DNA of 45,591 nucleotides. Source: a virus. Positions 1 through 45,591 of this stretch are shown one piece after another (the first letter of the stretch is position 1; every line of letters starts with the position of its first letter). The stretch covers positions 1 through 45,591 of the IMG/VR virus record IMGVR_UViG_3300034283_002243; one strand, written 5' to 3'. Both the position numbers and the translations under genes were made by a program. The notes beneath the pieces were generated by a model. That model ran no database searches and was not told the origin of the DNA. It saw only the letters and a list, made by a program, of their open reading frames with translations.

Positions 1-713
1 ATATTTGTTGCTACTTCAGTTATATTAATATCTCCACCTTGTACTGTTAAATCTCCAGAAACAGTAAAGTTTGAAGGAGATACTAAAGTACCAACGTTTA
101 CTGAACCAGCAACGTTTAAATTTTCTCCAATTCCTACACCACCTGTAACTACTAATGCTCCAGATGTAGTGGTGGTTGAACTAGTTGCATCGCTTAGTGA
201 AATTGAAACACCAGAGGCAAAATTCCAATCTGCTCCAGTTACTTCTAATCTATCATCAGTTGCTTCATCATATTTAATTTTGGTATCCTTACTAGTTCCA
301 AATGTTAAATATGTGTCATCAGGGATTACAATCTCTCCAGTTCCATTTGGGTCGAGATTGATATCTCCATCTGTATTTGTTGATGAAATTGTATTTCCAT
401 CAAGTCCAAGATTATCTACATAAAACTCGTTAACCTTTTTAGCAGAGTCTACTATCAAAGCAGAGTTTGCTGTAAGAGTTCCATGCCCATGGTCAAGCAT
501 ATCAGTGAAGTATTTTCCACCGATAATTTCAATATTTGCTGCAACACCACCAGTTTCAGTTCCAGTTCCAAGGAACATCTTACCATATGATGTTACTATG
601 GCAGATTGAGCATCTGTATAATTTGATGTACCCCAGGAATATCCTAATTCACCCTGACCTAAGTTTGGTGTTGAAGTTCCTGAGGACCTTTTAATTTTAA
701 TTATAGTTGCCAT
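1..713 (-). CDS. Tail fibre-like virion structural protein, N-terminal part (runs off left edge)
   Basis: The reading frame opens with ATG at 713 and stays open to the window edge, giving about 237 residues without a stop. The start MATIIKIKRSSGTSTPNL followed by GQGELGYSWG is a beginning I associate with T4-like cyanophage fibre or structural proteins. The rest is low-complexity, rich in G, T, S, N and V, with phrases such as NTDGDINLDPNGTGEIVIP and TSGALVVTGGVGIGENLNV that are typical of phage fibre shafts. It is the last gene of the late tail operon visible here, 20 bp after the preceding small structural gene. The receptor-binding end, if any, lies outside the window. Fibre role is inferred from composition and position. 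Confidence 0.7.
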   Translation of the reverse strand, partial: MATIIKIKRSSGTSTPNLGQGELGYSWGTSNYTDAQSAIVTSYGKMFLGTGTETGGVAANIEIIGGKYFTDMLDHGHGTLTANSALIVDSAKKVNEFYVDNLGLDGNTISSTNTDGDINLDPNGTGEIVIPDDTYLTFGTSKDTKIKYDEATDDRLEVTGADWNFASGVSISLSDATSSTTTTSGALVVTGGVGIGENLNVAGSVNVGTLVSPSNFTVSGDLTVQGGDINITEVATN

Positions 714-733
714 TTGTGTTTTCCCTGATGGTT

Positions 734-940
734 TTAGTAGTTACCGCAATTAATGGTTAGCCCATTTCTTTCTATAGTATTTGAAGCAACCCAAGCACCA
801 ACAGAAGAATCATATTGAAGAAGTGCTCCATGTTGTGCATTCAAAGAATCTACATCACTTAAAGTAGATAATTTTTGAGCAGAGTTAGCTGAAATTGTAA
901 TAACCTGTGGCTGATTTGATACTGTTACACTTGTTTTCAT
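734..940 (-). CDS. Small fibre-like structural protein (68 aa)
   Basis: A 68-residue protein with the phrase LSDVDSLNAQHGALLQYD followed by GAWVASN. This LSDVD...G..L.YD...G.WV pattern recurs in cyanophage and other phage fibre or neck proteins. Its ATG overlaps the stop of the preceding 111-residue gene by the sequence ATGA, so the two are probably translationally coupled. It may be a whisker or short-fibre component or an assembly partner of the fibre protein downstream; which one cannot be told from sequence alone. Confidence 0.6.
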   Translation of the reverse strand: MKTSVTVSNQPQVITISANSAQKLSTLSDVDSLNAQHGALLQYDSSVGAWVASNTIERNGLTINCGNY

Positions 941-1272
941 TTTGTTACCCCTGGGTTAATAGTAACAATTCCTTCTATAACTCTGGTCTTTTTACCAGCT
1001 CCATTCACTAAAACAACATCATATAAGTATCTACCGTATTCCATATTAGAAGTTTGGCTAGATGTCAAATCAAGATTAATAATTCCAGTAGTTCTCAATA
1101 CATTAAAGGATACTGTAAAATCTACTGAGGTACTGCTATAATAAGATTTTCTTATTTTGGCAATCCCTGTGTAACCAGTCAAATCCCAAGGTGCGTTATT
1201 ATCGTCATACACAGTAATTTGTGCATTAAAATCTGCTCCTTGGTCAATATACAGATTTTTTACAGCTGCCAT
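937..1272 (-). CDS. Small virion structural protein, Ig/BppU-like (111 aa)
   Basis: Begins MAAVKNLYIDQGADFNAQITV and continues with WDLTGYTGIAKIRKSYYSST, then an alternation of strands ending VVLVNGAGKKTRVIEGIVTINPG. This layout (an N-terminal YIDQGADF strand, a DLTGYT turn and a terminal V.EG.VTI.P strand) resembles the small beta-sandwich found at the start of phage baseplate-fibre adaptor proteins of the BppU type. Two exact T4-type late promoter motifs lie just upstream. It sits in the fibre end of the late operon and is probably a virion or fibre adaptor component. Confidence 0.6.
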   Translation of the reverse strand: MAAVKNLYIDQGADFNAQITVYDDNNAPWDLTGYTGIAKIRKSYYSSTSVDFTVSFNVLRTTGIINLDLTSSQTSNMEYGRYLYDVVLVNGAGKKTRVIEGIVTINPGVTK

Positions 1273-1279
1273 TTAATTA

Positions 1280-1312
1280 TATTTATATAGAGAGGTTTCC
1301 TTAATATTTATA
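1280..1312 (-). promoter_or_regulatory. Two T4-type late promoter motifs (TATAAATA)
   Basis: Read on the minus strand, TATAAATA occurs exactly at 1312-1305 and again at 1287-1280, ahead of the ATG at 1272. This octamer is the T4 late promoter consensus recognised by the gp55 sigma-like factor. The copy at 1305-1312 leaves room for a leader of about 25 nt. The nearer copy would give an almost leaderless transcript, so the farther one is the better candidate. Confidence 0.55.
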
Positions 1313-1318
1313 ATACCT

Positions 1319-1492
1319 CTAATCTTTTGAATTAAAATTTTTACACATCATATTTGCAACAACTTGCTGCTGTACATGATACAGTCTAACTAACTGTTTT
1401 GCAATATTTTTAGCTTGACTTTCATCTAATTTATCAATATCATTATAAATTTTTTGTAAGGTAAACTGTTTATTTAAAGGAAGTTCATTCAT
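1319..1492 (-). CDS. NblA-like small protein (57 aa), tentative
   Basis: A 57-residue helical protein: MNELPLNKQFTLQKI, then IDKLDESQAKNIAKQLVRLY and a C-terminal half with QQQVVANMMCKNF. The spacing L.L..QF.L......I..L...QA....L...Y..Q resembles the NblA family, small dimeric helix-turn-helix adaptors that deliver phycobilisomes to Clp proteolysis; NblA genes are known from several cyanophages. The ATG overlaps the stop of the upstream gene (ATGAATGA), indicating coupling. It sits among fibre and baseplate genes, so a small assembly chaperone is an alternative. The match is by eye and modest. Confidence 0.42.
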   Translation of the reverse strand: MNELPLNKQFTLQKIYNDIDKLDESQAKNIAKQLVRLYHVQQQVVANMMCKNFNSKD

Positions 1493-1715
1493 TAGACGAT
1501 ACCAATTGTACTAGCATGGTTTTAATATCAGAAATATCAGATTTTAAATTTTTTATTTCTTCTTCTAGTATATGTATCTTCTGTTTTTCTATCTGTCTTT
1601 GATGATACATCTTCATGTAATTTTCATATTCACTGGTGGAGCCATTTATGATAGCTCCACTTTTTGCGTCACGATATAAATTTGTATGTCCATCAACTAA
1701 TAATTTTTCTGTCAT
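1485..1715 (-). CDS. Conserved cyanophage coiled-coil protein (76 aa)
   Basis: Starts MTEKLLVDGHTNLYRD followed by AKSGAIINGSTSEYENYMK. A heptad-rich, charged stretch from about residue 38 (RQIEKQKIHILEEEIKNLK) to 72 predicts a coiled coil. I associate the N-terminal phrase LLVDGHTNLYRD..SGAI with a small conserved protein found next to tail genes in T4-like cyanophages. It lies directly after the 2089-residue gene (1 bp gap) and overlaps the next small gene, so it belongs to the late tail operon. It could be a structural linker or an assembly factor; no enzymatic motif is present. Confidence 0.65.
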   Translation of the reverse strand: MTEKLLVDGHTNLYRDAKSGAIINGSTSEYENYMKMYHQRQIEKQKIHILEEEIKNLKSDISDIKTMLVQLVSSNE

Positions 1716-1716
1716 A

Positions 1717-4700
1717 TCAGACTGCTAATGCAATTGTTCTAAAATTCTTAACTTTTGGAACTGTAGTTCTGTCGTGAGAAATTAACACAATTTTGATTGC
1801 AAATTCTTTAAAATCACCGATGTTATTTTTTTCAAATTCAAATGATTTGTATTGTGTAGAAGTTGCAGAGATTGGATATGAAATTGAATCTAATTCAATG
1901 TATGACATTGATGTAAATGACCCAGAATCATCATCTCTCTTAACTTTAGCAAATACTTTAATATCACAATTTTGTAGTCTAATTGCATCAAAGAATACTT
2001 TGATAGCAGTAGAAGAATTTTCTAGGACAACTTTCTTACAAATATACACTGCATCATGTTTTCCTCCCTGTGGGAGTAATTCAGATGAAACATCTAATAC
2101 ACCTTCAGAGTCATCAATTCTGTTGATTCTGTTCATTGCGGTGACTACTGATGCACCCTCATAATTAATAACTGGACTTACATTATCTTTAGATGTAGAT
2201 ATATTAACTGCAACAGTTAAAGATTTATTAGAATCAAAATATTCTAATTCATTTGGTTCGGAAAGAACAGTTCTTGAAATATTTAATTCATTTATCTTTT
2301 CATTATTTACAGATTCAAATCCAATATTTGTGTATGCTGAATAAGGATTATTTACAGAATTTCCAGTAATGCTTGAGAATTCTAAAGATGTAGTAGTATT
2401 TGGAAGATTAATCGCAGAGATTTTTGGAGTTATAACTTCATATTGTAAGTTCTTGGAAGCTTTCATTTTACTACCACCACATTTCTTTGTGCTAGATGCA
2501 ACTGTAGTTGTAGTAATAGTATACCTATCCATATCAACAATTCCACTTACAAAGTGCTCCTTTTCTAACTCATTAATAGGAATTCCATTAACTGTATAGC
2601 ACTTAACTACACTTGATGCTGGATGAGATACAATATTTGTACTAAATTGTCCTCTTCCTCCAATAGGAATGGTAAGTGTATTTCCACTTCTGGTGTATGA
2701 AATAATTTCATTATCTACTTTAATATAACCACTTGTTGGGAATAGTGAAGCATCAGAAACAGTTACGGTAGAAGAAGCAGTTGTATTTTGTGTATTTGTA
2801 AAGCTACTAGTTGAAGATAATGTAGTATCTGGAACATCAGAAGTTACTGATGAAATTAATACTTTATTATTTACAGAATACATTCCATGATTTGGCTGCA
2901 ACACAGTAATAATATTACTGGAAGAAGTCATGGATAATGCATTTGAAGTTAATTTAACTAATGGCAACACATCATTCTTGAAGTATGCAGTAACAGTTGA
3001 ATTTGTTACGAATTTAGCACGATATAATGTATATTTAATGTCTTCAAATTGTTCTGGAGTCCATGTACTCATATTTTGTGATTTGAATACTGAACCTAAT
3101 GTTGGTTGCTTATCAATAATTTTTTTAGTTTTAATATCATTTTCTCCCAACCTAGAAAGCCATGCTTTATATTCTAATGAGTTAGTGTAAAGAATAAATG
3201 CATATTCTTTGTTTTGTGCTAAGTATACAGGATTTTTAAATGTAAATTTAGTAGCAACTGATGCATCATTTGATACACTAATTTGTGAAGGTTGGAGTGT
3301 AACTCTACTGTTTGGAATTTCTGTTTGAGTAGGAGTTCCATTTTCAACTGTTACAATATAAAAATCTACTGGGAAATCTGTTCCCTTCTTCTGGAAATAA
3401 ACATCAGCAGAAGTTAGGAATACACCACCTTCTTCTTCAATTTTAAATGATTGTGCTAGTGGGTCATGTCTTGGTGGTGGGTCTGGAACATAAACTACTC
3501 TTGAACTTGTAATTGGTGTTGTTGTTACTTGAGGAACATCAAATGATACTGAGTTTGTTGTTACACTAACTTGTGAACCTTGAGATTTATATGTGGTGTA
3601 CGCATTTGTATCAGAAACACCATAAATTAATGAGTTGGTTGAGCTATCAGTTAAGGTGAATACCGTATCACCATTTTCAAAAGTTAACGCTGGTAATATA
3701 ATAAATGCATAAATGTTACCATAATTATCAGATTTTAGTCTCTGCTTTTTAGATAAAGTAGAAGTTGCAGTAGCGTTTGAAGTTATTCCAGTTATTTTTA
3801 GGCTATTTTCTTGTAATGCTGGAGGTGATATTTTACTGATATTTGTTTGATTAACACTAATATCATCTATTACTAATACAGTTGAAGTGGCACTATATGC
3901 AGCAGATGTTGTAGTATCTGAATAAGTGGATGTTGATTTTACAGTAGCATATAGGAAATTAACACCATCACCAGTTATTTTTACTTTCTCTCCAACAATG
4001 AATGAAGTAGAGCCAGTTGACATTGTTATTGGTAATCTCTTAGGGAAAATATATGAATTCATATCTTTGCCATCGGCAAAGAAATACATATTTGTCTTTG
4101 GCTTAATCTTAGATGCAGCTAAATCAATAATAATTGACCTTGCATATTGAATTGTACTGATTCCATTGAATGTTTCAGTTTCAATATTTTGCTTTAATGT
4201 ACTAAAGCTATTATTTACTCCTGTTCTAGTTTGAGTTACGTTAGTTCCACCAGATACTCTTGTAGACCCTGTACTGGTCCAATTTCCCCACTGGTCTCCA
4301 TCTGCACTACTTTCATCATATAAGAATTTAACTGCAGATGATAAATCAATAGTTACTGTGTTTGGATTTGGAGTTTTCTTGGTATCATACCAAACATCTT
4401 GTGAAGGACTGATTTGAATTTCTCCAGTCCAAACTATAACATTAAATGGATTTAAATTTTCTACTCTACTTGCATAACTATTTTTTGAATATTCTACTGA
4501 GGTATAATCTAGAGTGATTGATTTACCTGTTAATTTTGATTGTGAGTTAGTAGAATCATAGATTAATTTAACATTATTTACAAACGGATATGGTCTTACA
4601 ATTCCTTCTTCAGTATCTAATGATACATTATAATCAGAATTTAGTGTATCTGAAAATTGTTTTGATTTAAAGTTATCTACTAAGAATCCATTTTTAAATC

Positions 4701-7700
4701 TATTTCTACCTTCTGAATCAAGAATATTCATAGTATTGGTATCTAATTCTAAAAGACTTAGTGAAGTATATTCTTCAACATTTTCAAGTCTCTTATCAAG
4801 ATTACCAATATCTTTCATAGTATATCTTTGAGTTTTTTCAATCTCAATCTTAATATTTTCAATATTTTTTACATATGGTGGGCAATAAATTGTAGCTAAT
4901 AATAATCCATTATTAACTGATGATGGTTTTTTTGGATTATCTGATGGAGAACCTTCTGAAATTATAAAATTGCCATTTTCATCCAAATATAGTTGGTCAA
5001 TTCTTCCCAAGTAATAGCTATAATCTGCAGTTAATACTTCTCCAGGGTATGAAATTGCACCAGTAGAAGTAGTTACTGAATAGCTATTCAATGATGATTG
5101 ATTTTCTTTATATGGAGATGCAATAGTTCCAGACCCAGTAACATTAGTATTATGCTTGAATCTAAAATCAATAATATCAGTATAACTTGTTCCATCATAT
5201 GCTAATGGGATATTTTCATATTCAATTTCTGTATCATGGGATGCTACTGAATAATAATCACCTGTAGAACCATGTTGGAAATAATCATATACAACTACAA
5301 TTTTTGCAGTAGGAATTGGTGCATTATCCTTTCTTACCAGTTTTGAAATTTTATATGTATCCTCTGTGTCATTTTTAATTAAGTTAAAATCATCAGTAAT
5401 ATCTACATAGGCTCCGCTGGTAGCAGAAGTAATTGTTTTATCAAGAAGTGATGAATTTGTGATGAATGAAATTTTTAAACTTGGATTATAGTTTGAACTA
5501 TTTGTTAATTTTTCTGTAGTTAGATATTTGATGTATAGTGTATTTGAAGAAATAGCAAGAACTTTTGCCTTGATATTTTCATACACAAAAATATCTCCAG
5601 GTACAATTTCAGATGCACTATTTACGGTAACTTTATCAAAAATTTGAGTTAATGTATCTGAAGTAGTTTTTTGATATATTGCATGAATTTTATATACGTC
5701 TGAAACTCCCAATGAAATTTCTTTATCTACATATCTATTTCCATAAATGCTGCTAGTTCCAGTACCAGTTCCTTTGTTTGAAGAAACCTCAAAAAATGTA
5801 AATTTCTTAGTGTCTTTTGAGATTGGATTTGCAAGATTTACTTTTACCTTATAAAAAACGTATGCAGTTCCTGTAAGACTTGTTGTAATAGATAATTGAT
5901 TTCCTGAAACCACCACCGTAGGAGCAGTATCAATTCCAGTTGCATTAAATACTACAACATCAGTAGTTGGTGTATATGATGTGCTTACGTTAATTACTGC
6001 ATTGCTATTATTGATGGTTGAATATCCTTGTAAAATGCGATAATAATCAGAATCTGAGATACTTCTAACTGAAGATTTTTTTAATTTTGTAAAATAATTG
6101 GTTGAATTGGTTCTTAGCTTACAAACCAATTTTTTGACACTATAGAAAGTGCCAGTTAATGAAGGTGAGCTAGGAATAGTAATTGAAGAACTTGTAACTG
6201 TACTTGCAGTAGTTACAGTATCACCAATTTTTATCTTTTGATAATTTGGAATTTCGTTATCAAAATTTGTTCCTGTTCCAGTAAGAATATTTGAAGATAC
6301 TGCAAAAACACTTCCACTAATGTTTGATTCGTATAAGTATGGGAATACTACAAAATTAGTTCCTGTTTCTTCATCTACTATTTTATAAACTTGCTCTAAT
6401 TTATAATCTACTACATTGCTAATTGATAATGTATTGCTATCCTTAGAATTGGTTAGTACATCACCACTTCTAAATACTCCAGAAATTTGATATAGTACTA
6501 TGCTAGTACCACTTGTTACAGATTGAACTACTGCTTTTGCTCCAGATGCAGAAAATACAAAATCACCAGCAGATAGAGATGTAGTTCCTATTGATGCTGT
6601 TACATAAGTGGTGATATCTGTTAAATATAATCTTGGTTTGGAAGCAGGAGAAGTTACAGTAACAAATTTTGCTCTTCCAATAGTGTCATTATTTGAATTT
6701 TTTAGAAGTAAAACTTCTCCAAAAGACAAATTAGATGAATTGAAGCTATCTGCACTTGAACTAATATCTAATTCAATGTAAGAACCAAAATTTAAATTTA
6801 CTCCTGAATTAGATACTGATGTATATGTTCTTGGTTTTAAAATATTAATATTACTCTTTAATTGCTTATTAATTTCAAATCCTTTTACATAAGCTTTTCC
6901 TGATGATACATTTAATGTATAATAATTTTTTCCATTTATTGAATCTTCTTCTGTGCTTGTTGGGTCAACATCAAGAATTTTTTGTTCGCCATCTGGAGTA
7001 AATTGTCCAGCAACATAAACACCACCATTTTCCCCATTATCTAGGGTTTCATTAAACTTGAATGTAAAATCACTTACAGTATAATCACCAGATTCATCAT
7101 ATGTTCTTCTGGCAAGAGTTTTTTCTAACTCATTATAAACTGAAGTTGTGACGATAGTAGTAGCAACTCCGTTCTCAATTCTTAATAGTTCAATGAAGTT
7201 TGAAGAATCTGAAAATGTAATATCTTGCTTTATTAACTTTGCTTCTAGTTTTAGTCTATCTGCACCAGGAGCAGTGTAATTGGAATATCCAGCAGCATTA
7301 TCATATAAATCTTCATCTTCTTCTGCAGTTACAATGCTTTCATTTATAGCAATTCCTACTTTATATGTTGGAAAATTGTTGTACTGGTCTAGGATAATAG
7401 TTTGTGGATTAATTTCAATAAAATAACCCTTTGCAAAAACAACTCCAGATGTAATGGAAGCTACGCTACCAACATATTCAGAGGAATTTTGGAATGATGT
7501 TACTGCGATAACTTCATTGGTATTTTTATCAACTAAAATTTCATTATTTTTAAATTTCTTGAGTTGAGTTCCGTTTTCTGTTTTTCCAGAAGCAGTATAA
7601 TTTACATAAAATGTAATAATATTTTTTTCCGATTCATTAACACCAATTGAAGTTAAGATTTGAGCTTCTACTTCAGAATCAACTCCTTTGATTATTAATC

Positions 7701-7986
7701 CATTGTAATTTTCTCTGAATTCTTCTACACTAACTCCATTAATTAAATTTTGAACTAAAACTGCATTGTACTCTAAATTATATCCAATTTGCCCAGGAAT
7801 TACTAAAGAACCTTCTTTAAAAATGTGCTGACCAAATCTTTCAATTTGATTTTGTAATATTGACTGTAGCGTAGTTAATTCTCTAGCCTGTACGGAATAT
7901 CCAGGTTTGAATAATACCTTATGGTAGGAATTTTGTTGAGAAAAATCATCAAAATAAGGAGCTAGATTTAATTTAGTATCTTGCAT
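1717..7986 (-). CDS. Giant virion structural protein, DUF4815-type (2089 aa)
   Basis: The N-terminal phrases YFDDFSQQNSYHKVLFKPGY and ARELTTLQSILQNQIERFGQ are typical of the DUF4815 domain in baseplate or tail proteins of cyanophages. The long middle is Ser/Thr-rich beta structure. Around residues 1510-1640 a segment with DPLAQSFKIEEEGGVFLTS and YFQKKGTDFPVDFYIV looks like a conserved fibre-attachment or jelly-roll domain. Near residue 1760 lies a GYIKVDNEIISYTRSG module ending in GGRGQF. It follows the gp8-like gene after a 41-bp gap holding a late promoter motif. By position it corresponds to the gp9-gp10 region of T4, which suggests a connector between baseplate and fibres; that role is inferred. 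Confidence 0.75.
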   Translation of the reverse strand: MQDTKLNLAPYFDDFSQQNSYHKVLFKPGYSVQARELTTLQSILQNQIERFGQHIFKEGSLVIPGQIGYNLEYNAVLVQNLINGVSVEEFRENYNGLIIKGVDSEVEAQILTSIGVNESEKNIITFYVNYTASGKTENGTQLKKFKNNEILVDKNTNEVIAVTSFQNSSEYVGSVASITSGVVFAKGYFIEINPQTIILDQYNNFPTYKVGIAINESIVTAEEDEDLYDNAAGYSNYTAPGADRLKLEAKLIKQDITFSDSSNFIELLRIENGVATTIVTTSVYNELEKTLARRTYDESGDYTVSDFTFKFNETLDNGENGGVYVAGQFTPDGEQKILDVDPTSTEEDSINGKNYYTLNVSSGKAYVKGFEINKQLKSNINILKPRTYTSVSNSGVNLNFGSYIELDISSSADSFNSSNLSFGEVLLLKNSNNDTIGRAKFVTVTSPASKPRLYLTDITTYVTASIGTTSLSAGDFVFSASGAKAVVQSVTSGTSIVLYQISGVFRSGDVLTNSKDSNTLSISNVVDYKLEQVYKIVDEETGTNFVVFPYLYESNISGSVFAVSSNILTGTGTNFDNEIPNYQKIKIGDTVTTASTVTSSSITIPSSPSLTGTFYSVKKLVCKLRTNSTNYFTKLKKSSVRSISDSDYYRILQGYSTINNSNAVINVSTSYTPTTDVVVFNATGIDTAPTVVVSGNQLSITTSLTGTAYVFYKVKVNLANPISKDTKKFTFFEVSSNKGTGTGTSSIYGNRYVDKEISLGVSDVYKIHAIYQKTTSDTLTQIFDKVTVNSASEIVPGDIFVYENIKAKVLAISSNTLYIKYLTTEKLTNSSNYNPSLKISFITNSSLLDKTITSATSGAYVDITDDFNLIKNDTEDTYKISKLVRKDNAPIPTAKIVVVYDYFQHGSTGDYYSVASHDTEIEYENIPLAYDGTSYTDIIDFRFKHNTNVTGSGTIASPYKENQSSLNSYSVTTSTGAISYPGEVLTADYSYYLGRIDQLYLDENGNFIISEGSPSDNPKKPSSVNNGLLLATIYCPPYVKNIENIKIEIEKTQRYTMKDIGNLDKRLENVEEYTSLSLLELDTNTMNILDSEGRNRFKNGFLVDNFKSKQFSDTLNSDYNVSLDTEEGIVRPYPFVNNVKLIYDSTNSQSKLTGKSITLDYTSVEYSKNSYASRVENLNPFNVIVWTGEIQISPSQDVWYDTKKTPNPNTVTIDLSSAVKFLYDESSADGDQWGNWTSTGSTRVSGGTNVTQTRTGVNNSFSTLKQNIETETFNGISTIQYARSIIIDLAASKIKPKTNMYFFADGKDMNSYIFPKRLPITMSTGSTSFIVGEKVKITGDGVNFLYATVKSTSTYSDTTTSAAYSATSTVLVIDDISVNQTNISKISPPALQENSLKITGITSNATATSTLSKKQRLKSDNYGNIYAFIILPALTFENGDTVFTLTDSSTNSLIYGVSDTNAYTTYKSQGSQVSVTTNSVSFDVPQVTTTPITSSRVVYVPDPPPRHDPLAQSFKIEEEGGVFLTSADVYFQKKGTDFPVDFYIVTVENGTPTQTEIPNSRVTLQPSQISVSNDASVATKFTFKNPVYLAQNKEYAFILYTNSLEYKAWLSRLGENDIKTKKIIDKQPTLGSVFKSQNMSTWTPEQFEDIKYTLYRAKFVTNSTVTAYFKNDVLPLVKLTSNALSMTSSSNIITVLQPNHGMYSVNNKVLISSVTSDVPDTTLSSTSSFTNTQNTTASSTVTVSDASLFPTSGYIKVDNEIISYTRSGNTLTIPIGGRGQFSTNIVSHPASSVVKCYTVNGIPINELEKEHFVSGIVDMDRYTITTTTVASSTKKCGGSKMKASKNLQYEVITPKISAINLPNTTTSLEFSSITGNSVNNPYSAYTNIGFESVNNEKINELNISRTVLSEPNELEYFDSNKSLTVAVNISTSKDNVSPVINYEGASVVTAMNRINRIDDSEGVLDVSSELLPQGGKHDAVYICKKVVLENSSTAIKVFFDAIRLQNCDIKVFAKVKRDDDSGSFTSMSYIELDSISYPISATSTQYKSFEFEKNNIGDFKEFAIKIVLISHDRTTVPKVKNFRTIALAV

Positions 7987-8019
7987 TTGTATTCAACACT
8001 TAGAGTTTTAGTTCTTATA

Positions 8020-8027
8020 TATTTATT
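8020..8027 (-). promoter_or_regulatory. Late promoter-like motif AATAAATA
   Basis: Reading the minus strand, AATAAATA lies in the 41-bp gap between the gp8-like gene and the 2089-residue gene, 34 bp before the ATG at 7986. It differs from the T4 late consensus TATAAATA by one base. The same motif at the same relative place precedes the gp8-like gene, which supports function. Confidence 0.45.
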
Positions 8028-9755
8028 TTAAAATTCTATGACTAATTTTATATCTTCAATTTGGTCATCTGCTCTGGTAACAGGGCTTCTGTTTTCAATG
8101 TATAGAATATTTCCACTATTTTTTGTAATTTCTGAGTTAGAATATCCACTAGAGAATGTTCTTCCAACAAAAGTTTCTCCAGAAGCAGTACTAAAAGATG
8201 TCCTTGGGGTTAGTCCAACAGTATTGCTAGCAGATTTGATTGCATTTGCTCCACTAAACGAAATTAATTTGTATGCATTAGTATTAAGTTGAGCTGCAGA
8301 AATATATTCATTTTGATAATAACGAAGAACCTTGTTTACACTATCCCAATGAACAACTCTTCCTTTTGCTCCTGTGGTATCTTGAGTAATGATTTCTCCA
8401 GGAATAAAACTTGTTGTAGTTTCTAGTGGAAACGCAATTGCTTTACAGACAGTTCCAGTTGGAGATAGGAAATCATCGCCAGAAATTTGTGGGTCTGAAA
8501 TAAGTCCAAACCTTCTAAACTGCATATCTACTGGAATATCTCCATCACCATCTAGGAAATCTAAACTTTTGTTAATCATAACTCTATATCCACCAAGCTC
8601 TGCTACTGGGTTGGTGCCATGTCCACCAGCAGGAGAAATTATTGCAACAATTTTTGCATTTGTTGCAGTTCCTAAATCTACTGTAGTTCCCCCAAAAGTA
8701 CCACTAGAATAAGTTGTATAACATTTTGTTAAATCTATAGTTCCAAATGTATATCCACTACCAACGTTAATGATAGATGCAGAAGTAATTTTTCCAGTAT
8801 TTGGAGAAGTATTTCCTACTGTAATTTGAACTGCACCATTTGTACCATCACCAAGAATTGGAGTGTAGTAAGTTGTAGCTGTAGTATAGTTTAATCCACT
8901 TCCAGTATTGCTTACAATGCATTGTTCGATGGTTCCTTCAGTAGCAGCGGCAGAAACATTATCATCTTTCTTGATTGCCATGAAGTCACTGGATACAAAT
9001 TTAATGTAATCATTAATAGTTAATGAATACATATATTTCCACTTATATCCATCTGATGTATTAATAATTGAAGTGCTGGTTCCACTTGGCTGTACAGTGG
9101 ATACTCTTCCATTTGGATAAGTTCCAGGAAAATATCCGTTGTAGATGCACTTATATACTTGATATTGGTCATTAATCACATAAAATTGTGAATCATATAA
9201 TTTAGAAGCACCAGTTACAGAAAGATTTGATGGGCTATAATCATGTCTATACATGTCATATACTGTACCAGTCTTCCAAATTCTCCTTCTGATTACTGGA
9301 GATACATCAGTTGCAGTTATTCTCTTCAATGAAATCATATCATCAAAAATTTCATTTAATTCATCAATAGAATCTACTGGAGATGGAGCAGTATCTGTTG
9401 TTAATGAACTATACTTTTCTGCTACTGTAGTTGGATTCCAAGCCTGAGGTCTTCCAATGAATAAGTAAATTTTACTTCTGAATGCTTTAGCTGAATCATC
9501 AGAATCAGAACGTAATTTCCAAACAGTTCCAGTACCAGTTCCTACTGCAATTGCAGTGAAAATAGTACCTTCAGTTGCTCCTTCAGGAGCACCAACTAAT
9601 TGCCAGTTAGTATTGCCTAGAGTTTTAATAGTATAAGTGCTACCAACAACAATGCTTGTAGCATTTACAATTGTTGGTTCATAAGGTTCTGCAAGAGATT
9701 CTATGAACTGCTGGGAAGCAAATATTCTAAAATTATCTGATACAATTGACGCCAT
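8028..9755 (-). CDS. 8: Baseplate wedge protein, gp8-like (575 aa)
   Basis: Starts MASIVSDNFRIFASQQFIES, an opening I associate with gp8-position wedge proteins of T4-like cyanophages, followed by KIYLFIGRPQAWN and MISLKRITATDVSPVIRRRIW. T4 gp8 is a dimeric wedge component of 334 residues; this protein is longer. Part of the extra length is an inserted module at about residues 28-85 (YTIKTLGNTNWQLVGAPEG), which recurs in two other proteins of this window. The gene order gp25, gp6, gp7-position protein, this gene agrees with the wedge operon of T4-like phages. The C-terminus RADDQIEDIKLVIEF ends on a charged strand. The assignment rests on position and N-terminal motif. Confidence 0.65.
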   Translation of the reverse strand: MASIVSDNFRIFASQQFIESLAEPYEPTIVNATSIVVGSTYTIKTLGNTNWQLVGAPEGATEGTIFTAIAVGTGTGTVWKLRSDSDDSAKAFRSKIYLFIGRPQAWNPTTVAEKYSSLTTDTAPSPVDSIDELNEIFDDMISLKRITATDVSPVIRRRIWKTGTVYDMYRHDYSPSNLSVTGASKLYDSQFYVINDQYQVYKCIYNGYFPGTYPNGRVSTVQPSGTSTSIINTSDGYKWKYMYSLTINDYIKFVSSDFMAIKKDDNVSAAATEGTIEQCIVSNTGSGLNYTTATTYYTPILGDGTNGAVQITVGNTSPNTGKITSASIINVGSGYTFGTIDLTKCYTTYSSGTFGGTTVDLGTATNAKIVAIISPAGGHGTNPVAELGGYRVMINKSLDFLDGDGDIPVDMQFRRFGLISDPQISGDDFLSPTGTVCKAIAFPLETTTSFIPGEIITQDTTGAKGRVVHWDSVNKVLRYYQNEYISAAQLNTNAYKLISFSGANAIKSASNTVGLTPRTSFSTASGETFVGRTFSSGYSNSEITKNSGNILYIENRSPVTRADDQIEDIKLVIEF

Positions 9756-9777
9756 TAGTTTATAAGCTCTTTTTTAT

Positions 9778-9785
9778 TATTTATT
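9778..9785 (-). promoter_or_regulatory. Late promoter-like motif AATAAATA
   Basis: AATAAATA on the minus strand overlaps the stop codon of the 3370-residue gene and lies 23-30 bp before the ATG of the gp8-like gene at 9755. It matches seven of eight bases of the T4 late consensus. Confidence 0.45.
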
Positions 9786-12700
9786 AGATAAATTTATCGT
9801 AAACTACCAAATCATTTATAGAATGACTGGATGCTGTACTACCAGCAACACCTCTTGTACATCCACTAATTACATTTGTTGTGCTATCAACATATGTGTA
9901 ATCAATTGCTTCATTGTCAATGAATACTCTAAAATTATCATAACCATATCCACCATTTCTAACGTTAACTGCAGTAAAACTTCCAGATGAATTAATCACT
10001 GGTTCTAATACACATCCACTTCCACCTCCTCCAGTAACAACCAATTCGGTGTCTAAATCATTGTAGTTACTTCCTCCTTGAGCAACTGAAACTTTTACAA
10101 CTTTTCCTCCACTGACAAATATAGTAAATGACGCTCCACTACCAGTAGCAGAAACACTAGATACTGTTATTGTTGGTGGATTTTGTTCAAAAATAGAAGT
10201 TCCAATAACACTAAATGAAGTAGCTGAAGAATTCATCGCAGCAGATAACTTAGTACATTTTCTAACTTCATTACTTGTGAGTAACTGTTTTCTTTGTACA
10301 TAAGCATAATTTGTCAATTTAACTGTTGGAGTGACATAAGTATTGTAACCAGGATATTGGAAGGTAAATGTGGATTGAACTTTACCATTTTCATCAACAG
10401 AACCTACTACTTTTGGACCAACTCCGCTACCAATAGTTCTAATTATTGGAGGATTTACATATCTGTATCCAGAATTTGTTACATTAATTGAAGTAACAAT
10501 TCCATTTTGAATACTTGCAGTTGCACTAAATCCAGTAGCATCTAATTGAGATGGAGTTGTTGTTGGAGTATAAGTTTCTGTTTCAAGGATAGTTGGACAA
10601 ATTATATTAGTAACAGTTCTAGTTCCATATTCTCCAGCAATTTTAATAGTATCTCCAACAGAGACTTGATTATCATAACTATCAACTTTAATATCATCCA
10701 CAGTTCCTACAAAGTCTAATAGTACAATTTTTGATGTAGTTGATGCAGGAGCAACATTAAAAATAATTTGATTGTTGTCAACGTAATAATCATAGATTGG
10801 ACTTAATAGATTTCCATCTCTAATAACTAAAATTTGATTTTCATATTTTCTTGGTCTATCTATAATTTTATTTGGATAATATGGATTTCCATTATATGTC
10901 ATATTAAATGCCTTTGTTGTTCCATTAAATCCAGAAGTAATGCTGGTTAATTTTCTAAATGCACCAAATGTTTTAATATGGATGACATCAGTTGGAGCTG
11001 GAGGAGTTACAAAATCAATCAGAGTTTTATTTGGACCGTTTAGAGTATAATCTACTCCAGGGTCTAATATTTTATCATTTTTAGTTACTATAATTCCAGT
11101 TGGTTCTGGAATTTCTGGATTGTTTACAGTTGTGTCTGGATTTCCTTCTGGTGCCAATAATTCATTATATGTACTACTCCAAATAAGTCTAAACTTATCT
11201 CTAATATTATCAAATGGAGTATTTAATTCATCTAGAACTTTTGCTCCTTCAAATAAATACGCCCAAATATTACTTGGATATGAAGGCGGAGAATCTAAGT
11301 AACTATCAAATGTAATTGTATTAGAATTTACAAAGGTAAACCCATTTCCAACAGTTTGTAATACACCATTATATGAAACCACCAGACCTTCTCTTTGATA
11401 TGTTGAAATTGATGAACTTAGTGTATAGGTATTTCCACTTGTATTTGTCAATGTAATATATTGATTGTTATACATTCCAATCATAAAAATATCATCACCA
11501 GTACATGGAATATCAGTTAAAAATGTTATTATTGATGAATTTGTAACAGTATAGTCAAGTCCTGGTTGTTTTACAACTCCATTGATTGAAACTAAAATAT
11601 CTTGACTATCAGTATATGAATTGTATAATTCAAAATTTCTTAAAATTCTGAATGTGTCATTTACACAATCAATGGTATCAGATAAATTATCTACTATTGC
11701 TTGACCAATTGCAGTGTCATATAAAGATACTGTTGCTCCGTTTGTGATTTGATTGAATGTTATAGTAGTTCCTGAGATTGTATATGTTGATGGATGCTGA
11801 ACAACTCCATTTACAGCAACTAAGACAGATTCTGATGGAATTGTGCTATTTACTGTAAAATGTAATGGAGTATATGCTACTGAATTTCTAGTAATGTTAT
11901 ATGTGGAAGTTCCAGTAACCATGCTAATGTTATCTAACATATTTGCATGAATTAAGTAAACTTTTACTGTCTGAGTATTAATATTTACACTTTGACCTAA
12001 AGTAAGAACTTTAGTTGATGAGTTATAAGACCAAGATGAAGGAGACTGTAGTACCCCATCTACAAAAACTAAAAATGCATCTGATGTATACAATACAGTC
12101 GAATCATATGGCATAGAATTTACTTGACCAGTAAAATTCACAGTTCCTGCATAAGTTAGTGTTATTGTAGTTCCAGCAGAAGCTTGAGTAAAACCAATTT
12201 CAGTGACGGTTCTCTTATTATAATATGCAAATATATTGTCTGTACTATCAGGGCAATCAGTAAATGTAATTGATGCTGAAGTACTTCCTGCATTTGTTAC
12301 AACATAATCAGTAGTTGGAGTCTCATATGAACCATTTTTAAATACAAATAGTTTATTTGATGCTGAAATATTTGTAGTATCTGTTATTGTGTATAAGTTA
12401 CTATTGATAAATGTTATTGGGAACTGACATGTATTCCCATCAAATTGTTTGAATGAATCTAGTACAATATTTTGATGATTAGTTGGAGTTAACTGTCTAA
12501 CAAAATAAATTGGTTTAATTAATGTAGTTTCCTGTGGCTTATCAACAAAAGTAATTCTATGCTTAGATAGGGTATATGCAGTTGTATCTGGTCTCTGTAA
12601 TACTCCATCACGAATTACAAAAACATCACCAGCATTTTTAGTGTATTGAGGAACACCATCCTTAGAAAGAGCAAATGTATCTTTTACTCCATCAAATTGA

Positions 12701-15700
12701 TTTGTTATTGGTTGTAACCATCCACCGCCATATGCTCTAACAACGTTATCAGAATCTTTAATTTTATATGAACTATTGAATGAGAATACTGTGGCTTTTG
12801 TATTTGCTGGATATGCTTGGTTTGAAGAATTTTTTATAACAATATTTGAACCACTTGTATAATATTGATTTTCTGAAATATTAGTTCCATTTATAGAGAC
12901 TAATAGTGAATTGTCTGTAGCTGGATTTAATATATTAGGATTAGTTCCTCCCAAGCAAGTCATTTTAAATGATGTTAAGCTTCCATTAAATTGGGAACTC
13001 AAATCATCCAAAATTTCAACAAAACTTGATGAATATTCTGGAGTTGAATATCTAAATTTTGTATCTATACCATATACTTTTGTAGATGTAGCATATACTG
13101 TTCCATCTAGAACTTCTTTTTCAAGTTCATAGAAATTGTCTCTTGTTACTACATTATTAGATTCTACCTTTTGAGTTACATTTTTTCTTGTGCAAATGTT
13201 GTATAGAGATTTGATGGTATTATCTGGTAAACCACTTAGGTCAAATTGACCACATTCAATTTGCTCATTTACTTTAAAAATAAAAATGTCAGAGCGAGGT
13301 AATTCTTCACTGAAAGTTATTTGATTAGTATTTACATTATAAGTATAATCTGTAATTAATTCAGATTGATTTATACCATTATAGAATACTACCAATTTAC
13401 AATCATCATCTACCGAAGAACTCATTGTAAAAGTAGTATCAGAAGCATTTCCTGATAGTGTTATCGTTGATATTTGTGGATGATAGTATATAAAAACTTT
13501 TCCAGTTTTAACTGTATCATTAAATGTAATTGTGTTATTTGTAGTACTAATAGTATATGTTGATGGGTCCTGAACTACGCCAGACATTGATACTATGAAA
13601 TTTGAACTTGTAGCAGTTGATACTACGTCATAAATCAAATTATCTTTGAATAAATTGTATGTACTTTGTGTATTAACTAAGTTAAATGAATCTAGTAAAT
13701 CAAAATCAGTTTCAAAGAAGAAACCTATTAATTCATCACTTGAAACTAGAGGAAATTTTGGAATAAATGCAGTTGGGTTTTCTTCCGTTAGCTGATAACT
13801 ATAATTTGGTTGTTGTAAAATTCCATTCCAGAAAATTAATGATTTTTTGTATGAAGAGATGGCAGAATTTGGTAATTCTAATCCTACTGGTATTGATAGA
13901 ATAATTTCACCAATTATAAATCCTGGTCCAGAAATAATTTCTACAGTAGCAGAATCATCTAAATTGCTATCTGTTGCATTATTGAATACTTCTGTAACCA
14001 TTGCAATAGTTTCACTTGAAATTCCAAATACTAAATTATATGGAACAAATTTTTTCTCTTCACTATTTGAGTTATTAAATAATAACCTTTGTACGTTGCA
14101 TGGAGGAGTTTTTAATTTTAGATTAATTTCTCCATTTAAAGATATCTTGAATACTAGAGAACTTTGGAAGACTTCATTTAGATTATCAAATAATCTTCTA
14201 GTATTTTCAATATTATATTTTCCAAATAGTTTAAATCCTGCAGAGTGAGTATTTTTTACTACTGCATCAGTCCAAACTTTTTTATTTTCTGGGTACTTAA
14301 TTGTATATGAAAAATCTTGATAGTAATTACTATCAATTATACGTTGAGAATTTTCACCAATCATTCCAACAGAATCTAAAAATTTCCCTTGTAATTTTTT
14401 GGAAGAATCTGATTTTACATAAATTTTTGGATAATTTACATCATAAATTTTTCCATAATTGATATCATAAATTTCTAATTTAACTACATCTTGAATTTTT
14501 AATTTATCATTTAAAATTGGTAATAATTCAACAGTAGAATTATTATTGTCAAAATATAAAACTTTAGACTTATTTGTTATGGTTGCAGTACCTGACCCTC
14601 TTCCTGGAACTTTTGCAATAAATTTAGTTCCTACGGTAGCACCAGATGGAGCACCTAGAGATTGCCAATTTGTATTTCCTAAACTTGAAATTTCATATTC
14701 AAAATTTGGAACAATTTTATTTGCACTTACTGTTACAGTATTTGATAGAATAGAACCTACACTCAATCCACGTCGTCTTATTTTTGCTTTTAGTGTAGCA
14801 CCAGAACCACTACCACTTGTTATTTTTAATTCTGGTTCTCTTGTGAAATTATAACCACCACCAATAACATTCACCGAGATAATTTCTCCTGCAAATACAT
14901 ATATGTCAAATTTGCACTTTTCAGTGTCCTCTGTGCTATTATTTACTGTTACACTAACTTCACTAAAATATCCAGAACCTCCATGAATAACTTCTACTTC
15001 ATATATTTCAAAGTTGTTTTCAATTTTTGCAGTATATGTTGTGTTAACTTCATAGTGTACATTTTGATTTGTTGGGAAATAATTTCCTACAGAAGAATAC
15101 TCAACATTTTTAATATTACCAATGGATTTGGAATTTGTTTGTAAAATAGCACCAGAACCAGCAGAAGATTTAACTGATGCAATATATGGCAATAATCTAT
15201 ATCCAGAACCAGGATTTGTTATATCTACAGTTTTAATTGGACCAGTAGCAGTTTTTGATTTTGTGCTGTATACAATATTAGTAAAAATACAGTTAAGAAT
15301 ATTTGTATTATTCTCTTCGATATAAAAATAATTATCCTGCTCATTAATTTCTGTTACCAAATATTTTCCATAAACTTCTGGAGAAGAAGCGTAAATTTGG
15401 AAAATTTTAGTACCAACGTGAAGATAGAATGGTGTAATAATATTTGCTGCATTAATAGTAATATACTTTACTGACCCATTGGTTGTTACACTTATATCTT
15501 TATCAAATAATCTATCAGTACCAGATTTATCGAAACTAAAGAATGGGGAGCTTGTAGTTGTAATTGCTAATTTAAATTTTTTCTTGAAATTTAATGGAAC
15601 AGAATATAAAGTTTTTCCAGAAATTCCAGAAATATTGGATGTGAGTTGATTTACATTATCCAAATTAATTTCATACACATCATCATCTTGAGAATAGTCA

Positions 15701-18700
15701 ATATAAACATAATCACCAACTGATAAATCATGCTTTTCTTTTGTCTTTATTTTTACAACATTATTAATAATTGATGTTGTAATATTAAAGCTATAATCAA
15801 CTTCTTTGCCTTCTACTTGACCAACAAACGCAGTAAGGCCATTTCCAAATGTATTTGTATTATCTACAACTAATTGGTCTCCAGTTTTATAATAATTTCC
15901 ACCATATTCTACATAAATTGAATCTACAATTCCAGATGAAATAGAAGTATTTACTAGTGTAGTAGTTTCATTTAAATTATATTGTCTTGGGAAATTAACA
16001 TTTTGTGGTCTATTTAATCTTATATAATTTTTAGGAATATTGTCATTAGTTCTTCCACCACAAGTATTGAATACATCTGGAGTTGAATAATAGTTAGTGC
16101 CTACAAAATATGGGAAATTTGCACTAGCAAAATACGCATAAGTTCCTTCTGGAAATTCTGGTGTTACGCAAAATCTTCCATTAAATTCATCTAGTTTTGA
16201 AGTGGAACTTCTGGTAAAATCTTCAATAAATGTTCCTAATGCATAAGTTGTAGTAGATGGTCCACCACTTCTAGCTTTAGTCCAATTAGTAGAAGGACAC
16301 AAATCTATGATGCTACTACTTGAATTCAATGGGTCACTAAATCCATATCTACCATAAATTGGATTTCCATCATAAGCCCAACCAATAATTGGAGAGTGAG
16401 CAGTGGAAGTTATTCCATAGAAAGTTTCAAAATTTGATGTTACTGTTGTTTGTAGATATGCAGTAGAATTACTTGAATCACTGATATTTTGCTTTGTTAC
16501 AATTTGTTCATTAAGTGTGCCACTTAATGCTCTATCAGAATCTGACGCAGAATACACATATCCACCATAATTATCAATAATATTTTGAATGCTAGGATTT
16601 GTGAAAGTTGAAACAATGTTAAAAGTCCAAGTTTTGATATTAGTTGTTAAAACAGCTAATCTTCCTTTAGCAGTAATTTGTACAATTGGATTTATTGTAT
16701 AATTTTGTCCACCATTTAATACGTTTAAACTAACTATTTTTCCAGTTGAAGAATTTATTATGGCTTTTGCTGTGGCATTTTGACCAACACCTTTAATGAT
16801 AACATCTGGAGTGACAAAGTAATTAGTACCCTCATTTACTAATGTAATTGATTGTACAACTCCATTATTAACAATAGCTTCACCAGAAGCACCAGTACCA
16901 TTTAATGATTGAACTACTGGATTTGATGAGTAACTAGTTGAAGTGAATGTTGAATTGGTAGAAACATTAATTACATTTGTATATAATGTTGATACTATAC
17001 TTCCGATAAATTCTACAATTGATTCTTGATAATTTGAATCTGTAGAATCATCATTAATTAATGGAATATCATAGGTTTCAGATTTACCTCCACCTGATAT
17101 TCTGATAATAGGAGCTTTTGTATATCCATCTCCAGAATCTTTAATTATAATTGAATCAATTATTCCATTTTTATAACTTAAATCTAAAATTGCTTCTCTA
17201 TAAGTATTTGAATTAGTTCCGTTAGTTGCTGCAATTACAGTAATAGTTGGCTTTTCTGTAAATCCAGATATATTTGAAATCTCAGATTCTGGTAGATTAT
17301 TTAAATTAATTCCATTAATTTTTGCAGAAATTAAGAAATTAGTTACTGTTGATGTATTCTCTAAAATTATATCAGTGGATTGATTTCCATTCTTTAAAAT
17401 TTTAAATTTTGGATAATTTTGTGTAATGAATGAAGTTTCATTAGTAGGTACAACATATTCACCACCATCTTGAATTGTTATTTGCTGTAGTGGTCCATAG
17501 TTTATAGTATTTCCTTTTGGAGATTGAATTTCAATACCATCAACTGTAATTCCAATTGCTTTTGATGCACTGATTGCAGAATCTGATTTTGGAAAATAAG
17601 GAATAATTCCAGTTGGACGCTTTACTCTCTTAACAAATTTTTGTATGTCGTAATTTCTAGTTTGATTTAATGCAGTATTAGAAATTCCATATTTTGGAAT
17701 TCCAGATGATGACACATATAGATTTTTTTCATATTCATATAAACCTGTAATTCCAATATAAGAGTTTGATGGTGCTCCAGCAGGCTGAGCAGCAGTTTTT
17801 ATTAGATGTGTATCATTAACATTCCATGATGAATGCAGTGGACTTGAATAGTCTGCATTAATTTTATCAGTAATTGAATAAATTAATTTATTGTGTAACG
17901 CACCAGAATTTTCTATGATAACTGGAGATGTAAGTCCAAGAACTCTTATTTCATATGTTTTATTTTCTGAGGTATCAGTTCTTACTGCATGGAAATACTT
18001 ATGTATTGCACTTCCAATGTAACTCCATTTGGCAGAACCATCAATCTTTGTTCCACTTACATGAACAGGTGCAGTTGATGATGTAGTGCCAGCTTTTACG
18101 CACTTATACAAGTTAAATCCATAATATCTTATTTGACCAATGGTTACACTGGTGCTTGCAGACCATTGCTTATCTACTGATAGTTTATATCTTCCATATG
18201 CAACAATTTCGGTTCCAACTACTAATGTAGTTGAACTATCTCTATTACATTTAAAAAATTGATTTGCACTTCTTGAGGCATATTTAATTTTTTGCCCATT
18301 ACAATATAAAATTCCATTTGAGATTGGGAATCCAGAAGCATCTTCTACTGTGATAGTAAAATTAGAAGTTGATGTTATCTGAGCTGTTAGTACAGTAGAA
18401 GCTGGAGAAATTAGTTGAGTATTATTGTACTTTCTATTTGTGTTTAATGAAATTTCATATATTTCTCTGGAATCATCTACTTTAATTATATTGTTTCCAG
18501 ATAATGTAACTTGTGAAATATTATAATCAGTATCTGCTTCCTGAACTATTTCGACAATTTCTGGAAAAACATTTTTGTCATCTAATTTATATAATGAATC
18601 TCCAATACATTCAACCTTTACTACGCTTTCATTTAGATAGTTAGCAGAAGATGCTTTAAATAAATTTTCTCTTGGTAATTCTACAATTGGGTCAATTGGA

Positions 18701-19896
18701 ATTATATTTACAGATGGTTGACCCTTGATATTTGGATTTGAATCTTCAGTAGTGTAATTTAAATCTATAGTTGCAGTTGGAGTTTCAAATCCAATACCAT
18801 AGATTTTTGCAGTTTTTGTGAAAGAACCTGTAATATTGTTTAAAATAAGTTCTTCTGTCTCTTGAATCCAATCATAAACTTCACCAGTTCCAATTATATT
18901 GCCATTATATTCACAAGTTACTAGTTGGGATTGATAGAATGTTCTTTCTCTTACTTCTGCTCTAATAGAACCAACATAGTTCTCACCAATATTTTCTACG
19001 GTAACGCCAGTTATTGTTCCAGTATTAGCATTTATTTGAGAAGATGAAATTGTTATTTCTGCTCTTTCTGGACGAATATTATTTGCGTTTTTCTGACCAG
19101 TTCCAGAACCATAAACAATAACAAGTGGAGGATTCTCTGGGTCATACCCTTGACCACCACTTACAATTTGAACATTTCCAATTTTTCCTGAATAATTTAA
19201 TATTTTTAATTCAGCACCATTTCCTCTTGGTTTAATTTTTAATTTGACTTGTTTTTTATTGTATAAAATTCTGAAAAGAAACTTATGAGATACTTCAGTT
19301 CCTTTGGAAAGATAAAAACTCTTAATATTTGTAATTAATGTTGATAGATTAATCTCATCATTTAATACTTCTGGAATATCAGGAAGAATTTCATATTTTA
19401 CTCTTCTTAAAAATTCATTTACAAAATTAAATGCAACATTAGTTACTGGAGATAATTCTGAATGAATATCTGCAGATGAAGAAGTAAATTCTACTTCTTT
19501 GTAATCATTGAATATAAATGCAGAATATCCTCTTACACAATTTTGAAATTGTGTATCAGTTTTGGTTTTGTAGTAAATGATTTCATTATCAATTAAAATA
19601 TATCCATCAGTTTCTGGAAACCCGAAAGTGCTAGTTACAGTAATTGTTGTGTCATTAATAGTCAATTCTTCTCTTAATTGAGTTTTTTCTACTAATGAAG
19701 ATTTAGTAAAGTGAGTTACACTGTAATAGTCAATTAAATTCTTTGTTAAATCAAGTGGATTATATTTCTGTTCTAGTGAACGATAATATAATTCAATAAA
19801 TTTTAAGAATTTAGGATTATCGTCTTGAACAAATTGAGGAAATTGCTCAAAGACTAGATTTGATACATTTGAAATTTTTTCTTGTAATGTATACAT
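9784..19896 (-). CDS. Giant baseplate wedge-position protein, gp7-like (3370 aa) with repeat modules
   Basis: Placed between gp6 and the gp8-like gene, the slot of T4 gp7 (1032 aa), but three times as long. The N-terminus FEQFPQFVQDDNPKFLKFIE, then LYYRSLEQKYNPL, is a common start of T4-like cyanophage wedge proteins. A GYILIDNEIIYYKTKTDTQF module follows at about residues 100-125. Many GSGY..PP.V.I.GSG.GA strands occur at about 240-380, 790-1130, 1560-1690 and 3160-3340. A YHYH-like domain (IGWAYDGNPIYGRYGF and LDEFNGRFCVTPEFPEGTYA) lies at about 1170-1280, and about a dozen NGVxQxPxxYTI repeats at about 2020-3060. I chose the ATG two bases after the gp6 stop; a GTG five codons upstream would overlap gp6. 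Neither start has a clear ribosome site. Confidence 0.75.
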   Translation of the reverse strand: MYTLQEKISNVSNLVFEQFPQFVQDDNPKFLKFIELYYRSLEQKYNPLDLTKNLIDYYSVTHFTKSSLVEKTQLREELTINDTTITVTSTFGFPETDGYILIDNEIIYYKTKTDTQFQNCVRGYSAFIFNDYKEVEFTSSSADIHSELSPVTNVAFNFVNEFLRRVKYEILPDIPEVLNDEINLSTLITNIKSFYLSKGTEVSHKFLFRILYNKKQVKLKIKPRGNGAELKILNYSGKIGNVQIVSGGQGYDPENPPLVIVYGSGTGQKNANNIRPERAEITISSSQINANTGTITGVTVENIGENYVGSIRAEVRERTFYQSQLVTCEYNGNIIGTGEVYDWIQETEELILNNITGSFTKTAKIYGIGFETPTATIDLNYTTEDSNPNIKGQPSVNIIPIDPIVELPRENLFKASSANYLNESVVKVECIGDSLYKLDDKNVFPEIVEIVQEADTDYNISQVTLSGNNIIKVDDSREIYEISLNTNRKYNNTQLISPASTVLTAQITSTSNFTITVEDASGFPISNGILYCNGQKIKYASRSANQFFKCNRDSSTTLVVGTEIVAYGRYKLSVDKQWSASTSVTIGQIRYYGFNLYKCVKAGTTSSTAPVHVSGTKIDGSAKWSYIGSAIHKYFHAVRTDTSENKTYEIRVLGLTSPVIIENSGALHNKLIYSITDKINADYSSPLHSSWNVNDTHLIKTAAQPAGAPSNSYIGITGLYEYEKNLYVSSSGIPKYGISNTALNQTRNYDIQKFVKRVKRPTGIIPYFPKSDSAISASKAIGITVDGIEIQSPKGNTINYGPLQQITIQDGGEYVVPTNETSFITQNYPKFKILKNGNQSTDIILENTSTVTNFLISAKINGINLNNLPESEISNISGFTEKPTITVIAATNGTNSNTYREAILDLSYKNGIIDSIIIKDSGDGYTKAPIIRISGGGKSETYDIPLINDDSTDSNYQESIVEFIGSIVSTLYTNVINVSTNSTFTSTSYSSNPVVQSLNGTGASGEAIVNNGVVQSITLVNEGTNYFVTPDVIIKGVGQNATAKAIINSSTGKIVSLNVLNGGQNYTINPIVQITAKGRLAVLTTNIKTWTFNIVSTFTNPSIQNIIDNYGGYVYSASDSDRALSGTLNEQIVTKQNISDSSNSTAYLQTTVTSNFETFYGITSTAHSPIIGWAYDGNPIYGRYGFSDPLNSSSSIIDLCPSTNWTKARSGGPSTTTYALGTFIEDFTRSSTSKLDEFNGRFCVTPEFPEGTYAYFASANFPYFVGTNYYSTPDVFNTCGGRTNDNIPKNYIRLNRPQNVNFPRQYNLNETTTLVNTSISSGIVDSIYVEYGGNYYKTGDQLVVDNTNTFGNGLTAFVGQVEGKEVDYSFNITTSIINNVVKIKTKEKHDLSVGDYVYIDYSQDDDVYEINLDNVNQLTSNISGISGKTLYSVPLNFKKKFKLAITTTSSPFFSFDKSGTDRLFDKDISVTTNGSVKYITINAANIITPFYLHVGTKIFQIYASSPEVYGKYLVTEINEQDNYFYIEENNTNILNCIFTNIVYSTKSKTATGPIKTVDITNPGSGYRLLPYIASVKSSAGSGAILQTNSKSIGNIKNVEYSSVGNYFPTNQNVHYEVNTTYTAKIENNFEIYEVEVIHGGSGYFSEVSVTVNNSTEDTEKCKFDIYVFAGEIISVNVIGGGYNFTREPELKITSGSGSGATLKAKIRRRGLSVGSILSNTVTVSANKIVPNFEYEISSLGNTNWQSLGAPSGATVGTKFIAKVPGRGSGTATITNKSKVLYFDNNNSTVELLPILNDKLKIQDVVKLEIYDINYGKIYDVNYPKIYVKSDSSKKLQGKFLDSVGMIGENSQRIIDSNYYQDFSYTIKYPENKKVWTDAVVKNTHSAGFKLFGKYNIENTRRLFDNLNEVFQSSLVFKISLNGEINLKLKTPPCNVQRLLFNNSNSEEKKFVPYNLVFGISSETIAMVTEVFNNATDSNLDDSATVEIISGPGFIIGEIILSIPVGLELPNSAISSYKKSLIFWNGILQQPNYSYQLTEENPTAFIPKFPLVSSDELIGFFFETDFDLLDSFNLVNTQSTYNLFKDNLIYDVVSTATSSNFIVSMSGVVQDPSTYTISTTNNTITFNDTVKTGKVFIYYHPQISTITLSGNASDTTFTMSSSVDDDCKLVVFYNGINQSELITDYTYNVNTNQITFSEELPRSDIFIFKVNEQIECGQFDLSGLPDNTIKSLYNICTRKNVTQKVESNNVVTRDNFYELEKEVLDGTVYATSTKVYGIDTKFRYSTPEYSSSFVEILDDLSSQFNGSLTSFKMTCLGGTNPNILNPATDNSLLVSINGTNISENQYYTSGSNIVIKNSSNQAYPANTKATVFSFNSSYKIKDSDNVVRAYGGGWLQPITNQFDGVKDTFALSKDGVPQYTKNAGDVFVIRDGVLQRPDTTAYTLSKHRITFVDKPQETTLIKPIYFVRQLTPTNHQNIVLDSFKQFDGNTCQFPITFINSNLYTITDTTNISASNKLFVFKNGSYETPTTDYVVTNAGSTSASITFTDCPDSTDNIFAYYNKRTVTEIGFTQASAGTTITLTYAGTVNFTGQVNSMPYDSTVLYTSDAFLVFVDGVLQSPSSWSYNSSTKVLTLGQSVNINTQTVKVYLIHANMLDNISMVTGTSTYNITRNSVAYTPLHFTVNSTIPSESVLVAVNGVVQHPSTYTISGTTITFNQITNGATVSLYDTAIGQAIVDNLSDTIDCVNDTFRILRNFELYNSYTDSQDILVSINGVVKQPGLDYTVTNSSIITFLTDIPCTGDDIFMIGMYNNQYITLTNTSGNTYTLSSSISTYQREGLVVSYNGVLQTVGNGFTFVNSNTITFDSYLDSPPSYPSNIWAYLFEGAKVLDELNTPFDNIRDKFRLIWSSTYNELLAPEGNPDTTVNNPEIPEPTGIIVTKNDKILDPGVDYTLNGPNKTLIDFVTPPAPTDVIHIKTFGAFRKLTSITSGFNGTTKAFNMTYNGNPYYPNKIIDRPRKYENQILVIRDGNLLSPIYDYYVDNNQIIFNVAPASTTSKIVLLDFVGTVDDIKVDSYDNQVSVGDTIKIAGEYGTRTVTNIICPTILETETYTPTTTPSQLDATGFSATASIQNGIVTSINVTNSGYRYVNPPIIRTIGSGVGPKVVGSVDENGKVQSTFTFQYPGYNTYVTPTVKLTNYAYVQRKQLLTSNEVRKCTKLSAAMNSSATSFSVIGTSIFEQNPPTITVSSVSATGSGASFTIFVSGGKVVKVSVAQGGSNYNDLDTELVVTGGGGSGCVLEPVINSSGSFTAVNVRNGGYGYDNFRVFIDNEAIDYTYVDSTTNVISGCTRGVAGSTASSHSINDLVVYDKFI

Positions 19897-19898
19897 TT

Positions 19899-21845
19899 TT
19901 ATACTAGGCACTTATCGGTGGTTTCTGGAGTATAATTTGAAATATCTGGAACTGGAACAGTTTCCTCAGTTGTTGTACTGGTAGAAGTATCAGGTTCTTC
20001 TACTTCTGGAGTTGGAAGTTGCTCATCATCTGCGGTAATAGTATCAGTATCCTCAAATATTTCACCATCATATTCTATATCTATAAATTCATTACTTGGT
20101 GCATCTACATCAGGATTTTCTGGAATTACACTAATATCAATATTATCATCTTTACAAGCAGTTAATGTAAAGGTTCCTTTTCCAGTACCAAAATCTATTG
20201 TACCAACTTTTCCTAATACTGTGCCATAAATGGTACTAATGTAAATATTATTATCTTCAGTTTCGCAATTGTCAGCTCCAACCCAAATAAACACAGGAGC
20301 ATCAGATTCTTCAATACAGAACTGGCTACTTACCATAGAGTATTGAGAAGTTGGATTTTTCTTGATTTGCTTATTAAAATTGAAATTATACTTAAATTCG
20401 ATATTGCCATATAGAGGTATAGTTTTTTTCAAATAAGTTTTGATTATAATGTTTTTGATTGATGAATCTAAATCTTTAATGTCACAAGTAACCTCTGTAG
20501 AAATTAAACTTCCTCCAAAATTTTTAACATCACTCTTATTACTATAATTTAAGATTGCACTATCAATAATTGATTTTAATTCTTCTGGAGTTTTTTTAGT
20601 CTTTGATTTAGTATATGAAATATAATACTTCATTACTACTTTTAGAGTTTCTGCATCAATAATTTCTGGAATTACAGAACCAATATTATATTTTTTTAAT
20701 TGATTCTTTATTTTGTTTTTATCAAAATCACTAATGGTTCCTCCAATCTTTGGTTTGATTGATATTATTACCTTTCCATATTGAGGAGGAGTTAGGCTCT
20801 CTCCACCAATAACTTTAACTAATTCTGCGTTTGGATAGATGTTTTGAATCTGTGATTCATAGTCTAGAGTAGTTACTGCTCTGTGTTGAGATGCAAAGTA
20901 TCTAGGTGCTCTATATTTTATTGACTTGATAGATTCAAATTCAGAACCTCCATCAGTTTTTTCACTTACTAAAGTAAAATCTACATTTACAATTCCAATT
21001 GTAGAAGTACTTAACCCAGAAATTCCACTTAATGAATATACTGGGGTGAAATTAGTTTTGTTTTTAATATTATTAACAACTGCTCCTGAAGTAATCACAT
21101 ATTCAATGATAACTACTTCTCCATTAATTAACTTTCTTCCTAATGCTCCATCGCCAAAAATGACTTCATATTTTTGGTCTTGAATTTCCTCTACAAAGAA
21201 AATTTTATCATTTGGTCCCAATTCATCAATTGAGTACACTCTAGTATATTCTTCAAATGATGTTGAAGTAGAATCATTTTTTACATATACTCTAATAGTA
21301 GCAGAGTCTACAAAATTGTTTGGAACGAAAAATCTTTGATTCTCATTACTATCATCTACAACATAAGAAATATTGTAGTTTGTTCCCTGAAGTAATTCTA
21401 CATTTTTAAATGTTACTGTAGTTTGACCAGAAGTAACAGGTTTTGTAATAGAGTCTCTAATAATAAATGGATATGTCTTATTATTGATTACTGTAGTTAA
21501 AATATTTCCAGAATTTAAACGAACATAATCTAATGAACCAACATTAGATGCAGTTATATCAACAGTTACTTTTGCACATGTGTAAGAATTTGGATTATAT
21601 CCTAATTTTTTGGCATGTGAAACTATATTATCTCTCAAAACAGCAGTATCTAAATTTAATTCATTTGCTGCCATATTGATATTATATGACGTATACATTG
21701 TGTTATACGCCAGAACATCAACGAGCATAGATAAATTAGAACCTTCAAAATCATAATCAGAAAAATCTGATTGATTTTTTAAGAAAGTTTTAATTGAATT
21801 TTTTATCTGCTCAAATTCTAGTGAAGCAACTGAAGGTAATTCCAT
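19899..21845 (-). CDS. 6: Baseplate wedge protein gp6 (648 aa)
   Basis: Its length (648) is close to T4 gp6 (660). The N-terminus FEQIKNSIKTFLKNQSDFSD, then YDFEGSNLSMLVDVLAYNTM and NMAANELNLDTAVLRDNIVS, is the hallmark of gp6, the J-like protein that forms the dimeric ring joining adjacent wedges. The middle part (YFASQHRAVTTLDYESQI and YGKVIISIKPK) is typical of Baseplate_J folds. The last about 70 residues are an acidic, proline- and threonine-rich tail (PTPEVEEPDTSTSTTTEE) that looks unstructured. It starts 3 bp after gp25, so the two are one transcription unit. Confidence 0.9.
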   Translation of the reverse strand: MELPSVASLEFEQIKNSIKTFLKNQSDFSDYDFEGSNLSMLVDVLAYNTMYTSYNINMAANELNLDTAVLRDNIVSHAKKLGYNPNSYTCAKVTVDITASNVGSLDYVRLNSGNILTTVINNKTYPFIIRDSITKPVTSGQTTVTFKNVELLQGTNYNISYVVDDSNENQRFFVPNNFVDSATIRVYVKNDSTSTSFEEYTRVYSIDELGPNDKIFFVEEIQDQKYEVIFGDGALGRKLINGEVVIIEYVITSGAVVNNIKNKTNFTPVYSLSGISGLSTSTIGIVNVDFTLVSEKTDGGSEFESIKSIKYRAPRYFASQHRAVTTLDYESQIQNIYPNAELVKVIGGESLTPPQYGKVIISIKPKIGGTISDFDKNKIKNQLKKYNIGSVIPEIIDAETLKVVMKYYISYTKSKTKKTPEELKSIIDSAILNYSNKSDVKNFGGSLISTEVTCDIKDLDSSIKNIIIKTYLKKTIPLYGNIEFKYNFNFNKQIKKNPTSQYSMVSSQFCIEESDAPVFIWVGADNCETEDNNIYISTIYGTVLGKVGTIDFGTGKGTFTLTACKDDNIDISVIPENPDVDAPSNEFIDIEYDGEIFEDTDTITADDEQLPTPEVEEPDTSTSTTTEETVPVPDISNYTPETTDKCLV

Positions 21846-21848
21846 CTA

Positions 21849-22265
21849 TTAACTTTCTCGTACTAGTAGAAATTCTACCGTTTGAACCGTAGGTGGTAAA
21901 CCTACAATCAGATATTCAATGTATACAGTAAATTCATTTAAATCATCTTCAACGGTTACTGAAATATTTTTTAAAGTAATTCTTGGTTCGTATGTTTGTA
22001 ATATTGTTTCGATTTCTTCAATCAATGAATTTGAAGAAAATGTAGTATTTAATTCAAACAAATATGTTGTAGTATTTGTTCCAAGAAAAGGTCTAAATAA
22101 TCTTTCTTTTAATTTAGTAAGAACTAAATTTTTGACTGACTGCTTAATTGCCTCTTCATTTTTAAGCACAACAATATCACCAGTTTTTGGATTCTTAGTA
22201 AAATTAAAACTAATATCTTTAAAAGACCTAGAGATTTTTCCTAGTTCTTCTGAAACTGTTGACAT
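21849..22265 (-). CDS. 25: Baseplate wedge protein gp25 (138 aa)
   Basis: A 138-residue protein of the gp25 family, whose fold is lysozyme-related but serves as a sheath-initiating wedge component. Recognisable parts are ISRSFKDISFNFTKNPKTGD near the N-terminus, EAIKQSVKNLVLTKLKERLF, the RPFLGTNT turn and the IETILQTYEPRITLKNISV strand pair. T4 gp25 is 132 residues, a close length match. It is followed 3 bp later by gp6, as expected for the wedge operon. Confidence 0.92.
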   Translation of the reverse strand: MSTVSEELGKISRSFKDISFNFTKNPKTGDIVVLKNEEAIKQSVKNLVLTKLKERLFRPFLGTNTTTYLFELNTTFSSNSLIEEIETILQTYEPRITLKNISVTVEDDLNEFTVYIEYLIVGLPPTVQTVEFLLVRES

Positions 22266-22302
22266 TGAAGAAATTTAGAATGTTTACTATGTATATTAAA
22301 AT

Positions 22303-22455
22303 TTAAGAGTTATCTTGAAAATATTCACAATAATTCAGTTGATACTTTTTAAATTTATTTGGTTTTTGTGGAATATAATCGGTAATAAGTTTAGTTGTAC
22401 CCCACATTTCTTTCATATATTTAACATCCCTATCGGGATTTGGGTTAACTGCCAT
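22303..22455 (-). CDS. Small conserved late protein (50 aa)
   Basis: Fifty residues beginning MAVNPNPDRDVKYMKEMWGT and ending YQLNYCEYFQDNS. A GGAG ribosome-binding site sits seven bases before the ATG. The frame stays open upstream (FDPLWRRQ precedes the Met) but has no further start codon before a stop, so the ATG at 22455 is preferred. It is the first gene after the CTAAATA late promoter and lies just before gp25. The function is unknown; position suggests a small baseplate or assembly factor. Confidence 0.6.
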   Translation of the reverse strand: MAVNPNPDRDVKYMKEMWGTTKLITDYIPQKPNKFKKYQLNYCEYFQDNS

Positions 22456-22514
22456 CTGTCTTCTCCATAATGGGTCGAACAGAACTTTTAAAGGGGTTGC
22501 TATCCCTTCATATT

Positions 22515-22522
22515 ATATTTAG
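22515..22522 (-). promoter_or_regulatory. Late promoter-like motif CTAAATAT
   Basis: On the minus strand CTAAATAT lies 14-21 bp downstream of a rho-independent terminator and about 60 bp before the 50-residue gene that opens the gp25-gp6 operon. The same terminator-then-CTAAATA arrangement occurs at 39113-39146. It likely restarts late transcription for the wedge genes. Confidence 0.5.
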
Positions 22523-22535
22523 TTACTTTTTCCGC

Positions 22536-22558
22536 AAAAAAACGGGCTAAAAGCCCGC
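22536..22558 (-). terminator. Rho-independent terminator after the 47-aa gene
   Basis: On the minus strand CGGGCT, loop TTT, AGCCCG is followed at once by seven T residues. It lies 15 bp after the stop of the 47-residue gene and separates the PAAR unit from the gp25 unit. Confidence 0.85.
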
Positions 22559-22572
22559 ATTTTTGCCAATTT

Positions 22573-22716
22573 TCAGCTTCCTTGGCCCCTATATCTCTTT
22601 TTCCTGCCATTTCTGCTAGAAGCAGACAGTTTGGTGTTCTTGCTTCTTCCTTGTCGAGTTGTTTTTGGGTTTCCAGGAATATAGCTTGATTTGTTGAAAC
22701 TTGGTGATTTTGCCAT
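22573..22716 (-). CDS. Basic conserved cyanophage protein (47 aa)
   Basis: A 47-residue, strongly basic peptide: MAKSPSFNKSSYIPGNPKTT followed by RQGRSKNTKLSASSRNGRKK and RYRGQGS. I recognise the SYIPGNPK..RQGRSKNTK pattern as a small conserved protein beside baseplate genes in T4-like cyanophages. Another frame here (22500-22742) is longer but runs through the terminator, so this shorter frame, which stops 15 bp before the hairpin, is the real gene. No strong ribosome site is seen; it starts 15 bp after the PAAR stop. The charge suggests nucleic-acid or protein binding, but the role is unknown. Confidence 0.65.
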   Translation of the reverse strand: MAKSPSFNKSSYIPGNPKTTRQGRSKNTKLSASSRNGRKKRYRGQGS

Positions 22717-22731
22717 AGTAATAAAAAACGA

Positions 22732-23052
22732 TTAGTTTGCAAAGACGGTCGTTGGACCTGATAGTATTGTACGTGGAGAAGAGGGAGCTGTCAAGTCCCC
22801 TACATGAGCTGTCATCCTACCTTCTTTAAAAACAGTACTCACTGAGATAATCTGTCTATACAGAGGAGGACAACCAGAATCGCAACTTGGAATTCCAGGA
22901 ACAGGAGTTAATACGTCTCCTAGTTTAGCAGTTGGAAGTCCATTAGTAAAAATTCTACTTGCTACTGGAGTTACAGTATTTGGTGGATATGTACAACATG
23001 GAGGTCCAAATGAAACTGAATCTGGAAATCCTAAAGTTGCTACTTGTCTCAT
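22732..23052 (-). CDS. PAAR-domain tail tip protein (106 aa)
   Basis: A compact glycine- and proline-rich protein with the repeating turns of PAAR proteins: GLPTAKLGDVLTPVPG, SCDSGCPPLYR, GRMTAHVGDLTAPSSPRT and a closing GPTTVFAN. PAAR proteins (gp5.4 in T4) form the sharpened cone at the tip of the tail spike. The residues C19, C20, C56 and C60 could help hold the metal-binding apex. Its ATG overlaps the stop of the 959-residue tail gene by ATGA, which suggests that the two are made together and may assemble together. Confidence 0.8.
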   Translation of the reverse strand: MRQVATLGFPDSVSFGPPCCTYPPNTVTPVASRIFTNGLPTAKLGDVLTPVPGIPSCDSGCPPLYRQIISVSTVFKEGRMTAHVGDLTAPSSPRTILSGPTTVFAN

Positions 23053-25928
23053 GTTTCGTCTCTCTTTTTATAAGGCCAGAATTGAGATAATTTAAACCCT
23101 ACTTGATAACTTGTAATTACAGAATTTATTTCTGGTGCATTTTCAAATGGAACAGTAGTACTTTCAAAGGTATAAGCCTTTCCTGTACCAGAACCATATC
23201 CAGTAGCTGTAAATATAGTGCCTACAGCTGCATTATCAGGAGCACCAATAGATTTCCAATTGGTGGTTCCTAGTGTATGTATTATATAGTCAACACCAGG
23301 AATGAATTGCCCAGCGTCGATAAGGTTTTCAAATGTTGATGTTGTTTGATACACTCCTCTAATACAATTACTAAAAGATGTATCAGTTTTTCCTTTGTAG
23401 TAAATAATTTCTTCACCTAGGTAATAAAACACAGATTCAATATTTTCTGTAATGTCTTCTTTTCTTTTCTCAATATATTTGGGAATGATTAAATACCCAG
23501 ATGAAAGAAACCCACTGGTACTATCAACATTAATTGTTGTTGCAGTTGAAGATAGATTTGAAGTTAATGATGCATATACTGGATTATCAATAAATCCATT
23601 TCCTTTATTGAGAATTACTTCACCAATATAGTTACTAATTTCTTCAACTCTAAATTGAAACTTTTTACCATAATCAATTTGTTGGTTTACTCCATCATTC
23701 CATACTTGTTCTGGATATGGTCTTGCAGATAGACCATCATCCCCTGCAGTAGGAGCAACCCATGATTTAGAAACAGTTGTTGGAACCAATGGATTTAATG
23801 GATTTGTAATGTCTGCAACCGCATCAAATGCACCAGCAGAACAAGCAATGTTTGTAATATATCCGTTAGTTCTAGTTGTAGTAATGGTATATCCATCATT
23901 GACGATGTTATCACCAGTTACTCCATTAAAAGTAACAGTTCCTTCCCATCTTGGAATTGATTTAATAACTACATCAATTTTGTTTTCACTGCTGTCTACT
24001 ATTACACTGTCGTCAGTCTCAAATACTACATCATTTAATAAGTATTCAAGTTTAGAGAATTTTGGTGGAATTCTCTTAAATTTAGTTAATAATAAATCTA
24101 CTGATGATTTATTCTCACCTATAATTGTAGCTGGAACTTGAGGAATTTTAGTATTGACTGGAACAGACTCTTCAATACTTTGCATTGCCTTCATTAAATT
24201 ATTAACTAATGAATTTTCTCCTCCAATAAATTGATTGTACATTTCTTGTGGAAGTACAATTGAGGATGAAGACAAAGTATTTGAAATAGTATTGTTTAGA
24301 TATTGAGATAGCTCATCAACAGAATATGCAGATTGTGGACGTACATCAATACAATCATCCTCTACTAGAGTATTGGTGACTGTATTAATCATATTCTTTG
24401 CCATAGAAATTTCTTTGTATGGATTATATACTTTCGCATATGTCTGAGAAATTTCATCACCACAAACATCATCTGTTACTTTGGATACTTTTTTTCCATT
24501 TAATAGAGTTTTGTTGTGAGTAATTATTCTATCTTCTAATTCTGTATATGAAAGATTTTTTGAGTTACTTTCACCAAGCCAATAAAGTAGCTTAGTTTTA
24601 TCTACAGGTCTATTGAAGTTTGTCCAGTAAATGTTATCAATAATATAAGAAGTTTCTGTCTTTGGATTTACACAAAGACTTGTATTTGTTAATAATGTAG
24701 TACCATCATTTAATATAATACTTCCTATAATGTAGTCTGCATCATTTTCTGGAATAATTTCCTGTTCGCAGTCTGTACTTTTATTATAGAATAGTGGAAG
24801 ATATTCTAGTGTTTTTTTATCTTGTGCAAAATAAGTTCCAACTACAGCAGAACGATTTGTAATTCCTTTACCTGCATATACTTTTATACTTGCACCAGAA
24901 CCAGTGGCAGTATATGTACTTGTAGTATTAAAACTGGAACCGCTACCAGTTAATTCTGCATAACAAAGTGTAGATGCATTGACTTTATTTGTAGCTGCAC
25001 TTGTAAAAACTACTGATTTAATTTTCTTACTTTTAACAGGATTTGATAATACAATTTTATTATCTGTAGAAGAAATAGATGTTACTGTAGTATCTGATTC
25101 AATACCAGTACCAACTACTCCATCACCAACTGAAATGTTTGATTTATCACCAACATAAATGTAAGAATTGGTATTCCCTGGCTTTGAATGCTTTACTACT
25201 CTTTTTCGTAAAGATTTATCTGTAATGTAGTTAATGACTCTACTTACAGTCCATCCGTTTACAGTATCACCTTCTGTAATTACAGTATTTGTAGTTGAAG
25301 TATATTTAAAGAATATTTTATTGTCATCAGTTCCTCCATGGTAAATGTAACTACCAGTAGGAATACTTTGAATGCTGCTGTCTACTTTATCTAAAGTTAA
25401 AGTTGCAGTAACATTTTTACTATCAACTGTGTATGTTGTAAGTGCAGTTGTTGTTGAACCACCACCTCCACCACCAGCAGGAGAAGTAGAAGTTTGAGTA
25501 GTTGCAACAAAACCACCAACTGTTCTGGTTAGATTAAATGTAGTGGGCCATTCAAAGATATGATAAAAGTATTCTTCATCATAAGAGTGATTTGCTCTAC
25601 ACTCTCTTTCAAATACAGGTTTTACACCGTTACTTCCATCTGGAACGTATTCTTGGTTTGAAACGGTAATTGTATCAAATGTTACATCACCATTATCATC
25701 CTCTCCTGATGGAGTCTTAATGGTTTGTGTAATAAACTTTTCTAACTTCTGAGCATTCTGTATGAACTTGTTGGTATTACTTGCAGGGTCTATCTCGTAC
25801 CAATACTTTTTAGTGTGATTAAAGCTCAGTGTTGTACTAGAAGATACTGGAGGGTCTCCACTTGTAGTGGTGTATGTATAAGTATATGTCTTTGATATTT
25901 GCTCTTTTTTTGGTCTGCAATTTCCCAT
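23049..25928 (-). CDS. Large tail/baseplate structural protein (959 aa)
   Basis: It lies directly upstream of and coupled to the PAAR gene, so it probably belongs to the central hub or spike neighbourhood; I see no lysozyme domain of the T4 gp5 type. Features are a Thr/Ser-rich N-terminus, a glycine linker near residue 150 (PAGGGGGGST), a helical segment near 545-620 (MYNQFIGGENSLVNNLMKAM) and two shared modules near the C-terminus. These are the GEEIIYYKGKTDTSFSNC module (about 836-860) and YIIHTLGTTNWKSIGAPDNA (about 872-915). The protein ends YKKRDET. No enzymatic motif was recognised. It is likely a cyanophage-specific structural protein. Confidence 0.65.
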   Translation of the reverse strand: MGNCRPKKEQISKTYTYTYTTTSGDPPVSSSTTLSFNHTKKYWYEIDPASNTNKFIQNAQKLEKFITQTIKTPSGEDDNGDVTFDTITVSNQEYVPDGSNGVKPVFERECRANHSYDEEYFYHIFEWPTTFNLTRTVGGFVATTQTSTSPAGGGGGGSTTTALTTYTVDSKNVTATLTLDKVDSSIQSIPTGSYIYHGGTDDNKIFFKYTSTTNTVITEGDTVNGWTVSRVINYITDKSLRKRVVKHSKPGNTNSYIYVGDKSNISVGDGVVGTGIESDTTVTSISSTDNKIVLSNPVKSKKIKSVVFTSAATNKVNASTLCYAELTGSGSSFNTTSTYTATGSGASIKVYAGKGITNRSAVVGTYFAQDKKTLEYLPLFYNKSTDCEQEIIPENDADYIIGSIILNDGTTLLTNTSLCVNPKTETSYIIDNIYWTNFNRPVDKTKLLYWLGESNSKNLSYTELEDRIITHNKTLLNGKKVSKVTDDVCGDEISQTYAKVYNPYKEISMAKNMINTVTNTLVEDDCIDVRPQSAYSVDELSQYLNNTISNTLSSSSIVLPQEMYNQFIGGENSLVNNLMKAMQSIEESVPVNTKIPQVPATIIGENKSSVDLLLTKFKRIPPKFSKLEYLLNDVVFETDDSVIVDSSENKIDVVIKSIPRWEGTVTFNGVTGDNIVNDGYTITTTRTNGYITNIACSAGAFDAVADITNPLNPLVPTTVSKSWVAPTAGDDGLSARPYPEQVWNDGVNQQIDYGKKFQFRVEEISNYIGEVILNKGNGFIDNPVYASLTSNLSSTATTINVDSTSGFLSSGYLIIPKYIEKRKEDITENIESVFYYLGEEIIYYKGKTDTSFSNCIRGVYQTTSTFENLIDAGQFIPGVDYIIHTLGTTNWKSIGAPDNAAVGTIFTATGYGSGTGKAYTFESTTVPFENAPEINSVITSYQVGFKLSQFWPYKKRDET

Positions 25929-25985
25929 TTAAGTTAACTATAAAATTGTATGAAACGCTTAATAATTTCTCAAAAAATTGCGAAA

Positions 25986-26165
25986 TTAATCTCCTACTTT
26001 ATGTATACGAATACCTGGACTATCATGATGCTCAAAGAATTCCCACTCTAAAGTGTCTCCTTCTGCCCACTGCATCTCATCTAGTAACTCATCTGGAAAA
26101 ACTAAGAAATATTCTCCAGATTTTTCATCATATTGAACTTCTGTAGTATAAGAAAATGTTGACAT
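25986..26165 (-). CDS. AbrB/MazE-like small protein (59 aa)
   Basis: Fifty-nine residues with the pattern YFLVFPDELLDEMQWAEGDT, then LEWEFFEHHDSPGIRIHKV. The order strand, P.ELL...W..GD.L.W, strand is that of the swapped-hairpin AbrB/MazE/SpoVT DNA-binding fold, which is common in phages as small regulators. It ends 57 bp before the start of the 959-residue tail gene and is the first gene of the late block. It could regulate transcription or simply be a small conserved phage protein; DNA binding is inferred from the fold-like pattern only. Confidence 0.55.
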   Translation of the reverse strand: MSTFSYTTEVQYDEKSGEYFLVFPDELLDEMQWAEGDTLEWEFFEHHDSPGIRIHKVGD

Positions 26166-26618
26166 ATGTGTATGAATATTTACAGTATATAGTAAAAAAA
26201 TTTTTTTTACATTTTTTCAGAATTTTTTGAATTTTTCGGTGAAATTTTTTCCGAGAATTTTCAAAATTTCTCTGATTGTGATGTAAATGTATGAAAATTC
26301 CTCGGAATGAGTCGTTTTTGTGCTTATTTTAGTGATTTTTTGAGTCATTTTGAGGAATTTTGTGGGCAAATGGGGGAATTTGGGGAAAACTTGGAGGGAC
26401 TTGGAGGGACTTGGAGATTTTTCGGAAAATTTTTTTGGGTGATTGAGTATCTTTCGGTCGTCTTCAAAGGTTTATAGCTTAGGAGGGACCCAAACTTTTT
26501 GTACGGGGCGGGGCGGCCAACCCATAAGGGGCGCTAATGACTGCCCTCTGCTCCCATAAGGACTGCTGATGCATCAGAAGGGCTGATGAATGGGGGCCGA
26601 AGCCCCCTGAATCTCTCA
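26166..26618. other. Non-coding stretch between late tail block and GC-rich island
   Basis: This 453-bp stretch holds no convincing gene. From 26190 to 26290 it is poly-A/poly-T rich. From about 26340 to 26416 it becomes strongly purine-biased with runs of G, including a tandem 10-bp repeat. From 26500 it becomes GC-rich and contains the palindrome CTGATGCATCAG at about 26566. The composition changes sharply from AT-rich to GC-rich across it. Confidence 0.6.
26362..26416 (+). repeat. G-rich tract with tandem ACTTGGAGGG repeat
   Basis: The plus strand reads GTGGGCAAATGGGGGAATTT then GGGG and a 10-bp unit ACTTGGAGGG twice plus a partial copy (26389-26416). At least four G runs of three or more with 5-10 nt loops make a possible G-quadruplex. 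Confidence 0.5.
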
Positions 26619-26622
26619 TCAG
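26583..26622 (-). terminator. GC hairpin at the end of the 55-aa gene
   Basis: GGGGGC, TTCG, GCCCCC on the minus strand (26592-26607), with an outer stem between CTGATGA (26583-26589) and TCATCAG (26616-26622) that overlaps the stop codon. There is no T run, so it may act by mRNA 3'-end protection or as a weak terminator. Confidence 0.5.
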
Positions 26623-26786
26623 ACATCCATCTCCAGAAGCTTGCCCAGAAGGGCTTCCACATCCTGGCGGGATTCAAACAACTGCCAGGGCTGGCTGCGA
26701 CGGTCGGCGGCAATCAGGCCAGACATCACCAAACGGCGAGCGATGCGAATCTCGGCGTTGGTCAGGGTCAGGGTCTTGGTGGGCAT
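26619..26786 (-). CDS. Small GC-rich hypothetical protein (55 aa)
   Basis: Starts MPTKTLTLTNAEIRIARRLV and ends LGKLLEMDV. The start at 26786 has a good ribosome site (AAAGGA eight bases upstream) and follows a TAGGAT motif at the usual spacing; the frame is open further upstream but that part overlaps the preceding gene. The peptide looks like a short helical protein with an LTNAEIRIARRLVMSGLI helix. It lies in the GC-rich island and has GC-biased codons unlike the tail genes. No family was recognised. Confidence 0.6.
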   Translation of the reverse strand: MPTKTLTLTNAEIRIARRLVMSGLIAADRRSQPWQLFESRQDVEALLGKLLEMDV

Positions 26787-26811
26787 TGGTCGGTTCCTTT
26801 GAACTGAGAGA

Positions 26812-26847
26812 ATCCTAGCATGGATGGGGGAGCCCCGAAGGGCTCCC
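26812..26847 (-). promoter_or_regulatory. TAGGAT -10-like motif with upstream GC hairpin
   Basis: On the minus strand a perfect stem GGGAGCCC, loop TTCG, GGGCTCCC (26847-26828) is followed by TAGGAT (26817-26812) and then the leader and start of the 55-residue gene at 26786. The same hairpin-then-TAGGAT arrangement precedes two other genes of the island. It may end the upstream transcript and start the next. Confidence 0.45.
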
Positions 26848-26859
26848 GTTAACATTTGT

Positions 26860-27171
26860 TCACACAGGCGTGTTGCGGTCCTGGCTCCAGTTACGCAGCC
26901 TGCGGTTGCTGGCCTTGCTGTAAACTCGGTCGCCAATGGTACGGTCCCCCACGGTGATGGCGCTGCGGCCTGCAGCATCAGCGGCGGCCTGCAGGGCTTG
27001 GCGACCCAGCTTGCGCTCAGAGGGAAGGGCGACCTCAGAGGTGGCCAGGTCAAACAGCCACTGAGCACGGTGGCGGCCCACGATGGTGGGTTCCTTGATG
27101 GTTCGCTTGGCGAGGGCCACGGCAATGATGGTGGGAACAGCGGTGCGGGTCAGACGGTCGGAGCGGGTCAT
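26860..27171 (-). CDS. GC-rich hypothetical protein (103 aa)
   Basis: A basic, alanine- and arginine-rich protein starting MTRSDRLTRTAVPTIIAVAL and ending RRLRNWSQDRNTPV. The start lies after a TATAAT-type promoter and a leader hairpin. The frame uses GC-rich codons and overlaps no better gene. The middle segment EVALPSERKLGRQALQAAAD looks helical. No catalytic motif or family was recognised; DNA binding is possible from its charge but unproven. Confidence 0.55.
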   Translation of the reverse strand: MTRSDRLTRTAVPTIIAVALAKRTIKEPTIVGRHRAQWLFDLATSEVALPSERKLGRQALQAAADAAGRSAITVGDRTIGDRVYSKASNRRLRNWSQDRNTPV

Positions 27172-27186
27172 GGTCTCAGGTAGGTT

Positions 27187-27244
27187 GTGGGGGCTTCTCT
27201 CGCCCCCGTGTTCATATTATAGGGTATCGGGGGGAGGCTGGCGA
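27187..27244 (-). promoter_or_regulatory. Promoter TCGCCA-17-TATAAT with leader hairpin
   Basis: TATAAT at 27221-27216 has a weak -35 (TCGCCA, 27244-27239) with a 17-bp spacer. A stem GGGGGC/GCCCCC with loop GAGAGAA lies in the leader between the promoter and the ATG at 27171. Confidence 0.55.
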
Positions 27245-27285
27245 TGCCCCAGCCCCGACTTGTAACAAACTGAAATAATTATATT

Positions 27286-27954
27286 TTAGGCGACAATCTC
27301 ATTGACTGTTTTTTTAGCATTACCGTGAGCAGGGAAAGCAATAATGAAGTCCCTGTCTGCTTTAGCACAAAGGCCACAAGTTGCACAAGTTACATTCTCA
27401 TGAATAGTTGCAGGACAAGTGATAACTTTACGACCAGATTCTGTTTTATAGAATCGTTCGGTTTTATCAGACTTGACAACAGCCACTGCAGGAATGTTGT
27501 GCTCAGTCATGATAGCATCAGCCACCTCAACATCCTCAGTGGATGCATTGATTGTGAAGCCTTTGTTGTTAGCTTCCTTGATGACTTGCAGGTTGTGGTT
27601 GTTAAGAACGTGGTGGGTATAAGTGTAACCTTTGCGGCCTTTGTTTGCATCAGCCAGTGCAGATACCATGGGAGCATTAATGTCACCCAGGATATGTGGC
27701 AGGTCGCCAGATACATTGTGCCGCCAGAGTTGGCCACGCTGAAGCTTGCGAATTGCGTTCACAAACTCCTGGAAATTAACACCCCTTTCCTGTTCAGTTA
27801 CCTTGCGCCAGTGAATAGCTTGGGGGCCAGACTTGGCGTAGCAACCTTTATCGTAAAAGGGGCAAGTGCTGGGGCAGGTCTCACGGCTGGAGGTGCTGGT
27901 AGGGATGGGGCCAGTCTTAGCGTTGCTGGAGACCTGGGTGAGAGCGAAGTTCAT
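27286..27954 (-). CDS. Cys-rich phage protein, DUF7227-like (222 aa)
   Basis: The N-terminus SSNAKTGPIPTSTSSRETCP followed by STCPFYDKGCYA, GPQAIHW, and the C-terminal cluster CPATIHENVTCATCGLCAKA fit a phage protein family I know as DUF7227. Seven cysteines form two clusters (C27, C31, C38 and C180, C190, C193, C196), which points to a metal or Fe-S site. The middle segment FTINASTEDVEVADAIM looks like part of an alpha/beta barrel. Its biochemical role is not established. It has its own leader behind a TAGGAT motif and lies in the GC-rich island, although its own base composition is closer to average. Confidence 0.65.
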   Translation of the reverse strand: MNFALTQVSSNAKTGPIPTSTSSRETCPSTCPFYDKGCYAKSGPQAIHWRKVTEQERGVNFQEFVNAIRKLQRGQLWRHNVSGDLPHILGDINAPMVSALADANKGRKGYTYTHHVLNNHNLQVIKEANNKGFTINASTEDVEVADAIMTEHNIPAVAVVKSDKTERFYKTESGRKVITCPATIHENVTCATCGLCAKADRDFIIAFPAHGNAKKTVNEIVA

Positions 27955-27976
27955 GACTTGGGTTTGAACTGAGGTA

Positions 27977-28009
27977 ATCCTAGCAGGTGGTGGGGGCTGG
28001 AGAGCCCCC
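27977..28009 (-). promoter_or_regulatory. TAGGAT -10-like motif with upstream GC hairpin
   Basis: The stem GGGGGCT, loop CTCC, AGCCCCC (28009-27992) lies where a -35 would be, followed by TAGGAT (27982-27977) and the ATG at 27954. It parallels the elements at 26812-26847 and 28284-28319. Confidence 0.45.
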
Positions 28010-28020
28010 TGTTACAAAGC

Positions 28021-28260
28021 TTAACCTTTGGCCAGCCAGTCGGAGACTGACATAATCCAGCCCTCGCTGTGCCAGGTGCGGAATCGGTCAGTCTTAAACT
28101 GTTCCCACTGTTCGGCAGTCAGCTGGTGGCCTTCCACCATAACGGGCTCGGTGCTGGGCTTGGGCTTAGCCTGTCCCAGGTTAGCACGGAACCGCTCGGC
28201 GGCAGCATCAGCCTGGCTCAGCTCAGGGCTCAGGCCAGGGAGGTGCTCGGTGTTGAACAT
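28021..28260 (-). CDS. GC-rich hypothetical protein (79 aa)
   Basis: Seventy-nine residues, MFNTEHLPGLSPELSQADAA at the start and TWHSEGWIMSVSDWLAKG at the end. The central part KPKPSTEPVMVEGHQLTAEQ is proline- and charge-rich, so it looks like two short helical parts joined by a linker. The start context ACCGACCA-ATG is the same as for the 55-residue gene, which supports it. GC-rich codons set it apart from the tail genes. No family was recognised. Confidence 0.55.
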   Translation of the reverse strand: MFNTEHLPGLSPELSQADAAAERFRANLGQAKPKPSTEPVMVEGHQLTAEQWEQFKTDRFRTWHSEGWIMSVSDWLAKG

Positions 28261-28283
28261 TGGTCGGTTGCGACTGCCCCAGA

Positions 28284-28319
28284 ATCCTACAACATGGGGG
28301 CTGCCACCTGGCCAGCCCT
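28284..28319 (-). promoter_or_regulatory. TAGGAT -10-like motif with upstream GC inverted repeat
   Basis: TAGGAT at 28289-28284 precedes the 79-residue gene (ATG at 28260). Upstream lies GGGCTGG...CAGCCC, an inverted repeat in the -35 area, as in two other intergenic gaps of the island. Confidence 0.4.
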
Positions 28320-28336
28320 GTTACAATTTGAAATAT

Positions 28337-28528
28337 TTACATCTCCAGCTGCCAATCTTGGTCCTTTGTAACATTAACCCAGAAGAAGTTCCTGCCATTC
28401 ATACTACGCAGGAAGACTTTATCACCTTTGGATTGTTCAACGATGCAATGTTCACAAGATTCCATTAGATTGGCGAATCTGTTTTTAGCTTTCTTTGAGA
28501 TAGGCTTGACAGAAACAATTGTTTCCAT
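28337..28528 (-). CDS. Conserved small phage protein (63 aa)
   Basis: Reads METIVSVKPISKKAKNRFAN, then LMESCEHCIVEQSKGDKVFL and NGRNFFWVNVTKDQDWQLEM. The combination KAKNR.ANLM...CIVEQ..GDK.FL.S.NG.NFFWV is one I have seen in small proteins of many tailed phages of cyanobacteria and enterobacteria. The fold is probably a small beta-sheet protein. It shows no catalytic motif and its function is unknown. Confidence 0.6.
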   Translation of the reverse strand: METIVSVKPISKKAKNRFANLMESCEHCIVEQSKGDKVFLRSMNGRNFFWVNVTKDQDWQLEM

Positions 28529-28620
28529 TAGAGAAACTTCCTTTCAAACTTACGAAACAACATTAGCATGAACAGCAGGGCTAGAACTCCTGACATTTAC
28601 AATTTGTAATGTTTGTTTGT

Positions 28621-28639
28621 GGGGGGATTGTCTCCCCCC
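28621..28639 (-). terminator. GC stem-loop after the 87-aa gene
   Basis: GGGGGGA, loop GACAA, TCCCCCC on the minus strand directly after the stop at 28649. The stem is seven base pairs with no following T run, so it is terminator-like but not canonical. The 28529-28648 gap also holds a TTACAA/TTGTAA inverted repeat. Confidence 0.45.
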
Positions 28640-28648
28640 TTGATTGTA

Positions 28649-28912
28649 TCAGATGGCAGCCTGCTTGAGTTCTTCAGTGCGGCGAGCATCTGCAATGGTA
28701 GCACCTAGGCTAACCTTCATGAGTTGTTCATCATTAGTGAGCAAATCACTCAGGAATTGTGCATAATCTGCACTTGCAGCGAAAGCATAAGCCTTATCAG
28801 GATTCGACTGATAAGTGATAACAACATCCGTACCTTCTACAGTTACACTGTGAATGGCACTGGATTGGTCAACAGTGAATTGGCGATGAACAGGATTGAT
28901 AGCAACAGTCAT
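28649..28912 (-). CDS. Small phage protein, possibly KTSC-like (87 aa)
   Basis: Contains SSAIHSVTVEGTDVVITYQS, then NPDKAYAFAAS and YAQFLSDLL. The run S.I.SV...G..V.I.Y.....AY.F......Y..FL..L resembles the KTSC domain, a short beta-alpha domain frequent in phages. The C-terminus SLGATIADARRTEELKQAAI is helical. A strong promoter lies 26-54 bp upstream. Function unknown; the KTSC assignment is tentative. Confidence 0.5.
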   Translation of the reverse strand: MTVAINPVHRQFTVDQSSAIHSVTVEGTDVVITYQSNPDKAYAFAASADYAQFLSDLLTNDEQLMKVSLGATIADARRTEELKQAAI

Positions 28913-28915
28913 GAT

Positions 28916-28966
28916 GTTTCAGTGAATGAACTTTAATAATGTACAGGATGGGGGCTGAGTTGTCAA
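28916..28966 (-). promoter_or_regulatory. Early promoter TTGACA-17-TACATT with leader hairpin
   Basis: The -35 TTGACA (28966-28961) and -10 TACATT (28943-28938) are 17 bp apart. The predicted start near 28931 opens with GTTCATTCACTGAAAC, an imperfect version of the GTTCA-loop-TGAAC hairpin seen in four other leaders. The -35 is embedded in GGGGG...CCCCC. Confidence 0.75.
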
Positions 28967-28982
28967 CCCCCTTGTGACACTA

Positions 28983-29117
28983 TCAGAATTGGATTTCTTC
29001 TAGTGTGGGCTCCATAGATTCATCCACAGAATCTACAGAAAGCATGTCCAGAATGGTGAGAATCTCATCACCAGTCTGACCTTTGCGAAGCATCGAAATC
29101 AGCAGTTCTTTAGACAT
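28983..29117 (-). CDS. Small conserved cyanophage protein (44 aa)
   Basis: A 44-residue peptide, MSKELLISMLRKGQTGDEIL then TILDMLSVDSVDESMEP and a stop after LEEIQF. Short peptides with the pattern LL..G..G.EIL.ILD.L are common in marine cyanophages. It is probably a helical hairpin. It lies 18 bp before the promoter of the downstream gene and 6 bp after the stop of the 43-residue gene. Function unknown. Confidence 0.55.
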   Translation of the reverse strand: MSKELLISMLRKGQTGDEILTILDMLSVDSVDESMEPTLEEIQF

Positions 29118-29122
29118 AATAA

Positions 29123-29254
29123 TCAATAATCAATGTTAGAGTTAATATATTCTGCAAAGAATTGTTCATTGTTGTCATTCTCTGCAGGAATCAGCATGTC
29201 ATCTTCCCAGTCGAAGACTTCAGCTTCAAGTTCAGCAAAATCGAAGGTGTCCAT
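29123..29254 (-). CDS. Acidic small protein (43 aa)
   Basis: Starts MDTFDFAELEAEVFDWEDDM and ends FFAEYINSNIDY. Asp and Glu make it strongly acidic. The frame is open further upstream, but that part overlies a near-consensus promoter (29280-29308) whose predicted start is at about 29273, so the ATG at 29254 is chosen. An acidic early phage peptide could mimic DNA or bind a host protein, but nothing in the sequence proves it. Confidence 0.55.
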   Translation of the reverse strand: MDTFDFAELEAEVFDWEDDMLIPAENDNNEQFFAEYINSNIDY

Positions 29255-29259
29255 GGGTT

Positions 29260-29308
29260 GTTCAGTAGTGAACGAGTTCAGTATGGCATGGGTGGGGGCT
29301 GGTGTCAA
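29260..29308 (-). promoter_or_regulatory. Early promoter TTGACA-17-CATACT with 5' hairpin
   Basis: TTGACA (29308-29303), 17-bp spacer, CATACT (29285-29280). The predicted transcript starts at about 29273 with the hairpin GTTCA, CTAC, TGAAC (29273-29260), 5 nt before the ATG. Confidence 0.8.
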
Positions 29309-29332
29309 CCCCTGATTGATTAGAGTTGCTTA

Positions 29333-29452
29333 TCATTGTCCATGGTATACTGTGAACAATGCTTTCACAAACTTATCTTCATCTAAGTAGTCTAACTGTT
29401 CGTCAGTTAAATTACTTAATAATTGAAGAATTGTTGAGATTGTTGGAGTCAT
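29333..29452 (-). CDS. Small conserved phage protein (39 aa)
   Basis: Reads MTPTISTILQLLSNLTDEQL then DYLDEDKFVKALFTVYHGQ. Its ATG overlaps the stop of the 68-residue gene by ATGA. The helix-turn-helix-like layout LLSNLTDEQL.YLDED.F..ALF is shared with tiny proteins of other cyanophages as far as I recall. Its function is unknown. Confidence 0.5.
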   Translation of the reverse strand: MTPTISTILQLLSNLTDEQLDYLDEDKFVKALFTVYHGQ

Positions 29453-29655
29453 GACAGAACATGAATATAATCAATAGAGTTAATGCACCAACCATAAGCA
29501 CAGGTGATTTCCTCTACTAAATCATCTTCATCATCTGCCTCCCAAACTGTATTTGTGACCTCATCATGAAGGTCTGTTTGTTCTTCAAGTGTGGGAACAT
29601 CGTCTTCATCATCCATAGTGAAATCGAAGCGAATGTTGGTGACTTGATACAACAT
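29449..29655 (-). CDS. Acidic conserved cyanophage protein (68 aa)
   Basis: Reads MLYQVTNIRFDFTMDDEDDV with a later WEADDEDDLVEEITCAYGWC and SIDYIHVLS. The pattern LYQVT.IRFDF.......D.....W....EDDLVEEIT...GWC..S.DY.H is one I recognise from small proteins in many T4-like cyanophages. It is an acidic alpha/beta protein of unknown role. It has its own strong promoter with a leader hairpin, and translation of the 39-residue gene is coupled to it. Confidence 0.65.
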   Translation of the reverse strand: MLYQVTNIRFDFTMDDEDDVPTLEEQTDLHDEVTNTVWEADDEDDLVEEITCAYGWCINSIDYIHVLS

Positions 29656-29662
29656 TTGAGTG

Positions 29663-29711
29663 GTTCAGAATTGAACAATGATAATTTAACTCTAAAAGGG
29701 GCTGGTGTCAA
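29663..29711 (-). promoter_or_regulatory. Early promoter TTGACA-17-TAAATT with 5' hairpin
   Basis: TTGACA (29711-29706), 17-bp spacer, TAAATT (29688-29683). The predicted start near 29676 opens with GTTCA, ATTC, TGAAC (29676-29663), 7 nt before the ATG at 29655. Confidence 0.8.
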
Positions 29712-29736
29712 CCCCCTGACTGATTAGTGTTACTTA

Positions 29737-29922
29737 TCAATCCTCCAGCAGCTCAGGATTGTATTCACGAACCTCTGTAATCAGTTCTTCATCAGAATAA
29801 GATTCAAGATTCCCCACCAATGTATCATAAGCAAGGGAACACACTGCATCCATATCCAGTCCATCTAAGATTTGCTGAGCATAATCAGCAATCAGAGAAT
29901 CACGGTCAAAAGTGTTAGTCAT
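29737..29922 (-). CDS. Acidic hypothetical protein (61 aa)
   Basis: Starts MTNTFDRDSLIADYAQQILD and ends LITEVREYNPELLED. The ATG at 29922 is preferred over one nine codons upstream because the upstream part lies within the predicted leader and its hairpin. It is an acidic, all-helical protein with segments such as GLDMDAVCSLAYDTLVGNL. No family was recognised. Confidence 0.6.
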   Translation of the reverse strand: MTNTFDRDSLIADYAQQILDGLDMDAVCSLAYDTLVGNLESYSDEELITEVREYNPELLED

Positions 29923-29927
29923 GAGTG

Positions 29928-29976
29928 GTTCAGAAGTGAACAGTAGCAACTTAACCCAGATTCAGAGCCCTGTCAA
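29928..29976 (-). promoter_or_regulatory. Early promoter TTGACA-17-TAAGTT with 5' hairpin
   Basis: TTGACA (29976-29971), 17-bp spacer, TAAGTT (29953-29948). The predicted start near 29941 opens with GTTCA, CTTC, TGAAC (29941-29928), 5 nt before the ATG at 29922. Confidence 0.8.
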
Positions 29977-29980
29977 CCAT

Positions 29981-30184
29981 TCATTCATAAGTGTTACTAA
30001 TCTGATTGATAGTCTTTTCTAATGTATTCAGTTCTTGTTCATTTAGTCCAAGAACATATTCTTCAATAATATCTTCTATAAGTTTATAGTTATTATTATA
30101 CAATTCATTCGTGAGTGATTCAATCATCTCATCTTGTTTCATGGATTTTGTGTTAAAGTATTGAAGAATTTCTGAGTAGTTCAT
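29981..30184 (-). CDS. Acidic helical hypothetical protein (67 aa)
   Basis: Starts MNYSEILQYFNTKSMKQDEM and ends TLEKTINQISNTYE. Its ATG overlaps the stop of the 56-residue gene by ATGA. It appears all-helical with a probable coiled coil near the C-terminus (LNEQELNTLEKTINQI). No known family. Confidence 0.6.
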   Translation of the reverse strand: MNYSEILQYFNTKSMKQDEMIESLTNELYNNNYKLIEDIIEEYVLGLNEQELNTLEKTINQISNTYE

Positions 30185-30351
30185 TTCTTAATTACCAGGG
30201 CACCATACTTGTTGAGTTTACCTGCACATGGTTTGTTATCATACAGGCCAAAGTAATACTTACCAATACTAATACCAAACTGTTCATCACCTGATTTAGC
30301 CCTAGTATTAGCTCCAATGTAGAGGAATCGGGAATCAATTGAGAATTTCAT
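30181..30351 (-). CDS. Small conserved beta protein (56 aa)
   Basis: Reads MKFSIDSRFLYIGANTRAKS, then GDEQFGISIGKYYFGLYDNK and ends NKYGALVIKK. It is a short all-beta protein by pattern. A near-consensus promoter and a GTTCA hairpin leader lie just upstream, so it is the first gene of this early unit, with the 67-residue gene coupled behind it. Function unknown. Confidence 0.6.
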   Translation of the reverse strand: MKFSIDSRFLYIGANTRAKSGDEQFGISIGKYYFGLYDNKPCAGKLNKYGALVIKK

Positions 30352-30353
30352 GG

Positions 30354-30403
30354 GTTCAATGTGTGAACAGAGTCACTATAGGGGGTTTTCGGAGGGTTGT
30401 CAA
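30354..30403 (-). promoter_or_regulatory. Early promoter TTGACA-17-TATAGT with 5' hairpin
   Basis: TTGACA (30403-30398), 17-bp spacer, TATAGT (30380-30375). The predicted start near 30368 opens with GTTCA, CACAT, TGAAC (30368-30354), just before the ATG at 30351. Confidence 0.82.
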
Positions 30404-30483
30404 GAGGGTTTGAATAAGTATATCTTATATGGTTAATAATCTCTAGATATACTTAATAATTATTTGTTACCCTCCACAGAGTC

Positions 30484-30512
30484 ATTATACACATATCTGG
30501 GTGTGTTGTCAA
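30484..30512 (-). promoter_or_regulatory. Consensus promoter TTGACA-17-TATAAT
   Basis: A perfect sigma70-type promoter on the minus strand: TTGACA (30512-30507) and TATAAT (30489-30484) with 17 bp between. It fires toward the 56-residue gene through 100 bp of AT-rich leader, in tandem with the promoter at 30375-30403. It lies next to the DnaA-box cluster. Confidence 0.8.
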
Positions 30513-30550
30513 GTGTATATGGTATATGGTTAATAATTTGTAATATGGAG

Positions 30551-30584
30551 TTTTCCACAGGTTTTTCCACAGGGCTGTGGAAAA
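30551..30584 (+). other. Cluster of three DnaA-box-like sites (candidate origin core)
   Basis: TTTTCCACA occurs at 30551-30559 and 30563-30571 on the plus strand, and as its inverse TGTGGAAAA at 30576-30584. TTTTCCACA is the DnaA-box consensus described for Synechococcus PCC 7942. Two of the boxes also form a 10-bp inverted repeat with a 2-nt centre. AT-rich repeats lie on both sides. Together this looks like an origin or a host-DnaA-regulated site; T4 itself does not use DnaA. Confidence 0.6.
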
Positions 30585-30596
30585 CTATCAAAGGGG

Positions 30597-30666
30597 CTCG
30601 GAGTGATTAGGAGTGCTTATATTAGTATTCCTTATGAGTGGCCTCGGAATGATTTGGAATACTTAT
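30597..30666 (+). repeat. 24-bp direct repeats (iteron-like)
   Basis: Two 24-bp copies at 30597-30620 and 30643-30666, starting CTCGGAGTGATT and CTCGGAATGATT, match at 20 of 24 positions. Each has an internal GGA(G/A)T repeat. They lie between the DnaA-box cluster and the plus-strand promoter. Confidence 0.6.
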
Positions 30667-30687
30667 GAGTTTTTTGGGGCTGGGGGC

Positions 30688-30716
30688 TTGACAAATTTCG
30701 GAAGTCATGGTATACT
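30688..30716 (+). promoter_or_regulatory. Isolated plus-strand promoter TTGACA-17-TATACT
   Basis: TTGACA (30688-30693) and TATACT (30711-30716) are 17 bp apart on the plus strand, opposite to every gene in the window. A transcript would begin near 30723 and cross about 220 bp of non-coding DNA before becoming antisense to the gene ending at 30941. No plausible plus-strand protein follows. Confidence 0.65.
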
Positions 30717-30940
30717 GCGGGCCAAGACTGCTGCAGCCCCGTACATTTCAGATACTTTCTCTGACACCATCGGACACACACACATACAAATACAGTATAT
30801 ACTTAATAATTCTCTCTCTACACATTATATACTTAATAATTTCTCTTATTCCTTCTCTCTATACATAACACTCAACTATATTTTTTATTACATTTAATGA
30901 ATGTTAATAATTTATACTAATTTTAACATATCTTTCCGCA

Positions 30941-31129
30941 TCACATATACTTTATCATTGAATCTGCTATTTGCCAACAATATACTGATACTAATTCATC
31001 AGCATCTACTTCTGCATCTTTTGCTGCTCTCTGAAAGTTTGTTTCTAATACATTTGATGCTAACTGTGCTAATGCTATCTTAGCAAATTCAATTCTTAAT
31101 TCTTGCCTTGTTTCTTCTGTTAAATTCAT
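30941..31129 (-). CDS. Helical hypothetical protein (62 aa)
   Basis: Starts MNLTEETRQELRIEFAKIAL and ends SVYCWQIADSMIKYM. The ATG at 31129 is used rather than the TTG four codons upstream. The protein looks all-helical and amphipathic. Its downstream end faces the plus-strand promoter region. No family was recognised. Confidence 0.55.
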   Translation of the reverse strand: MNLTEETRQELRIEFAKIALAQLASNVLETNFQRAAKDAEVDADELVSVYCWQIADSMIKYM

Positions 31130-31192
31130 GTGAAGGTACAATCCCGTTCAAATTAAGTTTAATGGTTAAAATGTAGTGTTTTTTGATTGGTT

Positions 31193-31318
31193 TTATTGGG
31201 CTTTGAGCTTGTTTTTTAGATGATTCAATGCTTGCTTACGAGCTTTGAGCTTACCTTTACAGATACCTTTGGTTTTGTGTGGTTTGTTTGAGTGATGTTG
31301 CCAATTTGGTGTGGTCAC
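31193..31318 (-). CDS. Basic small protein, GTG start (41 aa), tentative
   Basis: Read from GTG at 31318: VTTPNWQHHSNKPHKTKGIC, then KGKLKARKQALNHLKNKLKA. It is very basic with a helical C-terminal half. There is no ATG in frame and no strong ribosome site, so the start is uncertain. The coherent composition and the fit between neighbouring genes favour a real gene. Function unknown. Confidence 0.4.
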   Translation of the reverse strand: MTTPNWQHHSNKPHKTKGICKGKLKARKQALNHLKNKLKAQ

Positions 31319-31353
31319 TTGTCTTGTGTTTGAGTTGTACTCATTCTATGAGT

Positions 31354-31379
31354 AAAACCACCCCGATGTGGAGTGGTTT
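31354..31379 (-). terminator. Hairpin with short T tail after the 89-aa gene
   Basis: On the minus strand AAACCACTCC, loop ACATC, GGGGTGGTTT forms a ten-pair stem with one G-T wobble, followed by a short T run. It begins 20 bp after the stop of the 89-residue gene. Confidence 0.5.
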
Positions 31380-31398
31380 GTGTCAGTTATTTATCTGG

Positions 31399-31668
31399 TC
31401 AGAATAACTCTTTTATCATTTGCTTCAGATGCCACCATGTAGACTTTGGCTTATCCTCTTCGATTGGTTCTTCTCTTTGTTCAAAATCTTTTGCATTACG
31501 ACCACAAAGAGATTCATCTTTTCTAACCTCAATACAAATCATGTCAATTGCATATACAGTACCTTTGATGTAATCAAGTTCCTCAACATAATGTTTTTCG
31601 CAAACATGAAAAAGGCCAGGAATCAAACGACAATGCTTACACTCTTGACAAGCAGGAATTGTGGTCAT
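31399..31668 (-). CDS. Cys/His-rich small protein, probable zinc binder (89 aa)
   Basis: MTTIPACQECKHCRLIPGLF is followed by HVCEKHYVEEL; C7, C10, C13, H21, C23 and H26, with C45 and C55 later, could form a zinc site of the rubredoxin or treble-clef kind. The C-terminal half is charged (EQREEPIEEDKPKSTWWHLK). Similar short CxxCxxC proteins occur in many phages. It may bind nucleic acid or a host protein; no family can be named with certainty. Confidence 0.6.
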   Translation of the reverse strand: MTTIPACQECKHCRLIPGLFHVCEKHYVEELDYIKGTVYAIDMICIEVRKDESLCGRNAKDFEQREEPIEEDKPKSTWWHLKQMIKELF

Positions 31669-31679
31669 GTGATTTGAGT

Positions 31680-31766
31680 TTACTTAGTTTTGGTATAAGT
31701 GTGAAGAGTACCGAAGATTTTGATAGTCTTGGGTTTGGGTTGTTGGGAATAGGGTTTTTTGCTCAT
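31680..31766 (-). CDS. Tiny basic peptide (28 aa), tentative
   Basis: Reads MSKKPYSQQPKPKTIKIFGT then LHTYTKTK. The ATG overlaps the stop of the 40-residue gene by ATGA, the usual coupling in this genome. It is very short, so only the overlap and composition support it. Confidence 0.35.
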   Translation of the reverse strand: MSKKPYSQQPKPKTIKIFGTLHTYTKTK

Positions 31767-31885
31767 CGTGATACCTCGATTGTTTCTCGTAGTGCTTTTT
31801 GTGTTTCTCGGTGATTGTGATAATTCATTATAATATCCATTACACAATAACCAAAGGCAAATGCTGCCATAATTGTTGTTAACAT
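31763..31885 (-). CDS. Small membrane-anchored peptide (40 aa)
   Basis: Reads MLTTIMAAFAFGYCVMDIIM and then NYHNHRETQKALRETIEVSR. The first about 22 residues are hydrophobic and probably a signal-anchor helix; the rest is charged and would be helical. It follows the 138-residue gene after 12 bp. It could be an inner-membrane peptide with a role in lysis or superinfection control, but this is only an inference. Confidence 0.45.
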   Translation of the reverse strand: MLTTIMAAFAFGYCVMDIIMNYHNHRETQKALRETIEVSR

Positions 31886-31897
31886 AGTTTTAATACC

Positions 31898-32314
31898 TCA
31901 GGGAGTAATCCAATCGTAACCAGAAGGTTCTACAACACTCTCAAATCCATCATATTCATCAATACGATAAGGACCAGAGACTTCTTCAATAGCAAGTTTA
32001 GCACACATTCCGTTTGCTTTGTCACCCAGTTCTTCTACAACTTGAACCAAAATAGGGTCGTGTCGAGCAACATTATAGTCACTCCAAGTTTGTTCAGAAT
32101 ACTTTTTATTGTAAGCAATTCGTTCTTCAATTGGTGTAGAATGCCAGGGTTCTGGTTTTTCAGGTCGTTCTTCGGGCGGAACCAACCAAACATTGAATCC
32201 CCAATTTGCATCTTCAATCCAAACTTGTTTGCCTTGAAGTTCCCAGTAACGTTGACACGCTTCACGGGACAGACCGAACCCACCGTAGCAGGCATTATAA
32301 ACTACTTTTGTCAT
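31898..32314 (-). CDS. Conserved phage protein (138 aa)
   Basis: The N-terminus TKVVYNACYGGFGLSREACQ is a phrase I recognise from a widespread phage protein of unknown function. The rest has many Trp and Pro (WGFNVWLVPPEERPEKPEPW) and a conserved-looking C-terminal block PILVQVVEELGDKANGMCAK and YRIDEYDGFESV. The mixture suggests a compact alpha/beta protein. It ends 12 bp before the next small gene. No catalytic residues can be named. Confidence 0.6.
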   Translation of the reverse strand: MTKVVYNACYGGFGLSREACQRYWELQGKQVWIEDANWGFNVWLVPPEERPEKPEPWHSTPIEERIAYNKKYSEQTWSDYNVARHDPILVQVVEELGDKANGMCAKLAIEEVSGPYRIDEYDGFESVVEPSGYDWITP

Positions 32315-32316
32315 AA

Positions 32317-32514
32317 TCAGTTATAAGTACAGAGTTGAGTGATGCGACCGTATTGAATACCTTCAGACCATTTGCCTCCAGCAGCAATACAGGATTGTTT
32401 GTTGGGAACAATAGAGTCGCCATTAGCAACACCCACGCCAATAGCAGCAAGAATACCAAGAATCACAAAAACAATCATCAGTTCAATGATAGTATAACCG
32501 TTGGGTTTAATCAC
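32317..32514 (-). CDS. Prepilin-like peptide with type III signal (65 aa)
   Basis: Reads MIKPNG then YTIIELMIVFVILGILAAIG. This matches the type IV prepilin N-terminus: a short basic leader ending in Gly, an aromatic first residue, Glu at +5 and a hydrophobic helix ending in ILAAI. Prepilin peptidase should cut after the Gly. After the helix only about 40 residues remain, with two Cys (SCIAAGGKW and QLCTYN) that may form a disulphide, so it is a minimal pseudopilin. The GTG start overlaps the stop of the upstream gene (GTGA) and has a GGAGG ten bases upstream. A role in exploiting the host pilus or secretion machine is inferred. Confidence 0.65.
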   Translation of the reverse strand: MIKPNGYTIIELMIVFVILGILAAIGVGVANGDSIVPNKQSCIAAGGKWSEGIQYGRITQLCTYN

Positions 32515-32777
32515 AGTGCTGCAACCTCCTCCATAATGTTTTCTACATCTTGCTCATCACGATGACCGAGTACATCATCAGTGACTGGTGTATCATAACA
32601 AAGGTCATACTTATCTGCATCACCTTTGATGACTGCTACTTCATACAATCCTTCCGCAAATCCATAAGAACCAGGGAATCGTACTACACTCACTCCGTAT
32701 CCATTTGGAAAGAAATGAAGTGCTTGTACACCATCCTCAAACTTAGTAGGATTGAAGTTCAAATCAGTGAATTTCAT
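32511..32777 (-). CDS. Conserved phage protein (88 aa)
   Basis: MKFTDLNFNPTKFEDGVQAL is followed by HFFPNGYGVSVVRFPGSYGF and AEGLYEVAVIKGD, then YDTPVTDDVLG. The pattern FPNGYG.SVVR...SYG...GLYE.AV......YDTP.TDDV.G is shared with proteins of many phages. The ATG at 32777 is used because it forms an ATGA overlap with the upstream stop and has an AGG at suitable distance. Function unknown. Confidence 0.65.
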   Translation of the reverse strand: MKFTDLNFNPTKFEDGVQALHFFPNGYGVSVVRFPGSYGFAEGLYEVAVIKGDADKYDLCYDTPVTDDVLGHRDEQDVENIMEEVAAL

Positions 32778-32926
32778 AGTGAATACCTGCATTGTGGGTT
32801 GGTGGGTTGTTGTTTACAAAGTAAATCGTAAGATTCTATAAGTTTTTTGTCTCTTTCAATGAGTACAACATTCCATGCAATAATGATAGCAAATGCACAG
32901 AAACCAACTGCTAGATACTTTTTCAT
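32774..32926 (-). CDS. Small exported or membrane-anchored protein (50 aa)
   Basis: MKKYLAVGFCAFAIIIAWNV is a signal-anchor helix with two N-terminal Lys; the remainder VLIERDKKLIESYDLLCKQQ, ending CRYSL, would lie outside the membrane. The gene is coupled by ATGA overlaps at both ends. Together with the neighbouring pilin-like gene it suggests a small envelope-directed group. Confidence 0.55.
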   Translation of the reverse strand: MKKYLAVGFCAFAIIIAWNVVLIERDKKLIESYDLLCKQQPTNPQCRYSL

Positions 32927-33099
32927 GCGTTGTAACCTTCAGATTTCAGAATAGCACGGCGAGCTTCATATGCCTGATATTCAGTAGCAAACTCAGCAAT
33001 CTTTTGAAAATCATCTCGCCAGTACAATCCCCAGCGAGTTGTACCATAAACTTGAACAATGCGAATCGGATTGTCGATGCCAAGAGGATAAGGTTTCAT
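32923..33099 (-). CDS. Small hypothetical protein (58 aa)
   Basis: Reads MKPYPLGIDNPIRIVQVYGT then TRWGLYWRDDFQKIAEFATE and YQAYEARRAILKSEGYNA. It is an alpha/beta peptide with a helical C-terminus. Its ATG overlaps the stop of the 84-residue gene and its stop overlaps the next ATG, so it lies inside a coupled chain. No family was recognised. Confidence 0.55.
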   Translation of the reverse strand: MKPYPLGIDNPIRIVQVYGTTRWGLYWRDDFQKIAEFATEYQAYEARRAILKSEGYNA

Positions 33100-33350
33100 G
33101 CTTCAATAATGCAGAAGGAGGCACAGAACTTACGAACCCACTGAAGAGTTTGATAGTAGTTCCTGGGATTGGACATTACCATGCTAGCATTCTTTTGTGG
33201 ATTGTGAGCAATAGCAACATATTGGTTGTCATCGACTTCTTCAATCCACATTTGATTCACATTACCCTCTTGCCAATCCCAACGTGATGTGGTGTAATGA
33301 TACACTTCACGGGGCTTGCGGTTGGAGGTGAAAGTGAGAATGTCATTCAT
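33096..33350 (-). CDS. Hypothetical phage protein (84 aa)
   Basis: Starts MNDILTFTSNRKPREVYHYT and ends LQWVRKFCASFCIIEA. Several Trp (SRWDWQEGNVNQMWIEEVDD) and a central AIAHNPQKNASMVMSNPRNY are visible. The gene has its own promoter 28-56 bp upstream. No family was recognised. Confidence 0.55.
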   Translation of the reverse strand: MNDILTFTSNRKPREVYHYTTSRWDWQEGNVNQMWIEEVDDNQYVAIAHNPQKNASMVMSNPRNYYQTLQWVRKFCASFCIIEA

Positions 33351-33377
33351 GGGTGGTGTTCCCTTGATTACCTTTGT

Positions 33378-33406
33378 ATATTAGCCCACATGAGGGGGCA
33401 TGTCAA
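33378..33406 (-). promoter_or_regulatory. Promoter TTGACA-17-TAATAT
   Basis: TTGACA (33406-33401) and TAATAT (33383-33378) are 17 bp apart, overlapping the end of the 61-residue gene and about 28 bp upstream of the ATG at 33350. The -35 again sits beside a G-run (GCCCCCTC on this strand). Confidence 0.7.
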
Positions 33407-33566
33407 CCTCTGACTCATTAGCTTTTTTAATCTTTGCGGAACGTTTCCGCATTTCATACTCATGGTTCCGTGTAAATGCGTAAAGAATCACTACAAGGGC
33501 ACCAGCCAGTCCTGCAACAGCAGCAATGGCGTTAAGGTCAGTGGGAAAGGTGGTGGTTTCAATCAT
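33381..33566 (-). CDS. Single-pass membrane protein (61 aa)
   Basis: MIETTTFPTDLNAIAAVAGL is followed by AGALVVILYAFTRNHEYEMR. One transmembrane helix covers about residues 13-32, then a basic cytoplasmic tail (KRSAKIKKANE). The ATG overlaps the end of the preceding gene by 8 bp. Its function is unknown; membrane location is clear. Confidence 0.6.
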   Translation of the reverse strand: MIETTTFPTDLNAIAAVAGLAGALVVILYAFTRNHEYEMRKRSAKIKKANESEVDMPPHVG

Positions 33567-33783
33567 TGTGAATTTCCTCTAGATGGTCAAGACAAAGTGT
33601 AACATAATTTGGTTCACGTTCAATCAACTCTCGATACTCTGCATAGATGGCATCAGCAATACGAAAGTTCTTGTGCATTGTTTTGTGTGTTTTGGCACGA
33701 ATTGCACGTTGATTGAACTTCTCCATTTGTTGGAGAGCATTAGTCTCTGAGAGATAAATTGAATAATCAGTTTCTGTCATCAT
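33559..33783 (-). CDS. Hypothetical helical protein (74 aa)
   Basis: MMTETDYSIYLSETNALQQM leads into a charged helical region KFNQRAIRAKTHKTMHKNFR and YRELIEREPNYVTLCLDHLE. The start at 33783 has a GGAG nine bases upstream; further upstream the frame overlaps the 52-residue gene. No family was recognised. Confidence 0.55.
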   Translation of the reverse strand: MMTETDYSIYLSETNALQQMEKFNQRAIRAKTHKTMHKNFRIADAIYAEYRELIEREPNYVTLCLDHLEEIHND

Positions 33784-33925
33784 TACTTGGGTCTCCTTTT
33801 CCTTGGAGTGATTGAGCAAGAAGTTCAGCATACTTCTCAAGGTACGCCGTATCATAAGCTGCTAGGTGGTTACTTGTCAACTCTTTGTGCATGTTGTTGA
33901 GATTGTTCCAGTCTTCTCTGTTCAT
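33767..33925 (-). CDS. Small conserved cyanophage protein (52 aa)
   Basis: Reads MNREDWNNLNNMHKELTSNH then LAAYDTAYLEKYAELLAQSL and QGKGDPSNDDRN. The N-terminal REDW..L..MH..L...HL and the YLEKYA.LLA.SL.GKGD part resemble short proteins of other cyanophages. Its ATG overlaps the metallophosphoesterase stop by ATGA. A TTGACA-18-TATGAT sequence lies inside it and could promote the next gene. Function unknown. Confidence 0.6.
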   Translation of the reverse strand: MNREDWNNLNNMHKELTSNHLAAYDTAYLEKYAELLAQSLQGKGDPSNDDRN

Positions 33926-34536
33926 AGTTCTAGGTCAACGTATTCTAATTCACCCAAACCGATGTACTCAACACCTTGATATACAGTATGGTGATTGACA
34001 TGCCAATGACCATGAATGAATAAATCTGGTTTGTGTATCTCTAGTATATTATCAAGAAATTGACGAGTTACAGATTTATCGTCATATTTCGTCATATTAC
34101 ACTTAGAGCATACTATGTATGTTAGGCTTTCTGGCATTTCGTGTGCCACTATCACAGATGGTTTAAGTTTCTCATATACATCGCACAGAATGAGAAACTC
34201 TTTGTATGATAGTTCTTCATTTATCCACCAATTCAATCCTTCTGTTCGATACTGTGCATCAATAGACTTTGCACCACCAATACAGAAGATATTGTCATGT
34301 ATCATTGTGCCATCAGGTATCCAGAATGGATGCTTTTTACATACACTTGGATTGTCATGATTGCCACGAATGAACTTGTGGTCTCCTTTTTTCATGTGGT
34401 CATATGGTGGATTGGAATGACCAGAGAATCCTACACCGAAATCACCAACTTGAATAGATGTATCGCATTCATTGATGATTTTCTTGTATCTTTTCCAATT
34501 ACCATGAACATCACCAATGAAGCGAATATTTTTCAT
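33922..34536 (-). CDS. Calcineurin-like metallophosphoesterase (204 aa)
   Basis: All hallmark motifs are present: GDVHG (D9, H11), GDFG (D32), GNHD (N59, H60), H132 and GHWH (H177, H179). These residues hold two metal ions and hydrolyse phosphoesters. A further CSKC near residues 143-146 could bind zinc. Homologues in phages act on nucleotides, cyclic nucleotides, phosphoproteins or dinucleotide signals; which substrate is used cannot be told here. It is coupled at both ends with neighbouring genes (ATGA overlaps) and would be cytoplasmic. Confidence 0.9.
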   Translation of the reverse strand: MKNIRFIGDVHGNWKRYKKIINECDTSIQVGDFGVGFSGHSNPPYDHMKKGDHKFIRGNHDNPSVCKKHPFWIPDGTMIHDNIFCIGGAKSIDAQYRTEGLNWWINEELSYKEFLILCDVYEKLKPSVIVAHEMPESLTYIVCSKCNMTKYDDKSVTRQFLDNILEIHKPDLFIHGHWHVNHHTVYQGVEYIGLGELEYVDLEL

Positions 34537-34859
34537 TTTTTAAGCCATTTGTAGATTAGATAGATGGCACCAATGACAAGTGCAGCAAGAATCACATATC
34601 GGAATGCCCAGATTGCCAACAGGCCAAGGACCACAGCAATTCCAGTCCAACTAATATCACCACCAGAACTAAAACTTGAGCTGTCTGAGGTTTCATAAGA
34701 TGTTTTGCTGATTGGATTGCAAAATTTAACTTCTTTTGCTCCATACATCGACTTGACTTGTGCAATAGCATCTTCACGCCAAGGTCCAGGAGTTTCAATC
34801 TCAACATTCTGAAGAACATTAGATTGGGTGAGAATCAGTGCTTTCCAATAGTGTGCCAT
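34533..34859 (-). CDS. Membrane protein with C-terminal helices (108 aa)
   Basis: A soluble N-terminal half (MAHYWKALILTQSNVLQNVE and REDAIAQVKSMYGAKEVKFC) is followed by a Ser-rich linker, then a hydrophobic region ISWTGIAVVLGLLAIWAFRY and VILAALVIGAIYLIYKWLKK, either one long or two short transmembrane helices with a basic end. The N-terminal EDAIAQVKSMYGA pattern is like the small DNA- or ligand-binding heads seen in phage membrane proteins. The stop overlaps the metallophosphoesterase ATG. Function unknown. Confidence 0.6.
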   Translation of the reverse strand: MAHYWKALILTQSNVLQNVEIETPGPWREDAIAQVKSMYGAKEVKFCNPISKTSYETSDSSSFSSGGDISWTGIAVVLGLLAIWAFRYVILAALVIGAIYLIYKWLKK

Positions 34860-34860
34860 G

Positions 34861-35037
34861 TTAGTGATTCACTCGATGGATGATACAACGCTTGAACTCT
34901 TGCCATTCAGTATCACTAAAATTATCGCTAGCATAAGGGATGCCAACATCGGCAGCACATTGCCTTGCAATACTTTCAGGAACAGGAGTCGATAGGAAAT
35001 CATACTGAACAACTGAGGCGAGAAGAAATGCAATCAT
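34861..35037 (-). CDS. Small protein with hydrophobic N-terminus (58 aa)
   Basis: Reads MIAFLLASVVQYDFLSTPVP then ESIARQCAADVGIPYASDNF and SDTEWQEFKRCIIHRVNH. The first ten residues are hydrophobic but short for a signal peptide. Two Cys (27 and 51) could pair outside the cytoplasm. Its ATG overlaps the stop of the 74-residue gene by ATGA. No family was recognised. Confidence 0.5.
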   Translation of the reverse strand: MIAFLLASVVQYDFLSTPVPESIARQCAADVGIPYASDNFSDTEWQEFKRCIIHRVNH

Positions 35038-35258
35038 GATTCAGGTTGAAAACGATTGGACCAGAGCAACCCAAAGGTTTCTTTGAGGTTGTCCAGCATA
35101 GTGTAGCGTTGAATCAATGTGTTGTCAAGTGGTAGGTCATGCAGTCCATCATCATAGGGTGCCAGTATCTGGATTGACTCCAGAGCATGTGTGATGATGT
35201 CCATGATAAGCTCATGTTGAGACTCAGTGAGAGTCACTGTGATGTCACCTTGGTTCAT
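35034..35258 (-). CDS. Hypothetical protein (74 aa)
   Basis: MNQGDITVTLTESQHELIMD is followed by IITHALESIQILAPYDDGLH and ends LLWSNRFQPES. It looks mainly helical. It starts 2 bp after the stop of the 90-residue membrane gene. No family was recognised. Confidence 0.55.
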   Translation of the reverse strand: MNQGDITVTLTESQHELIMDIITHALESIQILAPYDDGLHDLPLDNTLIQRYTMLDNLKETFGLLWSNRFQPES

Positions 35259-35260
35259 AA

Positions 35261-35533
35261 TCAGTTCTTAGTGTTAACAGTTACAAGTCCACCAAATGCA
35301 AGACGGAGACCAATCAGAATGCCCCAAACTTGCCAGAGGGAGAGTACAGTATAATTGAATAGATTTACAAGAATCCAGTGCAGTACCCATGCAACTGGAA
35401 TCATTAGAATTGCACCAATGGCAACTGCAACAATTACAATTCCAAGAATTGCAACACCAGCACCAATGATTTCTGCCCAGGTGTAATTTTTACTTGGCAT
35501 AATGCGACGAAAGCGACGGGATGAGTTAGTCAT
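35261..35533 (-). CDS. Membrane protein with two helices (90 aa)
   Basis: Two hydrophobic segments are obvious, AEIIGAGVAILGIVIVAVAI with GAILMIPVAWVLHW, and then LWQVWGILIGLRLAFGGLV. The N-terminus is basic (SSRRFRRIMPSKNY). The ending VWGI.IGLRLAFGGL is one I recognise from small membrane proteins of cyanophages. A later ATG (residue 12) is an alternative start. A role in envelope remodelling or lysis control is possible but not shown. Confidence 0.6.
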   Translation of the reverse strand: MTNSSRRFRRIMPSKNYTWAEIIGAGVAILGIVIVAVAIGAILMIPVAWVLHWILVNLFNYTVLSLWQVWGILIGLRLAFGGLVTVNTKN

Positions 35534-35539
35534 AGTTAA

Positions 35540-35914
35540 TTAGGAAGGAATTTCACAAATTGCAGGAGTATAATCATAGCAAATCCATTCATTATCTTTA
35601 GTGAAAATATAGCTATACTCTTCACTATTATGAATATACTCTGTAATATCTTCATCAATACGAGGAGAACAATTATCACCACGCATTCTATAAGTCAGAA
35701 CAATAGGATTACTTAGTTTTCTATTGTTCCAATCAGTAGATGATTCAAGGCAAGAAATGTCTCCTCTACGAATCAATGCGTGAACTTTTGCACGAGTATT
35801 ATATTTAGATTTTAGCTTTTTGCCCAACCATTCAGGATAACCATCCCAATGATGATATACTGATTTCACAGAACCATTTTTGAGTTCAATGCCAATGCGA
35901 GAGCGAGTTGCCAT
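35540..35914 (-). CDS. Conserved phage protein (124 aa)
   Basis: The opening MATRSRIGIELKNGSVKSVY followed by HHWDGYPEWLGKKLKSKYNT is a hallmark of a common phage protein of unknown function. Later parts include ALIRRGDISCLESST and YTKDNEWICYDY-like strands near the end. It has a clear promoter 51-79 bp upstream. The conserved HHWDGYP motif suggests a binding or catalytic site that has not been characterised to my knowledge. Confidence 0.7.
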   Translation of the reverse strand: MATRSRIGIELKNGSVKSVYHHWDGYPEWLGKKLKSKYNTRAKVHALIRRGDISCLESSTDWNNRKLSNPIVLTYRMRGDNCSPRIDEDITEYIHNSEEYSYIFTKDNEWICYDYTPAICEIPS

Positions 35915-35964
35915 TTCAATAGGGGGTGAATGTGTTGGGCGAGTTGTCTCTCACCCATGAACGT

Positions 35965-35993
35965 AATATAAGATGGATGGTCTGGGATGTCAA
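35965..35993 (-). promoter_or_regulatory. Promoter TTGACA-17-TATATT
   Basis: TTGACA (35993-35988) and TATATT (35970-35965) are 17 bp apart. The -35 overlaps the stop of the 83-residue gene; the transcript would start near 35958 and lead into the 124-residue gene at 35914. Confidence 0.75.
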
Positions 35994-36241
35994 TACCATT
36001 GTGCCAGTCGTTCAGCCGCACGTTCCCTGGCTGCTGCACGACGGTCTGCCTTGACTTGCTCAGCATACTGGACAACGATGCCTTCCAGATTCTTGGGCAT
36101 GTAGGCTCCCAGACCAGTGACAGGGGTGATAGTCATGCCCCTGCCGCTTCCAGGGCCGCCTCCAACGGCTACAGAGCCCTTTACGCCATCTGCACCGTTG
36201 CCGAGGTTGCCAATTGCTTTGTGTTGATTGTGGAGTGCCAT
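35990..36241 (-). CDS. GC-rich conserved phage protein (83 aa)
   Basis: The start MALHNQHKAIGNLGNGADGV is followed by a glycine-rich stretch KGSVAVGGGPGSGRGMTITP and a basic helical end KADRRAAARERAAERLAQWY. Its GC content is higher than that of the flanking genes, like the island at 26.5-28.3 kb. It ends where the next promoter begins. Function unknown; the end could bind nucleic acid. Confidence 0.55.
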   Translation of the reverse strand: MALHNQHKAIGNLGNGADGVKGSVAVGGGPGSGRGMTITPVTGLGAYMPKNLEGIVVQYAEQVKADRRAAARERAAERLAQWY

Positions 36242-36250
36242 AGTGAGAAA

Positions 36251-37492
36251 TCAGTCAACGTAATACTCAGGAGGGATGCCCTGCCTGAAAACAAAGTCTA
36301 CCACACTTTGGAGCCGTTGCTGGGTGTTCTTACCATAATTTTTGTGAACAGGAACCGTGACAAACCCATGAGACTTGCGATAAGACATGTAATCTCCAGG
36401 GGTCAGGCGACCCTCAGCCATATCCTTAGCATCCTCACGGTCCACACGAATGACACGACCAATAGTTTGACACATTTCGATAACATTCAAATTTCGCATC
36501 AAAACACAGTGAGTCAGACCAGGACAGTTGATACCTTCACTGAGAATAGAATAATGAAACAATACAAACTTCTTGTGCTTGTTCAATCCCCACTGAGTCA
36601 TAGTATCAAAGAATACTTCACGACTCACTTTCTTGTCATTAACATATGCACCTTCTTTAGATGTGATGTGAAGAATATCATAACCACGTTGTTTGAATTG
36701 ATGCATCACATCAGTACGAAACAACATCTGACACAATACTTTGGTACTAGGTGCAGCGACAAGAAGCTTTTGTGCTTTACTATCATCCAGATTGTCTAGA
36801 ATATCCAATAGAGTCTTGGCATCATGCTTAGCAGCATTATCTTTCTCACGCACACCATCAATTTCATGGACTTGCACCATGGGAGGAATGATGCTACCAT
36901 TCTCGATTAACTCAGGTGCAGGAACATTCTCGATAACTTGTCCAAACACAATAGAGTTATTCATGCCACGACCTTTAGGATTCTGAGACAATTTAGGTGT
37001 GGCAGTGAAATAGTATGCAGAGTCTGCATGTTGAGACATCATTGCAGTAGAATAAAAGAAGTCTCGCTTACAGGCATTGTGAGCCTCATCAAAGTAGACT
37101 GTATCAATGTGTATTCCACTGTCAATAATACGATGAAGAGAATGATAAGTAGTAAAAAGTAATTGGTGTTCATTGATTTGTTTAACCATGTTGTGAAACA
37201 TGGTGATATGGTCAGGATTGGTAGAAGAAAAATGTTTAGTCTCTCCAGAGTGAACGTGAGCAACTATAACATTCTTGATTTCTTGTGTAAACTCTGCACA
37301 TAGTTGATTCGCAAGAAGAATGCGAGGTGCAACAACAAGTGCAGTGAATGGCTTGGTTGATTCAGATAACCTACGAATCAGGTCACGAATCATAATCAGA
37401 GTTTTGCCGCCACCAGTAGGAACATACACCTGGCCCATGCGAACCAGCTCCATCTTGGTGAGACTGCGGCTTTGATGGGGGCGAAGCTTCAT
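36251..37492 (-). CDS. SF2 DEAD/DEAH-box helicase (413 aa)
   Basis: A superfamily 2 ATP-dependent helicase. The N-terminal LRPHQ acts as Q-motif-like element, Walker A is PTGGGKT (residues 25-31), motif II DEAH (135-138), motif III TAT (163-165), and motif VI QTIGRVIR (342-349) has the arginine fingers. The frame is open 19 codons further upstream, but those codons overlie a near-consensus promoter whose transcript would start at about 37507, so the ATG at 37492 is preferred. It is shorter than T4 UvsW, so it may be a UvsW-type branch-migration helicase or a separate phage SF2 helicase. It follows the 515-residue gene. Confidence 0.88.
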   Translation of the reverse strand: MKLRPHQSRSLTKMELVRMGQVYVPTGGGKTLIMIRDLIRRLSESTKPFTALVVAPRILLANQLCAEFTQEIKNVIVAHVHSGETKHFSSTNPDHITMFHNMVKQINEHQLLFTTYHSLHRIIDSGIHIDTVYFDEAHNACKRDFFYSTAMMSQHADSAYYFTATPKLSQNPKGRGMNNSIVFGQVIENVPAPELIENGSIIPPMVQVHEIDGVREKDNAAKHDAKTLLDILDNLDDSKAQKLLVAAPSTKVLCQMLFRTDVMHQFKQRGYDILHITSKEGAYVNDKKVSREVFFDTMTQWGLNKHKKFVLFHYSILSEGINCPGLTHCVLMRNLNVIEMCQTIGRVIRVDREDAKDMAEGRLTPGDYMSYRKSHGFVTVPVHKNYGKNTQQRLQSVVDFVFRQGIPPEYYVD

Positions 37493-37513
37493 GGTCAAAA
37501 CAGCGATGGGTCT

Positions 37514-37542
37514 ACCATACCACGGCAGACCCAGGCTGTCAA
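37514..37542 (-). promoter_or_regulatory. Promoter TTGACA-17-TATGGT for the helicase
   Basis: TTGACA (37542-37537) and TATGGT (37519-37514) are 17 bp apart, just after the stop of the 515-residue gene. It gives the helicase its own early transcript with a leader of about 15 nt. Confidence 0.7.
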
Positions 37543-37545
37543 CCA

Positions 37546-39093
37546 TCACATCATAATAATGTGTGGAGCAGAAGTTACTGATACTTTTACTTCTTTATTT
37601 TTGTCAGTGAGTATTTTTTTACTCAATGCATCTATTAATACATTTGATGCGGTTATTCCACCAAATGAACGTTTTGTAATTGCTCCAAATATAGTGAAAA
37701 ATATCTGTTTCTTTAGATATAATCTAAACTCTCTACCACCAGCAAGCCAGAAATATGACATCTGCAATGAAACATAATGATTAGATAAAATCTTTTCTGT
37801 TCTGATTATATCAATATTTGCAGTATATCTTCCTTCTTCTCTGATTGATTTTACACATTCTCTTAAGTAACTATCAAGCAGTGCTACATTACCAATTTCT
37901 TCAAAATATGGTTCTACTACTTTCTTTAGTTCTTTATATGAATGAAATTGTCTTTTCTTTAAAAATGTTAATGCTTTTCTTCCTTCTGGTGTTGTTATAT
38001 CGGATTCTTTTTGTACATCAGATACTTTTAAAAATGCAGCAACACGTTTTCTTGCTAGCATTTCCATTATTGTATTATAACCTGCATATGAAGATATCAT
38101 TGGTTCTAATGTTTTTGGTGACATTCCAGCAACCCATGGAGTCTTTGCTGCAGCACCCTTTTTAATATCAAATTTACCATTATAACTTCCAGAACCACCA
38201 GATGGTAATGGTTCTAGATTAAATCTGTTATCTTCAAACTGTTTATTTATTTTTGTATAGTTAAAATCAAATACTAATTTCCAACTAGATGAATCTAAGT
38301 TTTCTCTGATGTTCCATAGATTATATTTGACATCAATTACTTCATCAATTAATCGTTGCACTTCGGCTGGTCTTTTATCTTTAAGAAGAAGCACAAATTG
38401 TGAATATGGGTCAATATGTTTACTATCATATTTTCCTAATTTTCTTATATTACCAGCTATTTTGACAGTCGGCACACTTGATTTTGTAGATAACATTTTA
38501 TGAGACACACCAATTAAATCTTGAGATTTAAAAAGTTTTGCCATCATATGTTCATATGTTTTATCTTTATTTTTGTGATAGTTAATTAATATTTCTTGGT
38601 CACTTTTAACGTTTAAAATATTATCTTTGAATTGCTTTTCAATATCATTTTTTTCTGCATAATTTACTATAAAAAAGTCCACTGGTGATAGAATCTGTGC
38701 ATCACCTTTTATATCAAATACTTGTTTTATTTTCTTTAAACAAGAATCTTTAACTGTTTTTGTGAATGAACTACTTTGTGTGTAAATTCTATAATTCTTT
38801 CTTTTGGATATAATTCCAGAATGATATAATTTTTCAATTTGTTTGTATGCAACTACAACATGAGCGTGTGATGCATTTTTTGTATAACTATATGATGTTT
38901 TAATTGCATTATAATCAAAACCATATTCTAAGTAAGATTTATACTTTGACTTTACATCATTAACCTTCATATCATTAAATAAATTTTCCCACAATTTAAA
39001 ATGTTCTGGGTCTCCTTTTCTTTCTGGTCTAGTATCCATGAAATAAGCAAAAGCTAAGCACATTAAATTTTCTTTTGCTGTAGTTGCTGCCAT
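37546..39093 (-). CDS. Large protein of unknown function (515 aa)
   Basis: A 515-residue Lys-, Ser- and Tyr-rich protein, MAATTAKENLMCLAFAYFMD at the start. It has a glycine-rich segment near residues 300-308 (EPLPSGGSGSYNGKFDIKKG) and further blocks AGMSPKTLEPMISSYAGYNT and KALTFLKKRQFHSYKELKKV; the C-terminus carries REFRLYLKKQIFFTIFGA. I recognise no enzyme motif. It sits behind a strong terminator and a CTAAATAC late promoter, so it is probably expressed late, and might be a virion-associated or ejected protein. Its stop lies next to the helicase promoter. Confidence 0.6.
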   Translation of the reverse strand: MAATTAKENLMCLAFAYFMDTRPERKGDPEHFKLWENLFNDMKVNDVKSKYKSYLEYGFDYNAIKTSYSYTKNASHAHVVVAYKQIEKLYHSGIISKRKNYRIYTQSSSFTKTVKDSCLKKIKQVFDIKGDAQILSPVDFFIVNYAEKNDIEKQFKDNILNVKSDQEILINYHKNKDKTYEHMMAKLFKSQDLIGVSHKMLSTKSSVPTVKIAGNIRKLGKYDSKHIDPYSQFVLLLKDKRPAEVQRLIDEVIDVKYNLWNIRENLDSSSWKLVFDFNYTKINKQFEDNRFNLEPLPSGGSGSYNGKFDIKKGAAAKTPWVAGMSPKTLEPMISSYAGYNTIMEMLARKRVAAFLKVSDVQKESDITTPEGRKALTFLKKRQFHSYKELKKVVEPYFEEIGNVALLDSYLRECVKSIREEGRYTANIDIIRTEKILSNHYVSLQMSYFWLAGGREFRLYLKKQIFFTIFGAITKRSFGGITASNVLIDALSKKILTDKNKEVKVSVTSAPHIIMM

Positions 39094-39112
39094 GAGAATA
39101 CTTTGATTTTAA

Positions 39113-39120
39113 GTATTTAG
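39113..39120 (-). promoter_or_regulatory. Late promoter-like motif CTAAATAC
   Basis: CTAAATAC on the minus strand directly follows the terminator T-run and lies 20 bp before the ATG at 39093. This repeats the layout at 22515-22558. Confidence 0.5.
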
Positions 39121-39146
39121 AAAAAAAGAGGGGCTTTCGCCCCTCT
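39121..39146 (-). terminator. Rho-independent terminator after the 77-aa gene
   Basis: AGAGGGGC, loop GAAA, GCCCCTCT followed by a T run on the minus strand, 4 bp after the stop at 39150. It is the clearest terminator in the window and closes the long operon to its right. Confidence 0.92.
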
Positions 39147-39149
39147 AAA

Positions 39150-39383
39150 TCATTCATAAGTTTTTACTACTTCCTCAGTCTTCGGACCTTTACCGTTGAT
39201 GTGATTATCCAACCAACGCTCAACAGCATTCAAATCCACATCATATGAATCATATGTTGAAATGAAAGGATGAAAGCGAAGGTCAATCCACACACCAAAG
39301 ATATTACGTTGAGCGTAATACCAATCCCACCTAGTAATGTCACCAAGAGTATTGGTGTTACGTTTTACGATACGGTATTTCAT
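39150..39383 (-). CDS. Small conserved phage protein (77 aa)
   Basis: MKYRIVKRNTNTLGDITRWD is followed by WYYAQRNIFGVWIDLRFHPF and ISTYDSYDVDLNAVERWLDN. The pattern YRIV.R....YYAQ....G.W.DLRF......SY......AE.WLD is shared with small proteins of other phages as I recall, and suggests an alpha/beta protein. It is the last gene before the terminator, 2 bp after the SPFH gene. Function unknown. Confidence 0.6.
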   Translation of the reverse strand: MKYRIVKRNTNTLGDITRWDWYYAQRNIFGVWIDLRFHPFISTYDSYDVDLNAVERWLDNHINGKGPKTEEVVKTYE

Positions 39384-39385
39384 AA

Positions 39386-40201
39386 TCAGTTAGCGAGTCC
39401 GCCAGGCAGGAAGTCCATCTTAGCACCGTTGATGATAACCATTTTCTGGATGCTACCATTCTCAAACGCTGCTTTCAGGATTTCGTTACGCTGATACTCC
39501 AGAGATTGAGTAGTCACAGTAGAAGCAAGTGCTTTGTTTTCTTCTGCTTTCAGTTGAGCAGTACGAGTCTTAACTTCCTGTTCTTTGTTAGCAGATTGAG
39601 CAGCAACCACACGGTTTACAGAAGCAACCAGTTGGTCAGGCAGGTCTGCCTTCACAACCACCACAGATTCAATATCAATCTTACCAGCGAGGTTGTTCTT
39701 CTCCAGAGACAGATTCAGATTCTGTTTGATAGTCTCTTGGATTTTATCCAGACTGCTGTTCACTTCCAGAGCAGGGTATTCGTCAACCGATTGGTTCACA
39801 GCAGACGTAATCAGACGCTTGATGAAACTCGCCATCAGTTCAATCTGACCGTTCTCACTTACACCGTGGTTAGTAATATCGTAACCAGTGTAGAAGTTAT
39901 AGAGAGAAGTAGGAGCGAGACTGTAGGTAACAACCACATCCATATCTTTCATGATGGTGTTGTCTTTAGTCTTGGGAGTCAGGTCACTCGATTGTACCGT
40001 AATCTTACGAGTGTTGAAGACTTTGATACTACCAAAGCCATCATATTTAATGCCAGGAGTCAGCACTTCATTCTTCACCTGACCATCAAATCCCACATAG
40101 AGACCATTTTCACCAGTGTTGATGGTAGTAAACTGCCCCGCAGTCAGAATCAGAGCAACGAGAACACCACCAGCGCCAAGAACGATTTTTCCAGTAGACA
40201 T
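39386..40201 (-). CDS. SPFH/prohibitin-like membrane protein (271 aa)
   Basis: MSTGKIVLGAGGVLVALILT is a transmembrane anchor, followed by TINTGENGLYVGFDGQVKNE, the typical start of the SPFH/Band 7 domain. The pattern continues through LTPGIKYDGFGSIKVFNTRK and MKDMDVVVTYSLAPTSLYNF to a helical coiled segment QSANKEQEVKTRTAQLKAEE. Prohibitin-like proteins make ring-shaped membrane scaffolds; phage copies exist and may shield the membrane or modulate host proteases such as FtsH. The neighbouring gene encodes a two-helix membrane protein. The assignment is strong; the phage role is inference. Confidence 0.85.
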   Translation of the reverse strand: MSTGKIVLGAGGVLVALILTAGQFTTINTGENGLYVGFDGQVKNEVLTPGIKYDGFGSIKVFNTRKITVQSSDLTPKTKDNTIMKDMDVVVTYSLAPTSLYNFYTGYDITNHGVSENGQIELMASFIKRLITSAVNQSVDEYPALEVNSSLDKIQETIKQNLNLSLEKNNLAGKIDIESVVVVKADLPDQLVASVNRVVAAQSANKEQEVKTRTAQLKAEENKALASTVTTQSLEYQRNEILKAAFENGSIQKMVIINGAKMDFLPGGLAN

Positions 40202-40230
40202 AATTTAAATAGGGGATAAAGGATAAAGAA

Positions 40231-40392
40231 TCAGTCAGAAGTAAGACCAGCGTAGATAAACGCTACTCCTACGATGAGAATGAGAATGAGAGGCAGCATC
40301 TTCATGAAGAAGAGAACAGGGATGCCTCTCGCTAAGAGAACGAGCAGGATAAGAAATACACCTGCTCCAGTACCAAGAATGCGTCCTATCAT
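40231..40392 (-). CDS. Two-helix small membrane protein (53 aa)
   Basis: MIGRILGTGAGVFLILLVLL and MLPLILILIVGVAFIYAGLT form two hydrophobic helices joined by ARGIPVLFFMK. The gene precedes the SPFH gene by 29 bp and follows the 60-residue coiled-coil gene by 2 bp, so these may act together at the inner membrane. A holin is conceivable from size and topology but there is no supporting neighbour. Confidence 0.55.
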   Translation of the reverse strand: MIGRILGTGAGVFLILLVLLARGIPVLFFMKMLPLILILIVGVAFIYAGLTSD

Positions 40393-40394
40393 GA

Positions 40395-40577
40395 TTAATC
40401 TTCGTAAATCATACCTTCCATTTGACTGGAGATTTGTAGTAAGTCATTGATTAGTTGTTTATTTTCTTCTTCAAGAGCTTCAATTTGTTTCTTGAGTTCT
40501 TGATTCTCTGCATAGAGGCACATTGCATCTAGCTGCTCATCTGTGTATTTGTCAGATTTAATAGTGAATTCATTCAT
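40395..40577 (-). CDS. Coiled-coil protein (60 aa)
   Basis: MNEFTIKSDKYTDEQLDAMC is followed by a heptad-rich helix ENQELKKQIEALEEENKQLI and NDLLQISSQMEGM. It should form a dimeric or trimeric coiled coil. Its ATG overlaps the stop of the 55-residue gene (ATGA). No family was recognised; a small assembly or regulatory peptide is likely. Confidence 0.6.
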   Translation of the reverse strand: MNEFTIKSDKYTDEQLDAMCLYAENQELKKQIEALEEENKQLINDLLQISSQMEGMIYED

Positions 40578-40741
40578 TTTAAGCCGACCTCTTTGAGATA
40601 ATCATGGTAACGCATAAATCGTGTGAGTGATGGATGTCCTGGTGGGTTCAAGCTCCAACAGCACTCAGTATAGGAGAGAAACTCGTACCAAGGCGTGGTT
40701 GGGTCCAGAACATGAACTGGCACAGTGTCAGAGTTTTCCAC
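40574..40741 (-). CDS. Small protein with GTG start (55 aa)
   Basis: From GTG at 40741 the frame reads VENSDTVPVHVLDPTTPWYE, FLSYTECCWSLNPPGHPSLT and RFMRYHDYLKEVGLK. A GAGG lies about nine bases upstream and a stop codon immediately precedes the GTG, so no other start is available. The Trp- and Pro-rich sequence and overlaps with both neighbours support it. Function unknown. Confidence 0.5.
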   Translation of the reverse strand: MENSDTVPVHVLDPTTPWYEFLSYTECCWSLNPPGHPSLTRFMRYHDYLKEVGLK

Positions 40742-40964
40742 CTACTGTACCCTCATATTTTGTACTTTCATTAAAACCTTCTTGTTTACCTTTAAGATAG
40801 AATCTTGTTGCAGCGATGCAAGATTCTTGTGTGAGAGAAGTAATAAGTGGGTCCCCATTCTTATGAAAACTCTTCCAAGTTTTCCAGCGAGACTGCTCAA
40901 CACGAAATTCATCGTCAATCCACTCCACTTCTGCAATTTCAGGATGCTCGTTTTGGTTTGTCAT
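40728..40964 (-). CDS. Small conserved cyanophage protein (78 aa)
   Basis: MTNQNEHPEIAEVEWIDDEF is followed by KTWKSFHKNGDPLITSLTQE, ATRFYLKGKQEGFNE and YEGTVGGKL. The combination SRWKTWKSF...G.PL.TSLT...C..ATRFYLKG.QEGF is one I recall from small proteins of T4-like cyanophages. It overlaps the next gene by 14 bp. Function unknown. Confidence 0.65.
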   Translation of the reverse strand: MTNQNEHPEIAEVEWIDDEFRVEQSRWKTWKSFHKNGDPLITSLTQESCIAATRFYLKGKQEGFNESTKYEGTVGGKL

Positions 40965-41290
40965 TCAAACTCTCCTGTGCGATTCTTGATTGTTCCTGTG
41001 CGATAAACGCCCTCAATTCTGGTGTTTCCTGCCATTCCCAGACTGTTCCATCTTTCTGAGTATGTGTTTTCTGAATTGTTTGAATTTTCATAGATTTCTA
41101 CCTCAACATTAATTTCTCTATCATTCCAGTGTCGAATTACACCAGCTACAATAAAGCAGTTGGTGATAAGATATGTAGTAAAGATTATAGTTCTAACTAC
41201 GGCTACTTTGTCTGCTACTTGGTCTTTTTTGTGTGCTTTTTCTCCTAGTGCGAGTGCCCAGAGGTGCCACAGTGATTTCAGTGGGGTCAT
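40961..41290 (-). CDS. Conserved membrane protein (109 aa)
   Basis: The ATG at 41290 gives MTPLKSLWHLWALALGEKAH; the earlier TTG is less likely. A transmembrane helix follows at about VVRTIIFTTYLITNCFIVAG, then IRHWNDREINVEVEIYENSN and a soluble end. The phrases LKSLWHLWALALGEKA and TYLITNCFIVA...RHWND match a family of small cyanophage proteins as I recall. The 5' end overlaps the 103-residue gene by 98 bp in another frame. Function unknown. Confidence 0.65.
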   Translation of the reverse strand: MTPLKSLWHLWALALGEKAHKKDQVADKVAVVRTIIFTTYLITNCFIVAGVIRHWNDREINVEVEIYENSNNSENTYSERWNSLGMAGNTRIEGVYRTGTIKNRTGEFE

Positions 41291-41504
41291 TTGGTTCAAA
41301 AAATGTTTCTAATGATGAAAATAATTCTTTCTTTTGTTTTTTTGGAGATTTGCCAGTAAGGGTTTGAATATGTCCATCAATTGGTTTGTATCTCTCTATG
41401 TATTTTTGTAGATGTTCCTCACAGCTAAACCAACAAGTTTTAGTTTCAGAACCATCTTTATGTTCTAGTCTATATGGAAACCCATCATATGGAAAGTCTG
41501 TCAT
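41193..41504 (-). CDS. Small conserved protein with basic tail (103 aa)
   Basis: MTDFPYDGFPYRLEHKDGSE precedes TKTCWFSCEEHLQKYIERYK, a conserved-looking core with two Cys. The last 35 residues are basic and Ser/Arg-rich (TRTRRKSTQKRPSSRQSSRS) and overlie the start of the next gene, so this tail may be a by-product of the overlap. Its ATG overlaps the stop of the upstream gene (ATGA). Function unknown. Confidence 0.55.
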   Translation of the reverse strand: MTDFPYDGFPYRLEHKDGSETKTCWFSCEEHLQKYIERYKPIDGHIQTLTGKSPKKQKKELFSSLETFFEPNDPTEITVAPLGTRTRRKSTQKRPSSRQSSRS

Positions 41505-41866
41505 CGAAGTATTTCTACATGTGTAATTTTACCTAGTTTAAAACAAATACTGCATCGTGGCCATTGCTCCCATTCTTGATTAGGATTTTGCTCAGGATAA
41601 ACTTCAATACAATCTGTAATGTATACAGGTCGAACTTTACCGTGATTGCCATTAGGAATCCATTTAAATCTTTCCCATGGCATCAAATCTTCATCATCTA
41701 ATTCTATAAAGTCTGCAGCCATATAATCATCAATTTCATATAGCTCTCCTGCAGGAGTAATCCAATACTCAGTCATAGTATTAGACAGTCCTTTAGTTTG
41801 CAGAGTATTCTTGTTAAAATGCTCATTGATTGGAAACGCACAATGAATGCGGTCAAACATTCCCAT
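41501..41866 (-). CDS. Conserved phage protein (121 aa)
   Basis: MGMFDRIHCAFPINEHFNKN, TLQTKGLSNTMTEYWITPAG and ELYEIDDYMAADFIELDD are visible. Proteins beginning MGMFD.I.C..P......FQTK.L are frequent in phages and prophages. The ATG at 41866 is preferred because MGMFD is the conserved start. Two Cys lie near the end (PRCSICFKLGKI), perhaps a metal knuckle. It overlaps the gene before it by 14 bp. Function unknown. Confidence 0.65.
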   Translation of the reverse strand: MGMFDRIHCAFPINEHFNKNTLQTKGLSNTMTEYWITPAGELYEIDDYMAADFIELDDEDLMPWERFKWIPNGNHGKVRPVYITDCIEVYPEQNPNQEWEQWPRCSICFKLGKITHVEILR

Positions 41867-42125
41867 GATAATTCCACCCCTCAAAGTAATCAGACAACAA
41901 ATTAAAACTCAACCCAACCTTACCAACTTGAAAATCTGCTCCAAAAAGATGAGAAGAAGTAAAAAATGAGAGTAGGATGTGCAATCCACCATTACAATGA
42001 ATTAAACGAGTTGGGTATTCATAATGAACCCAGAGTAATGAACGATTGTTGATGATACCAAACTGCCAAGTGTAGTCAGTATCACCATCGTCCCACACTT
42101 TTTTATCGTATTGGAAGAGTTTCAT
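41853..42125 (-). CDS. Hypothetical protein (90 aa)
   Basis: From ATG at 42125, MKLFQYDKKVWDDGDTDYTW is followed by QFGIINNRSLLWVHYEYPTR and HILLSFFTSSHLFGADFQVG. The start overlaps the preceding stop by one base (TGATG). It looks like a compact beta-rich protein, similar in style to other small cyanophage proteins. No family was recognised. Confidence 0.55.
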   Translation of the reverse strand: MKLFQYDKKVWDDGDTDYTWQFGIINNRSLLWVHYEYPTRLIHCNGGLHILLSFFTSSHLFGADFQVGKVGLSFNLLSDYFEGWNYHGNV

Positions 42126-42352
42126 CACATCCACTCCCTCAAATCAACAATTTCATACCACTCATACTCCGAACCTCTTATACTATGCTTTGAAACCATT
42201 TCATCACCGAACTTCTTGCTATGATACTTTGGAACTTTAACACTAATCACTTCTTCCTTTGCTTCTTCATAAGTTTCAAAGCAGGCAATCCAATCACCAG
42301 TTCCATAAGAAGGATAATACTGGTCCCCAGCAATCAAAAGATAAGGTTTCAT
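42125..42352 (-). CDS. Small conserved phage protein (75 aa)
   Basis: MKPYLLIAGDQYYPSYGTGD is followed by WIACFETYEEAKEEVISVKV and ends SEYEWYEIVDLREWM. The pattern G..YYP..GT.D......YEEA.........YEWY.IVDL is shared with small phage proteins of unknown role. It is coupled to its neighbours (ATGA before, TGATG after). Confidence 0.65.
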   Translation of the reverse strand: MKPYLLIAGDQYYPSYGTGDWIACFETYEEAKEEVISVKVPKYHSKKFGDEMVSKHSIRGSEYEWYEIVDLREWM

Positions 42353-42492
42353 TTCCTCACCTCACAAGCAGGAGTCATATCAACTAAAGTTGCGGCAAGT
42401 TTCAATCCACCAAGCACCGCAGTTGGAGCAATAAAAATCAACAACAGAATGCCAAGTGGAATGGCAACATATTCCTCAAAAAAACTTTTCAT
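42349..42492 (-). CDS. Small membrane protein (47 aa)
   Basis: MKSFFEEYVAIPLGILLLIF is followed by IAPTAVLGGLKLAATLVDMT and PACEVRK. One long hydrophobic segment covers about residues 9-28. Overlaps at both ends are ATGA. It is probably an inner-membrane peptide of unknown function. Confidence 0.55.
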   Translation of the reverse strand: MKSFFEEYVAIPLGILLLIFIAPTAVLGGLKLAATLVDMTPACEVRK

Positions 42493-42668
42493 CGTGGCAC
42501 TCCACCATTATAAGGTTTGTTGTAAGTAATATACTGAGTTTTCAACTCAACATCAAAGTAATCAATATCAGGGTATTTTTCCCTGACATAGGTTTTACAT
42601 TCCTCACGGGTGGAAAATCCACAGAGGATTTTACCTTCGTAGATTGCGGTTTCAATTGCTTCAATCAT
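42489..42668 (-). CDS. Small hypothetical protein (59 aa)
   Basis: MIEAIETAIYEGKILCGFST is followed by REECKTYVREKYPDIDYFDV and ELKTQYITYNKPYNGGVPR. The ATG at 42668 overlaps the preceding stop by one base. The short alpha/beta pattern with STREECK helix and YFDVELK strand suggests a small ferredoxin-like fold. No family was recognised. Confidence 0.55.
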   Translation of the reverse strand: MIEAIETAIYEGKILCGFSTREECKTYVREKYPDIDYFDVELKTQYITYNKPYNGGVPR

Positions 42669-42949
42669 CACAATAACTCCATTTTACAATTACCATTTAC
42701 ATCATAAACCACTTTGACTTGAAACTCTTGGGTTGAGTTTGAATTCCAAAAAGCATCTTTGAACTCTTCAGTTTCTTTCTCTGGATACTTGGGAAAATAA
42801 AATCCACTTTCATCAAGTTCATTACATTCAATATCACCCAGATAATGAAGGTTCAGGTATCGGGCAAGTTGTTGCTTTTGTTGATAGGTAAGTTGAATTT
42901 TGACAGTTGTGATGAATTCGTTTGATACTGGGAGTTCTTCGTTAATCAT
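42668..42949 (-). CDS. Hypothetical phage protein (93 aa)
   Basis: MINEELPVSNEFITTVKIQL is followed by TYQQKQQLARYLNLHYLGDI and FQVKVVYDVNGNCKMELL. The ATG at 42949 makes an ATGA overlap with the upstream gene; longer readings with earlier starts overlap that gene extensively. It is a mixed alpha/beta protein. No family was recognised. Confidence 0.6.
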   Translation of the reverse strand: MINEELPVSNEFITTVKIQLTYQQKQQLARYLNLHYLGDIECNELDESGFYFPKYPEKETEEFKDAFWNSNSTQEFQVKVVYDVNGNCKMELL

Positions 42950-43206
42950 TCTACAATTAAACAATAACGACATTGGAAAGCAAAAGTTTCTTTTTGCCAA
43001 GTTTTCTTCACACCATTTTCTTCCCAAGAATACACAACTTCATACCAAGGGTCTGTGCTCCCATAAGAATTGAGACCTTCAACGGTCACATAACCTTTAG
43101 AACCATCTGCCCGTGCCCAACGAGAACCAACTTGGATTTCGTGTGGTTTGAAGAAATGACGGACAACTGCTTTACGTCCATCTATGATTTCAGTTTCGTA
43201 GTTCAT
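42946..43206 (-). CDS. Small conserved phage protein (86 aa)
   Basis: MNYETEIIDGRKAVVRHFFK is followed by PHEIQVGSRWARADGSKGYV and TVEGLNSYGSTDPWYEVVYS. The core GSRW.R.DGS.G.V.V.......D.W.EV.Y looks like a small SH3-like barrel found in several phage proteins. The ATG overlaps the ligase stop by ATGA. Function unknown. Confidence 0.6.
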   Translation of the reverse strand: MNYETEIIDGRKAVVRHFFKPHEIQVGSRWARADGSKGYVTVEGLNSYGSTDPWYEVVYSWEENGVKKTWQKETFAFQCRYCLIVE

Positions 43207-44258
43207 CGGTCTTTATGCTTCAGTAGATACGAGTTGGCAATTGCCTTGAAAGTAAAAGCACTCCAAAAAGATTTGAATACCAAACCTTCACGTTTTGTTT
43301 GAGGATTCAGTGATGGACCTTCAGCAAACTCCAGAAGTTCATCAATAGTGCTGAGGTTCTTAGTAAGTTCAAAACATGGTTCAATAATAGGAACATGCTC
43401 AATATCAGCACCAGCTCGTTTTAGTTGGTCAAGAACAGCATAGCGTTCAAATGGAGTCATATAACGACTTTCAGTGATACTATAAATGTCAAACAGATAG
43501 AACCGTTGACCTTTGAGTTTCTCTGGATTGCCCTGAATACCCTCACCAATCAATTCGCCTTGAATGGCATATTCTTCACCTTTTTCTTTAGAGAGTTCAA
43601 GAAGTGGTTCAATGATATTCTGCTCTCGTGCTGCTTTCCAGAAACTATTACCCTCAGTTTCCTTCAGGTCAATATTCCTGGAACACACACCAACCTCACC
43701 ATCTTTAATGTAGATAGTGGTGCTACTGCCATCAAGTTTAGTAGTCACTTCATAAGTATTATCTTTATAAGTTTCAAAGATGTCTTTACGAAGATTCTGA
43801 CAACGTTCTTGGTCAGTTTTAGGAATGAAGTGTGGGAAGTTACCCTTCATTGTGCCCTGAAGTTGAGCAGGGATAGGTGGTTCCCACTTCTGAATATTCA
43901 AAATATGAGATACATCTTCACCTACAGAAGCATCATTAGCAATAGAACCAAGACAATTCAGTGGCAGTAGCAGCCCCTGACTTACTTGACCACGAAGTTT
44001 AACAGTACGAAGACGTTCACCCTTCACACCATTATATTCACGAGGTTCTTTCCCACTGCTGAGAAATGGAGCGAGTTCATGAGGAACCCAACTATCAATC
44101 TCAAAATATACAGCAGTATCTCCAATCTTATATTCATCTTTTTTGACCACTACAGGCCAACCACCATCAACGATGGCACACTCAATAGCATCAGCACCTT
44201 CAATAGGCTTGATGTATGTGATAGGTCGAATCGAGGCAAGTTTACGCACAGTGTTCAT
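43203..44258 (-). CDS. RNA ligase, DRB0094/Rnl5-like (351 aa)
   Basis: A nucleotidyltransferase-type RNA ligase that seals 3'-OH/5'-phosphate nicks. The N-terminal part (residues 1-110, IEGADAIECAIVDGGWPVVV and VYFEIDSWVPHELAPFL) looks like the OB-fold module of the Deinococcus RNA ligase DraRnl. The adenylylated lysine motif I is KLDGSS (K174-S179), motif Ia CSRN (192-195), motif III near FDIY (256-259), motif IV EGLVFKS (324-330), and motif V FKAIANSYLLK (337-347). The ATG overlaps the phosphatase stop by one base, and a promoter lies inside the phosphatase gene, so it can also be made on its own. Confidence 0.88.
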   Translation of the reverse strand: MNTVRKLASIRPITYIKPIEGADAIECAIVDGGWPVVVKKDEYKIGDTAVYFEIDSWVPHELAPFLSSGKEPREYNGVKGERLRTVKLRGQVSQGLLLPLNCLGSIANDASVGEDVSHILNIQKWEPPIPAQLQGTMKGNFPHFIPKTDQERCQNLRKDIFETYKDNTYEVTTKLDGSSTTIYIKDGEVGVCSRNIDLKETEGNSFWKAAREQNIIEPLLELSKEKGEEYAIQGELIGEGIQGNPEKLKGQRFYLFDIYSITESRYMTPFERYAVLDQLKRAGADIEHVPIIEPCFELTKNLSTIDELLEFAEGPSLNPQTKREGLVFKSFWSAFTFKAIANSYLLKHKDR

Positions 44259-44731
44259 CAGAAGTCTCCTTTGCCCTGGGCAACGTCAAAAGTAAATATA
44301 CCACGGTCCTGCCACATTGTCAAGACCCTCTTGCGGTCATCAAAAACTGCAAAGATTTGATACTGTTCTTCAATTATATCAGCAATCTCTGCTTTTACAA
44401 TAGCATCATCACGATGGTCCTTATACTTTCTCATATAAAGAGCATTATAATCATCAGTAAATATATTATGTTTTTCCAGCCATTCTACAGTCACATCACG
44501 ATAATCATCAGAACGACCACTCACAAAGAAAACAGGAAAGAAATACTTCAATGCATGAAACATTGCAAGCACTTGCTTTACAGGTTTGTCTTGACTAATT
44601 CCTTTGTTCCATGCATCCCAATTTCTTGGCTTGGTTGCAACAAATTGACGACGATGTTTTACATCACAAAGAGTACCATCAAGGTCAAAAATGATGCACT
44701 TTTCTTTAGGAGTATTCGTAGAGGAATCCAT
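44258..44731 (-). CDS. HAD 3'-phosphatase, T4 Pnkp C-domain-like (157 aa)
   Basis: The HAD motif DLDGT (D16, D18), SGR (S71-R73), K113 and DD (D131, D132) match the acyl-phosphatase domain of T4 polynucleotide kinase, and the C-terminus VAQGKGDF mirrors the VASGDF end of T4 Pnkp. It would remove 3'-phosphates or cyclic phosphates from broken RNA. In T4 this domain is fused behind a kinase domain; here the kinase is a separate gene upstream, with the deaminase-fold gene between. Its 5' end overlaps the deaminase gene by 26 bp. Confidence 0.85.
   Translation of the reverse strand: MDSSTNTPKEKCIIFDLDGTLCDVKHRRQFVATKPRNWDAWNKGISQDKPVKQVLAMFHALKYFFPVFFVSGRSDDYRDVTVEWLEKHNIFTDDYNALYMRKYKDHRDDAIVKAEIADIIEEQYQIFAVFDDRKRVLTMWQDRGIFTFDVAQGKGDF
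44295..44323 (-). promoter_or_regulatory. Internal promoter TTGACA-17-TATATT for the ligase
   Basis: TTGACA (44323-44318) and TATATT (44300-44295) are 17 bp apart inside the last codons of the phosphatase gene, 37 bp upstream of the ligase ATG. Confidence 0.7.
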
Positions 44732-45083
44732 GATTAGTAGTATAATGAATGTGAGTGATACCTGCTTCTTTTAGTGCAAGTTCACAAATAGGACATGGGC
44801 GAGCCATTCGTAGTTTACCCTGTGGATTGACCCTAGCAACAATCACAGTGTCAACTTCTTCACGACACTTAACAAGTGCTGCAATCTCTGCATGAAGGTA
44901 AATCTTTTCTTTCAGTCCTACACGCTCTGCAAACTTTGCTTGAAGAGGATGCGATTTAGTTTCAAGATTAGTTGCACTTACAATTACTTTATTTTTGTTA
45001 AGCAAAAGTGCTCCCACTTGTTTTTTAGAAGGAGAACTCTTTGCAGTTGCAATTGCTTGGTCAAATACCGAGTCAGAAATCAT
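44706..45083 (-). CDS. Cytidine-deaminase-fold protein (125 aa)
   Basis: The zinc motif HAE (H64, E66) in YLHAEIAALVKC and the PCPIC motif (C97, C100) in ARPCPICELALKEAGI are the signature of the cytidine/deoxycytidylate deaminase superfamily. At 125 residues it is smaller than T4 dCMP deaminase, close to minimal free-nucleoside or RNA deaminases. It lies between the kinase and the phosphatase of the RNA-repair cassette. The substrate could be a nucleotide, dCMP, or RNA; the surroundings favour RNA but do not prove it. Confidence 0.8.
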   Translation of the reverse strand: MISDSVFDQAIATAKSSPSKKQVGALLLNKNKVIVSATNLETKSHPLQAKFAERVGLKEKIYLHAEIAALVKCREEVDTVIVARVNPQGKLRMARPCPICELALKEAGITHIHYTTNHGFLYEYS

Positions 45084-45583
45084 CAGGCCACCTGCAGCTT
45101 AAGATGAGTGCCATCATGTGTCATAATGACATCAAAACCTTCTTCTTCAGTTGGCATTTCAAATTGAAGGAACATGCGATGCAGAACAGAACGTGGAATA
45201 AATTTATTCGCTCTTTGCGAATTACGAATAAGAGCATCTTCAAGTGTAATAGGAAGAATCACTACAGTCTTGGTATAAGTATCTGGAATCTTCTTCAGCT
45301 TCTGCCTACGAGATTTTTTAGATAGATTGGTTTGGTCCCAGATGATTGACTTACCTCGTTGAATGGCAAGGTCTAGGTCTTGATACATTTTTGTGGTAGC
45401 ATCCTTGATTGCTTCATCAAAGACTTCATTGTAAGTTTTACCTACAGATGCAGCATATTCTTCGATGTAGTTATCTGTAGATAGTATCACATACTCATCA
45501 AAAACATCAGAGTTTTCAGTTCCCCTGCGAATGTAAGTAGATTTACCTGCACAAGGAATACCACACATCATAATCAGTTCCAT
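45083..45583 (-). CDS. Polynucleotide 5'-kinase-like P-loop kinase (166 aa)
   Basis: The P-loop GIPCAGKST (residues 8-16, K14, S15), the STDNYI element with D36, the WDQTN element (D82) and the R119...R123 pair in IRNSQRANKF correspond to the kinase domain of T4 Pnkp (K15, D35, D85, R122, R126). It should add a 5'-phosphate to broken RNA. Its length (166) covers only the kinase domain; the phosphatase domain is a separate gene. The stop overlaps the deaminase start by one base (TGATG). The gene is complete and starts 8 bp from the window edge. Confidence 0.85.
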   Translation of the reverse strand: MELIMMCGIPCAGKSTYIRRGTENSDVFDEYVILSTDNYIEEYAASVGKTYNEVFDEAIKDATTKMYQDLDLAIQRGKSIIWDQTNLSKKSRRQKLKKIPDTYTKTVVILPITLEDALIRNSQRANKFIPRSVLHRMFLQFEMPTEEEGFDVIMTHDGTHLKLQVA

Positions 45584-45591
45584 GAAATACC

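Follow-up and report, generated by a model that had tools for sequence, protein, structure and literature searches.

A candidate replication-origin module with host-type DnaA boxes in T4-like cyanophages

We identified an intergenic module in a T4-like cyanophage that brings together sigma-70 promoters, iteron-like repeats, exact cyanobacterial DnaA boxes and a very AT-rich element. The module is probably where T4-like Synechococcus phages start DNA copying, or part of how they do so, because the same arrangement recurs in many of these phages. Specifically, we lean towards reading it as a replication-origin-type cis element of T4-like cyanophages, in which a T4-style transcript would be combined with host DnaA. 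On how T4-like cyanophages begin replication, the open literature read offers only one prediction, a single theta origin in Syn9 (PMC2984593), and we found no description of DnaA boxes in T4-like cyanophages in the open-licence literature searched.

The DNA analyzed (hereafter the window, 45,591 bp) derives from a T4-like cyanophage and encodes a homologue of the baseplate wedge protein gp8. Its nearest annotated relative is S-CREM1, a phage of Synechococcus CB0101, and a 105-kb viral contig overlaps the window with identical sequence. Where the long structural genes give way to the small-gene region (approximately 26000-28500), the G+C content rises abruptly from about 30% to 56% and then drops to about 40%.

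Organization of the gene-free module

The module occupies a gap of 589 bp (30352-30940) between two minus-strand ORFs (30351>30181 and 31129>30941). No gene is evident in the gap, in line with the gene-free stretch described in an earlier, sequence-only reading of this DNA, and scans of the window for Rfam families and tRNAs gave no matches. From left to right, the gap contains a minus-strand promoter (30403>30375), two TATAnnnTTAATAAT units, a second minus-strand promoter (30512>30484), a third unit and three DnaA boxes. To the right of the boxes come two 24-bp CTCGGA..CTTAT repeats and a plus-strand promoter, then an untranslated leader, a further two units and finally the AT element. The features, with the bordering ORFs, are:

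30181..30351, minus strand: small early-type ORF of 56 aa, first downstream of the minus-strand promoters; no Pfam match
30375..30403, minus strand: sigma-70 promoter TTGACA-17-TATAGT, the tandem second, within a repeat spaced by 109 bp
30418..30461, plus strand: two iteron-like TATAnnnTTAATAAT copies, upstream of the boxes
30484..30512, minus strand: sigma-70 promoter TTGACA-17-TATAAT, 12/12 consensus positions, reading toward the minus-strand early genes
30515..30538, plus strand: iteron-like copy GTATATGGTATATGGTTAATAATT, immediately before box 1
30551..30559, plus strand: DnaA box 1, TTTTCCACA, exact match
30563..30571, plus strand: DnaA box 2, TTTTCCACA, exact match, 12 bp after box 1
30576..30584, minus strand: DnaA box 3, TTTTCCACA inverted, exact match, 13 bp after box 2
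30597..30620, plus strand: 24-bp repeat copy 1, CTCGGAGTGATTAGGAGTGCTTAT; similar repeats in relatives
30643..30666, plus strand: 24-bp repeat copy 2, CTCGGAATGATTTGGAATACTTAT; conserved in relatives
30688..30716, plus strand: sigma-70 promoter TTGACA-17-TATACT with TG, pointing to the iterons and the AT element; aligned in 9/9 close relatives
30717..30876, plus strand: untranslated leader GCGGGCCAAGACTGCTGCA...CAGATACTTTCTCTGACA, conserved; candidate primer or R-loop transcript
30792..30841, plus strand: two iteron-like copies TATATACTTAATAATT, downstream of the plus-strand promoter; tandem 42-bp units in the relatives L008 and L010
30877..30898, plus strand: AT element TATATTTTTTATTACATTTAAT, candidate unwinding element; a related motif adjoins the boxes in S-PM2, S-CAM1, S-CREM1, DSL-LC03 and others
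30941..31129, minus strand: small ORF of 62 aa at the right border of the gap; no Pfam match

The three TTTTCCACA sites, two direct and one inverted, are all exact and lie within 34 bp, as the sequence-only reading had described. No other exact copy occurs in the 45.6 kb of the window, for which chance predicts about 1.2; by our own Poisson estimate, the probability of three within 34 bp is of the order of 5e-7. Copies with one mismatch are at chance level (25 found, 25.2 expected), so the signal resides in the exactness and clustering of the boxes. Boxes 2 and 3 are part of a perfect inverted repeat with 10-bp arms separated by 2 nt, and their spacing class is also found in S-PM2 and in the close relative L005. 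The cluster lies 104 bp upstream of the plus-strand promoter and about 290 bp from the AT element. A relaxed DnaA-box-like site, TTATACACA (30485-30493), overlaps the -10 element of the perfect-consensus minus-strand promoter.

The repeats noted earlier from the letters are also real. The 24-bp direct repeats beside the boxes are identical at 20/24 positions by reading, and the AT-rich TTAATAAT copies were found at 30433, 30453 and 30530, with three more (30803, 30833 and 30904) outside the range of 30433-30720 originally given. Another repeat, GTATAT..TATATGGTTAATAAT, is present at 30418 and 30515, and within the window the longer unit TATAnnnTTAATAAT is confined to this gap. The same reading had missed the three strong sigma-70 promoters, as well as the AT element, which lies beyond the range it covered.

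The plus-strand promoter has no convincing plus-strand gene ahead of it. Although A+T is more abundant in the left half of the window, nearest-neighbour energies place the weakest duplex of its 45.6 kb at the AT element: the 50-mer of lowest stability starts at 30876, and the corresponding 100-mer at 30825. The tandem minus-strand promoters are both held in a 38-nt imperfect repeat (30367-30404 and 30476-30513, 109 bp apart). The left copy reads GAGTCACTATAGGGGG on the plus strand and superficially resembles a T7 promoter core; on the minus strand it is the TTGACA-17-TATAGT sigma-70 promoter.

Recurrence in close relatives and other cyanophages

The close-relative set comprises nine distinct phages, including the window. 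Eight were anchored by the helicase gene, and the ninth, L013, was recruited through its promoter and leader pattern. The plus-strand promoter and the leader start GCCAAGAC.GCT are kept in 9/9, although in L013 this is by construction because the pattern itself found that phage; iteron-like units are likewise present in 9/9. Eight of the nine share an almost unchanged AT element, L010 having a variant, and a stretch similar to the 56-aa ORF region occurs in L005 and L007. Exact boxes were found in only three of the nine, at differing distances from the -35 element: -137 to -112 in the window, -125 to -112 and +210 to +223 in L005, and +302 to +337 in L010. With the promoter kept in nine phages and the boxes in three, the promoter does not depend on the boxes, which also shift in position. 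Their loss from most close relatives also indicates that DnaA is not universally required.

Beyond this clade, the exact tandem box pair is present in at least 120 stretches of viral contigs. Among the matches listed, 92 of 122 places are outside open frames of at least 120 codons, and many of the listed tandem pairs come after an AT element like CCTATGTTTTTTAATACATTTA. A TTGACA-like -35, usually with a spacer of 17 nt, is followed by a leader, an AT-rich stretch and then two to three boxes in S-CAM1, S-PM2, Syn1, DSL-LC03, S-CREM1, S-RIM2, S-RIM8, S-RIM12, S-ShM2 and Syn30; S-CAM1 and Syn1 have direct boxes only. In S-SKS1 (Llyrvirus) the order is promoter, four tandem repeats, boxes and AT-rich stretch, with the AT after the boxes rather than before them. 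The four repeats of S-SKS1 (about 24 bp each, TTAGAGAAGGTTTATAAGAGTA; L296, 430-515), between promoter and boxes, are iteron-like and of other sequence. The -35 is degenerate (TTGTGT) in MbCM6 and Syn9, so the promoter is weaker there; the Syn9 box cluster is at 52565-52597 of DQ149023. In S-PM2 (AJ630128) the cluster is at about 19.25 kb and in S-RIM2 (HQ317292) at about 48.1 kb. In each complete genome examined, the clusters occupy a single place or lie within about 1 kb. That promoter, AT element and boxes keep this order, and that the arrangement recurs across cyanophage genera, supports the reading as an origin.

We also drew a motif-blind sample by gp8 homology (18 cyanophages and four other T4-like phages) and defined a cluster as at least two TTWTCCACA within 50 bp. 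Clusters were found in 9/18 cyanophages, compared with about 1-2% expected per genome according to our estimate from site counts. Within the sample they were restricted to Synechococcus phages (9/13, versus 0/5 Prochlorococcus phages; one-sided p ~0.015, kinship ignored), and the four non-cyanobacterial T4-like relatives had none. The sequence-only reading had proposed to look for conservation of the boxes in relatives; the boxes do recur across cyanophage genera and in half of the motif-blind cyanophages, but exact copies are missing from six of the nine closest phages.

Of 36 non-redundant pairs of inverted neighbouring boxes, 35 are spaced by 12-13 or 22-25 bp, two spacings that differ by one helical turn. 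The vector strength of the box spacing is 0.89, against 0.48 for the 99.9% point of the null, for cases that are not phylogenetically independent. The sequences between the boxes are unrelated, yet the same two spacings recur, as predicted by binding on one helical face. Promoters of the form TTGACA-N17-TA are enriched near the clusters in both directions, with a random-position control inflated by loci that measure only 1-2 kb. The AT content near clusters has a median rank of 0.26 and is not extreme at every locus.

Automatic promoter anchoring mis-assigned L005, S-PM2, DSL-LC03 and ACG-2014b and missed S-CAM1, Syn30, Syn9 and MbCM6; these phages were read by eye and weigh less. DNA searches of annotated phages with the 1.4-kb region, or with the promoter and leader alone, returned nothing meaningful, and the recurrence surfaced only via the motif and via the protein-anchored relatives. 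A scan of complete genomes with a strict AT-element consensus failed, the motif being too variable for a single pattern. In S-PM2, annotations of tRNA-Leu and tRNA-Asn overlap the AT element and box array (AJ630128, 19177-19333; L162). Both annotations may be spurious, and that of tRNA-Leu, which runs across the boxes, looks doubtful.

Host DnaA and comparison with known origins

In cyanobacteria, TTTTCCACA is established as the DnaA box, and DnaA domain IV binds two tandem copies in vitro (PMC4674748); the match proposed from sequence alone agrees with this consensus. The exact phage 24-mer occurs between dnaA and dnaN of a filamentous Oscillatoriales genome (genes named from translations), and eight boxes directly precede dnaN in a 2.7-Mb genome whose composition resembles that of S. 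elongatus. Two small genomes starting at dnaN have degenerate boxes there, one with TTTTCCACA no more than 0.3 kb upstream of the gene; judging by their size and start, we take them to be picocyanobacterial, as records of these organisms begin in this way. Two small cyanobacterial genomes also contain one tandem TTTTCCACA pair each, 11 bp apart and far from dnaN (L252, 1726-1745; L254, 2060-2079). The C-terminal domain of DnaA was detected in none of 11 phage records, and the control genomes were positive. Host DnaA very likely binds the boxes, because they match the consensus, are helically phased, are present at a cyanobacterial oriC and belong to phages without dnaA.

Host DnaA boxes, replicon-specific iterons and an AT-rich segment are also combined in P1 oriR, R6K and pSC101. 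Unlike these, the module has no identified initiator gene and belongs to a lytic T4-like phage rather than a plasmid replicon. With cyanobacterial oriC, which is located at dnaA-dnaN or adjacent to dnaN, the module shares an intergenic location and a phased cluster of exact host-consensus TTTTCCACA boxes (PMC4674748), including tandem pairs 11-12 bp apart. It differs in having fewer boxes, no adjoining dnaA or dnaN, a strong promoter reading into the AT element and boxes that are not in all relatives. An AT-rich unwinding element is expected beside the boxes of an oriC-type origin; the AT element adjoins the boxes in many relatives and is about 290 bp away in the window. A strand-skew switch, typical of oriC-type origins, was not seen, a weak test where a genome is mostly transcribed from one strand. 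GC skew had been proposed as a check, and neither GC nor AT skew gives an origin signature: no GC-skew sign switch is present at the site in the window or in S-CREM1. In 6/10 genomes, a count inflated by related genomes, the detrended GC-skew maximum lies 6-11 kb from the cluster, whereas a classical bidirectional origin would be expected at the minimum.

At T4 oriF and oriG, a promoter, a transcript and a weak duplex give an R-loop that primes leading-strand synthesis, whereas oriE has an early promoter and 12-nt iterons (PMC3016281). The earlier statement that T4 depends on its own recombination and origin RNAs, read as implying that it uses no such repeats, needs softening in view of oriE. 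Like oriF and oriG, the module has a promoter upstream of an A+T-rich unwinding segment, into which it reads, and a predicted short non-coding transcript, in a T4-like phage. Unlike them, it uses sigma-70 promoters (TTGACA-N17-TATACT ahead of the AT element) and TTTTCCACA; in T4 the middle promoters depend on MotA, and host DnaA boxes have not been described at these origins. Cyanomyoviruses lack motA (PMC2984593). The module resembles oriE in its early-type promoter and in direct repeats that are also found in related phages, but the T4 iterons are evenly spaced, are not DnaA boxes and have an unproven role, whereas the module has both iteron-like TTAATAATT units and DnaA boxes.

We propose that host RNA polymerase would start at about 30723, from the plus-strand sigma-70 promoter, and transcribe the short untranslated leader into the very weak AT-rich duplex. 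By forming an R-loop, the transcript may keep this duplex open and serve as primer for the leading strand, as in T4 oriF/oriG. Host DnaA on the phased TTTTCCACA boxes might bend and open the DNA, or help deliver the helicase. In the window, where the boxes are 104 bp upstream of the promoter and not after the AT element as usual, DnaA would have to work from afar or jointly with the TTAATAATT iterons. A more tentative suggestion is that a hybrid origin, in which transcript and host DnaA open the AT element, could be common to T4-like Synechococcus phages, with some lineages, including the relatives of the window, replacing the boxes by their own TTAATAATT iterons and so passing from host- to phage-controlled initiation. 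An origin using host DnaA, as first suggested from the window, is favoured by the conserved order and recurrence, but not by the skew or by most of the closest relatives, which have no exact boxes.

Should these phages use host DnaA, their replication could be coupled to the cell-cycle state of the host, and Synechococcus phages could depend on DnaA to a different degree than Prochlorococcus phages. The module recurs in cultured phages (S-PM2 on WH7803, S-CAM1, S-RIM2 and Syn9), and the boxes named here are direct targets for experiments.

Other explanations for the box cluster

Alternatively, DnaA bound to the boxes may activate or repress the adjacent early promoters, an option already raised in the sequence-only reading. 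In the window, the boxes start 39 bp upstream of the -35 of the consensus promoter (30512) and lie between divergent promoters, and the enrichment of TTGACA-N17-TA promoters near clusters in both directions would fit such control. However, consensus-grade promoters hardly need an activator, and in most phages the boxes are downstream of the conserved promoter. We regard this reading as unlikely and weaker than the origin reading because the boxes vary in position relative to the promoters, and phages without boxes still have the promoters. Clusters of DnaA boxes outside oriC are also known from titration loci of the datA type. Multicopy phage genomes with a small cluster of this kind might soak up DnaA and stop new rounds of host replication, with no phage origin involved. 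A titrator needs no fixed place relative to the promoter or AT element, which would suit the shifts among the window, L005 and L010, but it has little need of helical phasing. As a rule there are only two to three boxes, and unlike datA they are embedded in one intergenic module with a promoter and an AT element, which makes titration quite improbable.

The perfect inverted repeat of boxes 2 and 3 might instead point to operators of a phage protein, to a hairpin in RNA or to a terminator, with a fortuitous resemblance to the DnaA box. A terminator was ruled out, since a T run precedes the stem and an A run follows it, with no 3' T-tract. S-CAM1 and Syn1 have only direct boxes, Rfam gave no match, and the sequence is that of the host DnaA box and of the 24-mer at host oriC, so we give little credence to this explanation. 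Least credible is a mobile palindromic (REP-like) element or chance. Box positions do differ among relatives, but the boxes are confined to one place or about 1 kb per genome rather than dispersed, and three exact 9-mers in 34 bp are far beyond chance; this reading is largely refuted by the genome-wide counts. Tandem TTTTCCACAGG boxes outside ORFs are also present in viral contigs of about 60% G+C (L033, L083, L118 and others), which are presumably phages of other hosts.
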